Assembly (NCBI RefSeq): GCF_030814995.1
Contig: NZ_JAUSVX010000013.1
Location: 62,001 to 126,000 of the forward strand
Length of the DNA stretch: 64,000 nucleotides
From: Labrys wisconsinensis
Lineage (GTDB): Bacteria > Pseudomonadota > Alphaproteobacteria > Rhizobiales > Labraceae
Reading direction: 5' to 3'
Both the position numbers and the translations under genes were made by a program. The notes under the pieces are model-generated. The model was not told the origin of the DNA, searched no databases, and saw nothing but the letters and a program-made list of their open reading frames with translations. Below are positions 1 to 64,000 of this stretch, piece after piece (the stretch's first letter is position 1; every line of letters begins with the position of its first letter).

Positions 1-128
1 GGGCAGGGGTGAGGGTCTGAACGCATCACCAACAAAATGCAGGCTCAAGCAACGGCAGGTAAAACGCTCCACTCTTTCTGGTAAAGCTCAGTCCCTCACC
101 CCTGCCCCTCTCCCAGCCGGGAGAGGGG
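1..128. repeat. REPIN-like composite palindrome (left end cut by window)
   Basis: A 15-bp perfect inverted repeat, GGGCAGGGGTGAGGG at 1-15 and its complement at 93-107, is followed by a hairpin with 10-bp arms (CCCCTCTCCC at 105-114, complement at 119-128, loop AGCC). The layout of a distant inverted repeat plus a terminal hairpin is the same as in the repeat at 10870-11016. It lies downstream of the leftward gene that ends at 180. I infer a dispersed non-coding repeat, not a gene. Confidence 0.6.
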
Positions 129-179
129 TTCCCCGCGCTACTTCGATTCAGTTATTCGCCAACGCTTCCTTAGGGCCGC

Positions 180-1154
180 TCATCCCTGGCTCCCATTGCT
201 TGGAGCGTCGCCCGTTTCACCGTCCCATTCCAGGGAGGCACTCCATTCCCCACCTGCCGTCATCGCCACCTTGGGGCGTTCCTTCCAGCGGAGACCCTCT
301 ATCGCCGATTTCACCCTTCTCAGGGCCGTCGCGGCGACGGGCAGCTGGTCCGGCGGCCGCTCCGCCGCCTGTCTTGGCGTTGAAGCGCTATCGTTCAGCC
401 GCTCACGCAGCGCACGATGTCGGCGACGGAGGCTTGCGTGTTGACGCCGCAGCCCTTCATGCTGCTCCACAAGATAGTCCAGGCGATCCATGGCGCGACT
501 ATCTGCAATATCATCGTAATATCCGAAAAATTGCCGGATAATGAATTGCCATGCTGCCGTGTTGCCGTGCCATGTTTCGGTATTATGCTCGATTATATAA
601 CCACGAGAGTTGCCGACAACCTGCGGCACATGTCCGATATCGGGATTTGTTATGAACAGAAACCGACATTCGGCATCAAAGTAACGCCCGACAACTCCTA
701 TGATCTCTTCGACATCACGCTCATGGATACGTAGATTGAGGCCTTCGATCTCGCGCGACAGTCCAGATAGATTATTCTGCGTATTTGAAATGATGAATAC
801 GATATTCTCAACCGAATGCAATAATTTTATTGTCTTTCTCAACAAATATGTGTATTTACTCGATAATATATCTCTGTCTCACTGTTCATGCCAAAAGAAT
901 AAACCGTGATTACTCCATACAACGCGCTGGTACATGCCAATTTCTTCGGCACGAACTTCAGAAATGTCTCCGGACGAAAACAGGGAGACCACCGCGGAAG
1001 GTGGCGTTATCAGGTTATCGAAGAATGATGATTGCCATTTGAGATCTTGATCATTGAGCGCCGTGGCGATCAACCGGTGATGTCGGCGGATCTGATGGGC
1101 TGTCTGACAAGATACTCCCAAACTCACAACGGCGTTCTTCGCAGAAACGAGCAT
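180..1154 (-). pseudogene. DUF1796-like putative cysteine peptidase, in-frame stop
   Basis: Reading leftwards from ATG at 1154 (AGGGG ribosome site six to seven bases upstream) the protein begins MLVSAKNAVVSLGVSC and has an FFDNLITPP segment. Both resemble the start of DUF1796 papain-like putative peptidases (SLG..C, FDWL.TP). Codon 92 is TGA (877-879), directly after FFWHEQ. The same frame then stays open to 180, continuing DRDILSSKYTYLLRK and LLHSVENIVFII, as expected for the middle of the same family. The piece 180-845 alone could be called as a 221-residue protein, but it has no independent start signal beyond TTG codons. The C-terminal third is Arg-rich with a short coiled-coil-like stretch. 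The central part is AT-rich compared with its neighbours, suggesting transfer. Family assignment is from motif resemblance only. Confidence 0.55.
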
Positions 1155-1461
1155 TGCGAGGCCCCTGCCCAAGTGCCAGGGACCATACGCCTTTCTTCGT
1201 GAGAACGGCAAGTGACCGAGCACGGTCCAACTGTTTCGGGCGAACCCCACGCGCCGCCTGCGGGGCGGCCTTTCATTGCGGCTCCCCACGGCCGATTTCA
1301 GGCTCCTCGACGCGGCATTCGCGACACGGGCGGAGCTGCATGCCAGCCTCGATGGCGCCACCGGCGCGCCTGGAGAAGCCCGACGCCGGCAACTGCGCCA
1401 TGCCTCGCCGATGCCGTGCAAGGGCGCGGAGCGGTTCACCAAGCAATTCCAGGGAGATAGA
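1155..1461. other. intergenic stretch, no gene supported
   Basis: The 307 bases between the start of the broken DUF1796-like gene and tRNA-Thr hold open frames on both strands, but none shows a ribosome site with a recognisable protein. I see no repeat or clear promoter. Confidence 0.4.
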
Positions 1462-1536
1462 TGGTGCTGCCAGACAGGATTGAACTGTCGACCTCTCCAT
1501 TACCAATGGAGTGCTCTACCACTGAGCTACGGCAGC
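1462..1536 (-). tRNA. tRNA-Thr (anticodon GGT)
   Basis: The minus strand folds as a complete cloverleaf. The acceptor GCTGCCG pairs with TGGCAGC (one G-T). The D stem is GCTC/GAGC, the anticodon stem CTCCA/TGGAG holds loop TTGGTAA (anticodon GGT, reading ACC/ACT), and the T stem GACAG/CTGTC holds loop TTCAATC. Discriminator A and an encoded CCA follow, giving 75 nt in all. No integrase or duplicated tRNA end is visible next to it. Confidence 0.95.
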
Positions 1537-1609
1537 GCCCGCGCGGTTGCGCTTTGCGGGGCCCTAGTGCCACAAGGGGGCGTGCTGTGCAAGCCTATTG
1601 GTGAAGGCG

Positions 1610-1789
1610 ATGCGGGATAAGGCGGACAAGCCGGCCGGCGAGGCCGATGCCCGGGCCGAGCGCCTGGCCAAGGCGCTGCGGGCCAACCTCGCCCGGCGCA
1701 AGGGCCAGGCGCGGGCGCGCGCGGCGGCCCGGCAGGAGCCGGAAGAGGCGCCGGGCGATGCGCAAAAGCCACAAGAACGCGACACCTGA
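1610..1789 (+). CDS. small charged hypothetical protein upstream of murA
   Basis: A 59-residue protein starting MRDKADK, dominated by Arg, Lys, Ala and Glu (for example LAKALRANLARRKGQARAR). Proteins of this size and composition, with an 'AERLAxALRANLxRRKxQ'-type segment, commonly precede murA in Rhizobiales; that is recalled knowledge, not a search. GTG at 1601 and TTG at 1598 are alternative in-frame starts. A GAAGG lies just before 1610 but closer than usual. No domain is recognisable. The highly basic helix could bind nucleic acid, but nothing proves it. Confidence 0.6.
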   Translation: MRDKADKPAGEADARAERLAKALRANLARRKGQARARAAARQEPEEAPGDAQKPQERDT

Positions 1790-1942
1790 GGCCGGTCGCG
1801 GCTTCGCCCTTGTCCGGCCTTTGTGCTTCATTTACTCGGAAGGGTTAACCGTGTTGCAGCGTAGCCTGCCGCCCCGCCCCTCGCCGCCCCTTCCCCCGGA
1901 CGGTTGCGTCGCCGGGCGGGCCGTTCCCGTGAAGGATGTCCA

Positions 1943-3238
1943 ATGGACCGTATCAAGATCGTCGGCGGCGCGCCGCTCAACGGCGTGATCCCGATCTCCG
2001 GCGCCAAGAACGCCGCGCTGCCGCTGATGATCGCCAGCCTGCTCTCCGAGGACATCCTCACCCTCGCCAACGTGCCGCGCCTCGCCGACGTGTCGCAGCT
2101 GGCGCGCATCCTCGGCAATCACGGCGTCGACGTCACCGTGGCCGGCAAGCGGCCGGGCGAGATGGAGCTCACCGGCCAGACCGTGCGGCTCGATGCCCGC
2201 ACCATCGTCGACACGACGGCGCCCTACGAGATGGTGTCGAAGATGCGGGCGAGCTTCTGGGTGATCGCCCCGCTCCTCGCCCGCATGGGGCAGGCCCGGG
2301 TGTCGCTGCCGGGCGGCTGCGCCATCGGCACGCGGCCGGTCGACCTCTTGCTGATGGCGCTCGAGCGCCTCGGCGCGCAGATCGAGATCGAGAACGGCTA
2401 TGTCGTCGCCACCGCCAGGGACGGCCTCAGGGGCGCCGAGATCGAGTTCCCCAAGGTGACGGTCGGCGGCACGCACACCGCGCTGATGGCGGCGACGCTG
2501 GCCCATGGCACCACGGTCATCCTCAACGCCGCGCGCGAGCCGGAGATCGTCGACGTCGCCGACTGCCTCACCAAGATGGGCGCCAAGGTGCGCGGCGCCG
2601 GCACCTCGACCATCGAGGTCACCGGCGTCTCGCGCCTGCACGGCACCCATCACAGCGTGGTGTCCGACCGCATCGAGGCCGGAACCTATGCGATGTGCGT
2701 GGCCATGGCCGGCGGCGACGTGCTGCTGCAGGGCGCCCAGCCCGAGCTGCTGCAGACCGCGCTCGACGTGCTGACCGAAGCGGGGGCCGAGATCGCCGCC
2801 ACCAACGAAGGCATCCGCGTGCGCCGCAACGGCCACGGCATCGGCCCGGTCTCGGTGACGACGGCGCCGCATCCCGGCTTCCCGACCGACCTGCAGGCGC
2901 AGTTGATGGGCCTGATGACCCGGGCCAAGGGCACGTCCAGGATCACCGAGACGATCTTCGAAAACCGCTTCATGCACGTGCAGGAGCTGGCGCGGCTCGG
3001 CGCGCGCATCCATCTCGACGGCCAGACCGCGACGGTGGAGGGCGTGTCGGTGCTCAAGGGGGCGCCCGTGATGGCCACGGACCTGCGCGCCTCGGTCTCG
3101 CTGGTGATCGCGGGCCTCGCCGCCGAAGGCGAGACCACCGTCAACCGCGTCTACCACCTCGACCGCGGCTTCGAGCAGCTGGAGCGCAAGCTCTCCGCCT
3201 GCGGCGCCCAGATCGAGCGCATCGCCGGCGAACGGTAG
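1943..3238 (+). CDS. murA: UDP-N-acetylglucosamine 1-carboxyvinyltransferase
   Basis: Cytosolic enzyme of the first committed step of peptidoglycan synthesis; it transfers enolpyruvyl from PEP to UDP-GlcNAc. The protein is 431 residues, normal for the family. It shows [10 protein letters not shown] near the N-terminus (the PEP/UDP-GlcNAc-binding Lys-Asn pair) and the catalytic-loop Cys in [11 protein letters not shown], about residue 117. It ends in the usual region after [20 protein letters not shown] 1943 is chosen because GAAGGA lies seven bases upstream and MDRIKIVGG is the standard N-terminus; the frame is open further upstream. A dyad GGGAGGCGCCTCCC overlaps the stop and may help end transcription. 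In many Rhizobiales DUF2948 and hisD follow directly; here they lie 7 kb away in the opposite orientation. Confidence 0.97.
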
Positions 3239-3286
3239 GGAGGCGCCTCCCGGCCGGGCCTTCTGGCCCAGCCCGGGACATCCGGC

Positions 3287-4567
3287 TCAGGGCTTGGCGC
3301 CGATGCTCGACAGGGCGGCTCGGGCCTCCTTCTGGCCGGAGTCGAGCGTCACCGCCTTGCGATAGTCGGCAATGGCGAGGTCACGCTCGCCGCGCGCCTC
3401 GTGGATCCGGCCGCGCGTGGTGTAGAAATCCGCCACGTCGGAGCGGATGGCGATGGCGGCATTGGCGTCGCTCAGCGCCTCGTCGGTGCGGTCGTCGAGG
3501 AGATAGGTCTGGGCCCGCTCGTCATAGGGCGTAGCGAGGCCCTTGGCCCGGTCGATCGCCTTGGTCAGGTCCTCGGCCGAGCGCTGATAGTCGCCGAGCG
3601 CCCGCCAGGTCGTGCCGCGAGAGACATAGGCGTCGGCGTCGGACGGCTTCTCGCGGATCGCCTCGTCGAAATCGGCCATGGCCTCGTCGTAGCGGTGCAG
3701 CGAGGCGTAGAGCTGGCCCCGCTCCAGCCTTGCGGCCGGAAACTCGGCGCTGAGCGACAGGGCCTTGGTGTAGTCGTCGACGGCGCCCTCGGTGTCGCCG
3801 AGCTGCCAGCGCGCATAGCCGCGGCTGAAATAGGCCGAGTCGAACTGCGGGTCGAGGTCGACCGCCCGGTCGAGCTCGGCGATGGCGCGGCCATAGTCGC
3901 GCATGGAGATGAAGCTGCGCGCCCGGCCGTAGATCGCGTTGCGGTAGGTCTTGTCGATGCGGATGGCCGCGGCATAGTCATCCAGGGCCGCGAGCTGGTC
4001 GTCCTGGGCGCGATGCGCATCTCCCCGCCCCTTGTAGGCCTCCGCCTGGCGCGGGTTGAGGGCGATGGCATCGTCGAAGTCCCGGATCGCCGCGCCGTAG
4101 CGCTCGAGGCTCAGCAGCGCGAAGCCGCGGTTGATCCGCGCCAGCGCCGACTTGCGGTCGGCATCGATGGCCGCTCCGTAGTCGGCGAGCGAAGCGTCCG
4201 CCTTGCCGAGGCGCCCGTAGCTGCCGGCGCGTGCCGTCAGGGTGGTGGTGTCGCGCGGCTGCAGGGCAAGTGACGCGGTGAAGTCGCTGATCGCCTTGGC
4301 GTCGTCGCCCCGGTCGGCATAGGCGGTGCCGCGCCGGTAGAGCACCAGGGCGCGGGTCGGCTTGCTCAGCGTGCGCTCGAGCAGCGTGCTGCAGGCGGGG
4401 ACGCGCTGGTCGGCGGTGCCGGTGGAGCAGTCCCGGTCGACGTCGTCGGCCGCGAGCGCCGGCACGGCCGCGGCCAGCCACGCGGCGGCGAGGAGAAGGC
4501 GCAGGAACGTGATCATGATCCAACCATCGGCAACCCGGTGCGAAGCATTCGTGGATTGAAACGCCAT
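3287..4567 (-). CDS. exported tetratricopeptide-repeat protein
   Basis: A protein of about 426 residues made of roughly ten consecutive TPR units (for example SALARINRGFALLSLERYG, NAIYGRARSFISMRDYG, ADAYVSRGTTWRALGDYQ), which form a helical protein-binding scaffold. A hydrophobic stretch MITFLRLLLAAAWLAAAVPALAA is a cleavable signal peptide, so the scaffold acts in the periplasm. ATG 4567 has a strong AAGGAAG site six bases upstream and gives a longer n-region; ATG 4516, right at the hydrophobic stretch, is the alternative. It is convergent with murA. Two Cys just after the signal (DVDRDCSTG...PACSTLL) could form a disulfide. The binding partner cannot be inferred. Confidence 0.85.
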   Translation of the reverse strand: MAFQSTNASHRVADGWIMITFLRLLLAAAWLAAAVPALAADDVDRDCSTGTADQRVPACSTLLERTLSKPTRALVLYRRGTAYADRGDDAKAISDFTASLALQPRDTTTLTARAGSYGRLGKADASLADYGAAIDADRKSALARINRGFALLSLERYGAAIRDFDDAIALNPRQAEAYKGRGDAHRAQDDQLAALDDYAAAIRIDKTYRNAIYGRARSFISMRDYGRAIAELDRAVDLDPQFDSAYFSRGYARWQLGDTEGAVDDYTKALSLSAEFPAARLERGQLYASLHRYDEAMADFDEAIREKPSDADAYVSRGTTWRALGDYQRSAEDLTKAIDRAKGLATPYDERAQTYLLDDRTDEALSDANAAIAIRSDVADFYTTRGRIHEARGERDLAIADYRKAVTLDSGQKEARAALSSIGAKP

Positions 4568-4819
4568 GCGCTGCTTCCTTGGCAACAGCTTTCGCACCGT
4601 CACACGCCTGTCGTCTGCCCCATCGCCCGCCCATCGCCCGCCCTTGTGAGCCGGCGCGAGTTCATGATATCCAAATCGCCTCGATTTGGCCGGACGGCTG
4701 GGCCGTTTCGCTTCTGCTCTGCAGGGCGCACGTTCAGGACACCTCCCCAAACGTCAACACCGGACGCGGCGCGCGGCGCGCCTCGCCCAAGCCCTCCAGA
4801 CCGAACACAAGGACTACCC

Positions 4820-5029
4820 ATGAGCACCGGAACCGTGAAGTGGTTCAACACCCAGAAAGGCTATGGCTTCATCCAGCCGGATGACGGCGGCCGCGACGTG
4901 TTCGTCCACATCACCGCCGTCGAGCGCGCCGGCCTGTCGGAACTGCGCGAAGGCCAGAAGATCGGCTACGAAATCCTGACCGATCGCAAGACCGGCAAGG
5001 CCGCGGCAGGCAACCTCAAGACCGTCTGA
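4820..5029 (+). CDS. cold-shock domain protein (CspA family)
   Basis: A 69-residue single cold-shock domain. RNP1 (KGYGFIQ) and RNP2 (DVFVHI) are both intact, so it should bind single-stranded RNA/DNA as an RNA chaperone in the cytoplasm. AAGGA precedes ATG 4820 by six bases. A canonical intrinsic terminator follows, so it is a single-gene unit. The leader between 4568 and 4819 is about 250 bases and is shared with the divergent TPR gene; csp leaders often fold as thermosensors, but I did not find a defined structure. Which csp paralogue this is cannot be told from the window. Confidence 0.95.
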   Translation: MSTGTVKWFNTQKGYGFIQPDDGGRDVFVHITAVERAGLSELREGQKIGYEILTDRKTGKAAAGNLKTV

Positions 5030-5055
5030 CCGCGCCGCCGGATTCCGAACTCACG

Positions 5056-5082
5056 AAGGCGCGCGTCGAGCGCGCCTTTTTT
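5056..5082 (+). terminator. intrinsic terminator of the csp gene
   Basis: Perfect 9-bp stem AAGGCGCGC (5056-5064) / GCGCGCCTT (5070-5078) with a five-base loop, running into six consecutive T residues. It lies 27 bases after the csp stop codon. Confidence 0.92.
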
Positions 5083-5204
5083 GTTGGGCGCAACGCCACG
5101 GCTGGCCAAGCTTACTGCTTCGTCATTTGCGGACCTTCCTTGCTCGTGACATTTTTTGCGTCTGCTAAGGAGCCATCCTGCTCCGCGCCAAGAAGGCTTC
5201 CCGC

Positions 5205-7310
5205 ATGATCCGCATCCTCGCCGGCCTCTCCATCCTGGCCGCCCTCGGCTTCGGCGCCGGCACGACCTTCAGCACTGCGCCGGTCTATCTTCCGATCGCG
5301 GCGATCATCCTGGCGGGAGTGCTGGCGCTGTCGGCTCGCCTGCCGACGATCATGAGCTTCCTCATCGGCCTGTTCGCCCTCTCCTTCCTGCTGCTCGGGG
5401 CGATCACGGCGGCGAATGAGGCGGGCTTCGTCCCGGATGTGCTGGTGCCCTTCCTGCCGCCACCCCATGCCGCCCTGGTCGCGGCGGCCCTGGCGCTGGT
5501 GAACTATGGCGTCTGCTTCATCCCGGTGGTCCGTGGCGTCATCGACAAGGCGGCGCCCTATTTCGAGGCCCGCGAGTCGAGCGAACTGGAGCTGGGCTGG
5601 TTCGGCACTTGGCGGATGCCGGAACGGTGGATCGGGCTTGGCTTGTTCGCCGTCATTATCGTTCTGAACGTCATTCAGGTATACCTGACGGTGTTGTTCA
5701 ACTACAATAACAATAAGCTTTTTACAGCCTTGCAAGATAAGGACGTCGCAACGTTCTGGTCGGCAATTCTAACGTTTTCAATTGTTGCTGCAATTTATAT
5801 CATTCGTTATATGTTCGAATACTACCTGACAGAACTTATGCGCGTTCATTGGCGCCGCTGGCTGACCAAGCGTTATCTCGATGAATGGCTGGGCAATAAA
5901 ACCCACTATCGCATGGCTTTGCAGGCTGGGCCGACGGACAACCCCGACCAGCGCATTTCCGAAGACGTGCGTGACTTCGTCGCGAACACGACCGGATTCT
6001 ACGTCCAGATTTTCGTAACCAGCCTGACGCTCTATGCTTTTATTCAGATCCTATGGAGCATCTCGGCGCAGTTTCCGTATCGGATCGGCGGCTTCGACCT
6101 GAGTGTCATCCCCGGTTATCTCGTCTGGATGTCGTTGGCGCTCGCCGTGATCGCGACGATGGTGAGCCACTTGATCGGCCGCCAGCTGGTGGGACTCAAT
6201 TTCCGCAAGCAGAAGGTCGAGGCTGATTTTCGCTTCAACTTGGTGCGCGTGCGCGAGAACACCGAGCAGATCGCCCTGCTCAACGGCGAGACCACCGAGA
6301 CCGGCGGATTGATGCACCGGTTCGCCGCCATCTTCCGCATCACCATCGATCTGGCGATCCGGCAGGTGAAGCTGGGTTCCTGGGTCAACGGCTTCGGCCA
6401 GGCCATGAACGTGCTGCCATTGGTCCTGTTGGCACCGGCCTATTTCACCAATGCCGCCATGAAGCTGGGAAGCCTGACCCAGACCAACCAGGCTTTCGGT
6501 CAGGTGATGGATTCGTTCTCGTTCTTCATCAACTTCTATTCCTCGATCGCGGAGTACAAGGCGATCCTCAACCGCCTCACCACCTTCGACCAGGCCATCG
6601 CCAAGGTCGAGGCCAGCCGGATGCAGGGGATCGGCGTGGAACCCGGCAAGGATCGAGGGGCGTTGTCGACGACCGATCTGGCGCTCACCCTGCCCGACGG
6701 CCGCCCCTTGCTCGACAAGGCGGCCCTGGTCTTCCGCAGGGGCGAGCGCACCCTGGTCACGGGTCCGTCGGGCTCCGGCAAGACCACCCTGTTCCGGGCC
6801 CTGTCGGGCATCTGGCCCTTCGGCTCGGGCCGCATCGAGGTGCCGGAGGGCGAGACGGTGATGCTGTTGCCGCAGCGGCCCTACATGCCGCTCGGCTCGT
6901 TGCGGGCGGCGCTGGCCTATCCCTCGCCGGAGACCGCCTATCCCGACGATGCGCTGCGCGCGGCGTTGGAGACGGTCGGCCTCGGTCATCTCGACGACCA
7001 GCTCGACCGGGCCGAGAACTGGACCAACGCCCTTTCCGGCGGCGAGCAGCAGCGCGTCGCCATCGTGCGGGCGCTGCTGCGCAAGCCGCAATGGCTGTTC
7101 CTGGACGAGGCGACAGCCGCCCTCGACGAGCAGGCCGAGGCCGCGGTCTACGAGGCGCTGCGCCGGGCGCTGCCACAGACCACCATCGTCTCCATCGGCC
7201 ATCGCTCCTCGCTGGTCGCCTTGCACGACCGGCGGATCGCCATCGAGACGGAGGGCGGCACCGGCCGCATCGCCGACGCGCCGCTGCAGGCGTTCGGCAC
7301 GGCGGGGTGA
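5205..7310 (+). CDS. ABC transporter, fused membrane and ATPase domains (SbmA/YddA-ABCD type)
   Basis: A 701-residue half-transporter. Residues 1-110 are an unusual hydrophobic extension of about four membrane helices. The ABC_membrane_2-type domain follows (about 130-420), containing the VRENTEQIALLNGE cytoplasmic segment typical of YddA and peroxisomal ABCD proteins. The nucleotide-binding domain (about 490-690) has Walker A GPSGSGKTT, signature LSGGEQQR and Walker B WLFLDEAT. Relatives move peptides, acyl-CoA-like compounds or cofactors across the inner membrane; the substrate here is unknown. AAGAAGG lies upstream of ATG 5205. The stretch 5640-6060 inside the membrane domain is much more AT-rich than the rest, which suggests a mosaic gene. 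Confidence 0.88.
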   Translation: MIRILAGLSILAALGFGAGTTFSTAPVYLPIAAIILAGVLALSARLPTIMSFLIGLFALSFLLLGAITAANEAGFVPDVLVPFLPPPHAALVAAALALVNYGVCFIPVVRGVIDKAAPYFEARESSELELGWFGTWRMPERWIGLGLFAVIIVLNVIQVYLTVLFNYNNNKLFTALQDKDVATFWSAILTFSIVAAIYIIRYMFEYYLTELMRVHWRRWLTKRYLDEWLGNKTHYRMALQAGPTDNPDQRISEDVRDFVANTTGFYVQIFVTSLTLYAFIQILWSISAQFPYRIGGFDLSVIPGYLVWMSLALAVIATMVSHLIGRQLVGLNFRKQKVEADFRFNLVRVRENTEQIALLNGETTETGGLMHRFAAIFRITIDLAIRQVKLGSWVNGFGQAMNVLPLVLLAPAYFTNAAMKLGSLTQTNQAFGQVMDSFSFFINFYSSIAEYKAILNRLTTFDQAIAKVEASRMQGIGVEPGKDRGALSTTDLALTLPDGRPLLDKAALVFRRGERTLVTGPSGSGKTTLFRALSGIWPFGSGRIEVPEGETVMLLPQRPYMPLGSLRAALAYPSPETAYPDDALRAALETVGLGHLDDQLDRAENWTNALSGGEQQRVAIVRALLRKPQWLFLDEATAALDEQAEAAVYEALRRALPQTTIVSIGHRSSLVALHDRRIAIETEGGTGRIADAPLQAFGTAG

Positions 7311-7383
7311 ATCGGGTCGCCGGGGGGCCGCGCCGTCGAGGCGGCCCCCGACGCTCCGCGAATCCAGGAGACGGCTCGGCGGC

Positions 7384-7845
7384 CTATGCCGCCGGCTCGA
7401 AAGTCATCGGGCCGTAGGGGCCGTTGATGGTGAGGGTGCGGCCGTCGAACTTCCATTGCGCCGCCGTCTTGAGCACGAACAGGAACACCTGCTCGTTGTG
7501 CATCAGCCGGGCGTCGCAGACGCGCTTGCTGATGGCGACCGGGCCGACCGCCATGGTGTTGTCCTTGCGGGCCAGCACCGTGGCCGACCAGTTGTTGCAG
7601 GCGGAATAGCCGGTGCCGCGATTGTTCTGCGAGACCAGGATGCTCGGGCGGTCGTCCTTGAAGCGCTGGTCCTTGTAGGAGACGGCGACCAGGGTCCGGT
7701 CGAAGGGGAAGGGCAGATCGGCGGCCTGGATCGGCTTGGGGATGATCGGCGTGGCCCCCGTCGGCGTCGGCGAGTCGAACATGGAGCAGCCCGCCAGCGC
7801 CGTGGCCAGGACAGCAGGCAGGAACGGGGAACGCAGAACGCGCAT
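7384..7845 (-). CDS. lipoprotein with META/HslJ-like domain
   Basis: A 153-residue protein with a lipoprotein signal peptide whose lipobox is LAGC (Cys 20). It should therefore be lipid-anchored at the membrane surface. The mature part resembles META/HslJ domains: an R-G-T-G-Y-S-A-C-N-N-W turn about mid-protein, a conserved MxxxxMxxC-like pair replaced here by KRVCDARLMHNEQVF, and a beta-rich end (LTINGPYGPMTFEP). HslJ-type proteins are linked to envelope stress and motility in enterobacteria; a role here is not shown. A strong GGAGG site precedes ATG 7845. Confidence 0.7.
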   Translation of the reverse strand: MRVLRSPFLPAVLATALAGCSMFDSPTPTGATPIIPKPIQAADLPFPFDRTLVAVSYKDQRFKDDRPSILVSQNNRGTGYSACNNWSATVLARKDNTMAVGPVAISKRVCDARLMHNEQVFLFVLKTAAQWKFDGRTLTINGPYGPMTFEPAA

Positions 7846-7977
7846 CGAAAGCCTCCGGATCGTCGCGGCGCACGATAGTGATGCGAGGCGGATTCCGCAA
7901 CGCGTCGGCTTGGAGGAAAACCCGACCGGTTTGGCGCAATTGCGGCGGACCCGGCCGGCGCCCCCGCGCAGCCGGCC

Positions 7978-8418
7978 TCAATCGCCGAGGCGCGCGCCGA
8001 TGCGCCGGATCAGCGCGTCCCGGACGTCGCGATAGGCCTCCAGCCGCTGCTCGCGATTGCCCTGGGCGAGGCTGGGGTCCGGGGTGGGCCAGTATTCCAC
8101 CTCGGCGGCCAGCGTGCGCGTCAGCTCCAGCGCCCTGTGATGCGCCTCCGGCGCCAGCGTGACGATCAGGTCGAAGTTGAGGCCTTCCAGCTCCTCCAGC
8201 TCCTCGAAGGTCTGCGGCCGGTGGCTCGCCGGCGTGATGCCGATCTCCTCCAGCACCGCGGGCACGAAGGGATCGGGATCGCCGGTGCGCACGCCGGCGG
8301 AGGCGAAGAAGATCGAGCCGCCGAAATAATAGCGCGCCAGCGCCTCGGCCATGGGCGAGCGGATGACGTTGTGCCCGCAGGCGAAGAGCACGGACTGCGG
8401 GCGCCGCCCCTCGCCCAC
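7978..8418 (-). CDS. low-molecular-weight phosphatase/arsenate-reductase fold protein
   Basis: A 146-residue protein with the LMW-PTP P-loop CGHNVIR (C-x5-R) followed by SPMAEALARYYF, and a late DPS segment (PTPDPSLAQ) that would supply the catalytic Asp. It could be a tyrosine phosphatase or a thioredoxin-type arsenate reductase; no arsenic genes are nearby. In Rhizobiales this gene habitually follows UPF0262 in the hisD cluster, as here. The start is GTG 8418, only three bases after the upstream stop, so translation is probably coupled. Confidence 0.85.
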   Translation of the reverse strand: MGEGRRPQSVLFACGHNVIRSPMAEALARYYFGGSIFFASAGVRTGDPDPFVPAVLEEIGITPASHRPQTFEELEELEGLNFDLIVTLAPEAHHRALELTRTLAAEVEYWPTPDPSLAQGNREQRLEAYRDVRDALIRRIGARLGD

Positions 8419-8421
8419 CGC

Positions 8422-8904
8422 TCAGCCTTTCCAGTGCAGGACGGAGATCAGGGTGAACAGGCGCCGGGCCGTGGGGAAATCCAGGGCGATCTTGCCCGCC
8501 AGGCGCTCGCGCAGCAGGTCCGAGCCGTCATTGTGCAGGCCGCGCCGCGCCATGTCGATGGTCTCGATCTGCGAAGGCGAGGCGTTGCGGATCGCGGCGT
8601 AATAGCTCTCGCAGATCATGAAATAGTCGCGCACCACGCGGCGGAACGGGGTCAGCGACAGGATGTGCACCACCACCGACTCGCCCGCCTCGGTGCGGAT
8701 GTCGAACACCAGCCGCCCCTCCTGCAGCGAGAGGGACAGCGCGTAGGGCCCGCCGTCATAGCCCTCGGGGCAGAACTCGTTCTCCTCCAGCAGGTCGTAG
8801 ACCGCGACCCCGCGCTCATGCTCCTGGTCCGGGGTGCCGCGCCCGATGCTGCGCTCGTCGAAGTGAACGGCGACGAGGCGGCGCTGGGGCGGTCCGGCGG
8901 ACAT
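8422..8904 (-). CDS. UPF0262 family protein
   Basis: A 160-residue conserved alphaproteobacterial protein of unknown function, recognised by [12 protein letters not shown] at the N-terminus, [11 protein letters not shown] in the middle and the long conserved end [12 protein letters not shown]...[12 protein letters not shown]. There is no signal peptide or membrane segment, so it is cytosolic. It lies between hisD and the phosphatase with three-base gaps on both sides, which argues for a single transcript. The constant linkage to hisD suggests but does not prove a metabolic role. Confidence 0.88.
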
Positions 8905-8907
8905 GGC

Positions 8908-10203
8908 CTACACGGCGTTGCTGCGGATCGCGACGGACCGGGCATGGGCCGCCAGCCCCTCGGCCTCCCCCAGCGCGATCGCCGCCGGTCCGAGGCTCGC
9001 AAGCTCGGCCGGCCCGCATCTGAGGATCGAGGTGCGCTTCATGAAGTCGAGCACGCCGAGGCCGGAGGAGAAGCGCGCCGAACGGGCGGTCGGCAGCACG
9101 TGGTTGGAGCCGCCGACATAGTCGCCGATCGCCTCGGGCGTGTGGCCCCCGAGGAAGATGGCGCCGGCATTGCGGATCTGCCCCGCCAGGCCCTCGGCGT
9201 CGGCGGCGATGATCTCCAGGTGCTCGGCGGCGATGCGGTCGGCGAGCGGCACCGCGTCGGCGAGCGCCGCCACCGTGACGATCGCGCCGAAATCGCGCCA
9301 GCTCGCCCCGGCGATGTCGCGGCGCGGCAGGCTCGCGAGCTGGTCCGCCACCGCCCGCTCCACCGCCTCGGCCAGGGCCGGGCTGTCGGTGATCAGGATC
9401 GACTGGGCCGCCGTGTCGTGCTCGGCCTGGGCCAGGAGGTCGGCGGCGATCCAGGCGGGCTCGGCGGTGTCGTCGGCGATGACCAGCACCTCGGAGGGGC
9501 CGGCGATCATGTCGATGCCGACCCGGCCGAACACCCGTCGCTTGGCGGCGGCGACATAGGCATTGCCCGGCCCGACGATCTTGGCAACCGGCGCGATGGT
9601 GTGCGTGCCGTAGGCGAGCGCCGCCACCGCCTGCGCCCCGCCGATGCGATAGATCTCGTCGATACCGGCCAGACGCGCCGCCGCAAGCACCAGCGGGTTC
9701 AGGACGCCGTCGGGCGCCGGCACGACCATGACGACACGCGGGCAGCCCGCGACCTTGGCAGGGATGGCGTTCATCAGCACCGAGGAGGGATAGGCCGCGG
9801 TGCCGCCGGGCACGTAGAGCCCGACCGCCTCGATCGCGGTCCAGCGCCAGCCGAGCTCGACGCCGAGCGCATCGGTGAAGCGCAGGTCCTCCGGCTTCTG
9901 GCGCCGGTGATAGGCGCCGATGCGCTCGGCGGCGAGCGCCAGTGCTTCGAGCGCGCGCGGCTCGCAGCGCGCCTGCGCCGCTTCGATCTCGCCGGGGGCG
10001 ATGCGCAGGGTCTGCGGGGTGAGGGAGAGGCGGTCGAAGCGGGCGGTGAAGTCGACCAGCGCCGCATCGCCGCGCTCGGCCACATCGGCGAGGATGGCGC
10101 GCACCGCCTGGTCGACGTCCTCCGACACTTCGCGCTTCATGGCGAGCAGGGCTGCGAATGCGGTCTCGAAGGCGGGATCGCGGGCGTCGAGCCGGAGCGG
10201 CAT
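8908..10203 (-). CDS. hisD: histidinol dehydrogenase
   Basis: Cytosolic zinc enzyme of the last two steps of histidine synthesis: L-histidinol to L-histidine with two NAD+. It is 431 residues, standard length. Recognisable segments are GLYVPGGTAAYPSSVLMNAIPAKVAG-like text in the first half, KIVGPGNAYVAAAKR, GPSEVLVIADD, and the conserved AEHLEI whose His belongs to the active site. The rest of the his pathway is not in the window, as is usual in Rhizobiales where hisD sits in this separate cluster. ATG 10203 follows the DUF2948 stop by three bases. Confidence 0.97.
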   Translation of the reverse strand: MPLRLDARDPAFETAFAALLAMKREVSEDVDQAVRAILADVAERGDAALVDFTARFDRLSLTPQTLRIAPGEIEAAQARCEPRALEALALAAERIGAYHRRQKPEDLRFTDALGVELGWRWTAIEAVGLYVPGGTAAYPSSVLMNAIPAKVAGCPRVVMVVPAPDGVLNPLVLAAARLAGIDEIYRIGGAQAVAALAYGTHTIAPVAKIVGPGNAYVAAAKRRVFGRVGIDMIAGPSEVLVIADDTAEPAWIAADLLAQAEHDTAAQSILITDSPALAEAVERAVADQLASLPRRDIAGASWRDFGAIVTVAALADAVPLADRIAAEHLEIIAADAEGLAGQIRNAGAIFLGGHTPEAIGDYVGGSNHVLPTARSARFSSGLGVLDFMKRTSILRCGPAELASLGPAAIALGEAEGLAAHARSVAIRSNAV

Positions 10204-10206
10204 CGG

Positions 10207-10644
10207 CTATCTCTCCAGGGCCGCGACGGGCGCATCCGCACAGGGCCGCCCCGTGTCGAGGTCGGCCATGGCGGCCTCCAGACACTCGACGTCGAGGCGG
10301 ATGGCCGCGCCGTCGGCGAAGCTGAGGATGATGCTGCCGGCCGGCGCCTCGCCCGGCGCGAAAGCGACGGCGACGAGGCTCGAGACGGTGTCGCCCTCCT
10401 GCTGGAACTGCGAGCGTCGCACGGCCAGCACGCGCTCGAAATGCAGGCCGGTCCGGCGCCGGCGGCGCTCGCCGCAATCGGCGGCGCACCAGTCGAAGCG
10501 GTCGACCACCAGCGCGAAGCGATGCTCGGCCGGCAACCAGGCGATCTCGGCCGGCCGCACCTGCGCATCCTGCAGATGCGTCGACATCACGGCGAGATCA
10601 TCCTCGTCGAAGGCCAGGAGCTTGAGGGGTTCGGCCGTCAGCAT
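10207..10644 (-). CDS. DUF2948 family protein
   Basis: A 145-residue cytosolic protein beginning MLTAEPLKLLAFDEDDLAVMSTHLQDAQV. The 'LKLLAxDxEDLxVxSAHLQDAV' opening and VVDRFDWCA segment are the marks of DUF2948, a family of unknown function fixed upstream of hisD in alphaproteobacteria. It is the first gene of the four-gene leftward unit DUF2948-hisD-UPF0262-LMW phosphatase. ATG 10644 matches the family start; the frame is open further upstream but without family similarity. Confidence 0.88.
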   Translation of the reverse strand: MLTAEPLKLLAFDEDDLAVMSTHLQDAQVRPAEIAWLPAEHRFALVVDRFDWCAADCGERRRRRTGLHFERVLAVRRSQFQQEGDTVSSLVAVAFAPGEAPAGSIILSFADGAAIRLDVECLEAAMADLDTGRPCADAPVAALER

Positions 10645-10869
10645 GGATGGGATGTACTGTCTGCAGGCCGGCACGGCAAGGGCCGGGCGGGGGTCGGGCG
10701 GTCGGCCCGTTCGCAATCCGCAGGCGAGATCGTGACGGTGGCGGGCGGTGTTGGCGTCGCGCGAGAACCTCGACGTCATGGCCGGATCAAGTCCCACAGG
10801 CGCTAACTGTGGGAAGGCTCTGGTCGGGCGAGACTGGTCGTCGTAGGATTTGTGCGATGCTTGTGTCTT

Positions 10870-11016
10870 CCCTCCCCCTTGCGGGGAGGGATAAAGGGTG
10901 GGGGTCGTGGGCGTAGAGCTCGGCGCTTCGGGACCAGGCTGACGCTCTTCGACGAAGGGCTCGCATTATCCTGATGGACCCCCACCCCTCACCCCTCCCA
11001 GCAAGGGGGAGGGGAT
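10870..11016. repeat. REPIN-like composite palindrome
   Basis: A hairpin CCCTCCCC/GGGGAGGG (10870-10890) is followed by an 11-bp perfect inverted pair (GGGTGGGGGTC at 10896-10906, complement at 10977-10987) and a second G/C-tract hairpin near 10994-11016. This is the same architecture as the repeat at 1-128. Just before it, CCCACAG/CTGTGGG (10793-10813) forms another small hairpin at the end of a GGCCGGATCAAGTCC fragment. The region 10645-11149 holds no gene. Confidence 0.6.
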
Positions 11017-11066
11017 CGGCCAGCGTCGCGCTCAGGCCCGTAATCACCTCTAATTTTGCGCCTATG

Positions 11067-11140
11067 GGATCAAGCCCGGCCATGACAGTGGAGGATGAGG
11101 CAGCCGGCGTCATGTCCGCCGCAACGGTTCCACCACTCCG
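11067..11140. repeat. degenerate GGATCAAGCCCGGCC-type palindrome
   Basis: GGATCAAGCCCGGCCATGAC at 11067-11086 and GCCGCAACGGTTCC shortly after match the arm and loop of the perfect palindrome at 21242-21354, with more differences. It is a decayed copy of the same repeat family, sitting just downstream of the L,D-transpeptidase gene. Confidence 0.55.
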
Positions 11141-11149
11141 CGCTTGTGC

Positions 11150-12025
11150 TCAGAGCACCACCACCGTGGTGCCGATCCCGACCCGCTCGTAGAGGTCGAT
11201 CACGTCCTCGTTGCGCATGCGGATGCAGCCGGAGGAGACCGCCTGGCCGATGCTCTGCGGCTCGTTGGAGCCGTGGATGCGGTAGAGCGTGTCGCCGAGA
11301 TACATGGCGCGCGCGCCGAGCGGGTTGCGGGGGCCGCCGGCCATGAAGGCGGGCAGGTCCGGGCGGCGCTTGCGCATCTCGGCCGGCGGGCGCCAGTCCG
11401 GCCATTCCGCCTTGCGCGAGATGGCGCTGGTGCCGTTCCATTCGAAGCCGGCGCGGCCGACGCCGACGCCGTAGCGCAAGGCCGTGCCGCCCTCCTGCAC
11501 CAGGAAGAGGTAGCGCTGCGCCGTGTCGATGACGATGGTGCCGGGCGCCTGCGGACCGTCATAGGGCACGGTCTGCTTGCGGAACTGCGCCGCGACCTCG
11601 CCGCGGGCGGGGCGCACGTCGTTCGCCGGCGGCGCGGCATAGGCGATGCGCGCCTCGGCGGGCCGCCGCCGGGCCGGGCGCGGCGCGGCATAGGGATCCG
11701 GCGGCTGGACCGCATAGGCCGGTGCCCGACGCGAGCGCGGCAGCGGGCGGGCCGGCTCGTCCATCGCGCCGCCGTTGAACAGGAACTCGATGAAGCCGCC
11801 GCCGAGGCCGGAGCGCGGACGCGCCGCGGGCTGGCCGGCCGGCGCCATGGAATAGACGATGCGCGGCTCGCTGGCGAAGTCGCTGCGCGACTCGCGGGCG
11901 AAGCCACTGCGCGGCTCGCTGGCGAAGCCGCTCCGCGGCTCGCGGGGGTAGAACTCGGCGCTCTGGGCCAGCGCGGCGCCCGGCATGGGAAGGAGAAGCA
12001 GGCACAGTCCGAACAGACGCTTCAT
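11150..12025 (-). CDS. L,D-transpeptidase (YkuD domain)
   Basis: Exported peptidoglycan cross-linking or lipoprotein-anchoring enzyme of about 291 residues. A signal peptide (MKRLFGLCLLLLPMPGAALA) is followed by a short tandem-repeat segment (residues 27-58), a Pro/Arg-rich linker, and a C-terminal YkuD domain (about 160-290). The domain has the full active-site signature HGSN...SSGCIRM, including catalytic Cys and upstream His. ATG 12025 is chosen because the signal peptide starts there; the frame extends 24 codons upstream without signal features. Closely similar ErfK/YbiS-type proteins occur in several copies per genome in Rhizobiales. Confidence 0.92.
   Translation of the reverse strand: MKRLFGLCLLLLPMPGAALAQSAEFYPREPRSGFASEPRSGFARESRSDFASEPRIVYSMAPAGQPAARPRSGLGGGFIEFLFNGGAMDEPARPLPRSRRAPAYAVQPPDPYAAPRPARRRPAEARIAYAAPPANDVRPARGEVAAQFRKQTVPYDGPQAPGTIVIDTAQRYLFLVQEGGTALRYGVGVGRAGFEWNGTSAISRKAEWPDWRPPAEMRKRRPDLPAFMAGGPRNPLGARAMYLGDTLYRIHGSNEPQSIGQAVSSGCIRMRNEDVIDLYERVGIGTTVVVL
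11852..11947 (-). repeat. four tandem 24-bp units in the L,D-transpeptidase gene
   Basis: The minus strand encodes four successive octapeptides, PREPRSGF, ASEPRSGF, ARESRSDF and ASEPRIVY, at residues 27-58 of the transpeptidase. The basic repeat lies between the signal peptide and the linker, where it could bind the anionic cell wall. Copy number may vary between strains by slippage. Confidence 0.85.
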
Positions 12026-12431
12026 GACATCACCCGACGCAACAAACAGGGTCGTCGACGCCGCGACTTCCGGACCGCAGCGCCGATCGATGCGCATTCA
12101 GCCCGTCAATTCCTCTCGAAGAATGAACGACGAAGCGAAGAGATGCCGGCGAAACGCCCGTGGACGCGCCTTGTCGACGTTAAGGTTGACGCTTCGTCAT
12201 CGTGCCCGGCTCCCCGCCCTGCACCGGCGCATCGCAACGGCGTGCTCACCTCGCAACAGTTTTTAAATTAGAATAATTACGATCTGCACAACTTCATCTT
12301 GCTCCATAGTGAAGATGATACGCGAAATTGCCTTATTTACGCCGCGTTGTCACATGTATTTCCCCAACGAATACTGAATTGTGGCACGTTGACGGCACGA
12401 ACGCCGCGGACGGGCCAGAGGCGGATGCCGC
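12026..12431. promoter_or_regulatory. divergent control region, L,D-transpeptidase / efe operon
   Basis: This 406-base gap is AT-rich at 12250-12380, unlike its surroundings. It contains TTAGAATAATTACGA at 12268-12282, whose left half resembles an Irr iron-control element (TTAGAA...TTCTAA), although the right half fits poorly. A 7-bp inverted repeat TCATCTT/AAGATGA lies at 12294-12318. Iron-responsive control of the efe genes is expected from biology, so these are candidates only. No gene is supported in the gap. Confidence 0.35.
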
Positions 12432-13262
12432 ATGCTCGTCCCCTTCCTCATCATGGTCCGCGAGGGCGTCGAAGCCGCGCTGATCGTCGGCATCATCGCC
12501 GGCTATCTCCGGCAGACCGGCCGCTCCCAATGGATGCCGCTGGTCTGGATCGGCATCGCCGTGGCTGCGCTGCTCTGCCTGGGGCTCGGCATCGCCCTCG
12601 ATCTCGTCAGCGCCGATTTCCCGCAGCGCCAGCAGGAGCTGTTCTCGGCCGTGGTCGGCTTCGTCGCCGTCGCCATGCTGACCTCCATGGTGTTCTGGAT
12701 GCGCAAGGCCGCCCGCTCGATCAAGGGGCAGCTGCACGACTCCATCGACGCGGCACTCAAGGGCAGCAATGCCAGCGGCCTGGCGCTCGTCGCCATGGTG
12801 TTCTTCGCCGTGGCGCGCGAGGGGCTGGAATCGGTGTTCTTCCTGCTCGCCACGTTCCAGCAGGCGAGCGGCCTCGCCGCCCCGCTCGGCGCCGTCGCCG
12901 GCCTGCTGGTCGCGGTGGGCGTCGGCCTCTCCATCTACTGGGGCACGCTGCGGCTCGACCTCAGGCGGTTCTTCCGCTGGACCGGCGCCTTCATCCTGAT
13001 CGTGGCCGCCGGCCTGCTCGCCGGCTCCCTGCGCTCCCTGCACGAGGCGGGCCTGTGGAACGGCCTGCAGCAGATCGCGTTCGACATCAGCCCCGTCCTG
13101 CCGCTGGACAGTCCGCTCGGCTCGGTGCTCGGCGGCATCTTCGGCTATCAGGACGCGCCGACCCTCGGCGAGATCGGCCTCTATCTCTGCTTCCTCGTCG
13201 TCACCCTTCCCCTGTTCCTCATCGGCTCGAACGCGCCGCGGCGATTGCCGTCGAACGCCTGA
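12432..13262 (+). CDS. efeU: iron permease of the FTR1 family
   Basis: A 276-residue inner-membrane permease, the ferric-iron channel of the EfeUOB ferrous/ferric uptake system. Seven hydrophobic segments are visible. The two REGxE motifs that bind iron are intact: REGVEA in helix 1 (about residue 10) and REGLES in helix 4 (about 136). It is the first gene of the efeU-efeO-efeB-efeO2 unit, all on one strand. ATG 12432 starts directly at the first helix, as in E. coli EfeU, so there is no separate signal peptide. Full length; no frameshift as in E. coli K-12. Confidence 0.93.
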   Translation: MLVPFLIMVREGVEAALIVGIIAGYLRQTGRSQWMPLVWIGIAVAALLCLGLGIALDLVSADFPQRQQELFSAVVGFVAVAMLTSMVFWMRKAARSIKGQLHDSIDAALKGSNASGLALVAMVFFAVAREGLESVFFLLATFQQASGLAAPLGAVAGLLVAVGVGLSIYWGTLRLDLRRFFRWTGAFILIVAAGLLAGSLRSLHEAGLWNGLQQIAFDISPVLPLDSPLGSVLGGIFGYQDAPTLGEIGLYLCFLVVTLPLFLIGSNAPRRLPSNA

Positions 13263-13374
13263 CCCTCGAGCACAGCCGTGAGCGGAGGTCGGAACGCTGC
13301 GTGACCTTCGAAGCCGCCCGCCGGGCGGCCCCGCTTCGCGCAGCGCCCACCCCGTTCCCAGACCGGAGCCCGGA

Positions 13375-14499
13375 ATGTCGCTTCAAAGCTCGATCCGCAT
13401 CGGCGTCGGCGTGGTGATCGTGCTCGCCGTGGCGGTGTCCGGGCTCGGCGTCTACGCCTATTTCGTCAAGAGCCGGATGCGCGGCGAGGCGGCCGACGGC
13501 GGCGTGCCGGTCGCCGTCACCGCCACGGCCTGCGAGCCGGATGCGCTGACGGCCGAAGCCGGCCGCGTCGACTTCGCGGTCACCAACCGGAGCGAGCGGG
13601 CGCTGGAGTGGGAGATCCTCGACGGCGTCATGGTCAAGGAGGAGCGCGAGAACATCGCGCCCGGCTTCACCGTCAAGGTCGGCGCCCGGCTCGAGCCGGG
13701 CACCTATGCCATCACCTGCGGCCTCCTCGGCAATCCGCGCGGCACGCTCACCGTCGTCGCGCCCAGGAACAAGCCGGTGCAGGCCGAGCGTCCGTCGCTG
13801 GTGCAGTTCATCGGCCCGATGGCCGAGTACAAGGTCTATGTCACGACGGAGGGCGAGGCCCTTCTCGCCGCCGTCAAGGCCCTGGCCGACGCGGTCGGCG
13901 CCGGCGACCTCGCCGCCGCCCAGGCGCTCTACGCGCCGGCGCACGGGCGCTACGAGCACATCAAGCCGGTGGCCGAGATGTTCGGCGACCTCGACGCCGC
14001 CGTCGACGCGCAGGCCGGCAACTATGCCGGCGGTGTCGGGGATCCGGCGTTCAGCGGCTTTCACCGCCTCGAATACGGGCTGTTCGAGCGTCGGTCGCTG
14101 GACGGCCTGGCGCCGGTGGCGGCCAGGCTCGTGGCCGATGCCGACGCCTTGCAGGCGCAGGCTGTCGGCGCCTCGGTGCTGCCGCAGAAGATGGCCGGCG
14201 GGGCGGCCTCGCTGCTGCAGCGGGTCGCCGCGGGCGCGAGCGCCCCGCCGCTCTCCGACATCGCGGCCAGCGTCGAGGGGGCCGCAGAGGTCGCGAGCCT
14301 GTTCCAGCCGCTGACCGCCAAGGCGGACCAGGCGCTGGGCGCGCGCATCGACGCGGGCTTCGCGGCGCTCGAACGGGACCTGGCGCAGCACCGGCCGGAC
14401 GGCAGCCTGACGGACGGCGAACGCGCCGGGCTGCGGGACCGGGCCGCCGCGCTGGCGGAGGACATGGGCAAGCTGAGGGACGCGCTGGGGCTGGACTGA
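13375..14499 (+). CDS. efeO: EfeO: membrane-anchored cupredoxin plus M75 domain
   Basis: A 374-residue periplasmic iron-binding component. Residues 10-32 form an uncleaved-looking N-terminal helix. Residues 45-135 are a cupredoxin-like domain (ending LEPGTYAITCGLLGNPRGTLTV) proposed in this family to bind or oxidise metal. Residues 140-374 are the M75 imelysin-type domain with its HxxE metal motif in FSGFHRLEYGLF. This two-domain form matches classical EfeO. A GGAG site precedes ATG 13375, and the gap to efeU (112 bases) holds a short GCCGCCC/GGGCGGC hairpin. Confidence 0.92.
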   Translation: MSLQSSIRIGVGVVIVLAVAVSGLGVYAYFVKSRMRGEAADGGVPVAVTATACEPDALTAEAGRVDFAVTNRSERALEWEILDGVMVKEERENIAPGFTVKVGARLEPGTYAITCGLLGNPRGTLTVVAPRNKPVQAERPSLVQFIGPMAEYKVYVTTEGEALLAAVKALADAVGAGDLAAAQALYAPAHGRYEHIKPVAEMFGDLDAAVDAQAGNYAGGVGDPAFSGFHRLEYGLFERRSLDGLAPVAARLVADADALQAQAVGASVLPQKMAGGAASLLQRVAAGASAPPLSDIAASVEGAAEVASLFQPLTAKADQALGARIDAGFAALERDLAQHRPDGSLTDGERAGLRDRAAALAEDMGKLRDALGLD

Positions 14500-14523
14500 C
14501 GCGGACGAACAGGCATCACGATC

Positions 14524-15813
14524 ATGACGACATCCGACACCCCCCGACGTCCCGAGGAGCCGCGCGACCCGGCGCGGCGCAGCCTGCTGCGGGGCCTGGC
14601 CGCCGGCGGCGCGGCGCTCGGCACCCTGCCGGCCGGCCCGCTCCTCGCCCAGTCGATGCAGGAGCCGACGGGCCGTACCGCGGCGATGGCCCAGCAGCGC
14701 CAGGGCTTCTACGGCTTCCACCAGGCGGGCGTGGTGACGCCGGCGCCGGCCGCCGGCCTCCTCGCCGCCTTCGACGTGCTGGCGACCGGCCGCGGGGACC
14801 TGGCGCGGATGTTCCGCGTCCTGACCGAGCGCATCGCCTTCCTGATGGCGGGGGGAACCCCGCCCGCGATCGACCCGAAGTTCCCGCCGCCGGACTCCGG
14901 CATCCTCGGCCCGGTCGTGGTGCCGGACGATCTCACCGTCACCGCCGCGGTCGGCGCCTCGCTGTTCGACGGGCGCTTCGGCCTGGCGCCGGTCCGGCCG
15001 AAGCGCCTCACGCCGATGGCGCAATTCCCGAACGATGCGCTCGATCCCGCCTCCTGCCACGGCGACCTCCTGCTGCAGTTCTGCGCCAACACGCCGGAGG
15101 CCGCCATCCACGCCCTGCGCGACGTGGTGAAGAACACGCCCGACCTCCTCAGCCTGCGCTGGAAGATCGACGGCTTCCTCCCCGCCGCCGCCATGACGTC
15201 CGGCCGCAAGGAGACGACGCGCAACCTGCTCGGCTTCAAGGACGGCACCGCCAATCCCGACCCGGCCGACGCCGCGCTGATGGACCGCATCGTCTGGGTG
15301 CGGCCGGGCGCGGACGAGCCCGCCTGGGCCGTCGGCGGCACCTACCAGGTGGTGCGGATCATCCGCAATTTCGTCGAGCGCTGGGACCGCACGCCGCTGC
15401 AGGAGCAGCAGTCCATCATCGGGCGCGTCAAGGCGACGGGAGCGCCCCTGGGCCTCACGGGCGAGCGCGACGACCCGGCCTATGCCGGCGACCCCGAGGG
15501 CGCGCGCATCCGCCTGGACGCCCATATCCGCCTGGCCAACCCGCGCACCGCGGACACGGCGCGGAGCCTGATCCTGCGCCGGCCGTACAACTATTCCCGC
15601 GGCATTACGAGGTCGGGCCAGCTCGACATGGGCCTCCTCTTCATCTGCTTCCAATCGGACCTGGAGGCGGGGTTCGTCGCCATCCAGAACCGCCTGAACA
15701 ACGAACCGCTCGAGGAATACATCAAGCCGACGGGCGGCGGCTATTTCTTCACCCTGCCGGGTGTCGCGGAACCGGGGGGGCATCTGGGTCAGGACATGCT
15801 GGCATCGGCCTGA
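14524..15813 (+). CDS. efeB: EfeB: Tat-exported dye-decolorising (DyP) heme peroxidase
   Basis: A 429-residue periplasmic heme peroxidase of the EfeUOB system, proposed to act on heme or to oxidise Fe2+ for uptake. The N-terminus has a twin-arginine signal ([16 protein letters not shown]). The DyP signature GxxDG is present as GFKDGTANP (about residue 238), and the distal Arg and proximal His regions (for example [14 protein letters not shown]) are in place. It starts 24 bases after efeO. The Tat pathway fits cofactor loading in the cytoplasm. Confidence 0.94.
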
Positions 15814-15868
15814 CCGCCACCTCCGCCGGATCGAACCTCGTCCATCCCCCCAAAAGGAGCCCCCGACC

Positions 15869-16699
15869 ATGAGACGCATCCTGACCGCCGGCACCGGCCT
15901 CGCCGCCCTGGCCCTCGCGGCGAGCGCCGCCGCGGCCAACGCGCCGCCCTCCCCGCTCGAGCTGGTCGAGCCGATCGCCCAGTACAAGATCTATGTCAGC
16001 AAGGAGGTCGCGACGCTGGTGGAGAAGACCAAGGCCTTCACCGACGCGGTCAAGGCCGGCGACCTCCAGAAGGCGCAGGCGCTCTACGGCCCGAGCCGCA
16101 TCTACTATGAGCGGGTCGAGCCGATCGCCGAGTTGTTCAACGACCTCGACGGCGCCATCGACAGCCGTGCCGACGACCATGCCCAGAAGGAGCAGGATCC
16201 CGGCTTCACCGGCTTCCACCGCCTCGAGTACAGCCTGTTCGTCGAGAAGAAGACCGACGGGCTCGCCCCCATCGCCGACAAGCTCGTGGCCGACGTCGCC
16301 GACCTGCAGGGCCGGATCAAGGGCCTGACCACCCCGCCGGACAAGGTGGTGGGCGGCGCGGCCGCGCTGATCGAGGAGGTCGCGGCCACGAAGATCTCCG
16401 GCGAGGAGGACCGCTACGGCCACACCGACCTGTGGGACTTCCAGGCCAATGTCGACGGCGCCAAGAAGATCGTCGACCTGCTCAAGCCGGCGATCGAGAA
16501 GGCCGACAAGCCGCTGCTCGTCAAGGTCGAGGGCAACTTCGCCACGGTCGACAAGATCCTGGCCAAGTACAAGACCAAGGACGGCGGCTTCGAGAGCTAC
16601 GACAAGGTCACCGACGCCGACCGCACGGCCCTGAAGGGACCGGTGACGGCCCTGGCCGAGGACCTGTCGCAGCTGCGCGGCACGCTCGGCCTGAACTGA
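15869..16699 (+). CDS. second EfeO/EfeM-type M75 protein, no cupredoxin domain
   Basis: A 276-residue exported protein. It has a cleavable signal peptide ([22 protein letters not shown]) followed at once by the M75 domain, with HxxE in [12 protein letters not shown]. It is clearly homologous to the M75 half of the preceding efeO (shared [11 protein letters not shown] / PMAEYKVYV and the ALYxPxxxxYExxxPxAExFxDLD pattern) but lacks the cupredoxin part. This is the short EfeM form, which can work without copper. AAAAGGAG lies upstream of ATG 15869. Having both long and short forms in one operon suggests two donor proteins for one EfeU permease. Confidence 0.9.
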
Positions 16700-16710
16700 G
16701 GCCTTCGGCG

Positions 16711-16746
16711 ATGCCGGGACGGCGCGCAAGGCCGCCGTCCCGGCAT
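16711..16746. terminator. strong hairpin after the efe operon
   Basis: Perfect 14-bp stem ATGCCGGGACGGCG (16711-16724) and its complement (16733-16746), eight-base loop, followed by TCTT only. It lies between the convergent efe and poxB genes and can serve both directions. The weak T-run makes factor-independent termination less sure. Confidence 0.65.
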
Positions 16747-16782
16747 TCTTCGTGCCGGCCGCGATGTCCGCGTCCGGCGACC

Positions 16783-18519
16783 TCAGTGCCAGAGGTTGGT
16801 GCGGGCGAGGTCGACGAGCTCGTCGCCGCGGCCGCTGAACACGGCCTTGAGCATGTAGAGCGTGAAGCCCTTGGCCATGTCGGCCGTCACCGCCGGCGGG
16901 ATCGGCAGCTCGGTGCGCGCCACCACCGCGTCGACCAGCACCGGCCCGTCATGGGCGAGCGCCGCGGCGATGCCGCTCTCGACCTCGGCGGGGTCCTCCA
17001 GCCGGATGCCGCGGATGCCGACCGCCTCGGCCATGGCGGCGAAGTTGGGATTGGCGAGCTCGGTCCCCGTGGGCAGGAAGCCGGTCGACTTCTGCTCGAT
17101 CTCGATGAAGCCGAGGGCGCCGTTGTTGAAGACGACCACCTTGGCCGGCAGGCCGAGCTGGGTCAGGCTGAGGAGGTCGCCCATCAGCATGGCGAAGCCG
17201 CCGTCGCCGGAAAGCGAGACGACCTGGCGCCCGGGAAAGGCCGCCTGGGCGCCGATGGCCTGCGCCATGGCATTGGCCATCGAGCCGTGCCAGAATGAGC
17301 CGAGCAGCCGGCGCTTGCCGTTCATGGCGAGGTAGCGCGCCGCCCAGACCGTGGGCAGGCCGACGTCGCAGGTGAAGATTGCATCCGCCGCCGCCCGGTC
17401 GCTGATCGCCTTGGCGACCTGCTGGGGATGGATCGGCCGGCGCCCCGGGCGGCCGGCGGCGAGGGCGTCGAGGTCGCCGCGTGCGCGACGATAATGCACC
17501 ACCGCCTTGTCGAGATGGGCGCGATCTGTCTTCTCGGTGAGGAGCGGCAGCAGCGCTTCGATCGTCGCCCGGACGTCGCCGACCACGCCGAGATCGACCG
17601 GCGCGCGGCGGCCGATCTGCTCGGGACGGATGTCGACCTGGGCGATGCGCGCCGAGCCCCCGGCGGGATAGAACTGGCGATAGGGAAAGTCCGTGCCGAG
17701 CATCAAGAGCACGTCGCAGTCGAACATGGCGTAATAGCCGGAGGAGAAGCCGATCAGGCCGGTCATGCCGACGTCGTAAGGGTTGTCCCAGGCGACGTGC
17801 TCCTTGCCGCGCATGGCGTGCACCATCGGCGCCTTGAGCCGTTCGCCCAGCGCCAGCAGCGCCTCGTGCGCGCCGGCGCAGCCCGAGCCGCACAGGAGCG
17901 TGACGCGGCGGCCGGCGTTGAGGATCGCGGCGAGCTGCCCGAGCTCGGCCGGCGCCGGCGTCACCACCGGCCGTGCCGGCAGGAGGCCCGCGGGCTTGGG
18001 CGCCGGCGCCTCGGCCGCCTTGCGCAGCGCCACGTCGCCGGGCATCACCACCACCGAGACGCCGCGCCTGCCCACCGCCTCGCGGATGGCGATCTCGAGC
18101 ACGCGCGGCATCTGGGCCGCGTCGGCGACCAGCTCGCTGTAATGGCTGCATTCGCGGAAAAGGTCCTGCGGATGCGTCTCCTGGAAATAGCCCGAGCCGA
18201 TCTCGGACGAGGGGATGTGGGCGGCGACGGCCAGCACCGGCACGCGCGAGCGGTGGCAGTCGTAGAGGCCGTTGATCAGGTGCAGGTTGCCGGGCCCGCA
18301 GCTGCCGGCGCACACCGCCAGGGCGTCGGTGAGGTGCGCTTCGGCGCCGGCGGCGAAGGCGGCGACCTCCTCGTGGCGGACATGGATCCATTCGATCCGG
18401 CCCTGGCGGCGCAGCGCATCGGTGAGGCCGTTGAGGCTGTCGCCGACCACCCCGTAGATCCGCTTCACGCCCGCGGCGGCCAGGGTGGCGGCGAACTGGT
18501 CGGCGACGGTCTCGGCCAT
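16783..18519 (-). CDS. poxB: pyruvate dehydrogenase (quinone), thiamine-diphosphate dependent
   Basis: A 578-residue peripheral membrane flavoenzyme that oxidises pyruvate to acetate and CO2, passing electrons to ubiquinone. It has the three-domain ThDP fold: an N-terminal pyrimidine domain with the catalytic Glu ([10 protein letters not shown]), a central FAD domain, and a C-terminal PP domain with the GDG...N motif ([12 protein letters not shown] to VFNN). The last 25 residues ([19 protein letters not shown]) match the lipid-activated tail of E. coli PoxB, which separates it from acetolactate synthase and indolepyruvate decarboxylase. It is convergent with the efe genes and upstream of no close partner. 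Confidence 0.9.
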
Positions 18520-18610
18520 GATGCTTCTCCGTGTCGGGCGTGGTGGGCGGCAGCTGCGCGACGGCCCCGGGCCGATGCCGGCGGGGCTCGGAGCCGTCCG
18601 GTGGAAGAGG

Positions 18611-19183
18611 TCAGGCGCTGCGGCCGGCCTCGAACAGAAACCAGGTCCGCCGCTCCGCCTCGTCGATCCAGGTCTCGATCAGGCTGGCGGTGGCGACGTC
18701 CTCGTATTCGTCGCATAGATCATGCGCCTCGCGCAGCCGCTGGACCAGATCCTTGTTGTCCTCGCGCAGCTCGGCCAGCATGCCGGTCGGGGTGACGAAA
18801 TCGGCATCGTTGTCGGCGACGCGCTGCAGGCGGGCGATATGGCCGATGGAGCGGATGGTGGTGCCGCCGATCTTGCGCACCCGCTCGGCGATATCGTCTG
18901 TCGTGGCGAAGATCTGCTCGGCCTGCTCGTCCAGGAGGAGGTGGTAGTCGCGGAAATGCGGGCCGCTGACGTGCCAATGGAAATTCTTGGTCTTGACGTA
19001 GAGAGCGAACGTGTCGGCCAGCAGAGCGTTCATCGCGCCGGCGATGTCGCGCACCGCATTGGAGCCGAGGCTGGTGGGCGTGGCGAGCGCCGCCTTGCGG
19101 CGGGCCTTGGCGCCGGCGAGCTTGCCGTCGGCCGGGGCGTCGCTCTTGTCCTCTGAAGGCTTGGCGGAGGCTTTCTTGGCCAT
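18611..19183 (-). CDS. dps: Dps-family ferritin-like DNA protection protein
   Basis: A 190-residue mini-ferritin that forms dodecamers, oxidises Fe2+ with H2O2 and protects DNA. The ferroxidase signature [21 protein letters not shown] is complete (His, His, Asp, Glu ligands). It carries a basic N-terminal extension of about 35 residues ([11 protein letters not shown]..., [10 protein letters not shown]) of the type that binds DNA in E. coli Dps. AGGAG lies upstream of ATG 19183. Position next to the efe operon and poxB suggests a stationary-phase and iron theme, though it has its own gap and probably its own promoter. Confidence 0.93.
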
Positions 19184-19402
19184 GGTCGTCTCCTGTCAGG
19201 GTTGTGCGCATCCGGGGCCTGTGCCGCCGGACCGTCGATGTCGAAGGGCGCTTTCGGAAGGGGAGACAGCAGGAAAGGGACCTTCGTGCCCGCGACGGCC
19301 CGGGACCGGGAACGCGCAGCCGGCGCTTCCGTTCCCGAGCCGTCGAGGCACCGAACTATCGGATTCGGTCGCGTTTCGCGCAAGAGTGGTATGCGGGTCC
19401 GG

Positions 19403-21073
19403 TCAAGCCGGGGCGCGCCGGTCCTCGCGCAGCATCGCCGCCCCCTTCTCCGCGATCATCAGCGTCGGGGCGTTGGTATTGCCGGACGTGATGGTGGGCA
19501 TGATCGAGGCGTCGATCACCCGCAGCCCGTCGATGCCGTGCACGCGCAGGCGCGTGTCCACCACCGCGCCGGGGTCCGCCCCCATGCGGGCGGTGCCGAC
19601 GGGATGGAAGATGGTGGTGCCGATGACGCCGGCGGCGGCCGCGAGCTCCTCGTCGGCGGCGAGCTCCGCCCCGGGCTTGACCTCCTCCGGCTCGTGCCGG
19701 CGCAGCGGCTCGGCCGCCAGGATGCGGCGGGTGAGGCGGATGGCGGCCACCGCCACCTGCCGGTCGCCCGATGTCGAGAGGTAGTTGGGCCGGATCGCCG
19801 GGGCGGCGTCGAAGCCCGGCGCGACGGCATGGACCGAGCCACGGCTTTCGGGCCGCAGATGGCAGACGCTGGCGGTGATGGCGGGAAAGCGGTGCAGCGG
19901 CTCGCCGAACCGGTCCAGCGACAGGGGCTGGACGTGATATTCGAGGTCGGCCGTCTCCAGCCCCGGATGGGACTTGGCGAAGGCGCCGAGCTGGCTCGGC
20001 GCCATGGCCATCGGGCCGCGCCGGCGCGAGAGATATTGCCAGGCGATGCCCGCCTTGCCGTGCCAGCTGGCGGCGACCTCGTTGAGCGTCAGGGCGTGCT
20101 TGACCCGGTAGATCAGGCGCAGCTGCAGATGGTCCTGCAGGTTCTCGCCGACGCCGGGCAGGTCGTGCGCCGGATCGATGCCGAGCTCGCGCAGCCGCCC
20201 GCCCTGGCCGATGCCGGAAAGCTCCAGGAGCTGGGGCGAGCCGACGGCGCCGGCGGCGAGCACCACCGCGCCGCGGGCCTCGGCCGCCACCGGCTCGCCG
20301 CGCAGCCGGAAGGAGATGCCGGTCGCGCGGCGGCCGTCGAGGAGCACGCGCTCGGCCTGCGCATGGGTGAGGATGCGCAGGTTGGGCCGACGCCGCGCCG
20401 GCTTGAGGAAGGCCTTGGCGGTGTTGACGCGGATGCCGCTGCGCTGGGTCACCTGGAAATAGGCGATGCCGGTGTTGTCGCCGCGGTTGAAATCCCTCAC
20501 GCGCGGGATGCCGGCGGCGACCGCGGCGTCGCGGAAGGCATCGAGGATCGGCCAGTGCAGGCGCTGCTCCTCGATGCGCCATTCGCCGCCCGCCCCGTGC
20601 AGGGCGTCGGCGCCGTGGGCGAAGTCCTCGTGCTGCTTGAAATAGGGCAGCACCTCGTCCCAGCCCCAGCCGGCATTGCCGAGCTGGCGCCACTGGTCGT
20701 AGTCGCGGGCCTGGCCGCGCATGTAGATCATGCCGTTGATCGAGGAGCAGCCGCCCAGCACCTTGCCGCGGGGATAGCCGATCGCCCGGCCGCCGAGGCC
20801 CGGCTCCGGCTCGGTGCGGAAGCACCAATCGGTGCGCGGATTGCCGATGCAGTAGAGATAGCCGACCGGGATGTGGATCCAGGGATAGGTGTCGGGCCCG
20901 CCCGCCTCGAGCAGCAGCACGGTGACGCCGGGATCGGCCGACAGGCGGTTGGCGAGGAGGCACCCGGCCGTGCCGCCGCCGACGACGATATAGTCGTAGG
21001 CGCCGAGGCTTCTCCTCGCCGGCGCCGCCATGGCCGCGCCGGGCCGCTGCGCCGTGATGCCGTCCGCTCCCAT
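19403..21073 (-). CDS. GMC-family FAD oxidoreductase (choline-dehydrogenase-like)
   Basis: A cytosolic or membrane-associated flavoprotein of about 556 residues that oxidises an alcohol. The N-terminal dinucleotide fold is [13 protein letters not shown], with LLLEAGG at the end of the second strand. GMC signature 1 is [19 protein letters not shown], and the catalytic His lies in [11 protein letters not shown] near the C-terminus, followed by a late [15 protein letters not shown] segment. There is no betaine aldehyde dehydrogenase nearby, so the substrate is unknown. ATG 21073 has GGGGAGG upstream and is preferred to a TTG nine codons earlier. The promoter-side gap 21101-21446 holds a large palindrome. 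Confidence 0.9.
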
Positions 21074-21241
21074 CCCGCTCCGCCTCCCCGCGCGCTTCAA
21101 GACGGCGCGCCGGGCGAGACTATAGCGTGCAGCGCGGGGCCGTCGACGGGGTGCTGCCTATCAAGCCGGCGCACCGCCCATGACGAACTCGGCGCGGGAA
21201 GAACGGCCGCCTCCGCTGTGGACATTCAAGGATCGTGGTGT

Positions 21242-21354
21242 TCGCGTGGATGGCCGGATCAAGTCCGGCCATGACGGTCGCGGGTGGGATGACCGTTGTC
21301 GTTCTTGCCGCAACGGTTCCGTCATGGCCGGACTTGATCCGGCCATCCACGCGA
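21242..21354. repeat. REPIN-like element, perfect 36-bp inverted repeat
   Basis: The left arm at 21242-21277 contains GGATCAAGTCCGGCC. The right arm at 21319-21354 is its exact reverse complement over all 36 bases. Inside, ACCGTT and AACGGT pair again at the top of the 41-base loop. Each arm is itself palindromic around GGCCGGA...TCCGGCC. Degenerate relatives are at 10770-10800 and 11067-11140. It lies between two leftward genes (thiolase and GMC oxidoreductase). Confidence 0.9.
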
Positions 21355-21446
21355 TCACAGGAGAGGCAGAGCAGTGCGCCACCGAGCGGGCGAGTGCGCA
21401 CCAAGCAGGGGCGCGCCGACGAAACCTCGACCGTCCTGAGCCGCCC

Positions 21447-22625
21447 TCACAGCGCCTCCAGCGCCAGGGCGATGCCCTGGCCGCCGCCGATGCAGAGCGT
21501 GACCAGGCCACGGCGCTGGCCGTCGCGGCGCATGGCGTGGAGCAGGCGCGTCGCCAGCACCGCGCCGGTGGCGCCGATGGGGTGGCCGTGGGCGATGGCG
21601 CCGCCCTCGACATTGACAATGTCGTGCGGCAGGCCGAGCTCGCCGGCGACGGCGAGCGGGATCGCGGCATAGGCCTCGTTGATCTCGACCCGGTCGATAT
21701 CGGCGAGGCGCCAGCCGGCCCGCGCCAGGGCGGTGCGCACCGCCGGCACCGGGCCGAGGCCGAACATCCCCGGCTCGACCGCCGCCACGCCATAGGCGAC
21801 GAGCCGGCCGATGGGCTCGATCCCCCGCGCCTCGGCGAAGCCGCGCTCGGCCAGCACCATGGCGGCGGCGCCGGAATTGAGCCCGGGCGCATTGCCGGCG
21901 GTGATGGTGCCGTTCTCGCGGAAGGCCGGACGCAGGCCGGCGAGCACCGCGAGGGTGGTGTCGGGACGCGGGGCCTCGTCCCGGGCGAAGCGGAGCGTGC
22001 CCTTGCGGCCCTTGACCTCGACCGGAACGATCTCGGCCTCGAAGCGCCCGGCGGCCGCAGCCGCGACGAAGCGCTGCTGCGAGCGCTCGGCCCAGCGGTC
22101 CTGCGCCTCCCGCGTGATCTGCTTCTCGGCCACCAGGTCCTCGGTGTGCCAGCCGGAATGGCGGCCGGAGAAGGCGTCGTTCAGCCCGTCGAGCAGCATG
22201 CTGTCGAGGATCTCGGCATGGCCCATGCGGTAGCCCCAGCGTCCGCCCGCGACGAGATAGGGCGCCCGGTCCATGTTCTCCATGCCGCCGGCGATCATGG
22301 CCTCCGTCTGGCCGAGCCAGATCTCCTGGGCGGCCGTGACCATGGCCTGCGCGCCGGAGCCGCAGACGCGGTTGACGGTCAGGGCCGGCACGCCGACCGG
22401 CAGGCCGCCGCCGATCGCTGCCTGGCGGGCCGGGTTCATACGGTTGCCGGCCTGCACGACATGGCCCATGACCACGCCGCCGACGGCCTCCGGGGCGAGG
22501 CCGGAGCGGGCCAGGGTCTCGCGCACCACGGCGGCGCCCAGCTCGGTCGCCGGCATGGTCTTGAGGCTGCCGTCATAGGTGCCGATGGCGGTGCGCACCG
22601 CAGCGGCGATCACGACGTCGGGCAT
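21447..22625 (-). CDS. thiolase (acetyl-CoA acetyltransferase / 3-ketoacyl-CoA thiolase)
   Basis: A 392-residue cytosolic thiolase. It has the acyl-enzyme Cys in NRVCGSGAQAM (about residue 89), GHPIGATGA with the catalytic His (about 349), and C-terminal Cys in TLCIGGGQG (about 379). Length and motifs fit AtoB/PhaA or FadA types; without a phaB or fadB neighbour I cannot choose. It starts 23 bases after the upstream ketosynthase gene, with GGAAAGGA before ATG 22625. The two genes form an operon divergent from an HxlR regulator and may belong to one condensation pathway. Confidence 0.92.
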   Translation of the reverse strand: MPDVVIAAAVRTAIGTYDGSLKTMPATELGAAVVRETLARSGLAPEAVGGVVMGHVVQAGNRMNPARQAAIGGGLPVGVPALTVNRVCGSGAQAMVTAAQEIWLGQTEAMIAGGMENMDRAPYLVAGGRWGYRMGHAEILDSMLLDGLNDAFSGRHSGWHTEDLVAEKQITREAQDRWAERSQQRFVAAAAAGRFEAEIVPVEVKGRKGTLRFARDEAPRPDTTLAVLAGLRPAFRENGTITAGNAPGLNSGAAAMVLAERGFAEARGIEPIGRLVAYGVAAVEPGMFGLGPVPAVRTALARAGWRLADIDRVEINEAYAAIPLAVAGELGLPHDIVNVEGGAIAHGHPIGATGAVLATRLLHAMRRDGQRRGLVTLCIGGGQGIALALEAL

Positions 22626-22648
22626 GGCATGTCCTTTCCTGGAGAGGC

Positions 22649-23929
22649 TCAGGCCGGCCAGCGGCGGAGGATGACGGCGGCATTGACGCCGCCGAAGCCG
22701 AAGCCGTTCGAGATGGCGTATTCGACCGGGGCTCGGCGGGCCTGCGGGCCGATCAGGTCGAGGCCCTCGGCCGCCGGATCGGGGTTGAGCAGGTTCAGGG
22801 TCGGCGGCAGCAGGCCGTCGCGCAGGGCGAGCACGGTGAACGCCGCCTCGAGCCCGCCGGCGGCGCCGAGGAGATGGCCGGTCGCCGACTTGGTGGAGGA
22901 AATCGCCGGTCCGCGCCCGGCGCCGAACACGGCGCGGATGGCGGCGAGCTCGCCGGCATCGCCCACCCCCGTCGAGGTGGCATGGGCGTTGAGATAGCCG
23001 ATGGCCTCGGGCGCGAGGCCGGCCATGGCCAGCGCCGCCCGCATGGCGCGCTGCGCCCCGGCGCCGTCGGGCGGCGAGGCGGTGATGTGGTGGGCGTCGG
23101 CGCTGGTGCCGTAGCCGACCAGCTCGGCCAATGGGATTGCCCCGCGCGAGCGGGCATGGGCCAGCGTCTCGATCACCAGCACGGCGGCGCCCTCGCCCAT
23201 GACGAAGCCGTCGCGGTCCCGGTCGAAGGGGCGCGAGGCCTCGTCCGGCCGGTCGTTGAAGCCGGTGGAGAGGGCCCGGGCCGCGGCGAAGGCGCCGAGC
23301 GACACCCGGTCGATGCAGGCCTCGGCGCCGCCGCAGACGGCGACATCCGCCTCGCCGCTGCGGATCAGGCGCAGGCCGTCGCCGATCGCCTGCACGCTGG
23401 CGGCGCAGGCCGTCACCGGCGCGCCGAGCGGGCCCTTGAAGCCGTGGCGGATCGAGACGTGGCCCGCCGCGAGGTTGACCAGGAAGGAGGGCACGGTGAA
23501 GGGCGAAAGCCGCCGCGCGCCGCGCTCCTCGACCGTGCGCACGGCCTCGCCGATGGCGGGAAAGCCGCCGATGCCGGAGGCGATGATGGTGGCGGTGCGC
23601 TCCCGCGCCGCCTCGTCCACCGGGGCCCAGCCGGCCTGCGCCACCGCCTCGTCGGCGGCGCCGAGCGCGAGATGGATGAAGCGGTCCATCTTCTTGCGCT
23701 CCTTCGCCGGCACGACGGCCTCGAGGTCGAAGCCGTGCTCGTCCTCGGCGCGCGAGGGCACGATGCCGGCGACCTTGGCCTCGACGTCCGGGACCAGCGC
23801 GTCGGGCAGGCGGCGGATGCCGGAGCGGCCCTCGACCAGGCGACGCCAGACGGTCTCGACGCCGGCACCGAGCGGGGCGACCACGCCCATGCCGGTCACG
23901 ACGATCCTGGCGGCATCGGCAGCCTGCAT
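22649..23929 (-). CDS. beta-ketoacyl-ACP synthase II (FabF type)
   Basis: A 426-residue condensing enzyme that elongates acyl-ACP with malonyl-ACP. The Cys-His-His triad is intact: VTACAASVQAIGD (about residue 170), LNAHATSTGVGD (about 310), and KSATGHLLGAAGG (about 345). The GFGFGGVN glycine-rich end is present. No acpP or fabG lies alongside, so this is an accessory paralogue rather than the housekeeping fabF. It is the first gene after the palindromic control region and is followed at once by a thiolase. Control by the divergent HxlR protein is inferred from layout. Confidence 0.9.
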   Translation of the reverse strand: MQAADAARIVVTGMGVVAPLGAGVETVWRRLVEGRSGIRRLPDALVPDVEAKVAGIVPSRAEDEHGFDLEAVVPAKERKKMDRFIHLALGAADEAVAQAGWAPVDEAARERTATIIASGIGGFPAIGEAVRTVEERGARRLSPFTVPSFLVNLAAGHVSIRHGFKGPLGAPVTACAASVQAIGDGLRLIRSGEADVAVCGGAEACIDRVSLGAFAAARALSTGFNDRPDEASRPFDRDRDGFVMGEGAAVLVIETLAHARSRGAIPLAELVGYGTSADAHHITASPPDGAGAQRAMRAALAMAGLAPEAIGYLNAHATSTGVGDAGELAAIRAVFGAGRGPAISSTKSATGHLLGAAGGLEAAFTVLALRDGLLPPTLNLLNPDPAAEGLDLIGPQARRAPVEYAISNGFGFGGVNAAVILRRWPA

Positions 23930-23970
23930 GGAGCACTCCCGTGTTCGACCGCATCGGGTGCGGCAGACAG

Positions 23971-24017
23971 GACCCTAGGCCAGTGGATTGCATGATGCAA
24001 GTTACTGGCCTAGGGTC
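23971..24017. promoter_or_regulatory. 47-bp nested palindrome, probable HxlR operator
   Basis: Outer arms GACCCTAGGCCAGT (23971-23984) and ACTGGCCTAGGGTC (24004-24017) are exact reverse complements over 14 bp. Inside, TTGCAT/ATGCAA (23988-24000) forms a second 6-bp palindrome around G23994. Both share one centre. It lies in the 138-base gap between the leftward ketosynthase/thiolase genes and the rightward HxlR gene, so a dimer or pair of dimers of that regulator is the obvious ligand. Confidence 0.8.
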
Positions 24018-24067
24018 CGCGGACGGCTATGGTCGGCCGGAGCCAGCCCGCCCCGGAGGTCCCCGGC

Positions 24068-24556
24068 ATGAAGCGCAAGACGTTCGGCGAGATGCAGTGC
24101 CCGATCGCTCGCGGCCTCGAGCGGGTGGGCGACTGGTGGAGCATCCTGATCCTGCGCGAGGCCTTCTACGGTCTCAGCCGCTTCGACGAGTTCCAGGCCT
24201 CGCTCGGCATCGCCACCAACACGCTGGCCCGCCGGCTCAAGACCCTGGTCGAGGCCGGGCTGCTGGAGCGCCGGCGCTACAGCGAGCACCCGCCGCGCGA
24301 GGACTACCTGCTCACCGCGCGCGGCCGCGACTTCCGCCCGGTACTGCTGGCCCTCACCGCCTGGGGCAACCGCCATTTCGCGCCGGAAGGGCACAGCATC
24401 GAGCTGGTCGATGCCGAGACCGGCGCACCGCTCGAGCCGGTTGTGGTCGACGCGGCCACGGGGCGGCCGCTGCTGCCCGGCCGCTCCCGCGTCGTCGCCG
24501 GCCCGGCGGCAAACGAAGCCATGCGCCGGCGCCTGGCCGAGCGGCCGTCGTTCTAG
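24068..24556 (+). CDS. HxlR-family winged-helix regulator
   Basis: A 162-residue DNA-binding protein. Residues 1-100 are the HxlR domain: CPIARGLERVGDWWSILILREAF, then the recognition helix region FDEFQASLGIATNTLARRLKTLVEAGLLERR. The C-terminal 60 residues (VDAETGAPLEPVVVDAATGRPL) resemble the extra domain found in some HxlR members. A Cys near the start (MQCPIARG) is the position used for redox sensing in several relatives. GGAGG precedes ATG 24068. It is probably autoregulated through the palindrome just upstream and represses the divergent ketosynthase/thiolase pair. Confidence 0.92.
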   Translation: MKRKTFGEMQCPIARGLERVGDWWSILILREAFYGLSRFDEFQASLGIATNTLARRLKTLVEAGLLERRRYSEHPPREDYLLTARGRDFRPVLLALTAWGNRHFAPEGHSIELVDAETGAPLEPVVVDAATGRPLLPGRSRVVAGPAANEAMRRRLAERPSF

Positions 24557-24735
24557 ACATCGTCGACCTGAGGATCGGACCCGCCGACGCATCGCCCGCC
24601 CTCGCCTGCGGCCGAACGCCGCGCCGTCCGTCCCCTACCGAAAAAAGCCGCGGGCCCCGCCTCCCATTCCCGCTGCCGCAGGCCGGCCGATGCGGGCTGA
24701 CATGCGCTGCGTCCGGCGTGAGGCGGAGATCGACC

Positions 24736-25557
24736 ATGCGGTTCAGCACGAGCCTTCCCGCGATCCCGCTCGTCGGCCTCCTGGCCGCCCTGGCCGGCGC
24801 CGCCACGCCCGCCCCGGCGCAGATGGCGCCGCCGACCTGGGGCAATCCGGATCAGCCCTGGGGAACGCGCCGGCCCGTGACCGCCGCGGACCAGGCGCGG
24901 ATCGCCAGCTACCGCTCCGGGCACAGGGCGCCGGCGTTCCAGACGGATTTCACCGACGCGGCCGCGCTGCAATTGCAATGGGCGCTGCAATCGGACGACC
25001 ATCCGGATCTCCAGGCCTGCCGCCAGCCGCAGAGCGTCATCGCCACCCCGGCCGGCCTGGAGCTCAAGACGCTGGCCGCCGTCGGCAAATGCCACGCCAG
25101 ATGGTCCACGGGCTTCCTGATCAGCCGGTCCAGCTATTCCTACGGCTTCTTCGAGGCCCGCTTCCGGGCGGCCGACATCAGCGGCCTCAACAACGCCTTC
25201 TGGCTCGTCAGCGCCAGCCATTTCGAGATCGACGTGGCCGAGGTGCATGAGCCCAACGACCTCGGCATGTCGCTGCACGACTGGACGACCAGCTCCGGCA
25301 CCTCGGTCGGCTTCGACAGCAAGCTCAAGGGCGATTTCTCCAGGGGCTTCCACGATTTCGGCGTGCTCTGGACCCCGACGGACATCGTCTACGAGGTCGA
25401 CGGCCGGGCGATCGCGGCGATCGCGACCCACGGGGCGATCGACAAGCCGGTGGACATCCGCTTTTCGACCGCGCTCGCCCCCTTTGCCGGCAAGGTCCCG
25501 GCCGACCCTGCCGGCCATGCCATGTCCGTCAGGTCCCTGCGCGTCTATCCGCTGTGA
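24736..25557 (+). CDS. exported glycoside hydrolase family 16 protein
   Basis: A 273-residue secreted enzyme. It has a signal peptide (MRFSTSLPAIPLVGLLAALAGAATPAPA) and then a GH16 beta-jelly-roll. The catalytic motif ExDxxE is visible as HFEIDVAEVHEP (about residue 172), preceded by the aromatic segment LNNAFWLVS. GH16 members cleave beta-1,3 or beta-1,3/1,4 glucans, agarose, carrageenan or porphyran; the subtype cannot be read by eye. GGAG lies upstream of ATG 24736. The next gene, an exported beta-helix protein, starts 13 bases later, so the two probably act together on one polysaccharide. Confidence 0.85.
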   Translation: MRFSTSLPAIPLVGLLAALAGAATPAPAQMAPPTWGNPDQPWGTRRPVTAADQARIASYRSGHRAPAFQTDFTDAAALQLQWALQSDDHPDLQACRQPQSVIATPAGLELKTLAAVGKCHARWSTGFLISRSSYSYGFFEARFRAADISGLNNAFWLVSASHFEIDVAEVHEPNDLGMSLHDWTTSSGTSVGFDSKLKGDFSRGFHDFGVLWTPTDIVYEVDGRAIAAIATHGAIDKPVDIRFSTALAPFAGKVPADPAGHAMSVRSLRVYPL

Positions 25558-25570
25558 CGAGGGAGGATCG

Positions 25571-27937
25571 ATGCCGGATGCGAACGCTCCCGCCGGCACG
25601 CCGACACGGCGCCGGCTTCTGCGCGACGGCGCCTTGTCCGCAGCCTGGCTCGCGGCGCCCTGGCCCCTCGCCGCCGGGACATCGGCAGGCGTGGCCGCGA
25701 CGCCCGGCGACATGGTCTGGACGCTGACCCTCAAGGATGGGCGCGCAACCAATTGCCGGCTGTCTCAGGCCCGCGTGGTGACGATCCGCCCCGGCACGGC
25801 CTGCGTGGAGGCCGATTCCCGCCGGGACGCGGCGACCTGGCACTCCAGCATCGTCGTGCCGGCCGGCCTGCTCCGCGCAGGCCAGGACTATGTGGTCACG
25901 CTCGGCTACGAGATCGTCGAACGCTCCGCCGCCGACAGCTATTTCTACGTCTTCGCCCGCTCGGACCGGCTCGGCCTCGGCGCCGACCAATGGCAGACTT
26001 GGAGCGGGGAGCCGGGCGAACGCGGCGTCGCCAAGCTGCGCTTTTCGGCGGCGGCGGACGACATCGCCATCACCGCCGGCATCTGCAGGCAGGGTGCCAT
26101 CCGCATCCTCGCCATGACGATCCAGCGCGGGTCGGGCTGGACGCAACAATCCCTGGCGAGCCCCGTCGGCACCGCAGCGGCGCCGCTGCCGACCGGCGCG
26201 CAGCCCTTCACCATCGACGCGCCGGCCAACCCGACGGGGCCGATCGTCCATCTCGCCGAATTCGGCGCCGTGGCCGACGGCGCCGAGCCCCCCGCGGCCG
26301 GTCCGGACCGCAACCTCGCCGCGCTGCAGGCCGCGCTCGACCAGTGCCGCGAGGCGAAGGCCGCCAGGCTCGTCGTCGCCAGGGGCGTCTATCGCATCAC
26401 CTCGGGCAAGAGCATCGTCTTCGACGGCCTGGAGGACTTCACCTTCGACGGCGGCGGCTCGACCTTCCTCTTTCACCGCATTCCCGGCGGCGCGGGCGTG
26501 GTGATCCGCAACTGCCGGCGCATGGTCATGGCCGATTTCAACCTCGACTGGGACTGGGCCATCGATCCGCCGGCCTGGGTGGGGCGGGTGACGCGGCTGG
26601 CGCCGGACCGGTCCTTCTTCGAGATGCGGTTCGAGACGACCGCGCCGCTCGACCCCAAGGCGTGGGTGACCATGAACCCGCTCGACGAGACGTTGCGGGC
26701 ACCCGGCGCCGGCCAGGAATTCGGCGGCTTCGCGCCGACCCGCATCGAGGCGATCGACACCCGCACCGTGCGCGTCCGGCCGGGCACGCGCATGGCGCCC
26801 GTCGTCGGGCAGCTCTATCTCCTGCGCCGCTACACCTACGAGAAGCACGGCATCGCCATGGGCGGCAACAGCCATCTCTCGCTGCGCGGCGTCACCATCC
26901 ATTCCTTCCCGGGCATCGGCTTCATCACCGGCGGCGACCAGCATCATTTCGAGCTCGTCGGGTGCCGCATCGCGCCGCCGGCCGGCGAGCGCCGGCCGAT
27001 CACCACCAGCGCCGACGGCTTTCACGTCGCCCAGTCGCAGGGCTTCATCCGGCTGGAGCGGTGCGAGTTCGGCTTCATGGGCGACGACTGCGTCAACATC
27101 CACGACAATATCCACATGGGCGTGCGCCGCGCCGGCGACCACACCCTGGTGGCGACGGCGATCGTGCCCTGGCGGTGCCCGTTCGCCGCCGGCGACCCGG
27201 TGGAGATCCGCCATGCCGACTATTCGCCGACGGGCTTCACGGGCAGGCTGACATCCGCCGTGGCGGACTATAAGGCGAGCGAGGTGACGCTGGTCTTCAG
27301 CGAGGCGCTGCCCGCCCACGTGCCGAGCGATGCCATTCTGTTCAACCACCGTTACGGCTCGCGCAACGTGATCATCCGCGACTGTTCCTTCCACGAGAAC
27401 CGGGCGCGCGGCGTCCTGTGCAACGGCGCCGACTGGCTGGTCGAGAACAACCGCTTCTTCCACAACCAGCACGCCGCCATGCTGCTGATGGCCGACGTCT
27501 CGCCGGGATCCTGGTCGGAGGGCTTCGGTGCGCGCAACGTCGTCGTGCGCGGCAACCGGTTCGAGGCCTGCAATCCCAAGGGCGCCAGCGACGGCGCGAT
27601 CGTCCAGCTCGGCGCGACCGTCCGGCAGGGGACCTCGCCCTACCCGCTGCTCGACGGCATCCTGTTCGAGAGCAACCAGTTCGAGGAGACGCCCGGCCCG
27701 GCGATCCTGGCCGCTTCGTTCAAGACTTTGGTCTTCCGAAACAACACGATCACGAACCGCGGGAAGGCGCCGCTGCCGGCGCCGATGCGCGGCGGCGTCC
27801 GGGCCGAGCAGGGCAACGGCCTGTGGGTGGAGGGCAATGCCTGGACGACCCGGGCGGGTGTCGGCGTCCCGGCGCTGTTCTATGATGCCGACACCACGCG
27901 CGCGGTCGTCTGCCGCGCCAACCAGCTGAAGAGCTGA
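25571..27937 (+). CDS. Tat-exported right-handed beta-helix protein (GH110-like candidate)
   Basis: A 788-residue protein with a twin-arginine-like signal (TRRRLLRDGALSAAWLAA). Residues about 45-200 look like a carbohydrate-binding beta-sandwich (SYFYVFARSDRLG). The rest is a right-handed parallel beta-helix: LAEFGAVADGAEPP opening, FDGGGSTFLFHRIPGG, then repeated turns such as VIIRDCSFHENRARGVLCNG and VVVRGNRFEACNPKG. The segment FMGDDCVNIHDNIHMG resembles the acidic active-site turn of GH110/GH28-like enzymes. The family assignment is therefore tentative: a glycosidase or lyase. GGGAGG precedes ATG 25571. Confidence 0.7.
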   Translation: MPDANAPAGTPTRRRLLRDGALSAAWLAAPWPLAAGTSAGVAATPGDMVWTLTLKDGRATNCRLSQARVVTIRPGTACVEADSRRDAATWHSSIVVPAGLLRAGQDYVVTLGYEIVERSAADSYFYVFARSDRLGLGADQWQTWSGEPGERGVAKLRFSAAADDIAITAGICRQGAIRILAMTIQRGSGWTQQSLASPVGTAAAPLPTGAQPFTIDAPANPTGPIVHLAEFGAVADGAEPPAAGPDRNLAALQAALDQCREAKAARLVVARGVYRITSGKSIVFDGLEDFTFDGGGSTFLFHRIPGGAGVVIRNCRRMVMADFNLDWDWAIDPPAWVGRVTRLAPDRSFFEMRFETTAPLDPKAWVTMNPLDETLRAPGAGQEFGGFAPTRIEAIDTRTVRVRPGTRMAPVVGQLYLLRRYTYEKHGIAMGGNSHLSLRGVTIHSFPGIGFITGGDQHHFELVGCRIAPPAGERRPITTSADGFHVAQSQGFIRLERCEFGFMGDDCVNIHDNIHMGVRRAGDHTLVATAIVPWRCPFAAGDPVEIRHADYSPTGFTGRLTSAVADYKASEVTLVFSEALPAHVPSDAILFNHRYGSRNVIIRDCSFHENRARGVLCNGADWLVENNRFFHNQHAAMLLMADVSPGSWSEGFGARNVVVRGNRFEACNPKGASDGAIVQLGATVRQGTSPYPLLDGILFESNQFEETPGPAILAASFKTLVFRNNTITNRGKAPLPAPMRGGVRAEQGNGLWVEGNAWTTRAGVGVPALFYDADTTRAVVCRANQLKS

Positions 27938-27962
27938 AAGATTGTCACTGCGGGAGGCATCC

Positions 27963-28358
27963 ATGTTCGAAGCGCAGACGATCGGCATCTCCATCGACCG
28001 GCCCTGGCAGGCGGTCTACGAGGCGGTGTGGCGGCCGCAGGATTTCCCGAAATGGGCCTCCGGCCTCAGCCGCTCTTCGCTGGAGCCGGACGGCGAGGCC
28101 TGGAAGGCCGAGGGCCCGGAGGGGCCTATCCGCATCCGCTTCACCGCCCACAATGGCTTCGGCGTGATGGACCACTGGGTCGAGACCGGCGCCGGCCCGG
28201 ACGTCTATGTGCCGATGCGGATCATCGCCAACGGCGCGGCCGCGGAGGCGGTGCTGACGTTGTTCCGCCAGCCCGGCATGTCGGAGGAGACGTTCCGGCG
28301 GGATGCGGACTGGGTTCGCCGCGACCTCGCGGCGCTGAAAGCCCTGGTCTCGGGCTGA
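27963..28358 (+). CDS. SRPBCC (START-like) domain protein
   Basis: A 131-residue cytosolic protein with the helix-grip fold used to bind hydrophobic ligands: it starts FEAQTIGISIDRPWQAVYEAVWRP, has the central strand IRIRFTAHNGFGVMDHWVE, and ends in a long C-terminal helix. GGGAGG precedes ATG 27963. It follows the beta-helix gene by 25 bases on the same strand and may be read through from it, but its job appears unrelated. Function unknown. Confidence 0.75.
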   Translation: MFEAQTIGISIDRPWQAVYEAVWRPQDFPKWASGLSRSSLEPDGEAWKAEGPEGPIRIRFTAHNGFGVMDHWVETGAGPDVYVPMRIIANGAAAEAVLTLFRQPGMSEETFRRDADWVRRDLAALKALVSG

Positions 28359-28365
28359 GGGCGGA

Positions 28366-28998
28366 TCAGGCCTTCCGGCGCGCGGCGCCGAGGCTGGCGT
28401 CGATCAGCCGCTCGGCATTGGCGGCCAGCGCCGCGGCGGGGCCGGCATCGCCGAAGATCTGGCCGCCGATATTGGCGCCCTCGAACAGGAGCAGCAGCCC
28501 GTCGCCCAGCACCTCCGGCTCGCTCGCCCCCATCCCGGCCGCCATGGCGCGCAGGCGCCGGCGCAGCTCGCGCTTGTTGGCCTCGCTGACGCGGTGGGCG
28601 GGATGGCCGTCCTCGGGATATTCGACCACGGCGTTGGTCAGGCCGCAGCCGCGATGGCCGGGCGAGCCGGCGCGGCGGCCGACGCCCTCGAAATAGTCGA
28701 GGATCTGCGCCCGGGGATCGCCGGGATGCTTGGTGACGGAGGCGTCGAAGCGGGCCCAGAAGTCGCGCTCGTAGCGCTGGAGATAGGAGGCGGCGAGCTC
28801 GTCCTTCGAGGCGAAGCTGCGATAGAGGCTCGGCTTGGTGACGCCGGCCTGGCGCACGATCTCGTCGACGCCGATGGCGCGGATGCCCTGGTGGTAGAAC
28901 AGCTCGCGCGCCGCGCCGAGGATCCGGTCCGCCGCACGCGGCTGCGCGGACACCTCGTCCTTCTCCTCCTCCGGTGCCGCGGCTCTCGGATCGACCAC
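28366..28998 (-). CDS. TetR-family repressor of the divergent MFS gene
   Basis: A 210-residue regulator. The N-terminal HTH is ADRILGAARELFYHQGIRAIGVDEIVRQAGVTKPSLYRSFASKDELAASYL; the C-terminal ligand domain has an HRGCGLTNAVVEYP segment typical of the TetR_C_33/YxaF-like group. The start is taken as GTG 28998, because AAGGGGA lies six bases upstream; a TTG six codons earlier is the alternative. It is divergent from the MFS transporter across a shared 11-bp inverted repeat, the standard arrangement for local repression relieved by a transported compound. Confidence 0.9.
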   Translation of the reverse strand: MVDPRAAAPEEEKDEVSAQPRAADRILGAARELFYHQGIRAIGVDEIVRQAGVTKPSLYRSFASKDELAASYLQRYERDFWARFDASVTKHPGDPRAQILDYFEGVGRRAGSPGHRGCGLTNAVVEYPEDGHPAHRVSEANKRELRRRLRAMAAGMGASEPEVLGDGLLLLFEGANIGGQIFGDAGPAAALAANAERLIDASLGAARRKA

Positions 28999-29009
28999 GC
29001 AACGTCCCC

Positions 29010-29062
29010 TTGACAATGTAACTGACCGGTACGTACTAATACTCTATCAGATACGTACCGGT
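29010..29062 (+). promoter_or_regulatory. MFS promoter overlapped by TetR operator
   Basis: TTGACA (29010-29015) and TACTAA (29034-29039), 18 bases apart, form a good sigma-70 promoter for the rightward MFS gene. An exact 11-bp inverted repeat, ACCGGTACGTA (29025-29035) and TACGTACCGGT (29052-29062), covers the spacer, the -10 box and the expected start point. Binding there would block RNA polymerase. The two halves, 27 bases centre to centre, could be two monomer-pair sites or one wide site. Confidence 0.8.
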
Positions 29063-29069
29063 TTGTCAC

Positions 29070-30353
29070 ATGGCAATAGCTCAGACCAGACCCTTCGGCC
29101 AGCGCTACGCCTTCGTGGTGGTGGGGGTGATCTTCCTGGCGCTGCTGATCGCGGCGGGCCTGCGCTCGGCGCCCTCGGTGATGATGGTGCCGCTGGAGCA
29201 GGCCTTCGGCTGGCGGCGCGACACCATCTCCTTCTCCGCCGCGCTCGGCATCTTCCTCTACGGCCTGGTCGGGCCGTTCGCCGCGGCGCTGATGGAGCGG
29301 GTCGGCCTGCGCCGCACCGTCATGGCTTCCCTGGTGCTGATGGCCGGCTCGACTGCCCTCAGCCTCCTGATGCGCGAGCCCTGGCAGCTCATCGCCACCT
29401 GGGGCGTGTTTTCCGGCATCGGCTCCGGGGCGGTGGCGAGCGTGCTCGGCGCCACCGTCGCCAATCGCTGGTTCAAGACCAATCGCGGCCTGGTCATGGG
29501 CCTGATGTCGGCGAGCAGCGCCACCGGCATGCTGGTGTTCCTGCCGGTCCTGGCGGCCCTGGCGCAATGGGGCGGCTGGCAGCCGGTGGCGATCACCGTC
29601 TCGATCGCCTGCGCGGCGCTGCTGCCGGTGGTCTATCTGCTGGTGCCGGAGCGGCCGGCCTCGATCGGGCTCCGGCGCTTTGGCGCCGAGGCTGACGAGC
29701 CGCCGGTCGCCGCGCCCCAAGGCAATTTCCTCACCAGCACCCTTGCGACCCTCGGCCAGGCGGCCCGCACCCGGGTGTTCTGGTATCTCTTCGCCACTTT
29801 CTTCGTCTGCGGCTTCACCACCAACGGCCTGGTCGGCACCCATCTCATCGCCTTCTGCGGCGACATGGGCATCCCCGAGGTGCAGGCGGCCGGCCTGCTG
29901 GCGGTCATGGGCGTGTTCGACCTGATCGGCACGACGCTGTCGGGCTGGCTCACCGACCGGTACGATCCGCGCAAGCTGCTCTGCGTCTATTACGGCGTGC
30001 GCGGCCTGTCGCTGATGTACCTGCCCTATTCCGGCTTCTCGCCGGTGGCGCTCGGCATCTTTGCCGTGCTCTACGGCCTCGACTGGATCGCAACCGTGCC
30101 GCCGACGTTGCGGCTCAGCAACGAGTCCTTCGGCGACCGCGCCGGGCCGCTGGTGTTCGGCTGGGTGGTCGCCGGCCACCAGGTCGGCGCCGCGGCCGCC
30201 GCCTATTTCGGCGGCACCATGCGCCAGCTCCAGGGCAACTACCAGCTCGCCTTCCTGATCGCCGGCCTCACCGGCATCATGGCCGCCGCCATCTCCATGC
30301 TGATCGAGCCGCCGCGCCGCGGCGAGGCGGCGGTGGTGCCGCAGCCGGCGTGA
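29070..30353 (+). CDS. major facilitator superfamily transporter
   Basis: A 427-residue inner-membrane carrier with twelve predicted helices. The 'AIxFSAALGIFLYGLVGPFAAAL' region and the loop-2/3 signature FAAALMERVGLRR, and its second-half counterpart GWLTDRYDPRKLL, fit the oxalate/formate and monocarboxylate-type MFS branch. Substrate unknown; the TetR partner suggests an inducible efflux or uptake of a small organic acid or drug. No clear ribosome site lies between the promoter start and ATG 29070 (upstream bases GGTTTGTCAC). Confidence 0.88.
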   Translation: MAIAQTRPFGQRYAFVVVGVIFLALLIAAGLRSAPSVMMVPLEQAFGWRRDTISFSAALGIFLYGLVGPFAAALMERVGLRRTVMASLVLMAGSTALSLLMREPWQLIATWGVFSGIGSGAVASVLGATVANRWFKTNRGLVMGLMSASSATGMLVFLPVLAALAQWGGWQPVAITVSIACAALLPVVYLLVPERPASIGLRRFGAEADEPPVAAPQGNFLTSTLATLGQAARTRVFWYLFATFFVCGFTTNGLVGTHLIAFCGDMGIPEVQAAGLLAVMGVFDLIGTTLSGWLTDRYDPRKLLCVYYGVRGLSLMYLPYSGFSPVALGIFAVLYGLDWIATVPPTLRLSNESFGDRAGPLVFGWVVAGHQVGAAAAAYFGGTMRQLQGNYQLAFLIAGLTGIMAAAISMLIEPPRRGEAAVVPQPA

Positions 30354-30543
30354 GGCGCGCGCTTCGCTGCAGAGCAGATACACCGATCGGACAGAAGGGG
30401 GCCGAGCCTGCCGGAGCGGGGCGGCCCTCGTTCCCATCCGAGGAGCAGCCCGTCGGCCGCCGAGTTGGGGACAGCCGGGACGCTTGCGGGGCAGCGACCA
30501 CCTGCCAGGACAGCGTCGCGCAAACCGACGCCGGAGCCGTCCC

Positions 30544-31134
30544 GTGAAGCTGTTGTCGCCTGTCTGCAAGTCCCTTGCGGAGGCTTTTGTCGACGACCCC
30601 TTCTATCGAGCAGTGACCGTCGAGTCGTCGGCAGACGAGGCAAAGAGGCAGCTGATCCTTGCGCACTACTTCGACCTTGCCATCGAGGAAGCGATTGGAA
30701 TTGGCGAGGTTCAATATGCGGGCGATGATGGCGCCGCGATCTGGCACACCAATGAAGCCAGTGAAACGGACGCGAAAGCGTACGGAAAGATCAGGAAAGC
30801 AACGCTTGAACGACTGCTCGGTCCCGCGGGATTTGACAATTACCAACGCATTTCCGCGTCGATGATGAAGAATGGCGCCGAACAGCTCGCCAATGCCTGG
30901 TATCTGTCCATCCTCGGAGTGCGGCCGGCGGCGAGAGGGCGCGGATTGGCACACCAGCTCCTCGAGCCGACCTTGAGCCGGGCCGATCGCCTCGGCGCCA
31001 CGTGCTTCCTCGAAACTTTCAATCCGTTGAGCCTGCCCTTCTATCGGCGCCTCGGCTTTTCCGGCGAGGTTCGCTGCTTTGAGGACGTCACGGCCCGCCC
31101 CTACTGGATCCTCATCCGGAACACGGCGTCGTGA
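30544..31134 (+). CDS. GNAT-family N-acetyltransferase
   Basis: A cytosolic acetyl-CoA-dependent acyltransferase of about 196 residues. The acetyl-CoA site is in WYLSILGVRPAARGRGLAHQLL (R/Q-x-x-G-x-G/A motif as RGRGLA), followed by the late GNAT segment LPFYRRLGFSGE. The N-terminal half is less conserved. GTG 30544 is preferred because GGAG lies eight bases upstream and MKLLSPVCKSLAEAF is a typical opening; an ATG 20 codons earlier gives an Arg-rich, unlikely N-terminus. The substrate is unknown. Confidence 0.85.
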   Translation: MKLLSPVCKSLAEAFVDDPFYRAVTVESSADEAKRQLILAHYFDLAIEEAIGIGEVQYAGDDGAAIWHTNEASETDAKAYGKIRKATLERLLGPAGFDNYQRISASMMKNGAEQLANAWYLSILGVRPAARGRGLAHQLLEPTLSRADRLGATCFLETFNPLSLPFYRRLGFSGEVRCFEDVTARPYWILIRNTAS

Positions 31135-31190
31135 CCTCTTCGCCGAGCCGGCGGACAATCGGGTTTCGACCCATGGCAAGCGGGGATGAC

Positions 31191-31259
31191 CCGCCACGTC
31201 GAGTGCGGTTCATGAAGGCAGGCGGCAACGACCAAGATCCAATGCACTGTCACTGAGAC
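31191..31259. repeat. 69-bp palindromic element, degenerate copy D
   Basis: The right half, CAATGCACTGTCACTG at 31240-31255, matches the right arm of the good copies. The left half has decayed and keeps only the AGTGC core in the expected place. Spacing between the two cores is as in the 69-bp copies at 32751, 49190 and 54055. It lies in the gap between the GNAT and ArsR genes. Confidence 0.55.
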
Positions 31260-31344
31260 TTCCTCCAGATCCAAGGCACACTGCGCCGCAAGTCCGAAAG
31301 CTCGGCGGGCGCTGCCGCACGCCCTCCGCACGGAGGCGAGGCCC

Positions 31345-31387
31345 TTGACTCTTATATTTCCATATGGCTATATAGACAAATGGAAAT
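31345..31387 (+). promoter_or_regulatory. leaderless ArsR promoter with operator
   Basis: TTGACT (31345-31350), 18-base spacer, TATATA (31369-31374). The start point about seven bases later would fall on or next to ATG 31380, leaving no leader, and no ribosome site is visible. An 8-bp inverted repeat ATTTCCAT / ATGGAAAT (31356-31363 and 31380-31387) straddles the -10 box and the start codon, and is the likely ArsR autoregulatory site. Confidence 0.65.
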
Positions 31388-31727
31388 ACAAAGCCCTTCC
31401 CCAGACCGGCTGAGCGAGGCGTTCTTTGCGCTGGCGGACCCGACACGGCGCGCAATCCTGGTCCGCCTTGCAGCAGGCGAAGCGACGGTCTCCGAGCTCG
31501 TGGCGCCGTTCGCCCTCAGCCAACCCACGATCTCCAAGCATCTGAAGGTGCTCGAGAACGCCGGCCTGATCGAGCAGGGCCGGGACGCGCAGCGGCGGCC
31601 GCGCAGATTGTCGGCGACCGCCCTTGGTGATGTCGCCGATTGGGTCGGCGATTTCCGGAAGCAGTGGATGGGCCGGCTCGACCGATTGGAAACTCATCTC
31701 GGCGCAATGAAAGCCAAGGAGACCTAG
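31380..31727 (+). CDS. ArsR/SdpR-type winged-helix repressor
   Basis: A 115-residue DNA-binding protein: ALADPTRRAILVRLAAGEATVSELVAPFALSQPTISKHLKVLENAGLIEQ is the full ArsR HTH with wing. There are no metal-binding Cys, so it belongs to the non-metal group usually encoded with an AHSA1/SRPBCC partner. ATG 31380 is fixed by family length. It is probably translated without a leader. The stop codon is immediately followed by the next ATG, so the pair is co-translated. Confidence 0.93.
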   Translation: MEIQSPSPDRLSEAFFALADPTRRAILVRLAAGEATVSELVAPFALSQPTISKHLKVLENAGLIEQGRDAQRRPRRLSATALGDVADWVGDFRKQWMGRLDRLETHLGAMKAKET

Positions 31728-32198
31728 ATGCTGACGACGGCCCACTCTGTCGACGACCGGAGCCTGGTCATCGACCGCTCGACGCATTGCATCAGGCTGG
31801 AGCGGACATTCGACGCCCCGCCGGCACAGGTGTTCGAAGCCTGGACCAGGCCGGAGCATGTCTCATGCTGGTGGGATCCGGCGGGGCAGCCCCTGGCCGT
31901 CTGCGAGATCGATCTTCGGCAAGGCGGAACCTTCACCTTCGCATCGAAGGAACGGCCGGACATGCCATTTGCCGGAACCTATCTCGAAATCGTCCCATTT
32001 GAGCGCCTGACCTTCGAAGCGCTGGGGGCAATCGGCCGCGTCCTCATCGAAGAAGCAGGGGAAGGGGCTCGGTTGACGGTCGAGATCCAGTGCCGCTCCG
32101 CCGAGCACCTCCAACAATTCCTGGAGTTGGGCGTCGACAAGGGCACCGCAGGAACCTTGGACAATCTGGTGGCCTACATTCGTGCTCGCGCACGATAG
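31728..32198 (+). CDS. AHSA1/SRPBCC-domain protein
   Basis: A 156-residue cytosolic protein of the Aha1 C-terminal-like START family: ERTFDAPPAQVFEAWTRPEHVSCWWDP opening, then VCEIDLRQGGTFTFAS and the YLEIVPFERLTF strand. Such proteins bind hydrophobic ligands and are almost always coupled to an ArsR repressor, as here with no gap. The ligand is unknown. The C-terminal helix (FLELGVDKGTAGTLDNLVAYI) matches the family. Confidence 0.9.
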   Translation: MLTTAHSVDDRSLVIDRSTHCIRLERTFDAPPAQVFEAWTRPEHVSCWWDPAGQPLAVCEIDLRQGGTFTFASKERPDMPFAGTYLEIVPFERLTFEALGAIGRVLIEEAGEGARLTVEIQCRSAEHLQQFLELGVDKGTAGTLDNLVAYIRARAR

Positions 32199-32236
32199 AC
32201 GTGGCGCTCATCCAGTCTCGACCTGGGAAGACCGAT

Positions 32237-32695
32237 ATGCAGTTCGCGCCCGCGATCGCCAGCTCGACCCTCTGCGCCTATGCCCTCGCGAGCCTGCTTC
32301 TGACGCTCAATCTCCTGGCGCTCTGGATATCGAGCGGCGCAAGGCGAGCGCAGGCCGGCGTCGCGATCAATCCGGAAGACGGGGCACGCTACGGCGTTCC
32401 CGTCTCGGAGACGGATCCGCCGGGGGTCGCCCGCCATCTCAGGGCGCATCGAAACGCGGAAGCCACCATCTACCCCTTCCTCGCGCTGGGCGTGGTCTAT
32501 GTGCTGGCGGGCGGGACAGCCGGCGTTGCCATCCCGATCTTCGTCATCTTCGTCCTGGCGCGCGTTGCCCATTCCATCGCCTATGTGCGGGCCCTCCAGC
32601 CATGGCGGACCATCGCCTTTGCCCTGTCGCTGCTGGCGATCCTCGCGCTCATGCTGGCGACGGCCTTTCAGGTGGTCCGACCCTTCATATGGTGA
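32237..32695 (+). CDS. MAPEG-family membrane protein
   Basis: A 152-residue inner-membrane protein with four hydrophobic helices. The MAPEG signature is HLRAHRNAEATIYPFLALGVVYVLAG, which matches the glutathione-binding second helix of microsomal GST-1/mPGES-like proteins. It may act as a membrane glutathione transferase or peroxidase on lipophilic compounds. It follows the ArsR/AHSA1 pair by 38 bases on the same strand and could share the transcript. Confidence 0.88.
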   Translation: MQFAPAIASSTLCAYALASLLLTLNLLALWISSGARRAQAGVAINPEDGARYGVPVSETDPPGVARHLRAHRNAEATIYPFLALGVVYVLAGGTAGVAIPIFVIFVLARVAHSIAYVRALQPWRTIAFALSLLAILALMLATAFQVVRPFIW

Positions 32696-32750
32696 AGCGA
32701 GAAGCCTGCATTTCGGCGGGCTGCGGAGCCAGCGAGTACACAGCCATACT

Positions 32751-32819
32751 ATTGCGATGACAGCGCATTTTATTAATGCCGATAGTAGGCTCCAAGATCA
32801 AATGCACTGTCACCGTAAT
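32751..32819. repeat. 69-bp palindromic element, copy A
   Basis: The terminal inverted repeat of 20 bp has 17 matches: the left arm ends GATGACAGCGCATTT, the right arm begins AAATGCACTGTCACCG. The middle reads TATTAATGCCGATAG. It sits between the convergent MAPEG and TetR genes. Other copies are at 49190 and 54055, a degenerate one at 31191 and a truncated one at 62845. Confidence 0.85.
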
Positions 32820-32859
32820 TCTGCTCGGCCAGCTCGCGAGGTCCGCGGGCCCACGCGGG

Positions 32860-33552
32860 TCAGCCCCGGCTTTCGGCCCTGGACTGCTCCGCCACGGCTT
32901 CGAGACCGGCGCGGATGAAGCGTTCATAGTGCTCGACGAGGCGCGGGATCTCGGTCTCGGGATCGGCGAGCGAGGGCAGGATGGTCTCGAGCATGCTGCG
33001 GTTCGCCACGGCCATCAGGATGCACGGCGCCACGGCGGTAAGCATGGCCCGGCCGACGATGGCGTCGTCCGGCGGCACCCCCATCAGCTCGCCGATGATG
33101 CCCCGCATGAGCCGGATCTTCGGCAGGATCTCGGTCTCGACGAAGGCCTCGCGCAGCGGTGACGGGGACACGATCTCCCGGCCCAGCACGCGCATCTCCC
33201 AGGTGGCGGACGCCGGCGAGGCCAGCCACCGGACGATCGGGGCGATATAGGCGCGCAGCTTGTCCTGCGGGCTCGCCGTGCTCGACGCGATTTCCCAGAG
33301 CGCCTCGATGGTGGTCAGGCGTTGATGGGCGCGCCTCAGCGCCGCCATGTAGAGCGCGTCGATGCCGCCGAAATGATAGTTGACGGCCGCCGAATTGACG
33401 CCGGCGCGCTCGCAGATCTCCTTGCTGGTCGCGCGGTCGTACCCCTTCTCCGCGAACACCTCGCCGGCGGCCTGGAGCAGGACCTCGCGGACGCGGTCTC
33501 CCGCCTTCAGTTGGTCCGGAACGGCAAGAGGACGGCGGCTGTCTGCGGGCAT
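32860..33552 (-). CDS. TetR-family repressor with CerR-type C-terminal domain
   Basis: A 230-residue regulator: HTH REVLLQAAGEVFAEKGYDRATSKEICERAGVNSAAVNYHFGGIDALYMAAL, then a C-terminal domain (IVRWLASPASATWEMRVLGREIVSPSPL) of the CerR/DUF1956 type, which in relatives controls RND or EmrAB-type efflux and hydrolase genes. It is divergent from the emrA-emrB-like pair over a 30-bp palindrome, so it most likely represses both directions. ATG 33552 is the family start. Confidence 0.92.
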   Translation of the reverse strand: MPADSRRPLAVPDQLKAGDRVREVLLQAAGEVFAEKGYDRATSKEICERAGVNSAAVNYHFGGIDALYMAALRRAHQRLTTIEALWEIASSTASPQDKLRAYIAPIVRWLASPASATWEMRVLGREIVSPSPLREAFVETEILPKIRLMRGIIGELMGVPPDDAIVGRAMLTAVAPCILMAVANRSMLETILPSLADPETEIPRLVEHYERFIRAGLEAVAEQSRAESRG

Positions 33553-33578
33553 GCCCTTCGATACCGCCGTGCCTTCCC

Positions 33579-33608
33579 AATGTCAATTTCAAATTTGAAT
33601 TTGACATT
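33579..33608. promoter_or_regulatory. 30-bp palindromic operator, TetR / emrAB
   Basis: AATGTCAATTTCAAA (33579-33593) and TTTGAATTTGACATT (33594-33608) are reverse complements at 14 of 15 positions with no spacer. It lies 27 bases from the TetR start and 66 from the HlyD-like gene start. Strong AT content in a GC-rich gap makes it stand out. Confidence 0.85.
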
Positions 33609-33673
33609 TCGATTTTATGCGCCGACACTGTTTGTCGTTCGCCGGAACCGACGGATGGTGAAGGAGGCGGAAC

Positions 33674-34783
33674 ATGGACGGATCCTCAACTCCGGACCTG
33701 GAGCTGCGCAAAGCGGCGCAAGCCAAGGACGAAGCGGCCAGCGCCCGCAAGCCGAGGCGCAAGGCGCCAGCCATCATCGCCCTCCTGGCCTGCCTGCTCG
33801 CTGCCGGCGGCGCGTGGTATTACGTCACCACCAAGGACATCGAGACCACGGACGATGCGCAGGTCGACGGCAATGTCGTCGCCATCGCCCCGAAGGTGGG
33901 CGGCTATGTCGCCACGCTCGCCATCCGCGACAACCAGCACGTCAAGGCCGGCGACCTCCTGATCAAGATCGATCCGCGCGACTATATCGCCGCCCGCGAT
34001 CAGGCCCGGGCCGCGCTATCGCTGGCCAAGGCCGCGCTCGAGAATGCGCAGATCAACCTGGCCACGACCCGGATCAGCGCACCGGCCAAGCTGGTCCAGG
34101 CCAAGGCGCAGGTCGACCTGGCCGTCGCCAACCGCGACCTCGCCATCCTCAACAACAACCGTCAGATCCGGCTGGGCGACCTGGCGACGACCCAGCAATC
34201 CAAGGACCAGGCCCTCGACCAGCTGCGCACGGCCGAGGCGACCCTGGCCGACGACAAGGCGCAGGTGGATATTGCCGGCCTCGTGTCCGAAGCGGTGTCG
34301 CAGGCCCAGGCCCAGGTCGACCAGGCGCAGGCGCAGGTGCAGCAGGCGCAGGCCCAGCTCGACACTGCCGAGCTGAACCTCGGCTATACCGAGATCCGCG
34401 CGCCGCAGGACGGCTGGGTGACGACCCGCAACGTGCAGGAGGGCAGCTTCGTCCAGGCCGGCCAGTCCCTGTTCTCGCTCGTGACGCCCGATGTCTGGAT
34501 CACCGCGAATTTCAAGGAGAGCCAGCTCGACCGCATGCGCCCCGGCCAGAAGGTCGACATCGACATCGATGCCTACAGCCACCTCCGGCTGAAAGGCCAT
34601 GTCGACAGCATCCAGCTCGGAACCGGCTCGCGCTTCAGCGCCTTTCCCGCAGAGAACGCCACCGGCAATTTCGTCAAGATCGTCCAGCGCGTGCCGGTGA
34701 AGATCGTCATCGACAGCGGGCTCGATCCGAACGAGCCGCTGCCGCTCGGCGCCTCCGCCGATCCGACGGTGTCCCTGCAATGA
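33674..34783 (+). CDS. emrA: EmrA/HlyD-family membrane fusion protein
   Basis: A 369-residue periplasmic adaptor of a tripartite drug exporter. A cytosolic tail of about 30 residues precedes one membrane helix (IIALLACLLAAGGAWYYV). Then come the beta-barrel/lipoyl half TTDDAQVDGNVVAIAPKVGGYV, a long coiled-coil hairpin rich in AQAQVDQAQAQVQQ (about 105-230), and the second lipoyl half IRAPQDGWVTTRNVQEGSFV. AAGGAGG is a near-perfect ribosome site before ATG 33674. The stop overlaps the start of the EmrB-like pump gene. The outer-membrane partner is not encoded here. Confidence 0.9.
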   Translation: MDGSSTPDLELRKAAQAKDEAASARKPRRKAPAIIALLACLLAAGGAWYYVTTKDIETTDDAQVDGNVVAIAPKVGGYVATLAIRDNQHVKAGDLLIKIDPRDYIAARDQARAALSLAKAALENAQINLATTRISAPAKLVQAKAQVDLAVANRDLAILNNNRQIRLGDLATTQQSKDQALDQLRTAEATLADDKAQVDIAGLVSEAVSQAQAQVDQAQAQVQQAQAQLDTAELNLGYTEIRAPQDGWVTTRNVQEGSFVQAGQSLFSLVTPDVWITANFKESQLDRMRPGQKVDIDIDAYSHLRLKGHVDSIQLGTGSRFSAFPAENATGNFVKIVQRVPVKIVIDSGLDPNEPLPLGASADPTVSLQ

Positions 34784-36366
34784 GCGCCGTCTCCGCCGCC
34801 GACACCGTCTCCGCCTCGCGGGCCGAGCCCAATCCCTGGCTGATCGCCATCGTCGTGACCCTGGCCGCCTTCATGGAGGTGCTGGACACCACGATCGTCA
34901 ACGTCGCCCTGCCGCATATCGCGGGCACGATGTCGGCCAGCACCGACGAGAGCACCTGGACGCTGACGTCCTACCTCGTCGCCAACGGCATCGTCCTGAC
35001 GATCTCGGGCTTCCTCACCCGGCTGCTCGGCCGCAAGCGCTACTTCCTGATCTGCATCGCCATGTTCACGGTGTGCTCGTTCCTGTGCGGCATCGCCACC
35101 AGCCTGCCCCAGATCATCATCTTCCGGCTGATGCAGGGCTTCTTCGGCGGCGGGCTGCAGCCGAACCAGCAGTCGATCATCCTCGACACCTTCCCGCCGG
35201 CCAAGCGCAGCCAGGCCTTCGCCGTGACGGCGCTCGCGACCGTCGTGGCCCCGGTGCTCGGACCGACGCTCGGCGGCCTGATCACGGACAATTACAGCTG
35301 GCGCTGGATCTTCCTGATCAACATTCCCGTCGGCCTCCTCACCTTCCTCGGCGTGATGGCGCTGGTGCGCGAGCCTGCCGCGGCGCCGGGCGCCCGGCGC
35401 AAGGTCTCCACCGACTATGTCGGGCTCGGCCTGATCGTCCTCGGCCTCGGCGCCTTCCAGATCATGCTCGACAAGGGCGAGAACGCGGACTGGCTCAATT
35501 CGCCGTTCATCTGCTGGATGGCCGCCCTGGCCGCCATCGGCATCGGCGGCGCCATCTGCTGGCTGCTCGTCGCCAAGGAGCCGATCGTCAATCTGCGCGC
35601 CCTGGCCGATCGCAATTTCGCCGTCGGCTGCACGATGATCGTCGCGATGGCGGTGATCCTCTATTCCAGCGCGGTGCTCCTGCCACAATTGTCGGAGCAG
35701 CAGCTCGGCTACACCGCCACCTGGGCCGGCCTGCTCCTTTCGCCGGGCGCGATTGCGCTGATCGGCCTCATCATCGTCGTCGGGCGGATCCTGCCTCTGG
35801 TGCAGGCCCGCTTCGTCATCGCCTTCGGCTTCGTGTTCCTGGGCGCCGCCTTTCTCTACTCGCGCAACCTCGTGCCCGACATCGACTTCGGGACACTGGT
35901 CAAGATGCGCGTGTTCCAGACGATGGGGCTCGGCTTCCTGTTCGTGCCGATCTCGTCGATCGCCTATCTGACCTTGCCACGCCAGCTCAACGGCGACGCC
36001 GCGGCGCTGTTCACGATGTTCCGCAACGTCGCGGGGTCCATCGGCATCTCGCTCTCGTCGGCGCTGCTGACCACGCGCGCCCAGGTGCACATGGCCTATG
36101 CCGGCAGCCACCTGACGCCCTATTCCCAGCCCTATCTCGACACCCTCGCCGCCACGCAGCGCGCCATCGAGGCGACCGGCGTCCCCGCAGCCACCGCCCA
36201 GCAGAGCGCCCTGGGCCAGATCTACCAGCAGCTGATCGACCAATCCCAGCTGCTCGCCTACATGGACGTGTTCTCGATCTGCGCCCTCCTGGCGTTCTGC
36301 GCGGCGCCGCTGGCGCTGCTGCTCTCGCCGGTGAAGCTGTCCGGCGGCGGCGCGGCCGCCCATTGA
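34780..36366 (+). CDS. emrB: EmrB/QacA-family (DHA2) drug:proton antiporter
   Basis: A 528-residue inner-membrane MFS pump with fourteen predicted helices. Signature motifs are LDTTIVNVALPHIAGTMSAS in helix 1 (with the DHA2 D/T-T-I-V-N-V-A-L-P motif), FLTRLLGRKRYF after helix 2, and TVVAPVLGPTLGGLI in helix 5. ATG 34780 overlaps the emrA stop by four bases (ATGA), giving translational coupling. With the fusion protein and a TolC-type channel encoded elsewhere it would expel lipophilic drugs or detergents across both membranes. Confidence 0.92.
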   Translation: MSAVSAADTVSASRAEPNPWLIAIVVTLAAFMEVLDTTIVNVALPHIAGTMSASTDESTWTLTSYLVANGIVLTISGFLTRLLGRKRYFLICIAMFTVCSFLCGIATSLPQIIIFRLMQGFFGGGLQPNQQSIILDTFPPAKRSQAFAVTALATVVAPVLGPTLGGLITDNYSWRWIFLINIPVGLLTFLGVMALVREPAAAPGARRKVSTDYVGLGLIVLGLGAFQIMLDKGENADWLNSPFICWMAALAAIGIGGAICWLLVAKEPIVNLRALADRNFAVGCTMIVAMAVILYSSAVLLPQLSEQQLGYTATWAGLLLSPGAIALIGLIIVVGRILPLVQARFVIAFGFVFLGAAFLYSRNLVPDIDFGTLVKMRVFQTMGLGFLFVPISSIAYLTLPRQLNGDAAALFTMFRNVAGSIGISLSSALLTTRAQVHMAYAGSHLTPYSQPYLDTLAATQRAIEATGVPAATAQQSALGQIYQQLIDQSQLLAYMDVFSICALLAFCAAPLALLLSPVKLSGGGAAAH

Positions 36367-36686
36367 TGGATGGGAGCGAGGTTGAATGAAAAGAGAGTAC
36401 GGAGGCTAAGGGGGAAGGCCGGGTCGGCGCGCTGTGCCAAAGGCCGTGCGGTAATCGACAGCCTCTGCTGGGTGCTTGTTCCCGATCCGCGGTTGACGAT
36501 TTCGCAGGCTCAAATCCCGCCCAGGCAACCGCCCTGCATTGCGAGGCCGCGCGCCAACCGACGCCGCCTTGCGATCGCCCGCAGCGCACCCCGGGGGGTG
36601 TTCGAGCCGCTGCCGATTGCGCTACAATTCGCCGAACTCAGAACCTTCGGATGCTGAGGATATGAGCCGTGGGATGCATCACGCCG
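36367..36686. other. intergenic stretch, no gene supported
   Basis: 320 bases between the convergent emrB and MDR genes. A fragment at 36504-36530 resembles a tRNA T-arm and 3' end (GCAGG, loop CTCAAAT, CCCGC) but has a stem mismatch and no matching 5' half. I see no complete RNA gene, repeat or terminator. Confidence 0.4.
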
Positions 36687-37667
36687 TCAGCCGACGACGG
36701 AGTTCAGTTCGAGCAGCACCTTCGCCCCTTTGCCGGCTGCACTGATCGCCTCCCGGATTTCCGTCAGGGGAAAAGCGGCGGCCACAGGCACGTGAAGGCT
36801 CCCCTGGGCAATGAGATCGGCAGCCTCACGCAGCGCCGCCGCGAAACGGCCGGAGGTGTGCAGCCGGGGATATGCCAGCCAGAAGCCCCGGATCGCGACA
36901 TCTCGGAAAATGACGTCGAGTTGGTTGGCTACCCCTGGCTGCTCGCTCATCGCCGAGTAGAGGACCATGGTTCCGCCCGAACTTATCGTGCCGGATAGCG
37001 CCGCCGTCGACGGTCCGCCGACACCTTCCAAGCCGAGCTTTATCGGCGTGTTGCCGGTCGCCTCGACGACCTTGGCCGCCAGACCTTCACTCTCAACCAG
37101 AACCACGTCACCACCGATGGCCTTGATATCGGCCACGACATCGAGGCGGCGAACAATGTTCACAGTCTTGAAGCCGCGAGCTTTGGCGAACGCGATGACA
37201 CTGCGACCGACGCCGGAATTGGCGGCGTTCTGGATCACCCAGTCGCCGGGCTGGAGATCGACATATTCGCTGAGCAACAAAGCGGCCGTCGGCGGATTTA
37301 CGCGCAGCATCGATAGTTGTTGCAAGCCAGCGTTCGGCGGCAGCGGGAACAGGGGTTGCGCCGGGACAACCAAGCGCTCGCGCCAGCCGTAGTAGCCGTT
37401 CGGCAAGTGAACCAGGTCGCCCGCCTTGACGTTTGCGACGTCGTGATCGGCTGACAGAACGCGGGCCACGCCCTCCGCGCCGATGATAGCGGGAAGTGGC
37501 GGTGCGGGAACGACGCCGCGCATGGTGCGCAGGTCGTAGGGATTGATCGGCGAATAGAGCATTTCGATCAAGACCTCACCAGCGCCTGGCGGGTTCGGTT
37601 CAGCCACGTCAACCAATTCCACGACATCGAGCGGCGGCCCATGCCGGAATATTTGAACGGCCTTCAT
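36687..37667 (-). CDS. MDR-family 2-enoyl reductase-like oxidoreductase
   Basis: A 326-residue cytosolic NADPH-dependent reductase of the medium-chain dehydrogenase superfamily. The cofactor region NAANSGVGRSVIAFAKARGFKTVNIVRR is close to that of MECR/ETR enoyl-thioester reductases, and there are no zinc-site Cys clusters. ATG 37667 has GGAGA upstream. It is the last gene of the leftward set ADH-GST-GST-MDR and probably reduces activated double bonds of electrophiles handled by the two GSTs. Confidence 0.88.
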   Translation of the reverse strand: MKAVQIFRHGPPLDVVELVDVAEPNPPGAGEVLIEMLYSPINPYDLRTMRGVVPAPPLPAIIGAEGVARVLSADHDVANVKAGDLVHLPNGYYGWRERLVVPAQPLFPLPPNAGLQQLSMLRVNPPTAALLLSEYVDLQPGDWVIQNAANSGVGRSVIAFAKARGFKTVNIVRRLDVVADIKAIGGDVVLVESEGLAAKVVEATGNTPIKLGLEGVGGPSTAALSGTISSGGTMVLYSAMSEQPGVANQLDVIFRDVAIRGFWLAYPRLHTSGRFAAALREAADLIAQGSLHVPVAAAFPLTEIREAISAAGKGAKVLLELNSVVG

Positions 37668-37756
37668 TGGTGTCTCCATACGAATGGACGAGCAAAATCC
37701 GACACGAGGTTTGGCTGCTCTCCGGATCAGGCAAGGAATTGGGCATGCTTGGGTGA

Positions 37757-38443
37757 TCAGAGACCGAAGCGCTTGAGGTCTTCGGGTAAAAATGCCTGAC
37801 CGCTGCGATTCTTTACGCTCGGCAGCTCCGCGACCTTCGATCGCCAGGCGACAAGCGCCGTGCATTCTTCCGGAATGGCAAGTCCGGCAGCCTCGGCAAA
37901 GTTAAGGCTTGCGAAGACGGTGATATCCGCCATCGAGAACGTGTCGCCTGCAACGAAGGTCCGGCTTTTCAGCACTCCGTCGAAATACTTCATGCCCCGG
38001 ACGGCCCTGGCACCCTGCCTTTCGCCCCATTCCTTTCTGCCGGCCCATTCAGGGCTCACATAGGGCTGCATAAGCGGGCCGAGGCCGGCCGTTGCGTAGT
38101 GAAAATAACCATCCACTCCGTCCATAAGCTCGGTTTCGGCGCGTTTTTGCATCATGTGGATCATGGCTTTTTCACGCGGCGTCTTGCCGGTGAGAGTCGG
38201 ATTGCCATCCAGATTGTCGAAGTATTCGGTGATGGCTGTGGACTCGGAAATCAGAGTGCCGTCATCAAGCTCCAAGAGCGGGATTTTCCCGGAGGGGTTC
38301 ATCGCCAGGAACGGGGCCTGCTTGTGCTCAGCGCCGATCAGATCGACAGTCACGAACTCAATTTGGGTCTCCAGACCCTTTTCGGCCAGGACAACGCGGA
38401 TGCGTGAGGGGTTGGGAAAACCCGAACGGTCATAGATTTTCAT
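37757..38443 (-). CDS. glutathione S-transferase
   Basis: A 228-residue cytosolic GST with an N-terminal thioredoxin fold (MKIYDRSGFPNPSRIRVVLAEKG; Ser in the SGFPNPSR segment is the likely glutathione-activating residue). NPSGKIPLLELDDGTLISESTAI is the cis-Pro and Glu-Ser glutathione site, and a helical C-terminal domain carries the N-capping box in FVAGDTFSMADITVFASL. It is the third gene of its leftward group, 70 bases after the next upstream GST. The electrophile is unknown. Confidence 0.93.
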   Translation of the reverse strand: MKIYDRSGFPNPSRIRVVLAEKGLETQIEFVTVDLIGAEHKQAPFLAMNPSGKIPLLELDDGTLISESTAITEYFDNLDGNPTLTGKTPREKAMIHMMQKRAETELMDGVDGYFHYATAGLGPLMQPYVSPEWAGRKEWGERQGARAVRGMKYFDGVLKSRTFVAGDTFSMADITVFASLNFAEAAGLAIPEECTALVAWRSKVAELPSVKNRSGQAFLPEDLKRFGL

Positions 38444-38513
38444 GAGGAAGCCTCTCGTTCTTTATCTGCTGTGGATAGGATTTCAGGCCTGGGTCTTCAT
38501 GGCGGACGGTCGA

Positions 38514-39212
38514 TCAGGCGGGGATTTCCAACCCGCGTGCCACCGCCGGACGGGCCAGCCCCCGCTCGAGCCAGGCCGGAACGTGCTCGAGGCTGTCGAA
38601 ATCGACGAGCTCACGCGCCCCGTACATTCCAAGGAGAATGCGGACCCAGCCGAACAGTGAGATGTCGGCGATCGTATACTCGTCACCCATGATCCATTTG
38701 CCCGCTGCGAGACGGGTGTCGAGGACGCCGAGCAGGCGCTTGGTCTCGCCGAGGAATCGATCGAGCGGCCGCTTATCTTCGATGGCTTTGCCGGCAAACT
38801 TGCAGAAAAAGCCGAGTTGCCCGAACATCGGACCGACTGCGACGGTCTGGAAGAACAACCACTGGATCGTTTCGTATCGGCGAGCCGAATCGGCCGGTAG
38901 CAGCCGGCCCGTTTTCTCGGCGAGATAGAGCAGGATCGCACCGGATTCAAACAGCGCGATCGGCTGGCGGCCGGGACCATCAGGGTCGACGATTGCCGGG
39001 ATCTTGCCGTTGGGATTGAGCGAAAGAAAATCCGGCGTCCATGTTTCGTTGGCCATGATATCGACGCGGTGCGCCTCATACCGCAGTCCCAGTTCCTCCA
39101 GCACCGCCGAGATCTTCACGCCATTGGGTGTTGGGAATGAATAGAGCTGGATCCTGTCGGGGTGATGCGCCGGCCATTTGACGGCAGTCGGGAATGCTGA
39201 AAGGTCAGTCAT
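38514..39212 (-). CDS. glutathione S-transferase, Nu/YfcG-YghU type
   Basis: A 232-residue GST of the disulfide-reductase-like Nu class: SFPTPNGVKISAVLEELGLRYEAH holds the Thr-Pro-Asn glutathione-thiol motif, followed by LNPNGKIPAIVDPDG, IALFESGAILLYLAEK, and QWLFFQTVAVGPMFGQLGFF, all characteristic of YfcG/YghU. Such enzymes reduce disulfides or peroxides with two bound glutathiones. GGAG precedes ATG 39212. It lies between the ADH-like gene and the second GST on the same strand. Confidence 0.93.
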   Translation of the reverse strand: MTDLSAFPTAVKWPAHHPDRIQLYSFPTPNGVKISAVLEELGLRYEAHRVDIMANETWTPDFLSLNPNGKIPAIVDPDGPGRQPIALFESGAILLYLAEKTGRLLPADSARRYETIQWLFFQTVAVGPMFGQLGFFCKFAGKAIEDKRPLDRFLGETKRLLGVLDTRLAAGKWIMGDEYTIADISLFGWVRILLGMYGARELVDFDSLEHVPAWLERGLARPAVARGLEIPA

Positions 39213-39370
39213 TGTGATCTCCGGCGGCCGACCTGGTCGAAGGCCAGGCCAATACTGCTCTCTTGCTTGGACAAAGGCCGGATCCGGCTATCGTGGTGAT
39301 CTGATCTGGCAACCGCCTCCCGATCTGGCGAGGCGGTTGCCGGGCTGCATGGACCAAAGGCGGTCCCGCG

Positions 39371-40339
39371 TCAGATCGTCAGGATGACCCGGCCGAGCGG
39401 ACGCAGCTCCATCAGATGCCGCATCGCGTCCGCGGCGTTCTCGAGAGCAAACGTCTTCGCGACGATGGGCTTGACCTGACCGGATGCGAGCAGCTTCGAG
39501 ATGGCCGACCATGCGGCGGCACGCGTGGCGACGCTTTCGGCGAAGAGCAGAAAGCCTTTGATGCTCGCGACCTTCCAGATGAGGTTCGTCACGTTGATTG
39601 TGGTTTCCTGCCCGCCCGCATAGCCAAGCGTCGTGAGCGATCCGCCCTGTGCCAGGATCGTCAGCGCCTCGCTTAGGATCTTGCCGCCAATCGCGTCGAT
39701 CACGATGTCAGCGCCGTAGTTGTCGGTGATGCGATTGACGCCTGCTGCCAGCCCCTCCACGGAGAGGTCGATGACGTCGGCGAATCCAAGAGCCTTGGCT
39801 TCGTCGGCCTTGTCATGGTTGGTGGTCGAAGAGATGGCGTGCTTTGCGCCCAGTGCCCGGGCCAACTGGGTCACGGCATTGCCGACCGAGCCCCCGATTG
39901 CCGGTGCAAGGATGACCTTTCCGGCTTCGAATCCAGCGTTCATCAACGCGATGTATGCCGTCAGATAAGCCACTGGAATGCCGGCGGCGGCAGCGTCCTC
40001 GATGTTATCGGGTATGCGGAACAGCAACTCCTTCGGCACCGCAACGTATTCTGAATAGGTGCCATTTTCGAACACGCCGAACGGACCGAAGAACAGCACG
40101 CGAGTCCCGTCGGGAAAGTCCGCGTCACCACCTTCGATGACACCGGCTCCTTCGTTTCCGAGCACCAGGGGTGCGGTCGACAACGGAAAGTGGCCGGTAA
40201 GGATCGTATGATCGAGCGGGGTAACCCCCGCTGCCGTCATCCGCACGAGGAGCTGTCCTTCGGATGGCGCGGGCTTGGGCAGGTTAACGAGCTTAAGGTT
40301 CGGGTAGCCACCAAAGCTTTCTGCTCTCATCGCGCGCAT
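39371..40339 (-). CDS. MDR-family quinone oxidoreductase / zinc-type alcohol dehydrogenase-like protein
   Basis: A 322-residue NADPH-dependent oxidoreductase: GAGVIEGGDADFPDGTRV, LAPAIGGSVGNAVTQLARALGAKHAI (Rossmann glycines GGSVGN) and GRVILTI at the end. The zinc ligands of true alcohol dehydrogenases are missing, so quinone or enone reduction is more likely. AAGGAA precedes ATG 40339; a TTG six codons upstream is the alternative. It is the first gene of the leftward ADH-GST-GST-MDR group and lies about 75 bases downstream of the -10 box at 40414. Confidence 0.88.
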   Translation of the reverse strand: MRAMRAESFGGYPNLKLVNLPKPAPSEGQLLVRMTAAGVTPLDHTILTGHFPLSTAPLVLGNEGAGVIEGGDADFPDGTRVLFFGPFGVFENGTYSEYVAVPKELLFRIPDNIEDAAAAGIPVAYLTAYIALMNAGFEAGKVILAPAIGGSVGNAVTQLARALGAKHAISSTTNHDKADEAKALGFADVIDLSVEGLAAGVNRITDNYGADIVIDAIGGKILSEALTILAQGGSLTTLGYAGGQETTINVTNLIWKVASIKGFLLFAESVATRAAAWSAISKLLASGQVKPIVAKTFALENAADAMRHLMELRPLGRVILTI

Positions 40340-40413
40340 GGCTAAGTATTCCTTCAAGTAAGTGTTGATGTCTGCTTATCGGCGTTGCGGAAACGCGGCT
40401 GGCTGTCACGAGA

Positions 40414-40467
40414 CACATACGACGGCTTGAGGTTGTCTCAAATGTCATTTAACCGGCGATTTGGGAC
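40414..40467 (-). promoter_or_regulatory. promoter 1 of the detoxification block, with shared 32-bp motif
   Basis: On the minus strand TTGAGA (plus 40436-40441) and TATGTG (plus 40414-40419) are 16 bases apart and drive the ADH gene. Directly upstream of and including the -35 box, plus 40436-40467 matches plus 44292-44323 at 28 of 32 positions (TCTCAAATGTCAT, then TAA, CGGCG and TTTGGGAC). A GlxA-type AraC activator encoded nearby is the candidate binder. The rest of the gap, 40468-40740, shows nothing I can name. Confidence 0.75.
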
Positions 40468-40740
40468 GTGACGCCCGAGGTCCATCCGCTCGGGTTTCTG
40501 TGCGGCAAAACACTGTGCGCAAACAGGCGCAGCATCGGCGATGCGCTGAGAAGCCCGGCGCTAGGAGGCGATGGCCGGTCGGCGCTTCCGCCAGTCCATC
40601 GATTGGAGGCCTGTGGCACCGCTTGCCGGCGCGGCCCCGCACGCCGCCGCGCCGGGCAGGTCGCGCTCCATCATGTGGATGGGACGCGGATACTGCTGTC
40701 GGCGTGACCGTGATCTCATCGGCGATGTGAACGATGCCGA

Positions 40741-41031
40741 TCAGGCCGGAGGTCGATCGATGGCCGCGGGGTGGCGCGCGAGCGGCAGCACCCGGATCGT
40801 CATGAATGGGAACAACGGCAACGACCACAGGATTTCGTGTAGACGATCGTGATCCGACACGTCGAAGATCGAAATATTGCCGAACTTCCCCGCGATCCGC
40901 CAGAGATGCAACCACTCGCCCGAACGCTGATACTCGCTTGAGGCGATCTTCTCGCGCGCTTTCATATCTTCGAGCCGAGATGGATCGATCTCGGCAGGAA
41001 TTTTGACGTCGATTTCGACAAAGTAGAGCAT
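40741..41031 (-). CDS. muconolactone delta-isomerase-like protein
   Basis: A 96-residue cytosolic protein: MLYFVEIDVKIPAEIDPSRLEDM, then REKIASSEYQRSGEWLHLWRIAGKFGNISIFDV and PLFPFMTIRVLPLARHP. This is the full length and pattern of the CatC/MIase ferredoxin-like fold, which in the beta-ketoadipate pathway isomerises muconolactone. No catA or catB is nearby, so here it may act on another lactone or as a dimeric accessory protein. AAGG lies before ATG 41031. It is the last gene of the second leftward group. Confidence 0.88.
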   Translation of the reverse strand: MLYFVEIDVKIPAEIDPSRLEDMKAREKIASSEYQRSGEWLHLWRIAGKFGNISIFDVSDHDRLHEILWSLPLFPFMTIRVLPLARHPAAIDRPPA

Positions 41032-41167
41032 GGCATTCACCTTCCGCAGGAAATTGGCGAGACCGCTGTTCCTGAAGCCCACCATCGAGCAGCACGGTGG
41101 CCACGATCTCCCGGCCGACGTCCAATCGAGCCCCCGATGATTGGCATCGGAGGTTCGATTGCCGGGT

Positions 41168-41929
41168 CTATTTGGCTTCACGTGCCGCCCGCTCGATGAC
41201 CTCAGCCACCGCGCGCGGCTGGGAGATGAAGACAACGTGGCTGCCCTTGATCTCGGTGACGTGGGCATGCGCCCGCTCGTACATCGAGCGTTCCAGCGCG
41301 GGGTTGATGATCCGATCCTCAGTGGCGACGATCGCGTAACTTGGCTTCGCCTTCCATGCAGGTGAGGTAATCGGCGTGCCAAACGCCTTCGCAGCGACAG
41401 GCATCTGCGACAGCGCCATGAAGTCGGCCGCGGCCTTTGGCAGGTCGCCGGCAAAGTCGGCAGCGAACACCTTCGGATCCAGGAACAGGAACCCATCCTT
41501 GGAGGGGGTGACACCGGTCGACGCGCCGGGCTTGCTTTGGAGCAACGCACCGAGGGCCTCGCCCTCATCGGGAACGAAGGCCGCGACATAGACCAGGCCT
41601 GCAACTTTTGGGTCGTTGCCTGCCTCCGTGATCACGCCGCCGCCGTAACTATGGCCGACGAGGATCACCCGGCCATCCTGGCGTTCGAGAATCCGTTTCG
41701 TCGCGGCGACATCGTCCTCAAGCGAGGTCATCGGCGGTTGGGCAACACTCACCTTGTATCCATCCTTGCGCAGGATGTCGGCGACCGGCTTCCAGCCCGA
41801 GCCGTCGGCGAACGCACCATGGACGAGCACGACGTTGACGACAGAGCCTTCCGGTGCGGCTTGTGCAGATGTGACAGTCGCTGAGAGGATGGCAACAGAC
41901 GCGGCGAGAAGCATGCGTAACTTGGTCAT
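41168..41929 (-). CDS. exported alpha/beta hydrolase
   Basis: A 253-residue hydrolase with a cleavable signal peptide (MTKLRMLLAASVAILSATVTSAQA). The oxyanion and nucleophile regions are VVLVHGAFADGSGW and ILVGHSYGGGVI (nucleophile Ser), and the catalytic His is in IKGSHVVFISQP. This is the salicylate-esterase/HNL-like branch often annotated as 'alpha/beta fold hydrolase'. It acts in the periplasm, unlike its cytosolic operon neighbours. GGA precedes ATG 41929, closer than average. Confidence 0.9.
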   Translation of the reverse strand: MTKLRMLLAASVAILSATVTSAQAAPEGSVVNVVLVHGAFADGSGWKPVADILRKDGYKVSVAQPPMTSLEDDVAATKRILERQDGRVILVGHSYGGGVITEAGNDPKVAGLVYVAAFVPDEGEALGALLQSKPGASTGVTPSKDGFLFLDPKVFAADFAGDLPKAAADFMALSQMPVAAKAFGTPITSPAWKAKPSYAIVATEDRIINPALERSMYERAHAHVTEIKGSHVVFISQPRAVAEVIERAAREAK

Positions 41930-42067
41930 AGGAAATGTCCTTTCACCGATGCCGGCGGATCGAGTTGAAAATCGGCGCGTCCGTCGCAGGATCGCGGCGG
42001 CCAATGCGCTTCATGTGATGGTCGGTTAGGACGGAGGCGCTGACCGCGATGTCCGCCGCAGGCCACG

Positions 42068-42403
42068 TCAAAGGATCGGGCGATCGGGGTGGCCGACGAC
42101 AACTTCACTGACCTGGATCACGGGCCTGATGTCCGTGTAGTTGGGGATGTCGGCGAGAATCTCCGCCCCGTGCCGGCCCATTCCGGCTTGGAAAAGCTCG
42201 ATCGACGCGCTGAAGATGTGGCACGCTCCGATGTAGGTCGGCGTGCTGCCGGGCTCGCCGCCGGCGAGTCCCTTGTCGATCGTGTAGTATGTGCAGCTAT
42301 CACCAAGGAGCGCCTGCACCAGCGGCATGTGCTTGTCGCGGTAATAGCCGTGATCGAACCGTACGCCCGGCTCATAGGGGTACATGACGCTGACTTTTAT
42401 CAT
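42068..42403 (-). CDS. EthD-domain protein
   Basis: A 111-residue dimeric alpha+beta-barrel protein: MIKVSVMYPYEPGVRFDHGYYRDKHMPLVQALLG is the EthD signature, with the conserved FD-x-x-YY-x-x-KHMPL block. EthD proteins are needed for ethyl tert-butyl ether degradation in Rhodococcus, and others act as small isomerases or lyases on aromatic products. It fits a block of ring or electrophile-handling enzymes. ATG 42403 is the family start. Confidence 0.92.
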   Translation of the reverse strand: MIKVSVMYPYEPGVRFDHGYYRDKHMPLVQALLGDSCTYYTIDKGLAGGEPGSTPTYIGACHIFSASIELFQAGMGRHGAEILADIPNYTDIRPVIQVSEVVVGHPDRPIL

Positions 42404-42518
42404 GATCGTTTCCAATCGAGTTGCAGCGAGGCGCGCGGAACATCGGGTTGTCGCGGTGGGTGCGAGGTGCATCCACCGTGACAACAGGCGGTCGGCTGAA
42501 GCCTCGCCGGGGTTCGGA

Positions 42519-43208
42519 TCAGGCGACGGATACCGGGCTGTTGCCGGTCATCGCCGAGAGCAGAACGATCGAATATTCCGATGCCGACTGCTGGTTCTGC
42601 CCCGTCACCAGCTTGCCATCCCTAATGATATACGGATCGTCGTTGCCGAGACGCGAGTAGACCGATCCGGTCTCTTCGAGGACAGTCTGGGGATAGTGCG
42701 GAATGACAAAGCCGGGGCCGAACATCTTCTGCAGTGCCAGATCGGCCTCGAGCGTATAGCCGGTCGTGCGCTTGCCGCGAATGCGAGCGGGAATGTTCCC
42801 GAGCGCGATCGCGCCATGGCAGATGGCGCCGACGACCTTGTCCTTCGCCCAAAAATGCTCCAGCGCCTTGCCTACATCGGTGTTCGGGAAGAGATCGAAG
42901 GTCGCACCGCGTCCGCCGGCCACGTGAACGGCATCGTACTGGTCCAGATTGACGTCGGCGAGCTTCAGGGTCGTCTCGAACTTCGCGACGAGGCCCTTGT
43001 CCGACAGAAAGCCCTTGCTGACGAGGTCTTCAGCCTCAAGCGAATGCTCGAAATGCGGGTCGCTGTAGGAATCGTACACGACCTTGCCGCCCTTGGGGCT
43101 GGCGAAGTCGACTTCGACGCCACGCTCGATCAGGTGCCAATAGGGATGAGTGACTTCCGACAACCAGAATGCTGTCTCGGAATTTGAAATTACGAATAGA
43201 ACCTTCAT
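42519..43208 (-). CDS. DJ-1/PfpI (HchA-like) glutamine-amidotransferase-fold protein
   Basis: A 229-residue cytosolic protein with the nucleophile-elbow Cys in VGAICHGAIAL and the preceding acidic residue in VHVAGGRGATFDLFP. Length and layout match HchA/Hsp31-type glyoxalases and YhbO-like proteins, which remove methylglyoxal or repair glycated molecules. GAGG precedes ATG 43208. It lies between the SDR and EthD genes. Detoxification of reactive carbonyls agrees with the GSTs in the sister group. Confidence 0.9.
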   Translation of the reverse strand: MKVLFVISNSETAFWLSEVTHPYWHLIERGVEVDFASPKGGKVVYDSYSDPHFEHSLEAEDLVSKGFLSDKGLVAKFETTLKLADVNLDQYDAVHVAGGRGATFDLFPNTDVGKALEHFWAKDKVVGAICHGAIALGNIPARIRGKRTTGYTLEADLALQKMFGPGFVIPHYPQTVLEETGSVYSRLGNDDPYIIRDGKLVTGQNQQSASEYSIVLLSAMTGNSPVSVA

Positions 43209-43412
43209 GGTAGAGCCTCATGTGTGATGCCGCACCTCGAAACCTGCCGCGTTGAAGCAACGAGGCCGAGATTGCATGCTTGCGGGATTGGGGGGCTTGA
43301 CGCACCGCTTCGGTGCCATTGCTGATGATACTGGTGAGCCGCCGTGCGGCTCGAATTGTCTGTCGGATTTTCTATGATCTCCTTCCGGGCTTTGTTTGAT
43401 CCTGCCTTCGGT

Positions 43413-44222
43413 TCACGCCTTTGCGGCGATCCCGTAGCGAGCGGCGGGAGATGAGCTCGACAACCGGGCGGCCATCGCTCTGCGGGCCGCTTCGTAGCGG
43501 TTCCACTCGTCCAGATCGGGCAGCGCCGGGATCGTGACGATCTCGCCCTGATCAAGACCGGCCAGCGACGCATCGACCATGTCTTCCGCCGTCATCACGA
43601 TCGAGGCGGGAAGGTTATGGATCCCGACGCCCGCGATGTCCCAAAACGGCGTGGCGGTCGCGCCCGGCAGCACTGCCTGGACGCGCACGCCCTTGTCGGC
43701 AAGTTCGTGCTGGAGCGATTGACTGAGAGCGAGGACGAAGGCTTTGGTCGCGCCGTAGACGCCGTTCATCCTCTCCGGCGCAATCCCCACGATCGACGCA
43801 ATATTGATGAGGGTGCCTCCACCCCGCGCCGCGAAGCCGGGTGCGGCGGCGTAGGTAAGGCGCGTCAGGGCACCGACATTCAACGAGATCATCTCTTCCA
43901 TCTTGTCGATGTCCGACGACAGCAACGGCGTCATCGAGCCGACGCCCGCATTGTTGACGAGCATCGTGATGTGCCTGTCCCCCTTCAGGCGTTCTTCGAC
44001 CTGACGGATGTCCGACTGATCGTTGAGATCGGCGACCAGCGTCTCGACCAAGCGACCGGTCTCTTTCTCAAGACGTTTTGCGAGTTCCAGCAACCTGCCC
44101 TGGTTACGGGCGACGAGAACCAAGTCGTAGCCGCGCTTCGCCAGACGATCTGCGTAGACGGCGCCGATGCCGGTGGATGCGCCCGTAATCAGCGCCGTGC
44201 CTTTTCTTTCGGGGATGGTCAT
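43413..44222 (-). CDS. short-chain dehydrogenase/reductase
   Basis: A 269-residue NAD(P)-dependent SDR: TGASTGIGAVYADRLAKRG (cofactor glycines), LVNNAGVG, catalytic Ser in INIASIVG and the YGATK Tyr-Lys pair. It resembles the DltE/YqjQ-type group of ketoreductases. GGGAG precedes ATG 44222. It is the first gene of the second leftward group, about 45 bases downstream of the -10 box at 44270, and is divergent from the GlxA-type regulator. Substrate unknown. Confidence 0.93.
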   Translation of the reverse strand: MTIPERKGTALITGASTGIGAVYADRLAKRGYDLVLVARNQGRLLELAKRLEKETGRLVETLVADLNDQSDIRQVEERLKGDRHITMLVNNAGVGSMTPLLSSDIDKMEEMISLNVGALTRLTYAAAPGFAARGGGTLINIASIVGIAPERMNGVYGATKAFVLALSQSLQHELADKGVRVQAVLPGATATPFWDIAGVGIHNLPASIVMTAEDMVDASLAGLDQGEIVTIPALPDLDEWNRYEAARRAMAARLSSSSPAARYGIAAKA

Positions 44223-44269
44223 GTCTCGTCTCCCGAGAAGCGGCGAAACGTTGCCATCTCTTGAACGAG

Positions 44270-44323
44270 AACATAGGCTTGCTATTACTTATCTCAAATG
44301 TCATATAAACGGCGTTTTGGGAC
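44270..44323 (-). promoter_or_regulatory. promoter 2 of the detoxification block, with shared 32-bp motif
   Basis: On the minus strand TTGAGA (plus 44292-44297) and TATGTT (plus 44270-44275) are again 16 bases apart, feeding the SDR gene. The 32-bp motif at plus 44292-44323 is the partner of that at 40436-40467. It ends 17 bases before the GTG start of the regulator gene, so the protein made there can control both its own gene and the SDR operon. Confidence 0.75.
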
Positions 44324-44339
44324 ATCGATGGAGGCGGCC

Positions 44340-45278
44340 GTGCAGCGCATCGGTTTTATCGTGTTTTCCGGCTACCAGGTGATGGCCTTCGCCGCGCTGT
44401 CGGTGTTCGAGATCGCCAATCAGCAGGCCGGCAAACCGGTCTACGACGTGCGCATTCTGTCGGAGACGGGCGGCCTGATCCAAACCTCGATCGGCATGAG
44501 CATCGGGACGGAGGCTTTCGACGACACGGTCTACGACACGCTGATCGTAGGGGGCGGCGGCGAGATTGAACCGCCGACGGCGGGCTTGGTCGACTTTGTC
44601 CAGCGAGCACTCGGGCGGAGTCGGCGCATCGCCTCGATTTGCAGTGGGGCGTTCGTCCTTGCCGAGGCAGGATTGTTGGACGGCCGCCGCGCCACGACCC
44701 ATTGGATTTACGCTCGCGCCTTCCAGAGTCAGTTTCCGAAGGTCAAGGTGGACGAGGATCGGATCTTCGTTCATGACGGCCCGATGTGGACGTCGGCCGG
44801 CATGTCTGCCGGCATCGATCTGGCCTTGGCGATGGTGGAGCAGGATCAAGGGGTGGAGCTTGCAAGAATCGTCGCGAAGAAGCTCGTCGTCTATCACCGG
44901 CGCGCGGGCGGTCAGTCGCAATATTCGGCTCTGCTGGAGCTCGAACCGAAATCCGATCGCATCCAGAGCGCTCTTTCCTATGCCAAGAGCAATCTCCACA
45001 CGCCCCTGTCGGTTCCGCAACTGGCGGAAGCGGCGCGGCTGAGCCCCCGTCAGTTCAGTCGCGCCTTCCACGCCGAGACCGGTCAGTCGCCCGCCAAGGC
45101 CATCGAGAACCTCCGCGTCGAGGCGGCGCGGCTGATGATGGAGGAAGGCCGGCATCCCATCGACGTCGTGGCGCAGCAGACCGGCTTTGCCGACCGTGAC
45201 CGGATGCGCCGTGCTTTCTTGCGCGCCTATGGGCAGCCCCCGCAAGTCATTCGGCGCAATGCTCGCGCGGCCGCGTGA
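44340..45278 (+). CDS. GlxA/FtrA-type AraC-family transcriptional activator
   Basis: A 312-residue regulator. Residues 1-170 are a DJ-1/PfpI-like sensor domain ([50 protein letters not shown] with a Cys at the nucleophile elbow). Residues 210-312 are two AraC helix-turn-helix units (SVPQLAEAARLSPRQFSRAFHAETGQSPAKAIE and IDVVAQQTGFADRDRMRRAFLRAYGQPP). GTG 44340 has GGAGG five bases upstream; ATG 44328 and 44298 are alternatives, the latter inside the shared motif. It is the evident candidate controller of the two leftward enzyme groups. Confidence 0.93.
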   Translation: MQRIGFIVFSGYQVMAFAALSVFEIANQQAGKPVYDVRILSETGGLIQTSIGMSIGTEAFDDTVYDTLIVGGGGEIEPPTAGLVDFVQRALGRSRRIASICSGAFVLAEAGLLDGRRATTHWIYARAFQSQFPKVKVDEDRIFVHDGPMWTSAGMSAGIDLALAMVEQDQGVELARIVAKKLVVYHRRAGGQSQYSALLELEPKSDRIQSALSYAKSNLHTPLSVPQLAEAARLSPRQFSRAFHAETGQSPAKAIENLRVEAARLMMEEGRHPIDVVAQQTGFADRDRMRRAFLRAYGQPPQVIRRNARAAA

Positions 45279-45433
45279 TCGAGCAACTCGCTACATCTGG
45301 CCACGATTCTCAGAGGCAACGGCCTCTCGCACCACTGAGCCGTCGGCGGCAGAGTTCCCGATTTCGCAGCAAAGCTCGACGCCGGTGAGACGGAACGATA
45401 CGGCTCAGCATTCGGTATTCGTTTGCGGCTTGT

Positions 45434-45450
45434 ATAGGGTAGGGGGCTAT
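45434..45450. promoter_or_regulatory. G-tract operator upstream of rcnR-like gene
   Basis: ATAGGGTAGGGGGCTAT has short ATAG/CTAT arms around a G-tract and lies 13 bases before the RcnR-like start. CsoR/RcnR-family repressors bind such G-tract dyads, so it is the probable autoregulatory site. Confidence 0.6.
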
Positions 45451-45463
45451 GTCATAAGGCTCG

Positions 45464-45742
45464 ATGACCCACACCACCCGTGAAAAACACAAGCTGTTGG
45501 CGCGCGTGCGCCGCATCCGAGGCCAGGTCGAAGCTATCGAGCGTGCCCTCGATGCCGAGTCCGATTGCGAGCAAGTCATGCACCTGATTGCCGGGGCGCG
45601 GGGCGCACTCGCTGGCCTGATGGCCGTCGTGGTCGAGGACCATGTGCGAGAGCACCTTGTCGATGCCGAGAAACATCCGGGCGCCCTGAACGGCGAAGCT
45701 GCGGAACAACTCCTCGAAGTCGTCCGCACTTACTTGAAATGA
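45464..45742 (+). CDS. RcnR/CsoR-family metal-sensing repressor
   Basis: A 92-residue all-helical tetrameric repressor: REKHKLLARVRRIRGQVEAIERAL opening, the conserved Cys in ESDCEQVMHLIAGARGAL, and His in VVVEDHVREHLVDAE. The position of these ligands and the N-terminal His (MTHTTREKH) fits nickel/cobalt sensors of the RcnR/DmeR kind rather than copper-sensing CsoR. It overlaps or abuts dmeF, with which it forms a metal-efflux operon; metal binding should release DNA and switch on export. Confidence 0.92.
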   Translation: MTHTTREKHKLLARVRRIRGQVEAIERALDAESDCEQVMHLIAGARGALAGLMAVVVEDHVREHLVDAEKHPGALNGEAAEQLLEVVRTYLK

Positions 45743-46995
45743 GAACCGCCATGACCGAGAACGACAGCGCCTCCGTCACTGCATTCCATAGCCACGCCTT
45801 CCTTGGCGAGGGACACGAAAAGAGTGAGCGTAAGACCTGGGCCGTGATCTGGCTGTGCGGCGCCATGATGATCGCGGAAATCGTCGGCGGTCTGCTGTTC
45901 GGCTCGATCGCGCTCGTCGCCGATGGTCTGCATATGAGCACGCATGCCGGTGCGCTCTTGCTGGCAGCGCTCGCCTATACCTACGCTCGCAAGCATGCCG
46001 ACGACACGCGCTTCTCGTTTGGCACCGGCAAGCTCGGCGACCTTGCCGGGTTCACCAGCGCTATCATCCTGGCGATGATCGCGTTGCTGATCGGCTACGA
46101 ATCCGTCGGCCGTATCTTTGCACCGGTCCCTATCCACTTCGCCGAGGCCATCCCGATTGCTGTTCTTGGCCTGGCCGTGAACGTTGCGAGTGCGTGGCTG
46201 CTGAGCAGCGGCGACCATCATCATGGCCACAATCATGGGCATGACCACGGTCACGGGCACGACGATCATGATGAATCCCAACGCATCGAGACTCGTAACG
46301 GAACTGTTGTGCTCGACGTGTTCGAGGATGGCGTGCCGCCCCGCTTCCGGCTCTATACGGAAACCGGCCCTGCTCTGACGGCCCAAACGGCATCGATCGA
46401 AACTGTGCGTCCTGATGGCTCGCGGCAGGTTTTCGCGATGAACGATCAGGGGGGATATCTGGAATCGGCAGACGAGATTCCTGAGCCGCATGCCTTCACG
46501 GCTCATGTTCGGATCGGGGATCAGGACTATCCGGCAGTCTTCGAGGAGCATGAACACGCGCATGGATCGACGGCACGCGACAACAATATGCGTGCGGCCG
46601 TGATCCATGTGATCGCCGACGCTGCGGTGTCAGTGCTCGTGATTGTCGGGCTGCTGCTCGCTCGCGCCTTTGGCTGGCTCTGGATGGACCCTCTCGCGGG
46701 TATCGTCGGCGCCGTCGTCATTGCAAGCTGGTCTTACGGCCTGATCCGGGACACGGGTGCAATCCTGCTGGATATGAACCCAGACCGTCAGATGGCAGAC
46801 AAAGTCCGCCAAACGATCGAAAGCGAGGGCGACAAACTCGCCGATTTGCATCTCTGGCGCCTCGGCCCGGGCCATCTTGGCGCGATCGTTTCGGTCATCA
46901 CGACCAAAGTGCGAGAAGCGGATTATTATCGTGGTCGTCTAACCCGCTTCAAGTCGCTGTCACACCTCACAGTCGAAGTGCGGCATCGATCTTGA
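45739..46995 (+). CDS. dmeF: cation diffusion facilitator, DmeF-type Co/Ni exporter
   Basis: A 418-residue inner-membrane metal/proton antiporter with six helices. The transport sites are visible as DGLHMSTHAG in helix 2 (HxxxH) and HVIADAAVSV in helix 5 (HxxxD). A cytosolic loop after helix 4 is extremely His-rich (GDHHHGHNHGHDHGHGHDDHD), and a further insertion of about 90 residues before helix 5 is characteristic of DmeF. ATG 45739 overlaps the repressor stop (ATGA); ATG 45751 is also possible. It confers cobalt and nickel resistance in relatives. Confidence 0.9.
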   Translation: MRTAMTENDSASVTAFHSHAFLGEGHEKSERKTWAVIWLCGAMMIAEIVGGLLFGSIALVADGLHMSTHAGALLLAALAYTYARKHADDTRFSFGTGKLGDLAGFTSAIILAMIALLIGYESVGRIFAPVPIHFAEAIPIAVLGLAVNVASAWLLSSGDHHHGHNHGHDHGHGHDDHDESQRIETRNGTVVLDVFEDGVPPRFRLYTETGPALTAQTASIETVRPDGSRQVFAMNDQGGYLESADEIPEPHAFTAHVRIGDQDYPAVFEEHEHAHGSTARDNNMRAAVIHVIADAAVSVLVIVGLLLARAFGWLWMDPLAGIVGAVVIASWSYGLIRDTGAILLDMNPDRQMADKVRQTIESEGDKLADLHLWRLGPGHLGAIVSVITTKVREADYYRGRLTRFKSLSHLTVEVRHRS

Positions 46996-47038
46996 TCTCG
47001 CTACGCCTGACACCGTCGCCTGCGAGCCGGGCGGCTTT

Positions 47039-47929
47039 TCAGCGCGCGAAATAACCCGGCTGGCCGATGTCGGCGATGAGGCCGATCTGCGTCGGCTTCC
47101 AGTCCAGCCATGTCTGCGTCAAAGCGCTGGATGCGGGCATATCGAGGCCCGCGAACAGTCCGAGCGGGCCGTAATAATCGCTGGCTTGCTCCTGCTCGAT
47201 CGAGACCACGGGCACGTTCAGAGCGCGGCCGATCACCTCGGTGATCTGGCGCAGGGGCACGCCCTCTTCGCCGACGGCATGATAGATGCCATCAGCCGCG
47301 CCCTTCTCCAAGGCGAGCCGGTAGAGGCGGGCGACGTCCAGCCTGTGCCCCGCCGCCCAGCGAGCGCTGCCGTCGCCGACATACGCGGCGGCGCCTTTCC
47401 GGCGGGCCCCTTCGAGCAGATACGTGATCAAGCCCGCCTTGCCGTCGCTGCCATGCACCTGCGGCAAGCGTATCGCCATCGCGCGCACGCCGCGTGACGC
47501 ATAAGCCAGGCCGGCCTGTTCCGACACGCGCGGAACATGCGCGCTGGCGTCGCGCCGCATCTCCTCGGTGATGACGGCGCCCGGTGCGATGAGGCCCGTT
47601 CCCGACGTGACGATGAAGGGTTTGCCGGTGCCATCCAGCACGTCGCCCATCGCTTCGATGGCGCGCTTGTCGATCTGCCCGTTCTCCGCGAATTTCGAGA
47701 AATCGTGGATGAAGGCGAGATGGATCACGCCATCGGCGTCCGCCGCGCCCGAGCGCAAGCTGTCGAGATCTTCGAGCGAGCCGCGATGCACCTGCGCGCC
47801 GGCCGCTTCCAGCGCCGCTGCGTTGGCATCGGAGCGGGCGAGGCCCACCACCTGATGGCCGTTGGCGATCAATTCCCGGGTTGTGGCGGCGCCGATGAAT
47901 CCGGCGGCGCCGGTCATGAAGACACGCAT
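47039..47929 (-). CDS. NAD-dependent epimerase/dehydratase-like SDR
   Basis: A 296-residue extended SDR: VFMTGAAGFIGAATTRELIANGHQVVGLARSD is the NAD(P)-binding start. Active-site residues are less standard: VTSGTG replaces the usual Ser strand, and the Tyr lies in LAYASRGVRAMAIRLPQVHG without the classical YxxxK. It belongs to the atypical group that reduces or epimerises sugar-like or aromatic substrates. It is followed by the remnant of another SDR on the same strand upstream. Confidence 0.88.
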   Translation of the reverse strand: MRVFMTGAAGFIGAATTRELIANGHQVVGLARSDANAAALEAAGAQVHRGSLEDLDSLRSGAADADGVIHLAFIHDFSKFAENGQIDKRAIEAMGDVLDGTGKPFIVTSGTGLIAPGAVITEEMRRDASAHVPRVSEQAGLAYASRGVRAMAIRLPQVHGSDGKAGLITYLLEGARRKGAAAYVGDGSARWAAGHRLDVARLYRLALEKGAADGIYHAVGEEGVPLRQITEVIGRALNVPVVSIEQEQASDYYGPLGLFAGLDMPASSALTQTWLDWKPTQIGLIADIGQPGYFAR

Positions 47930-47959
47930 GTGAACTCTCCTTGTTGTCGAACGACGCGA

Positions 47960-48249
47960 TCAGCCGGCGAGCGCTAGTCCGCCTTCGATCTTGATGGTCT
48001 GCCCCGTCAGGAAGCCGTTGCGCATGCAGGTCAGATAGGCCCCGCGGCTTCGGCGGGCTGCCTGGGACGCGGCACGAGTTGCTTCTGCGCCATGGCCGTC
48101 AGCCTCTCGCGATAGCCTTCGGGGAACGCGCTCCATATCTCGGTCTCGATCAAGCCGGGGCACACGCAGTTCACGCGCACCGGCGCCAGGTCGACGGCGA
48201 GGCAGAGCGCCTCTCCAAACTCGGCGCGGATGGTCTGCCAATGTGCTAT
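47960..48249 (-). pseudogene. SDR remnant, 5'-truncated and frameshifted
   Basis: The minus strand first reads WQTIRAEFGEALCLAVDLAPVRVNCVCPGLIETEIW and on to RPRQPAEAAGPI, then stops. A one-base shift near 48030 restores AYLTCMRNGFLTGQTIKIEGG and the stop at 47960. Together this is the last third of a classical SDR (VNCVCPGLIxT, then FLTGQTIxxxGG). The NAD-binding half and active site are missing; the break coincides with the AT-rich promoter of the next, divergent regulator gene. Confidence 0.8.
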
Positions 48250-48268
48250 GATGGTAAAGTAGTGATAA

Positions 48269-48280
48269 TATACCGGTATA
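48269..48280. promoter_or_regulatory. TATACCGGTATA palindrome before HTH regulator
   Basis: A perfect 12-bp palindrome in the AT-rich stretch 48250-48285, 19 bases before the regulator start, flanked by GATAA and AATC. It is a plausible autoregulatory site or part of the promoter. Confidence 0.45.
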
Positions 48281-48299
48281 ATCGCTAACAGGAATGGCC

Positions 48300-49127
48300 A
48301 TGCTCGCCACGAATGAAAACCTGCTGGGGACCTATCTGAAGGATCGCCGCGCGAAACTCGATCCGACCGCGTTCGGCTTTCCCCTGGCGCGGCGGCGTAC
48401 GCCAGGCCTGCGCCGCGAGGAGGTGGCCCAACGCGCCAATGTCAGCGCCACGTGGTACACATGGCTGGAGCAGGGACGCGGCGGCGCGCCATCCGCCGAT
48501 GTGCTCGATCGCATCTCGCACGCGATGATGCTGACGGACGCCGAGCGCGAGCACCTGTTTCTGCTCGGGCTGGGCCGCCCGCCCGAAGTTCGCTATCGCG
48601 CGCCCGAGGGCATCACGCCGCGCTTGCAACGCGTGCTCGACACGCTGGAACATAGTCCGGCTTTTATTCGAACGGCCACGTGGGACGTGATCGCATGGAA
48701 TAAAGCCGCCGCAGCGGTTTTGACCGACTACGGCACGTTGCCGGAGGGCCAGCGCAATGTGTTGCGCATGATGTTCCACGACTCGCGCATCCGCGCGGCG
48801 CAGTCCGACTGGCAAAGCGTTGCACGCTACGTCGTGGCATCGTTCCGCGCCGACGTGGCACGCGCCGGTGCGGCGCGGAACGTGCAATCGCTCGTCGACG
48901 AACTCTGCGCGACCAGTCCGGAGTTCGCGGCGATGTGGCGCGACAACGATGTCCAGACGCATGGCGACGGCGTGAAAGTCCTGCATCATCGCACCGTCGG
49001 ACCGCTTTCGATGGAATTTTCGGCTTTCGCCGTCGATGGCCGCCCCGATCTCAACATGGTGATCTACAATCCGGTAACGCCCGAAGATGCGGACAAGATC
49101 AGGGCATTGCTCAAATCCCAGCCCTGA
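48300..49127 (+). CDS. XRE-type regulator with MmyB-like ligand domain
   Basis: A 275-residue regulator. The N-terminal HTH contains RRRTPGLRREEVAQRANVSATWYTWLEQGR, the hallmark of the MmyB/'helix-turn-helix 31' group. The C-terminal MLTR-type ligand domain has IRTATWDVIAWNKAAAAVLTDYG and LVDELCATSPEFAAMWRDNDV. In actinobacteria and proteobacteria such regulators usually control a neighbouring SDR; here the adjacent SDRs (47039 gene and the broken one) fit. AGGA lies six bases before ATG 48300; ATG 48294 is the alternative. Confidence 0.92.
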   Translation: MLATNENLLGTYLKDRRAKLDPTAFGFPLARRRTPGLRREEVAQRANVSATWYTWLEQGRGGAPSADVLDRISHAMMLTDAEREHLFLLGLGRPPEVRYRAPEGITPRLQRVLDTLEHSPAFIRTATWDVIAWNKAAAAVLTDYGTLPEGQRNVLRMMFHDSRIRAAQSDWQSVARYVVASFRADVARAGAARNVQSLVDELCATSPEFAAMWRDNDVQTHGDGVKVLHHRTVGPLSMEFSAFAVDGRPDLNMVIYNPVTPEDADKIRALLKSQP

Positions 49128-49189
49128 CCATCGCATTCCTGATCTGTACGGCCGGCCGTGATCGACGCCAGAAGAAAGCGAGTTACGGA

Positions 49190-49258
49190 GTCACGGTGAC
49201 AGTGCGTTTTATTGATGCCGATCACGAATGCCAAAGTCATACGCACTGTCACCGTAAT
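49190..49258. repeat. 69-bp palindromic element, copy B
   Basis: Left arm CACGGTGACAGTGCGT and right arm ACGCACTGTCACCGTAAT are near-perfect complements; the middle reads TTTTATTGATGCCGATCACG. It has the same length and arm positions as the copies at 32751 and 54055. It lies between the XRE-type and AraC regulator genes, in the gap 49128-49403, which holds no gene. Confidence 0.9.
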
Positions 49259-49403
49259 AATGTGCACGACCCTGCACCCCCGCTTCGTTCTGACCGCAAC
49301 GTGACATTCGTCACTTCCGTCCGCGTTGAAATCGTGTTTCTCTTGCAATCGCAGGGGGGGGATGCTGCGGCAAGTGATCACGCCGTCGTGAGGAGATGGG
49401 CTC

Positions 49404-50357
49404 GTGCGGCTTCATATCTCCACGGACGACGTGCCGGAGCGGGAACGCTTCGACAATTGGGACGCGATGCTGGATGGCACGCTCGGCATGCATGCGCGGC
49501 CGTTGGCGGATTCGCGGGAGCCTTTCCAAGCCAATCTGTCGGTGAGTTCCACCGGGCCGCTGTTCAGCCTCACCATGGAGGCGGACGGGCATTGCATCGT
49601 TCGCGACACGGCCACCGTCGCCCAACGACACCTGAACGCCTATTGGGTCTATCGCGAAGTCGGCGCGGGCGCGCGGATCACGCATGCCGGCGATGAGGTG
49701 GTTACGACCACCGGCAACCTCATCATTGCCGACGCCGATGTGCCGTGCGAGATACGCCCGATGGGCCGCTATGGGCACTCGGTGCTGCTGGTGCCGAAGC
49801 CCGCTCTCGATCCGTATCTGCGGGCGTCGGGACGGCCGGTGCTGGCGTTGCTGTCCGGTCTCAATGGGGTGGAGGCGCTTGCTTCGGGTTATCTCGACGC
49901 CCTGGCGCGCAATTGGGACGGGATTGGCGCGGAAAGCATGGGGATGGTCGCCGACACGCTGTGCCGGCTGATCGGCGTGGCCTGCGGCGCCGCGGCGGCG
50001 AATCACCCCGATGCGGTACGGGCCGGCCGGCTGGCCGAAGCCAAGCGATTGATCGATCGTTCCCTCACCGTCCCCGATCTCTCGGCCACGTGGATCGCGA
50101 CCTCGCTGGGGATTTCGGTCCGCATGCTGCACCTGCTGTTCGAGCCGACCGGTAGCAGTTTCGCCCGCTACGTCCTCCGGCGTCGATTGGAGGAATGCCG
50201 GACGGCATTGCTCGCCGATCCCACTCGCCCGGTGATCGACATCGCGTTCGCCTGGGGGTTCGGCAGCCTGTCCAGCTTCTATCGCGCCTTCCAGAGGGCG
50301 TTTGACATGGCGCCGAGCGACCTGCGGGAGGCATCGCGTAACGCGCGCAGCGCGTGA
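49404..50357 (+). CDS. AraC-family transcriptional regulator
   Basis: A 317-residue regulator. The N-terminal half is the AraC-binding-like cupin domain (RERFDNWDAMLDGTLGMHAR, HLNAYWVYREVGAGAR); the C-terminal half has two HTH units (LSATWIATSLGISVRMLHLLFEPTGSSFARYVLRRRLEECR and DIAFAWGFGSLSSFYRAFQRAFDMAPSDLR). GTG 49404 has GAGGAG upstream. It is 140 bases before the NAL-repeat peptide gene on the same strand and may regulate it, though these domains usually govern catabolic genes. Confidence 0.92.
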   Translation: MRLHISTDDVPERERFDNWDAMLDGTLGMHARPLADSREPFQANLSVSSTGPLFSLTMEADGHCIVRDTATVAQRHLNAYWVYREVGAGARITHAGDEVVTTTGNLIIADADVPCEIRPMGRYGHSVLLVPKPALDPYLRASGRPVLALLSGLNGVEALASGYLDALARNWDGIGAESMGMVADTLCRLIGVACGAAAANHPDAVRAGRLAEAKRLIDRSLTVPDLSATWIATSLGISVRMLHLLFEPTGSSFARYVLRRRLEECRTALLADPTRPVIDIAFAWGFGSLSSFYRAFQRAFDMAPSDLREASRNARSA

Positions 50358-50497
50358 CCGGACTGCACGGAATGAGACGCGATTTGCACCCATGCGGAAG
50401 AAGGCTGATCGGCATGGTGGCTTAATCGCGCCGTCGTCGCGGTCAGCGCCGGCGCCATGCGCAGTGTCGCGCATGGCAATTCACGGAAGGCTTCCGC

Positions 50498-50746
50498 ATG
50501 TCGTTACTCAGATCGCTCACGGTCGCCGGCACGGTCCTGGCGCTCGGTGTCGCCTCGCCCGCGCATGCCACATTGGCGCTCAACGCGCTCTCCATCAACG
50601 CGCTTTCCATCAATGCGCTCTCCATCAACGCGCTCACCTCGAATGCGCTGACGACCGATCCCCGCCTCGCCAGCACGCCCGCGATCGCGGATCTGAATGG
50701 CGTGGTGGTGGAGGGGGTTACGCTACCGCGGCAGAATAATCGCTGA
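50498..50746 (+). CDS. exported small protein with tandem NALSI-type pentapeptides
   Basis: An 82-residue protein. Residues 1-24 are a signal peptide (MSLLRSLTVAGTVLALGVASPAHA). The mature part opens with five tandem pentapeptides, NALSI, NALSI, NALSI, NALTS, NALTT (residues 29-53), then a short polar tail DLNGVVVEGVTLPRQNNR. No enzymatic motif is present. The repeat does not obey the classical A(D/N)LxX pentapeptide rule, since Leu is at the third, not second, place after Asn. GGAAGG precedes ATG 50498. The ADYC-domain gene starts two bases after its stop, so the two are made together. I do not know its function; an exported ligand, precursor or partner of the ADYC protein is an inference. 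Confidence 0.8.
   Translation: MSLLRSLTVAGTVLALGVASPAHATLALNALSINALSINALSINALTSNALTTDPRLASTPAIADLNGVVVEGVTLPRQNNR
50582..50656 (+). repeat. five tandem 15-bp units encoding NALSI repeats
   Basis: Units begin AACGCGCTCTCCATC at 50582 and repeat every 15 bases to 50656. Third-codon changes (AAC/AAT, CTC/CTT/CTG) show that the protein repeat has been kept while the DNA drifted, which argues for selection on the peptide. Confidence 0.9.
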
Positions 50747-50748
50747 CC

Positions 50749-51555
50749 ATGACAAGCAGGCTGGGCGCAGCCGTAGTCGGCGGATTGCTCTTGCTCGTCC
50801 TACCGGCCCTGGCGCACGCCGCGGCTCCAGGGCCGCGGGTGGCCGTGGAGGGCACGGCGTTTCGCGTCCAACTGCCGGACGGCAGCGTATTGCCGCAGGA
50901 CCAATTGGTCGGCGTGGTTCTGACATTGGGAGATGGCAGCGGAGTTCAGCGGCGCATCCGTATCGACGCGGTCGAGCATGACACCCGCGACAAGCTGGGC
51001 GAAGTCATGCTCTACACGCTGTCCGAAGCCGATCCGGTGAGCAAACAGTGGCGCAACGCGTGCGATCCCGACCCGGACGGGCGGCGGCTGGGCTTTCCAC
51101 TCTCGGGCGCGTTCACGCCGGACGGGCGCTATATCGCGGCGCCCGGCCGCATCCTGATCACCTGCACCGGCGGCGCGGAGGGAAAATGCATCCGCTTCGG
51201 CTACAAGCCATGGCGCACCACCCCGGAGGGCGAGGCGCTGCGACCCTACTACCAAACCTGCGTGCGGCTCGTGCGCGCGGACTATGGTGGAGACGGGGTT
51301 GGCCACACGCGCAACGGGACGCCCATCGATCTGTTCGATCGCATCGGCATCCAACGCGATGAAGTTGCCCCGGGGATGACCCTGGAGGCGGCGTTCGACC
51401 CGGACGGGGCCGTGTGCGTGGCCCATCCGCGGCTGCCCGGCGGGATCTCGCTCGACGCCCTGGGGCGGCAATACCCGCGCCTGGCCGGCCATCTCGATGC
51501 GGACTGCAGCGAGCATGTGCCGGCGCTGTTGTACGTCCGCTCCTTCGGTCGCTAG
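50749..51555 (+). CDS. exported ADYC-domain protein
   Basis: A 268-residue protein with a signal peptide (MTSRLGAAVVGGLLLLVLPALAHA). The mature part starts GPRVAVEGTAFRVQLPDG and contains six Cys (NACDPD, LITCTGG, GKCIRFGYKPW, QTCVRL, AVCVAHP, DADCSEH). This is the ADYC domain, but the name-giving motif reads VRADYGGDG here, with Gly in place of Cys. HTRNGTPIDLFDRIGI follows as in the family. The function of ADYC domains is unknown to me; six Cys suggest a disulfide-stabilised periplasmic or secreted fold. It is translationally coupled to the NAL-repeat peptide gene. Confidence 0.8.
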   Translation: MTSRLGAAVVGGLLLLVLPALAHAAAPGPRVAVEGTAFRVQLPDGSVLPQDQLVGVVLTLGDGSGVQRRIRIDAVEHDTRDKLGEVMLYTLSEADPVSKQWRNACDPDPDGRRLGFPLSGAFTPDGRYIAAPGRILITCTGGAEGKCIRFGYKPWRTTPEGEALRPYYQTCVRLVRADYGGDGVGHTRNGTPIDLFDRIGIQRDEVAPGMTLEAAFDPDGAVCVAHPRLPGGISLDALGRQYPRLAGHLDADCSEHVPALLYVRSFGR

Positions 51556-51619
51556 TGTTCCGATTCTAACGGCTCGCCCCGAGCCGTCAGCCCGGAACCC
51601 TGGCTTGATCCAGAGCATT

Positions 51620-51670
51620 GTGTTGCGTTTCCAACAGGATGCCAGGCGACACGCGTTGGAAGCACAACAC
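51620..51670. repeat. imperfect inverted repeat, 16-bp arms
   Basis: GTGTTGCGTTTCCAAC (51620-51635) and GTTGGAAGCACAACAC (51655-51670) pair at 14 of 16 positions with a 19-base loop. It lies 65 bases after the ADYC gene and may be its terminator or a dispersed repeat; there is no T-run. The rest of the gap 51556-51917 shows nothing I can name. Confidence 0.55.
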
Positions 51671-51917
51671 GAGGCCGTGTGCTTCTAAATCGACGCGGTC
51701 GAATCGTCCGCATTTGATGCCCGCTTGTTCTCCAAGAGCGGCGCGATGGCGGACATCGCCGGAGGTCCGAGATGGGCCGGGAACAGACATGGCGGCGCGG
51801 CTCGGAATGTCACCCGCTGCGCTGAGCTCTCCGATCTGCAATTCACCGCGGCGAACCAGCGCGTCGCTGAATGTGCCCAACCATCGACGGCCATTCGAAA
51901 GACAAAAGTCGAGAGCC

Positions 51918-52226
51918 ATGCAACGGGCGATGATGATTCTGGTCATTTTGCTGGCAGGCACCGCTGCCGTGCGCGCCGACCAGGTCGTGAATGACGTTTA
52001 CCGAGATCTCATTAGGCCACATGGGCGCCCGCGCAGTGCTGCGGTCTCACAGGCGGCGCTCGATTTTTGCTATGGTCAGACCGGCGACATTCGAGGCCTT
52101 GCCGATACCGCGGCATTCAAGCAGTGCATGCTCAGCCGCGGGTATCGATGGCAAAGGACGCAGGTCAAGGGGAGACCCGCTCCCGAAAATGGCGCGGACT
52201 GGTGCATAACGCATGATACGTGTTAG
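51918..52226 (+). CDS. small exported Cys-containing hypothetical protein
   Basis: A 102-residue protein: a signal peptide (MQRAMMILVILLAGTAAVRA) and a mature part with four Cys, in LDFCYGQTGD, FKQCMLSRGYRW and WCITHDTC at the very end. The 'xxCMxxRGYRW' pattern is common in small rhizobial secreted proteins of unknown function. The paired Cys suggest two disulfides. The start ATG 51918 is chosen for the signal peptide. No partner is evident; a transposase-like gene follows convergently. Confidence 0.65.
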   Translation: MQRAMMILVILLAGTAAVRADQVVNDVYRDLIRPHGRPRSAAVSQAALDFCYGQTGDIRGLADTAAFKQCMLSRGYRWQRTQVKGRPAPENGADWCITHDTC

Positions 52227-52239
52227 GGCGCATTGACAT

Positions 52240-52629
52240 TCATGGTTTGGGGCAGGACGCGAGCGATTTTTCAAGGTCGACCCGTTGCTGGCCGATGATC
52301 CGTTCCAACTCGGCAATCCGCGCTGCTGCTTGCGCGATCGCGTTGTCCGACAGCAAAGCTGCCTTGTCCGGCGGGTCGTCTCCAACCGTTTCCTCGACAG
52401 CTTCTGTCGTCAGCGCCTGGGGCACCCCGCCCGTTTGCCCCGGCTTGCGCCCGGGCCGCTTGCCAAATCCGGCAAGACCCTCGGCACGCCACGCCGCATG
52501 CCAGCGATAGAGCAGCTGCCGCGCGACGCCCAACTCCCTCGCCAACGGCGCCACCTTGCGCCCGGCCTCCATCTGCGCGACCGCCGCCTTGAAGGTTGCC
52601 GAGAACACACGCTCTGATTGCTTCGACAT
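52240..52629 (-). CDS. transposase-like helix-turn-helix protein (orphan)
   Basis: A 129-residue protein: FSATFKAAVAQMEAGRKVAPLARELGVARQLLYRWHAAWRAEG is the HTH of IS3/IS66-type OrfA proteins, followed by a basic linker and a coiled coil (AARIAELERIIGQQRVDLEKSL). No OrfB/integrase part or terminal inverted repeats are visible on either side. It is either a remnant of an insertion sequence or a co-opted DNA-binding protein. Confidence 0.75.
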   Translation of the reverse strand: MSKQSERVFSATFKAAVAQMEAGRKVAPLARELGVARQLLYRWHAAWRAEGLAGFGKRPGRKPGQTGGVPQALTTEAVEETVGDDPPDKAALLSDNAIAQAAARIAELERIIGQQRVDLEKSLASCPKP

Positions 52630-52875
52630 GGCCTGGTCCCTGGAGCCTTGTCACCGCATTCCGCTGTCTCAATCAAGGGGTGCAGTCCACACCCGTCGCC
52701 GTGATCCGCCCGTAGTCCGGCGGATCGCAGCTGGCGCGAAATGACAAGACTCGTGATCTGCGCATGCTCGACAAGATCCGAACAAAATTCGTCGGCCGAT
52801 CAGACCGTGATGGGTTGGACAGCGCCGGAGTTGCCCCGTGCCGCCCACCGCGGCCTTGAATGAAGAGGTATGCTT

Positions 52876-53910
52876 ATGGTCCGCTCGATTGGGATCGGTC
52901 TCGCATTTGCTTCGGTTGCACTGGCCAGTGCAGCATTTGCCCAGGCACCAGGCAGCAGAATGCCGGTCACCGTTGACAATTTCCCCCGCGCCGAGACCGA
53001 CCATTACCTTGCGGCGAATGCAAAGGCCGTCGGCGGACTGGGCAAGTTTCAGCACTCCCGCGAGCCCGCATCGATCGACAATCAAACGGTCATTCGCATG
53101 AACCGGGATACGCTTTATTCGTTTGCGGTGTTTGATCTCGCCGGCGGGCCGGTAACGCTCTCGCTGCCTGATGCGGGCAAGCGCTATATGTCGATGATGG
53201 TCGTCGACCAGGACCACTACCTGCCGGTCGTCGCCTACGGGACGGAGCCGGTCACGCTGACGCAGGAATCGGTCGGTACCCGTTATGCCTTCGTCGCTGT
53301 CCGGACGCTGGTCGATCCCAACGATCCGAAGGATCTCGACGAGGTCCACAGGCTGCAGGATGCGATCAAGGTCAGCCAGAACGAGAGGGGGAGGCTCGAC
53401 CTTCCCAACTGGGACGAAGCCAGTCTCACGGATATCCGCAATGCGCTGCTCGCGCTGGCAAAGCATCAGACGTCTTTTCTTGGCGCCTTTGGAGCTCGTG
53501 GCCAGGTCGATCCGATCCAGCACCTGATCGGCACAGCCGCCGGATGGGGCGGTATTCCGGACAGGGACGCCACCTATGTGAGCTTCACTCCGGCGAAGAA
53601 CGATGGCCGGACAGTCCACACCCTCAGCGTGCCGGCAAGTGTGCCGGTGAAGGCTTTCTGGTCGGTCAGCGTCTACAACCCGAGAGGCTTCTTCGAGAAA
53701 AACGCCTACAACGCATATTCGATCAACACCATTACCGCGAAGAAGAATGCGGACGGCTCGGTGACGATCCAGTTCGGCGGCTGTGACGGCAAGATCCCGA
53801 ACTGCCTGCCGATCGTCGGGGGCTGGAACTACACCGCGCGGCTCTATCGTCCGGAGCAACCCATTATCAGCGGGACTTGGACGTTTCCGGAGGCGAATCC
53901 CTTGAACTGA
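52876..53910 (+). CDS. exported DUF1254/DUF1214-domain protein
   Basis: A 344-residue protein with a signal peptide (MVRSIGIGLAFASVALASAAFA). The N-terminal part has the DUF1254 segment VIRMNRDTLYSFAVFDLAGGPVTLSLPDAGKRYMSMMVVDQDHY, the C-terminal part the DUF1214 segment FWSVSVYNPRGFFEKNAYNAYSIN and PNCLPIVGGWNYTARLYRP. Two Cys in GGCDGKIPNCLP probably pair. Family function is unknown; members are periplasmic and widespread. GAGG lies seven bases before ATG 52876, better placed than for ATG 52870. A 69-bp palindromic element follows downstream. Confidence 0.9.
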   Translation: MVRSIGIGLAFASVALASAAFAQAPGSRMPVTVDNFPRAETDHYLAANAKAVGGLGKFQHSREPASIDNQTVIRMNRDTLYSFAVFDLAGGPVTLSLPDAGKRYMSMMVVDQDHYLPVVAYGTEPVTLTQESVGTRYAFVAVRTLVDPNDPKDLDEVHRLQDAIKVSQNERGRLDLPNWDEASLTDIRNALLALAKHQTSFLGAFGARGQVDPIQHLIGTAAGWGGIPDRDATYVSFTPAKNDGRTVHTLSVPASVPVKAFWSVSVYNPRGFFEKNAYNAYSINTITAKKNADGSVTIQFGGCDGKIPNCLPIVGGWNYTARLYRPEQPIISGTWTFPEANPLN

Positions 53911-54054
53911 GCCTCGAGGGATCGCTCTGCGAGGAGGGAGAAGTCGGTTTCGTCGCCCCCATGGCAAGTGGCCGATGGGGAGCGGCGGAAGGCGCTTCTC
54001 GTCGTTACGCCTCAATTGGCACGGTGCCGGCCAGGTCCGTCGCGGTGCGCGACA

Positions 54055-54123
54055 GTTATGATGACAGTGCAGTTTATTGATGCAGATCACAAGCATCAAA
54101 GTCAAATGCACTGTCACCGTAAC
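54055..54123. repeat. 69-bp palindromic element, copy C
   Basis: Left arm GTTATGATGACAGTGCA and right arm TGCACTGTCACCGTAAC pair at all but two positions. A second perfect pair, TTGATGC/GCATCAA, lies inside, so this copy can fold almost end to end. It sits between the DUF1254 gene and the PadR promoter. Confidence 0.9.
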
Positions 54124-54176
54124 TCGCATGAACCGACATGCCGTCACCCTGGCATCGCCGCGAGCCCGTGTGCGCC

Positions 54177-54211
54177 GGTACCTTGCAATGACAGGTACCT
54201 TGCGATATACG
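54177..54211 (+). promoter_or_regulatory. padR promoter with direct-repeat operator
   Basis: TTGCAA (54183-54188), 17-base spacer, TATACG (54206-54211) form a promoter 25 bases before the PadR start. GGTACCTTGC occurs twice, at 54177-54186 and 54194-54203, exactly 17 bases apart, overlapping the -35 box and the spacer. Each contains the palindrome GGTACC. It is the probable PadR autoregulatory site. Confidence 0.7.
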
Positions 54212-54235
54212 ATTGTCGCAACGCACGCGAGGCCG

Positions 54236-54553
54236 ATGGCCGAAGACATCGACATCCAGATCAAGAAGGGGGCGCTTGAACTCTGCGTTCTCGCCTTGCT
54301 GTCGGCACGGGAAAGCTACGCCTACGAGATCGCCAGTTCTCTTTCGGAGCGCGTCGGCATGGGAGAAGGAACGATCTACCCGCTCATGCGTCGCCTGCAG
54401 GCCGACGGCCTGGTCGAGACGCGGCTCGAGGAATCCTCGAGCGGGCCGCCGCGGAAATATTACCGCCTCAGTGCGCTGGGCCGCAGCGCCTATGCCGCCC
54501 GCAAGCGCGAATGGCGGGACTTCGTCGATGCCGTCGACAAGCTTCTGGGATAG
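54236..54553 (+). CDS. PadR-family transcriptional regulator
   Basis: A 105-residue short (subfamily 2-like) PadR protein: IDIQIKKGALELCVLALLSARESYAYEIASSLSERVGMGEGTIYPLMRRLQADGLVETRLEESSSGPPRKYYRLSALGR is the complete winged helix. It is the first gene of a PadR-HAAS-GIN set. The stop is four bases before the next start. In other bacteria PadR-HAAS pairs regulate envelope-stress responses; the signal here is unknown. Confidence 0.93.
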   Translation: MAEDIDIQIKKGALELCVLALLSARESYAYEIASSLSERVGMGEGTIYPLMRRLQADGLVETRLEESSSGPPRKYYRLSALGRSAYAARKREWRDFVDAVDKLLG

Positions 54554-54557
54554 GGCG

Positions 54558-55139
54558 ATGACCCGAGATGCATTTCTGCAGTCGCTGAAGGAGACCATCA
54601 CCGGCCTGCCGCAGACGGAGATCGACGAAATTCTCAGCGATTATGCCGCCTATTTCGACGATGCCAGGGCCGCAGGCCGCGCGGAGGCCGACGTCGCCGC
54701 CATGCTCGGCAACCCGGCGCAGCTCGGCCGCGAGCTTCGGACCGAAAGCGGCCTGCGTCGGTTCGAACGGCGCCCGAGCGCCGCGAACCTGATCCTTGCG
54801 CTGTTCGCGCTCGCGGGCCTCGCCGTGGTGGACCTCATCGTGCTGCCGTTCCTCCTGGTGTTCGCGGCGATCGCCCTGGGCCTTGCGGCGCTTGCCCTGC
54901 TCCTCGCCCTGGCTGGAGCCGGCAAGATCCTGCTGCTGGCGACGGCCTGGCCGGACGCCTCGTTCATCGTGCTTCTGGGACGCTTCCTGATCGGCGTCGG
55001 CCTGATCGCCGGCGCCGTCGGCCTCGGCTCGCTGCTCCTCCTTGGTCTCAGCAGCGGCGTCAGGCTCCTCGGGGAGCATGCCCGGCTGCACTACCGCCTT
55101 CTCAAGCCCATGCCCGAAAGCGCCGGACGCGCTCGATGA
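54558..55139 (+). CDS. HAAS/DUF1700-domain membrane protein
   Basis: A 193-residue inner-membrane protein. The N-terminal cytosolic HAAS domain reads MTRDAFLQSLKETITGLPQTEIDEILSDYAAYFDDARAAGRAEADVAAMLGNPAQLGREL, the classical 'L..L.xxxxEIxxDYxxHFxxxxxxGxxExEixxxLG' pattern. About four helices follow (LILALFALAGLAVVDLIVLPFLLVFAA and later). HAAS domains bind the PadR protein encoded just upstream, so this protein probably tethers or titrates the regulator at the membrane. Confidence 0.88.
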   Translation: MTRDAFLQSLKETITGLPQTEIDEILSDYAAYFDDARAAGRAEADVAAMLGNPAQLGRELRTESGLRRFERRPSAANLILALFALAGLAVVDLIVLPFLLVFAAIALGLAALALLLALAGAGKILLLATAWPDASFIVLLGRFLIGVGLIAGAVGLGSLLLLGLSSGVRLLGEHARLHYRLLKPMPESAGRAR

Positions 55140-55157
55140 CCTCACCGGGAGGATCTC

Positions 55158-55892
55158 ATGAACGGCACATTGGCCCGTCTCGCGATGGCATCCCTGGGCC
55201 TTGCCGCGGTTTGCCTGGTCGCCGGCTATTCCATGGCCGGCCCGGAATGGCGCCACGACGGCTGGCACCGCGGCTGGTTCTGGCCTTCGGTGTGGCGGGC
55301 CTGCGCGGAAACACCCCAAGGCTCCGCGGGACAGCCGGATACGATCACCCTGCCCTGGCAGAGCACCGGCAGCCTTCGGATCGAGATTCCCGCGCATGTC
55401 GACTACCGGCCCGGCGAGCCAGCCCAGGCCGTGATCAGCGGCGACCCTTCGATCATCGCCCATGTCCGCCTGGCCGATGGGGTGCTGACCTCGGATGACG
55501 ACGGCGACTGCTTCTCGTGGGAACGGCCCGTCACCGTGCGCCTCACCGGCGGGCCCGTCGCCGAATGGAAGCTCTCCGGCAGTGCTGCTCTCGTGCTCAA
55601 CGCCGTCGCCCAGCCGACGCTCGCCGTCGACATGAGCGGCAGCGGCGAGGTCTCGGCGAACGGCAAGGTGGACCGGCTCAATGTGAAGATGTCGGGATCC
55701 GCCGAGGCCGATCTGAGCCGGCTGGCGACGAACAGCGCCTCCGTCAGGCTCAGCGGCAGCGGCCAGGTCGAGATCGCGCCGAGCAGCGAAGCCGACCTCC
55801 ACATGTCCGGCAGCGGCGTGGTCAAGGTGCATGGCACCCCGACGATCCGGTCGCACGTGTCCGGCAGTGCCCGGATCGAGCAGGTGCCCTGA
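55158..55892 (+). CDS. exported GIN-domain (DUF2807) beta-solenoid protein
   Basis: A 244-residue protein with an N-terminal hydrophobic segment (LARLAMASLGLAAVCLVAGYSMA). The GIN domain follows, marked by repeated 'MSGSGxxxxxG' turns: LAVDMSGSGEVSANG, LNVKMSGSAEADLS, VRLSGSGQVEIA, LHMSGSGVVKVHG. It is predicted to be a cell-envelope adhesin-like or sensor protein. GGAGG precedes ATG 55158. It completes the PadR-HAAS-GIN module; the regulator, its membrane partner and the surface protein are likely to form a single response circuit. Confidence 0.88.
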   Translation: MNGTLARLAMASLGLAAVCLVAGYSMAGPEWRHDGWHRGWFWPSVWRACAETPQGSAGQPDTITLPWQSTGSLRIEIPAHVDYRPGEPAQAVISGDPSIIAHVRLADGVLTSDDDGDCFSWERPVTVRLTGGPVAEWKLSGSAALVLNAVAQPTLAVDMSGSGEVSANGKVDRLNVKMSGSAEADLSRLATNSASVRLSGSGQVEIAPSSEADLHMSGSGVVKVHGTPTIRSHVSGSARIEQVP

Positions 55893-56162
55893 GCAAGTCG
55901 AGATCCCGCTCCTGCAGCAGCGCGACATCCCTGATGATGACCGTGCGGCTCGAGATGCTGCTCCTCGCTGCCGCCTGCGGCGTCACGACCAGCCTGGCCC
56001 AAGCCGCCCGCCTGACGTTCATGCAAAGTCGGGGGGCTGTGGCCGCCTTGCGCCACGGTGCTCGCGGAAATGAAGATCGGAGCACTCGTTCTTTCCGCGA
56101 TGCCGAATTGCCTGATCGCCGGAGCTCCGAGCCTGCTGATCTCCCGCGGCGTGCTGGGCTGG

Positions 56163-56525
56163 CTACGAGGGCCCCGGCGGCGCATTGCTCGGCATATCGC
56201 GAATCGCGCCGCATTCCGCGCAGAACCTGGCCCTCGTCGTGCGCAGGAGCTTGCCGCATGCCGCACAGGGCGGTCCGTAGCCGGCGAGGCGGTGGTGCCA
56301 AACCGTCTGTGCATTCGGCGCCTCGACACCCGTCAGCTCGAAGTACCGACGCACTGCGCCGTCGCCGAGGACATGCTCCTTCGCCTCGGCCAGCGGCATT
56401 CCGTTCCGGTGAAGCTCTCTGATCGCAAGCAAAGGATCTGGATGGGGATAGACCGTGCGCCATTCCTGCTCGTCCAGCATCGGCACGTCAGTCCCACATC
56501 GCCAGCAGTAGGCTACCGTCGGCAC
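56163..56525 (-). CDS. hypothetical protein with two zinc-ribbon-like CxxC pairs
   Basis: A 120-residue cytosolic protein. There is a CWRCG pair at residues 7-10 and a second cluster PPCAACGKLLRTTRARFCAECG at 87-105, which forms a full CxxC...CxxC zinc ribbon. The middle (AIRELHRNGMPLAEAKEHVLGDGAVRRYFEL) is helical. GTG 56525 is chosen because GGAG lies seven bases upstream. I do not recognise the family. The preceding gap 55893-56162 shows no gene I can support. Confidence 0.65.
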   Translation of the reverse strand: MPTVAYCWRCGTDVPMLDEQEWRTVYPHPDPLLAIRELHRNGMPLAEAKEHVLGDGAVRRYFELTGVEAPNAQTVWHHRLAGYGPPCAACGKLLRTTRARFCAECGAIRDMPSNAPPGPS

Positions 56526-56740
56526 AGTCTTTCTCCGTCCATGTCCTGTACGATGTAGCGGGACGCCGGATCGACGGTTACGAACGCCCCGGCAGGGCCT
56601 CATGCCGAACCGGCTCGCGGCGTCGGGGGACGTTACGCTTTTGGAATGCCCCGGTTGAAAAGGCATTCTGATGACGGCGCAGTTGATTCATCGCAGCCAC
56701 GAGCGCCGTTGGCCATAGCCGGCCAGCCAGCTCCTCCCCT

Positions 56741-57649
56741 TCACTCCCCCTCCGCATCCACCAGCCTCGCCTCCGCCATGCCCCTCCTCGCCAGGGCGAT
56801 CACCTCCTGGATGACGCTGCCGCCGTCGGCGAAGCGGTAGATGGCGAAGAGGCGCGAGGGGTGCAGCGCCAGCGCGCTGTCGAGGCCGCGCACCGTGCCG
56901 GCGTCGATGGCGCCCTGCACCAGGCGCCGCGGCAGCAGGCTGGCGCCGAGGCCGGCGGTGACGAGCTGGGCCACCACCGTCGGGCTGCTGCAGCGGCAGA
57001 CCCTGGAGGGCTCCAGCCCGGCCTGGCGGAACCAGTCGGTGATCTGCCGCCACATCGGCGCGGGGTGCGGGTTGGTGATGATCAGCACGTCACGCAAGTC
57101 CGCCGGATGGAGCGGCGAGGGCAGGTCGAAGGCGGCCGGCGCCGCCCAGACGGCGGGCTGGATGCCGAGCGGCACCAAAGTGAGCTTGGGATCGCCGGTC
57201 GGGTTGACGGCGAAGGCGACGTCGAGCCGGCGCTCCAGCACGTCCTGCTCCAGCTCGGCGCTGGTGCCCACCACGAAGTCGAGCTCGAGCGCGGGGTAGC
57301 GGGCGGCGATGGCGCGCATATAGGCCGGCAGGCAGGCCTGGGCGAAGGTCTCGGTCGAGCCGATGCGCAGGATCCCGCCGGCCTGCCAGCCGCCCTCCAC
57401 CGCGGCGCGGATCCGGCCATAGTCCTCGATGACGGCGGCGACCGCCGGCACCAGGGCCTCGCCGCGCCGGGTCAGCGCCAGGCCGCGGCCAGCGCGCTCG
57501 AACACCGGGCTGCCGAGTTCGGCCTCGAGCTGGTCGATGCGCAGCGAGATGGTCGGCGGCGTCACGTTGAGGTGGCGCGCCGCCTCCTTCACCGAGCCGA
57601 GCCGGGCGATCCAGTAGAAGGCTTCGAGCTGGACGAAGCTGGGCCGCAT
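56741..57649 (-). CDS. LysR-family transcriptional regulator
   Basis: A 302-residue regulator: HTH FVQLEAFYWIARLGSVKEAARHLNVTPPTISLRIDQLEAELGSPVFERAGRGLALT, then a periplasmic-binding-like effector domain with FVVGTSAELEQDVLERRLDVAFAV and LGASLLPRRLV. It is divergent from the HD-domain gene at 57826 and presumably controls that gene and the ABC transporter behind it. ATG 57649 has no clear ribosome site; a TTG 13 codons upstream is an alternative start. The gap 56526-56740 has a faint half-copy of the 69-bp element (left-arm match near 56670). Confidence 0.92.
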   Translation of the reverse strand: MRPSFVQLEAFYWIARLGSVKEAARHLNVTPPTISLRIDQLEAELGSPVFERAGRGLALTRRGEALVPAVAAVIEDYGRIRAAVEGGWQAGGILRIGSTETFAQACLPAYMRAIAARYPALELDFVVGTSAELEQDVLERRLDVAFAVNPTGDPKLTLVPLGIQPAVWAAPAAFDLPSPLHPADLRDVLIITNPHPAPMWRQITDWFRQAGLEPSRVCRCSSPTVVAQLVTAGLGASLLPRRLVQGAIDAGTVRGLDSALALHPSRLFAIYRFADGGSVIQEVIALARRGMAEARLVDAEGE

Positions 57650-57825
57650 AGTTTTGAAAACCTGAATCGAGGAGCCAAGAACTTCCAAATTGTCTTATTC
57701 CAACGCGTCCGCTTCAATCCGCCAACCGAAATTTGGGCGGAGCGCCGGACGGGCGGGATTGCGGGCGGAGCGGCACGCAACGGCGCCGGCCCGAGCCCGT
57801 CGCGTCGAGAGGACCTCTACCGATC

Positions 57826-58482
57826 ATGATGAACGGATATCGCGCCGAGCTTCCGGCCGAGCTCAGGGCCGGCGTCGTCGCCGACCTGCCGGAGCTGGAC
57901 CTGATCGCCGATCCCATCCTGCGCGAGCAGGCCATCGACGCCTGGGCACTCGCCCTCTCCCAGTCGAGCTTCGCGCGCATCCGCGACATCCCGGGCGAGG
58001 CGATCCCGGGCAAGCTGGTGCTGAAGCAGGGCGGCCAGGACCTGCACCTGCGCGGTGTCACCCGTCTGGCGCTCGGCACCGTCGATTATTTCGCTGCGGC
58101 CTTTCCCGAAGCCGAGATCGACCGCGACATCGTCGTCGCCGGGGGCCTCTGTCACGACGTCGGCAAGGCCTTCGAATGCGACCCGGACAATCTCGCCCGC
58201 TGGCGGGCCGATGGCAGCCGCGTTGGCCGCCCATCGCTGCGCCACCCGATCTACGGGGCGCATCTCTGCCTGCTCGCCGGCCTGCCCGAGGCCGTGGCCC
58301 ATATCGCCGCCTGCCATTCGCCTGAGGGCGACAATGTGCGCCGCAGCCTGGAATGCGTGGTGATCCACGAGGCGGACGTCGCCTGGTGGAAGATCGCCGC
58401 CGCCGCCGGCCTGGTGCGGCCGGAGACGCTGACCGACGAGTTCGCGCGCCTGTTCGACCAGCGGGCCGAACGCCGGGCGTGA
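57826..58482 (+). CDS. HD-domain phosphohydrolase-like protein
   Basis: A 218-residue cytosolic protein. The metal-binding HD motif is intact: VAGGLCHDVGKAF (HD), the later His in LRHPIYGAHL, and AACHSPEGD. An N-terminal segment of about 90 residues (GKLVLKQGGQDLHLRGVTRLALGTVDYF) provides the first His. Substrate unknown; small HD proteins near LysR and ABC genes are often catabolic phosphatases or phosphodiesterases. It is followed on the same strand by the sugar ABC transporter after 66 bases. Confidence 0.82.
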   Translation: MMNGYRAELPAELRAGVVADLPELDLIADPILREQAIDAWALALSQSSFARIRDIPGEAIPGKLVLKQGGQDLHLRGVTRLALGTVDYFAAAFPEAEIDRDIVVAGGLCHDVGKAFECDPDNLARWRADGSRVGRPSLRHPIYGAHLCLLAGLPEAVAHIAACHSPEGDNVRRSLECVVIHEADVAWWKIAAAAGLVRPETLTDEFARLFDQRAERRA

Positions 58483-58548
58483 GCCGGCACCGGCCGCGTC
58501 TTTCAAGAGAACCGTGCCACCCAAGGCACGCATGAGGGGAGGAAAACC

Positions 58549-59847
58549 ATGGACCAGCATCATCAGCCGCGCCGGGCCGGCATCAGCCGCCGCCGCTTCC
58601 TTGCCGGCGCATCCGCCGCCGCGGGCGCCGCGGCCCTCGGAGGCGCCTTTCCCTGCCCGGCCCTGGCGCAGGCGAAGGCCATCAACGTGCTGACGCTCGG
58701 CGAGGGCATTTTCGGCCAGCCCTTCGTCGACCTGGCGCCGGATTTCACCGCGGCGACCGGCATCAAGGTCAACCCCATCACCATGGGCTACAACGAGGCG
58801 ATCCAGAAACAGGCCGCCGCCTTCGCCGCCAAGAGCTCGGCCTATGACGTGGTCCAGATCGATTCGATCTACATCAAGGGCTATGCCAAGGCCGGCCACC
58901 TGCAGGCGCTGGACAGCCTGATCCCGAAGGCGGAGCTTGCCGACTATTTCAGCGACATCCCCATGACCTTCAAGGACATGTACGAGTCCGAGGGGCAGAC
59001 CTATGGCCTCGCCACGATCGGCAACTGCCAGCGCTTCGTCTACAACGAGGCGCACCTGAAGGCGGTCGGCCTCGGCGCGCCCCAGACCTGGGACGAGCTG
59101 CTCGCCGCCGCGCAGAAGGTGGTCGACCCGGCCGCCAACCGCTTCGGCTTCGTCGCCGGCACGGAGCGCCTGGCCAAGGCCTTCTCGGTGTGGCTGCCGA
59201 TCTTCTGGGCCAATGGCGGCGCTCTGTTCGACGACAAGCTGCATCCGGTCTTCGCCGACGAGACCGGCATCGACGCCCTCGCCTTCTTGCTCGCGCTGGT
59301 CAAGACCATGCCGACCGGCGGGGCCGCGTATACCGAGGCCGACGAGACCAAGGCGATGGCCACCGGCCTCGGCACGCTCAACCCCGTCGCCTGGATCCCG
59401 GACGCCATTCTCACCGCCGATGCCGCCACGAAGCCGCAGCTCGCCAGCGGCGTGTCGCCCAAGGGCTCGGCCGTGCGGGCGCCGGTCATGGGCGGCCTCG
59501 GCCTCACCGTGTCCAAATATGCTGCGGATGCCGCGGCCGCGGCGCAGTACGTCGCCTGGTTCAACAGCCGCGACGTGCAGACGGCCAGGATCGTGCCGCA
59601 TGGCGGCCAGCCCTGCCGCAACTCGGCCTGGACCGCCAATGCCTCGGCCAAGCCCTGGTTCCCGGCCGTCGCCGAGAGCCTGAAAGTGGCCAAGGTCCGG
59701 CCGCAGCTGCCCGAATGGGGCGAGATCGACAACACGGTCGGCGTGCAGCTCAGCCGCGCCTTCGCCGGCGAGATCTCGCCGAAGGACGCGCTGGAGAGCG
59801 CCCAGAGATCGGTCGACGGCATCATGCGCGACGCGGGTTATTATTGA
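58549..59847 (+). CDS. ABC sugar transporter, Tat-exported substrate-binding protein
   Basis: A 432-residue periplasmic solute-binding protein of family 1 (MalE/UgpB-like). The Tat signal is ISRRRFLAGASAAAGAAALGG. The mature part begins KAINVLTLGEGIFGQPF and has ISPKDALESAQRSVDGIM at the end, the typical closing helix of this family. GAGGGGAGGAAAA is a strong ribosome site. It is the first of three transporter genes, with translational overlap into the permeases. The exact sugar or polyol cannot be read. Confidence 0.92.
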   Translation: MDQHHQPRRAGISRRRFLAGASAAAGAAALGGAFPCPALAQAKAINVLTLGEGIFGQPFVDLAPDFTAATGIKVNPITMGYNEAIQKQAAAFAAKSSAYDVVQIDSIYIKGYAKAGHLQALDSLIPKAELADYFSDIPMTFKDMYESEGQTYGLATIGNCQRFVYNEAHLKAVGLGAPQTWDELLAAAQKVVDPAANRFGFVAGTERLAKAFSVWLPIFWANGGALFDDKLHPVFADETGIDALAFLLALVKTMPTGGAAYTEADETKAMATGLGTLNPVAWIPDAILTADAATKPQLASGVSPKGSAVRAPVMGGLGLTVSKYAADAAAAAQYVAWFNSRDVQTARIVPHGGQPCRNSAWTANASAKPWFPAVAESLKVAKVRPQLPEWGEIDNTVGVQLSRAFAGEISPKDALESAQRSVDGIMRDAGYY

Positions 59848-60740
59848 TGGCGCTGCGCTCGCGAAGCGCCGCCCTCGCCTTCGTGGCGCCGAGCCTGGCG
59901 TGCCTCGCCGCCGTCATCGGCTACCCCCTGGCCGAAGCGGTCGCCACCAGCCTCCACCGCTGGAACCTGATCTCAGGGGTCCGGCGGTGGGCGGGCCTGC
60001 AGAACTATCTCGACATCGCCCAGGATCCGCAGACCGTGCGGGTGGCGGCCGTGACGCTGGTCTATACCGGGCTCGCGGTCGGCATCGAGCTTCTCATCGG
60101 CTTCGCCGTCGCTTTGCTGTTCCGCGAGGGGCTCGCCCGGCGGCTGCCGGGCTTCGCCCTGATGCGGGTGGTCGTCTGCGTGCCGATCGTGATCGCGCCG
60201 CTGATCTGGGCCTTCTATTTCCGCAGCCTGTACAGCCCGCAATTCGGCGCCTTCAACATGGTGCTCGGCTGGCTCGGCCTGCCGCCCGTGCCCTGGGTCA
60301 ACAGCCCCGACCTCGCCCTCTACGCTCTGGTGGTGGCGGACGCCTGGCAATGGACGCCCTTCATGTTCGCGGTGATCCTCGCCGGCATGCTGACCCTGCC
60401 GGGCGAGGTGGTCGAGGCGGCGCGGGTCGACGGCGCCACGCGCCTGCAGATCCTGCGGCTGGTGGAGCTGCCGCTGCTGCGGCCGATCCTGCTGGTCGCG
60501 GTGCTGCTCAGGCTGATCGATGCGATCAAGAACATCGACCTCGTCCTGGTCATCACCCAGGGCGGGCCGGGCACCAGCACCGAGATCCTCAACTTCTATG
60601 CGTATCGCACCAGCTTCCAGGACTTCCAGGTCGGCCGCGGCGCGGCGCTCGCCATGATCGTCCTGGCGCTGATCCTGGTCCTGGTCTTGCTGCTGCTCGG
60701 CACGCTGCGCCGCTTCAAGACGGCGGAGAGCGACGCGTGA
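59847..60740 (+). CDS. ABC sugar transporter permease 1 (MalF/UgpA type)
   Basis: A 297-residue inner-membrane permease with six helices and the EAA loop EAARVDGATRLQILRLVELPLLRP (about residue 190), which docks the ATPase. The ATG overlaps the stop of the binding-protein gene by one base (TGATG). It is the first of the two permeases that would form the channel. The loop is intact although no ATPase gene is encoded downstream. Confidence 0.93.
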   Translation: MALRSRSAALAFVAPSLACLAAVIGYPLAEAVATSLHRWNLISGVRRWAGLQNYLDIAQDPQTVRVAAVTLVYTGLAVGIELLIGFAVALLFREGLARRLPGFALMRVVVCVPIVIAPLIWAFYFRSLYSPQFGAFNMVLGWLGLPPVPWVNSPDLALYALVVADAWQWTPFMFAVILAGMLTLPGEVVEAARVDGATRLQILRLVELPLLRPILLVAVLLRLIDAIKNIDLVLVITQGGPGTSTEILNFYAYRTSFQDFQVGRGAALAMIVLALILVLVLLLLGTLRRFKTAESDA

Positions 60741-61507
60741 CGACGAAGCTGCTCTATGCCGCAGCGCTCCTCGCCTGCACCCTCGCCATGGTGCCGCCGC
60801 TCTGGGCGCTCACCGTCTCGCTCTCGGTCCAGGGCGGGCTCGGCCTCGACCATTACCGCGAGGTGCTGTCCCAGCCGCAGTTCTGGCGCGCGCTGTGGAA
60901 CTCCTTCGCCGCCGCCTCGTCCTGCACCCTCGCCTCGGTGCTGCTCGGCGCCTCCGCCGCCTATGGCATGACGCGTTTCGGCCACCGCTTCGAGGGGCTG
61001 GCGCTGGCGATCCTGGCGATGCGGATGATCCCGAGCATCGTGCTGGTCATCCCGTTCTATCTCTGGTTCCGCGATGCCGGGCTGCTCGACAGCATCCTCG
61101 GCCTCGCCGTGATCTATCTCACCTTCTCCGTGCCCTTCGCCATCTGGATGATCCGCGGCTTCTTCGCCGCCATCCCGCTCGATATCGACGAGGCGGCGCG
61201 CCTCGACGGCGCCGGCTCCTGGACCATCCTGTGGCGGGTGATCCTGCCGATCGCGGCGGCGCCGATCCTGACCACGGCGGTGCTGATCTTCTGCTTCTGC
61301 TGGAACGAGTTCCTGTTCGCGCTGGTGCTGACCGACCAGAGCGCCCTCACCTTCCTGCCGATGCTGATGCGCTACGTGCCGCCGCAGGGGCCGCTCTACG
61401 GCCAGATCTTCGCCGGCTCGACCCTCTATTTCGCCGTGCCGATCATCGCCATCGCGCTGATCCGCCGGCGACTGGAGAGCAGCTTCGCCGCCGGCGGCAC
61501 GAAATAG
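60737..61507 (+). CDS. ABC sugar transporter permease 2 (MalG/UgpE type)
   Basis: A 256-residue permease with the EAA loop DEAARLDGAGSWTILWRVILPIAAAP (about residue 155) and the LxxSF/AAYGMTRF block of MalG-type proteins. The start is GTG 60737, overlapping the stop of permease 1 by four bases. It is slightly shorter than average at the N-terminus. The operon should continue with an ATPase (MalK/UgpC type), but an SDR pseudogene follows, so the system must borrow an ATPase or be inactive. Confidence 0.92.
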   Translation: MTTKLLYAAALLACTLAMVPPLWALTVSLSVQGGLGLDHYREVLSQPQFWRALWNSFAAASSCTLASVLLGASAAYGMTRFGHRFEGLALAILAMRMIPSIVLVIPFYLWFRDAGLLDSILGLAVIYLTFSVPFAIWMIRGFFAAIPLDIDEAARLDGAGSWTILWRVILPIAAAPILTTAVLIFCFCWNEFLFALVLTDQSALTFLPMLMRYVPPQGPLYGQIFAGSTLYFAVPIIAIALIRRRLESSFAAGGTK

Positions 61508-61543
61508 CCGGCGGCCGCGCCTCACGATCCGAAGGAGGGGCCC

Positions 61544-61938
61544 ATGCCCCTGCTCGACGACAAGGTCTGCGTCATCACCGGCGGTTGCGGCAGCGTCGGC
61601 CTCGCCGCCGCGCGCCGCTTCCTCGCTGAGGGCGCGCGGGTGATGCTGGTCGACCGCGACACCGACCGCCTCGCCGCCGCCCGGGCCGGTCTCGATGCCG
61701 ACCGGGTCGAGACCTTCGCCGGCGACGTCGCCGATCCCACGGCCGTGCGCGGCTCCATCGAGGCGACCACGGCGCGCTGGCGGATTATGACGAGGAGGCC
61801 TTCGACCTGACCTACCGCATCCACGTCAAGGGCGCCTTCCTCGCCTGCAAGCACGGCGGCGCTGGGATGCGTGACGGCGGCAGCATTGTGGTGACGGCCA
61901 GCCTCGCCGGCCTGCGTGGCGGCGAGGGCGCCGGGCCT
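61544..61938 (+). pseudogene. SDR gene broken by an internal deletion and cut by a group II intron remnant
   Basis: It starts normally with GAAGGAGG, ATG 61544 and MPLLDDKVCVITGGCGSVGLAAARRFLAEGARVMLVDRD. After GSIEATTAR (near 61770) the frame ends at 61810. Another frame resumes with ALADYDEEAFDLTYRIHVKGAFLACKHGGAGM and GGSIVVTASLAGLRGGEGAGP, so the segment holding the NNAG and neighbouring residues has been deleted. Homology stops at about 61938, exactly where a maturase fragment on the other strand begins. The catalytic YxxxK part is absent. Confidence 0.85.
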
Positions 61939-62484
61939 GGGCCGGAATCCATACGAGAACCCGAGGAAGTCTTCCTCGTAGATCGCGTTCAGCACCGCAG
62001 CCGTCGCCCGTTGGACGATCTTGTCCTCCAGGGCGGCGACCGCCAGCGGACGCTGCCGGCCATCCGGCTTGGGGATATAGACCCGCCGGCTCGGCAACGC
62101 CCGATACGCTCCCCGCTGGACCCGCGCATGCAGGTCGGCGAGCTTGCGCTCGTGATCTGCTGCGTAGTCCTGCCAGGTCATCCCATCCACCCCGGCGGCC
62201 GCGCTCTTCTGCAGATCGAAGAACGCCTCCTCGACAAGCTCGATCCCGAGATGGTGGTAGAGCGCGGTGAATCTCTCCTTTTTCCTTTGCCTTGCGGCTT
62301 GCCGTATGCGGCCCAGCGCCTGGGACACGCTTGCCCGGTTCTGTGCCCGGCGCGTGCGGTTCCGGCCCGCATTTCCTTCGGTCGCCGCCCTTGGCTCCAC
62401 CGGCTCCGCAGCGGGGCGCCCCACCTTGTTCGTCGGCTTCACAGCTACTATGGCGGCGTCTGACTTCCCGCGCCCGTGCATCAT
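61939..62484 (-). pseudogene. group II intron reverse transcriptase/maturase, N-terminal fragment
   Basis: Reading leftwards from ATG 62484, about 180 residues match the start of intron-encoded reverse transcriptases: RFTALYHHLGIELVEEAFFDLQKSAAAGVDGMTWQDY, then RALPSRRVYIPKPDGRQRPLAVAALEDKIVQRATAAVLNAIYEEDFLGFSYGFRP. The protein stops matching at FRP (61939-61947), before the YADD catalytic block, thumb and endonuclease domains. It is inactive alone. It joins directly onto the SDR pseudogene. Confidence 0.88.
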
Positions 62485-62844
62485 CGGCTTCGGCTCCTCA
62501 CCTTCCCGATGCGGGCCGCCGCACGCGGAACGCGCGACGGTCAGACGCGGGATATCCCGGTTCCCGGTCAAGGAGCGTCTGCACATGCCAGGGTCTGCGA
62601 CCACGCCGGGCCAGACGGGAACTCGCATGTCGTGCCCGTCCATGCTGCCTTCCGCCCTGTCAAAGGCGTCGGCGCCCGGATTTATGCCTTTCGCGGCTCA
62701 ATGGCTGGCCTATGCACTCCCCTGCCGACGCTTCGCCATTGTCCTTACGAACAATTGCGCACGGCTCGGGGACGATGTGGATCGCTACTCCTTCATCGCA
62801 GTGGACTTCCACCACCTACTCCTTGCCGGTCTCCCGGCGCTCTG
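61939..62844 (-). mobile_element. truncated group II intron (5' RNA part plus maturase start)
   Basis: 62485-62844 lies upstream of the maturase start on the minus strand and has no coding content I recognise. Its GC-rich, hairpin-forming text is what the 5' domains of a group II intron look like. No intron 3' end (domains V and VI) or GTGYG 5' end is visible, so both ends are lost or diverged. It abuts 22 bp of the 69-bp palindromic element at 62845. Confidence 0.6.
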
Positions 62845-62866
62845 ACAGTGCATTTTATTGATGCAA
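62845..62866. repeat. 69-bp palindromic element, truncated copy E
   Basis: TGACAGTGCATTTTATTGATGC is identical to the left core of the consensus, but the sequence to its left is the intron remnant and to its right (AAAAGGAC...) unrelated. The remaining stretch to 63129 holds no recognisable gene. Confidence 0.75.
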
Positions 62867-63129
62867 AAGGACGAGGCACTATCTCGGCGCCGCGCCGGGC
62901 CGAAAGGACCGGGCGCCCGCTCGGCCCCGCAACCTGGCCCGCCAGGTTGGAGGTAGCGACTGACCGCGCCATGACCCAGCGTAAGCTAGGGCCGCGGTCG
63001 GAGTCAAATAAGCTTCTTTCCTACCACAGGGTTATACAAGTATTTATCACGCAGCACGTGGCATAGATTCAAGTCCTTGCCCATCGACCAATTCGTATGA
63101 CCGTCCCCCCGCCCTCGCCAACTGCGAAT

Positions 63130-63531
63130 TCAATATCCTTTTGACGCCCGACGGCTGGACACCTCGGAAATTCTCACCCTCAGCCGGGTGATCGCTTCTT
63201 CAAGTTTAACCCAGTCTTCGAAAGATTTATTCAAATCGATTTCGATGACTGGATCTATGCCCGCCTTGGCAGCGGGACCTGCATGAAGATGGATAAGGAC
63301 ACACTTGTCCTGCAGAGTGATATCTTCGACAAGATCGTAACCTTCCAATCGGGGGATACTCGTCTCAGTGTGGAGTCCATCCAGGCCTAGTCTGAAGTCT
63401 TGCTCGTCGGGTTCGGGGTCCATATCGATCGTGACGTATGTTTTTGGATCAAACCGATCATCGGCGAATCCGACAACCAGAATGTCATTCTCATCGTATT
63501 CGGCGTGAATGACGTTTGCCAGGAATTTCAT
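63130..63531 (-). CDS. Imm10-like immunity protein
   Basis: A 133-residue acidic cytosolic protein: MKFLANVIHAEYDENDILVVGFADDRFDPKTYV, then PDEQDFRLGLDGLHTE, LEGYDLVEDITLQDKCVLIHLH and a C-terminal helix. The VGFADD, EQDxxLG-D and late 'G...I.L' pattern fit the Imm10 family of immunity proteins that neutralise polymorphic toxins. GAGGA lies seven bases before ATG 63531. The gene is AT-rich relative to the window, as such cassettes often are. The toxin is not in the window. Assignment is from recalled family pattern. Confidence 0.62.
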   Translation of the reverse strand: MKFLANVIHAEYDENDILVVGFADDRFDPKTYVTIDMDPEPDEQDFRLGLDGLHTETSIPRLEGYDLVEDITLQDKCVLIHLHAGPAAKAGIDPVIEIDLNKSFEDWVKLEEAITRLRVRISEVSSRRASKGY

Positions 63532-63622
63532 CTTTGATTCCTCTTGAGATATTTTCTCTATAGTGCCGATAGAATAGCACATCTCTGCAAGAGATAGCGT
63601 TCATTGGGTTAATAAGTCAAAT

Positions 63623-63877
63623 TTACACTTTATTTTCAGGACAGACACTTCGATTATAATGGTGTATATTTAGTTGTATTTTCCGAATGAGATTGTATAC
63701 ACTCAGGAATTGAGTATTTTTATCCATATGCAACCTATCCATGCTAAGCCTCGAATCTGGCTCATGGGCTACGTCACGAGTGACATAATTGTCGGGATCG
63801 TGAGAGTCATCAATGAACTCAACCGTCAGCCCCTCACCATCATTTTCCACATGGATATAACTCACCGAGAAGCTCAT
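63623..63877 (-). CDS. Imm10-like immunity protein, truncated paralogue
   Basis: An 84-residue protein homologous to the first 80 residues of its neighbour: YIHVENDGEGLTVEFIDDSHDPDNYVTRDV and EPDSRLSMDRLHMDKN align with VIHAEYDENDILVVGFADD... and EPDEQDFRLGLDGLHTE. It stops after SVYNLIRKIQLNIHHYNRS, without the last 50 residues. GGAGG lies eight bases before ATG 63877, so it is probably translated. It is either a decayed duplicate or a short divergent immunity variant. The remaining bases to 64000 hold no gene I can support. Confidence 0.55.
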   Translation of the reverse strand: MSFSVSYIHVENDGEGLTVEFIDDSHDPDNYVTRDVAHEPDSRLSMDRLHMDKNTQFLSVYNLIRKIQLNIHHYNRSVCPENKV

Positions 63878-64000
63878 TTTCTCATCCTCCGACGTGGAGT
63901 GGCCTTCCAGAACCGAGTCTTCCCATCTTGACGCCACTGATAAATGATCGTTGCACCGGTTCTTGTCACGGCAGTATTCATCGCGCCCTTACACCTGCTG

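What the first reader, a model, noticed from the sequence alone, without database searches (positions are those of the whole stretch)
50498..51555. NALSI-repeat exported peptide translationally coupled to an ADYC-domain protein with a lost motif Cys
Two exported proteins lie two bases apart. One is only a signal peptide, five NALSI-type pentapeptides and a tail. The other is an ADYC-domain protein whose motif reads ADYG. The DNA repeats differ at synonymous positions, so selection has kept the peptide. Neither member has a known function; the pair looks like a two-part secreted system.
Basis: partly seen in the sequence, partly recalled or inferred. Interest (0 to 1): 0.72.

Follow-up and report, generated by a model that had tools for sequence, protein, structure and literature searches.

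The report
Exported repeat peptide paired with ADYC
Many unrelated bacteria carry, side by side, a gene for a small exported peptide built from asparagine-led five-residue repeats and a gene for an exported protein of an unsolved fold, so the two very probably work together outside the cytoplasm at a job that is still unknown.

Summary
In detail: 50498-50746 encodes an export-type start, five N-A-L-x-x repeats and a tail; 50749-51555 encodes an exported PF20032 (ADYC) protein whose motif reads ADYG. The prediction that could have sunk it was tested and held. In 86 non-redundant ADYC loci, collected by ADYC sequence alone from several phyla, 77 have an N-repeat ORF on the same strand (within 2.7 kb), 2 only a similar tail, 3 are cut by a contig end and 4 have none; the loose rule behind 73 of the 77 rings on the opposite strand in 5 of 86. 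Gene order flips twice on the best tree, yet adjacency survives. Of 385 genomes of the class, the three strongest peptide matches are in the three with ADYC. The 'lost' Cys is a lost pair: motif Cys and a second Cys are both present (50) or both absent (35), never mixed. AlphaFold gives ADYC a confident structure (pLDDT 93) with no significant Foldseek match in PDB. A read-through fusion model turns the peptide's conserved tail, not the repeats, into a strand at moderate confidence. Best reading: a two-part exported complex, tail docked on ADYC, repeats displayed. Binding and function are inferred.

The parts
50498..50746 (+). Exported repeat peptide, 82 aa
   Evidence: similar ORFs beside ADYC in other genomes; omega 0.06-0.44 in 19 of 20 close pairs of relatives, 0.99 in one
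50498..50569 (+). Signal peptide (AHA|T cleavage inferred by eye)
   Evidence: sequence: charged start, hydrophobic core, A-H-A; no predictor was run
50582..50656 (+). Five N-A-L-x-x pentapeptides
   Evidence: shuffle test; family unit N-[G/A/S]-hydrophobic-[S/T..]-hydrophobic over 613 units
50681..50743 (+). Conserved C-terminal tail (AIADLNGVVVEGVTLPRQNNR)
   Evidence: similar tails in L009-L011; a loose tail signature, h-x-[L/M] in the last 30 residues, in 65 of 77 peptides, chance rate not measured; the corresponding stretch becomes a strand in the L046 fusion model
50749..51555 (+). Exported ADYC-domain protein, 268 aa
   Evidence: PF20032, E 4.9e-47; AF2 pLDDT 93.0, pTM 0.87
51277..51288 (+). 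ADYG motif, residues 177-180; G180 stands where other members have the motif Cys
51472..51474 (+). Tyr242, where the presumed disulfide partner of the motif Cys stands in other members
   Evidence: joint table C/C 50, neither 35, mixed 0, one row gapped
49404..50357 (+). AraC-family regulator about 140 bases upstream, perhaps controlling the pair (inferred)
   Evidence: homologues upstream of the pair in L010 and L011

Best explanation
The two genes encode one exported two-protein assembly. Both are sent across the inner membrane by their own signal peptides. The short conserved tail of the peptide adds as a beta strand to the ADYC domain, which serves as cap, holder or (where it carries a lipobox) membrane anchor, while the N-x-x-x-x repeats extend from it as a displayed arm, probably a ladder-like stack that can self-associate. 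Shown: export-type N-termini (by eye), recurrent adjacency, matching presence and absence in sampled genomes, purifying selection on the peptide, paired presence or absence of two Cys. Inferred: binding through the tail, shape of the repeats, purpose at the cell surface.
For: An N-repeat ORF on the ADYC strand in 77 of 86 non-redundant loci found by ADYC sequence only. Controls: the strict rule (four consecutive Asn) rings in 67 of 85 loci, never on the opposite strand; the loose rule rings in 73 of 86 on the ADYC strand, 5 of 86 on the opposite strand (two of these are the reverse strand of a peptide), and 2 of 59 far upstream, one of them another such peptide. Gene order changes twice on the best tree, at least once by well-supported branches. 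In 385 genomes of the class PF20032 is in 3, and the peptide profile's three best genomes are those 3. Fusion model of L046 (peptide, stop read as Q, ADYC): repeats at pLDDT 27-41, tail residues 58-64 a strand, blocks 51-60 and 61-70 at mean pLDDT 57 and 78; the first ADYC strand has 7 residues there and 5 in the window model, a loose comparison of two proteins. ADYC starts with a lipobox in the seven cyanobacterial members and L083 (my reading of 12 regex hits in 87).
Against: No complex was modelled as two chains; coordinates and PAE were not given, so the strand's partner is unknown and the link itself may have forced it; only 4 of 48 rows were fused. Repeats were not folded confidently. 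L071 has a six-residue period and L080 a mixed one, and 181 of 813 Asn in 75 peptides lie out of register, which speaks against one strict five-residue coil. In L050, L052, L053 and L075 the nearest peptide is more than 1 kb from ADYC. Four loci (L037, L047, L064, L070) have ADYC and no peptide found. In L039 two repeat peptides are followed by a gene similar to a fatty-acid-hydroxylase-like one instead of ADYC.
Confidence: 0.5

Rival explanations
1. ADYC is a secreted enzyme or maturation factor and the peptide its substrate: repeats are cut, cross-linked or modified outside the cytoplasm, the tail being the recognition element.
For: ADYC is better conserved than the peptide; invariant or near-invariant polar residues K146, R149, Y179, D194, D197, E213, R228, S265; L039 has three peptides within range of the one ADYC found there; a membrane hydroxylase-like gene follows peptides in 5 loci.
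Against: No Foldseek match at E 1e-3 to any solved structure and no significant sequence match in PDB (best E 1.1); no known catalytic signature recognised.
Confidence: 0.2
2. The peptide is a signal precursor, like a tandem-repeat pheromone, and the neighbouring regulators sense it.
For: Regulators of four unrelated kinds flank the pair clade by clade: response regulator within 310 nt downstream in 7 loci, 6 of them with a divergent hybrid histidine kinase upstream; ECF sigma in 5; LuxR type in 6; AraC type in 3 including the window. In some peptides the repeats are nearly uniform (L026, L036, L042).
Against: These four kinds account for 21 of 86 loci; the rest were not checked one by one. 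In many other peptides the repeats differ from one another, unlike multi-copy pheromones (recalled). Regulators may simply control expression.
Confidence: 0.1
3. Antibacterial peptide with ADYC as exported immunity protein.
For: Small exported peptide beside a periplasmic or lipid-anchored partner; extra peptides in L039, L054, L081.
Against: Immunity proteins usually diverge fast (recalled), whereas ADYC keeps 12 invariant residues in the 70 rows of A6; peptides are under purifying selection in 19 of 20 pairs; no export or processing genes stood out among the 47 upstream and 42 downstream neighbours scanned, of which the output listed the first 25 of 67 and of 51 families; no PADLOC match.
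Confidence: 0.08
4. Chance neighbourhood: two unrelated exported genes.
For: None found.
Confidence: 0.01

Closest known systems
PF20032 ADYC domain (Pfam)
   Same: The larger protein is a full member, positions 2-175 of 176.
   Different: Here the name-giving Cys is Gly together with Tyr at its partner place; the Pfam hit carries no word of a partner peptide.
Pentapeptide repeat proteins, PF00805 / PF13599
   Same: Five-residue period with Asn and Leu at fixed places.
   Different: Order is N-[GA]-h-[ST]-h, not the recalled A-(D/N)-L-x-x; the window peptide has no match at E up to 1, and only 3 and 4 of the 53 peptides scanned match at E up to 1e-3; exported, short, with a conserved tail.
Curli-type functional amyloids, CsgA with its accessory proteins (recalled, not tested)
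   Same: Exported, imperfect short repeats rich in Asn and Gly beside a partner.
   Different: No curli gene was among the neighbour families listed (lists cut at 25); repeat length differs.
Bacteriocin and immunity gene pairs (recalled)
   Same: Small exported peptide next to an exported partner, in places beside regulators.
   Different: ADYC is conserved across phyla; by eye the peptide has a plain signal peptide and no double-glycine leader.

Membership tests
PF20032 ADYC | Score above the curated cut-off over the whole domain | tested here: met
   160.8 bits against 27
PF20032 ADYC | Cys in the A-D-Y-C motif | tested here: not met
   ADYG in the window; but 35 of 85 scorable sequences lack the Cys, always with its partner, so it does not define the family
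PF20032 ADYC | Core cysteines C105, C139, C147, C171 | tested here: met
   86, 86, 86 and 85 of the rows with a residue there, all of them, the window included
Pentapeptide repeats PF00805 | Score above the curated cut-off | tested here: not met
   no family at E up to 1 for the window peptide
Pentapeptide repeats PF00805 | A-(D/N)-L-x-x order of the unit (recalled) | tested here: not met
   unit N-G/A-L/I/V-S/T-L over 613 units
Pentapeptide repeats PF00805 | Right-handed quadrilateral helix (recalled) | tested here: inconclusive
   repeats at pLDDT 27-41 in the fusion model
Functional amyloid | Fibre formation by the repeat peptide | not testable with these tools
   -
Bacteriocin with immunity protein | Inhibition of sensitive cells, protection by the partner | not testable with these tools
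   -
Known anti-phage defence system | Match to a PADLOC model | tested here: not met
   0 families for both proteins at E up to 0.1

The most novel reading that the evidence does not exclude
A phylum-spanning exported system not described before: Asn-ladder repeat peptides held by strand addition of their tail into a new-fold, Cys-rich ADYC partner, forming a surface filament or display arm whose expression is wired to whatever regulator a lineage has at hand.
Probability: 0.35. Interest if true: 0.9.

Novelty: categorically new. Interest (0 to 1): 0.75.

Why it matters
ADYC is a Pfam domain for which I found no function, and the peptide has no family of its own in Pfam or NCBIfam. Fixing them as a recurrent pair turns two orphans into one testable object, with a candidate contact (the tail), a natural series of variants from 3 to 27 repeats, and hosts that bear strain numbers (Rhizobium, Azospirillum, Tahibacter, Reyranella, Nostoc). 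If the repeats form a ladder or fibre, it would be a new kind of minimal surface structure; if ADYC modifies them, a new extracellular modification.

Tried and rejected
Rejected: decay of the ADYC motif. Two Cys come and go together: 5 independent pairs on well-supported branches, all agreeing, sign test p 0.0625, which cannot pass 0.05 with 5 pairs; 9 pairs if all branches are used, agreement there following from the absence of mixed rows. Rejected: chance repeat ORF in GC-rich DNA (controls). Three plus-strand chance hits, in HI0933-like oxidoreductase genes of Microvirga (L051, L057, L073; one of them identified by Pfam, the others by likeness), were recognised and not counted as peptides. 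Rejected: a pentapeptide repeat protein or a known defence system. Led nowhere: ADYC in viral contigs, Foldseek against PDB and BFVD, Rfam, promoter and terminator scan, literature (listings and starts of abstracts only, no paper opened). The E 1e-10 line drawn through the genome search was chosen after seeing it; at the tool's E 1e-3, 16 of 385 genomes match, 13 of them without PF20032. Their loci look like other repetitive ORFs and show no ADYC; two, L100 and L102, do have an export-like start and N repeats at period five, without the tail, and are the nearest thing to orphan peptides that I saw. Of 185 relatives the tool kept the best 80, so the other 105 were not examined.

Full report
What is there. 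The window carries, at 50498-50746, an 82-residue frame with an export-type start, five pentapeptides (NALSI three times, NALTS, NALTT) and a 21-residue tail, and two bases further, at 50749-51555, a 268-residue exported protein that matches Pfam PF20032 (ADYC) over the whole model, E 4.9e-47. The motif reads ADYG. Five Asn in register arise in 103 of 200,000 shuffles of the mature peptide. The peptide itself matches nothing in Pfam at E up to 1; in NCBIfam it has one sub-threshold match (E 0.02, 14.5 bits against a cut-off of 100). An AraC-type regulator ends about 140 bases upstream of the peptide. Export is judged by eye; no signal-peptide predictor was run.

Is the pairing real? With the window that is 86 non-redundant loci (L025 repeats L007). 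In 73 a script found, within 2.7 kb upstream or 1.2 kb downstream on the ADYC strand, an ORF with a hydrophobic start and at least three Asn in a five-residue register, single misses allowed: 77 peptides in all. The same loose rule rings on the opposite strand in 5 of 86 loci, two of those being the reverse strand of a peptide, and on the ADYC strand 2.7-6 kb upstream in 2 of 59, one of them another such peptide. Four more loci have the repeats by inspection: L023 and L079 (no signal peptide found in frame by the script), L071 (27 Asn at a period of six) and L080 (mixed spacing). L030 and L072 show only a tail of the same kind. L007, L029 and L060 begin at a contig end. L037, L047, L064 and L070 have none that I could find. 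That is 77 with, 2 tail only, 3 untestable, 4 without. With the strict rule of four consecutive Asn, 67 of 85 loci ring, all on the ADYC strand and none on the other (the three Microvirga loci have a chance hit besides their peptide). In L050, L052, L053 and L075 the nearest peptide lies more than 1 kb away, with other genes between in at least three of them. The loci are not independent: eight are Mesorhizobium and eight Rhizobium or Neorhizobium. The pairing nonetheless spans Proteobacteria of three classes, Cyanobacteria, Myxococcota and Fibrobacterota, with Methylomirabilota as tail only. On a maximum-likelihood tree of ADYC the order peptide-ADYC changes to ADYC-peptide twice, at least once when only well-supported branches count: the neighbours were rearranged and stayed neighbours.

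The reverse test. In 385 genomes drawn from the class, PF20032 occurs in 3. A profile of 53 peptides gives its three best genomes, E 1e-17 to 3e-13, in what the handles show to be the same set: exactly those three. The profile holds the peptides of two of them (window and L008), so only the third, G126, is an independent success. There the peptide ends about 250 bases from the end of contig C128 and ADYC starts about 100 bases from the start of contig C60, which fits adjacency across an assembly gap but does not prove it. Thirteen further genomes have weaker matches, E 4e-9 to 6e-4, that look like other repetitive ORFs, none with ADYC; two (L100, L102) have an export-like start and N repeats but no such tail. 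Four other genomes of the window's genus have no PF20032, so the pair is patchy; gain by transfer is likely but was not tested.

Selection and coupling. In 20 close pairs of loci omega (NG86) of the peptide is 0.06-0.44 in 19 and 0.99 in one (L084/L088, few changes); ADYC gives 0.13-0.29. The peptide is therefore a maintained protein. Nearest peptide and ADYC are within 10 nt, or overlap, in 19 of 73 loci and within 110 nt in 58. In the 19 tight pairs a simple motif test finds a Shine-Dalgarno-like site before the peptide in 18 and before ADYC in 6, which favours coupling there, the window included.

The missing cysteine. In 85 scorable ADYC sequences the motif residue is C in 50, G in 30 and A in 5. 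A second column (window Tyr242) is C in exactly the same 50; mixed cases 0 (Fisher p 1e-24 ignoring relatedness). The state changes 9 times on the tree, at least 5 by well-supported branches; the 5 independent pairs there all agree, too few for significance by sign test (p 0.0625). Within the window's own clade L009 and L010 have both Cys, the window and L011 neither. Positions 180 and 242 thus very probably form a dispensable disulfide; distances in the model were not available to check it. One of the two patterns used to find the loci demanded C or G at that place, so the frequencies, though not the joint table, may be biased.

Structure. AlphaFold2 with 70 sequences models the window's ADYC at pLDDT 93.0 and pTM 0.87. 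Foldseek finds nothing at E 1e-3 in PDB (best E 0.27; query TM-score at most 0.19 in the 50 rows listed of 593) or in viral predictions, and a profile search of PDB sequences gives one hit only, at E 1.1. The second aligner was not available and AlphaFold DB is not held, so a new fold is likely, not established. To look for contact I folded a natural neighbour pair as one chain: in L046 the peptide, its stop TAG, three further codons and ADYC are in one frame, so TAG read as Gln gives a fusion. Repeats stay at pLDDT 27-41, but the conserved tail FVLEAIE (58-64) becomes a strand, the ten-residue blocks 51-60 and 61-70 averaging 57 and 78, between two poorly predicted stretches. The first ADYC strand has seven residues there against five in the window model. 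A strand needs a partner; coordinates were not returned, so which one is unknown. I read this as strand addition of the tail to ADYC, with moderate confidence.

Surroundings. Regulators differ by clade: response regulator within 310 nt downstream in L008, L029, L055, L058, L076, L082, L085, six of them with a divergent PAS-rich hybrid kinase upstream; ECF sigma factor in L031, L043, L049, L059, L068, four of these with a Ser/Thr kinase within 1 kb downstream; LuxR type in six rhizobial loci; AraC type in the window, L010 and L011. That is 21 of 86 loci; other regulators were not counted. No third gene is universal in the neighbours examined. ADYC has a lipobox in the seven cyanobacterial members and L083 (my reading of 12 regex hits), so the partner can be membrane-held while the peptide keeps a plain signal peptide. 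In L039, L050, L053, L054 and L075 a fatty-acid-hydroxylase-like membrane protein follows a repeat peptide, so the peptides may have further partners.

How it probably works. Shown: two exported-looking proteins, kept adjacent and co-occurring, the peptide under selection for its protein. Inferred: tail docks on ADYC; repeats, N-[G/A/S]-hydrophobic-[S/T]-hydrophobic (613 units), are displayed and may stack. The six-residue variant and 181 of 813 Asn out of register warn against a strict five-residue coil. ADYC as modifying enzyme, the peptide as signal, and a bacteriocin with immunity remain possible in that order.

Known or new. The ADYC protein is an ordinary member of PF20032. I found neither the pair nor the peptide family in the held library: 'ADYC domain' 0 papers, 'PF20032' 0, 'ADYC' 6 unrelated, and four searches on repeats, hosts or strand addition without a relevant title. 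Subscription papers and preprints are not covered. I call it categorically new only in the sense that no known kind passes the membership tests; its function could still turn out to be a familiar one.

Noticed in passing
L039 4021-5100 and 8202-8945, L050 4583-5974, L053 1575-2615, L054 4216-5232, L075 2806-3819: A fatty-acid-hydroxylase-like membrane protein follows a repeat peptide (PF04116 in the four scanned, L050, L053, L054, L075; L039 by tblastn likeness), in L039 twice without ADYC next to it: a possible second partner of the peptides.
   Followed up: partly
L071 1015-1684: Exported-looking peptide with 27 Asn at a six-residue period (NGLSMx type) and the tail ISISLPARR, upstream of an ADYC gene.
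   Followed up: partly
L052 4651-5094 and L069 5500-5967: A small exported-looking protein ending in a C-terminal Phe, outer-membrane-barrel-like by eye, between peptide and ADYC.
   Followed up: no
L050, 2.7-6 kb upstream of ADYC: A further repeat peptide with the same signal sequence type and the tail FALDGIALPASVR turned up in a control; the genome has more such peptides than ADYC genes at this place.
   Followed up: no
L021 580-969: The repeat peptide carries a stretch that reads like a calcium-binding EF-hand loop (DTDKDGKISADEL); one of the 53 peptides scanned matches EF-hand models, presumably this one.
   Followed up: no
L012-L019: Mesorhizobium peptides have a long extension after the tail, often with repeated DPNxR-like units, so the tail is not always the C-terminus.
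   Followed up: no
window 51918-52223: Short ORF (102 aa) with an export-like start downstream of ADYC; no tblastn match at E 1e-10 in the other ADYC loci and no Pfam or NCBIfam match at E up to 1.
   Followed up: partly
window 52240-52629 (minus): ORF that reads like a transposase first frame about 700 bases downstream of the pair, by eye only; possible route of gain.
   Followed up: no
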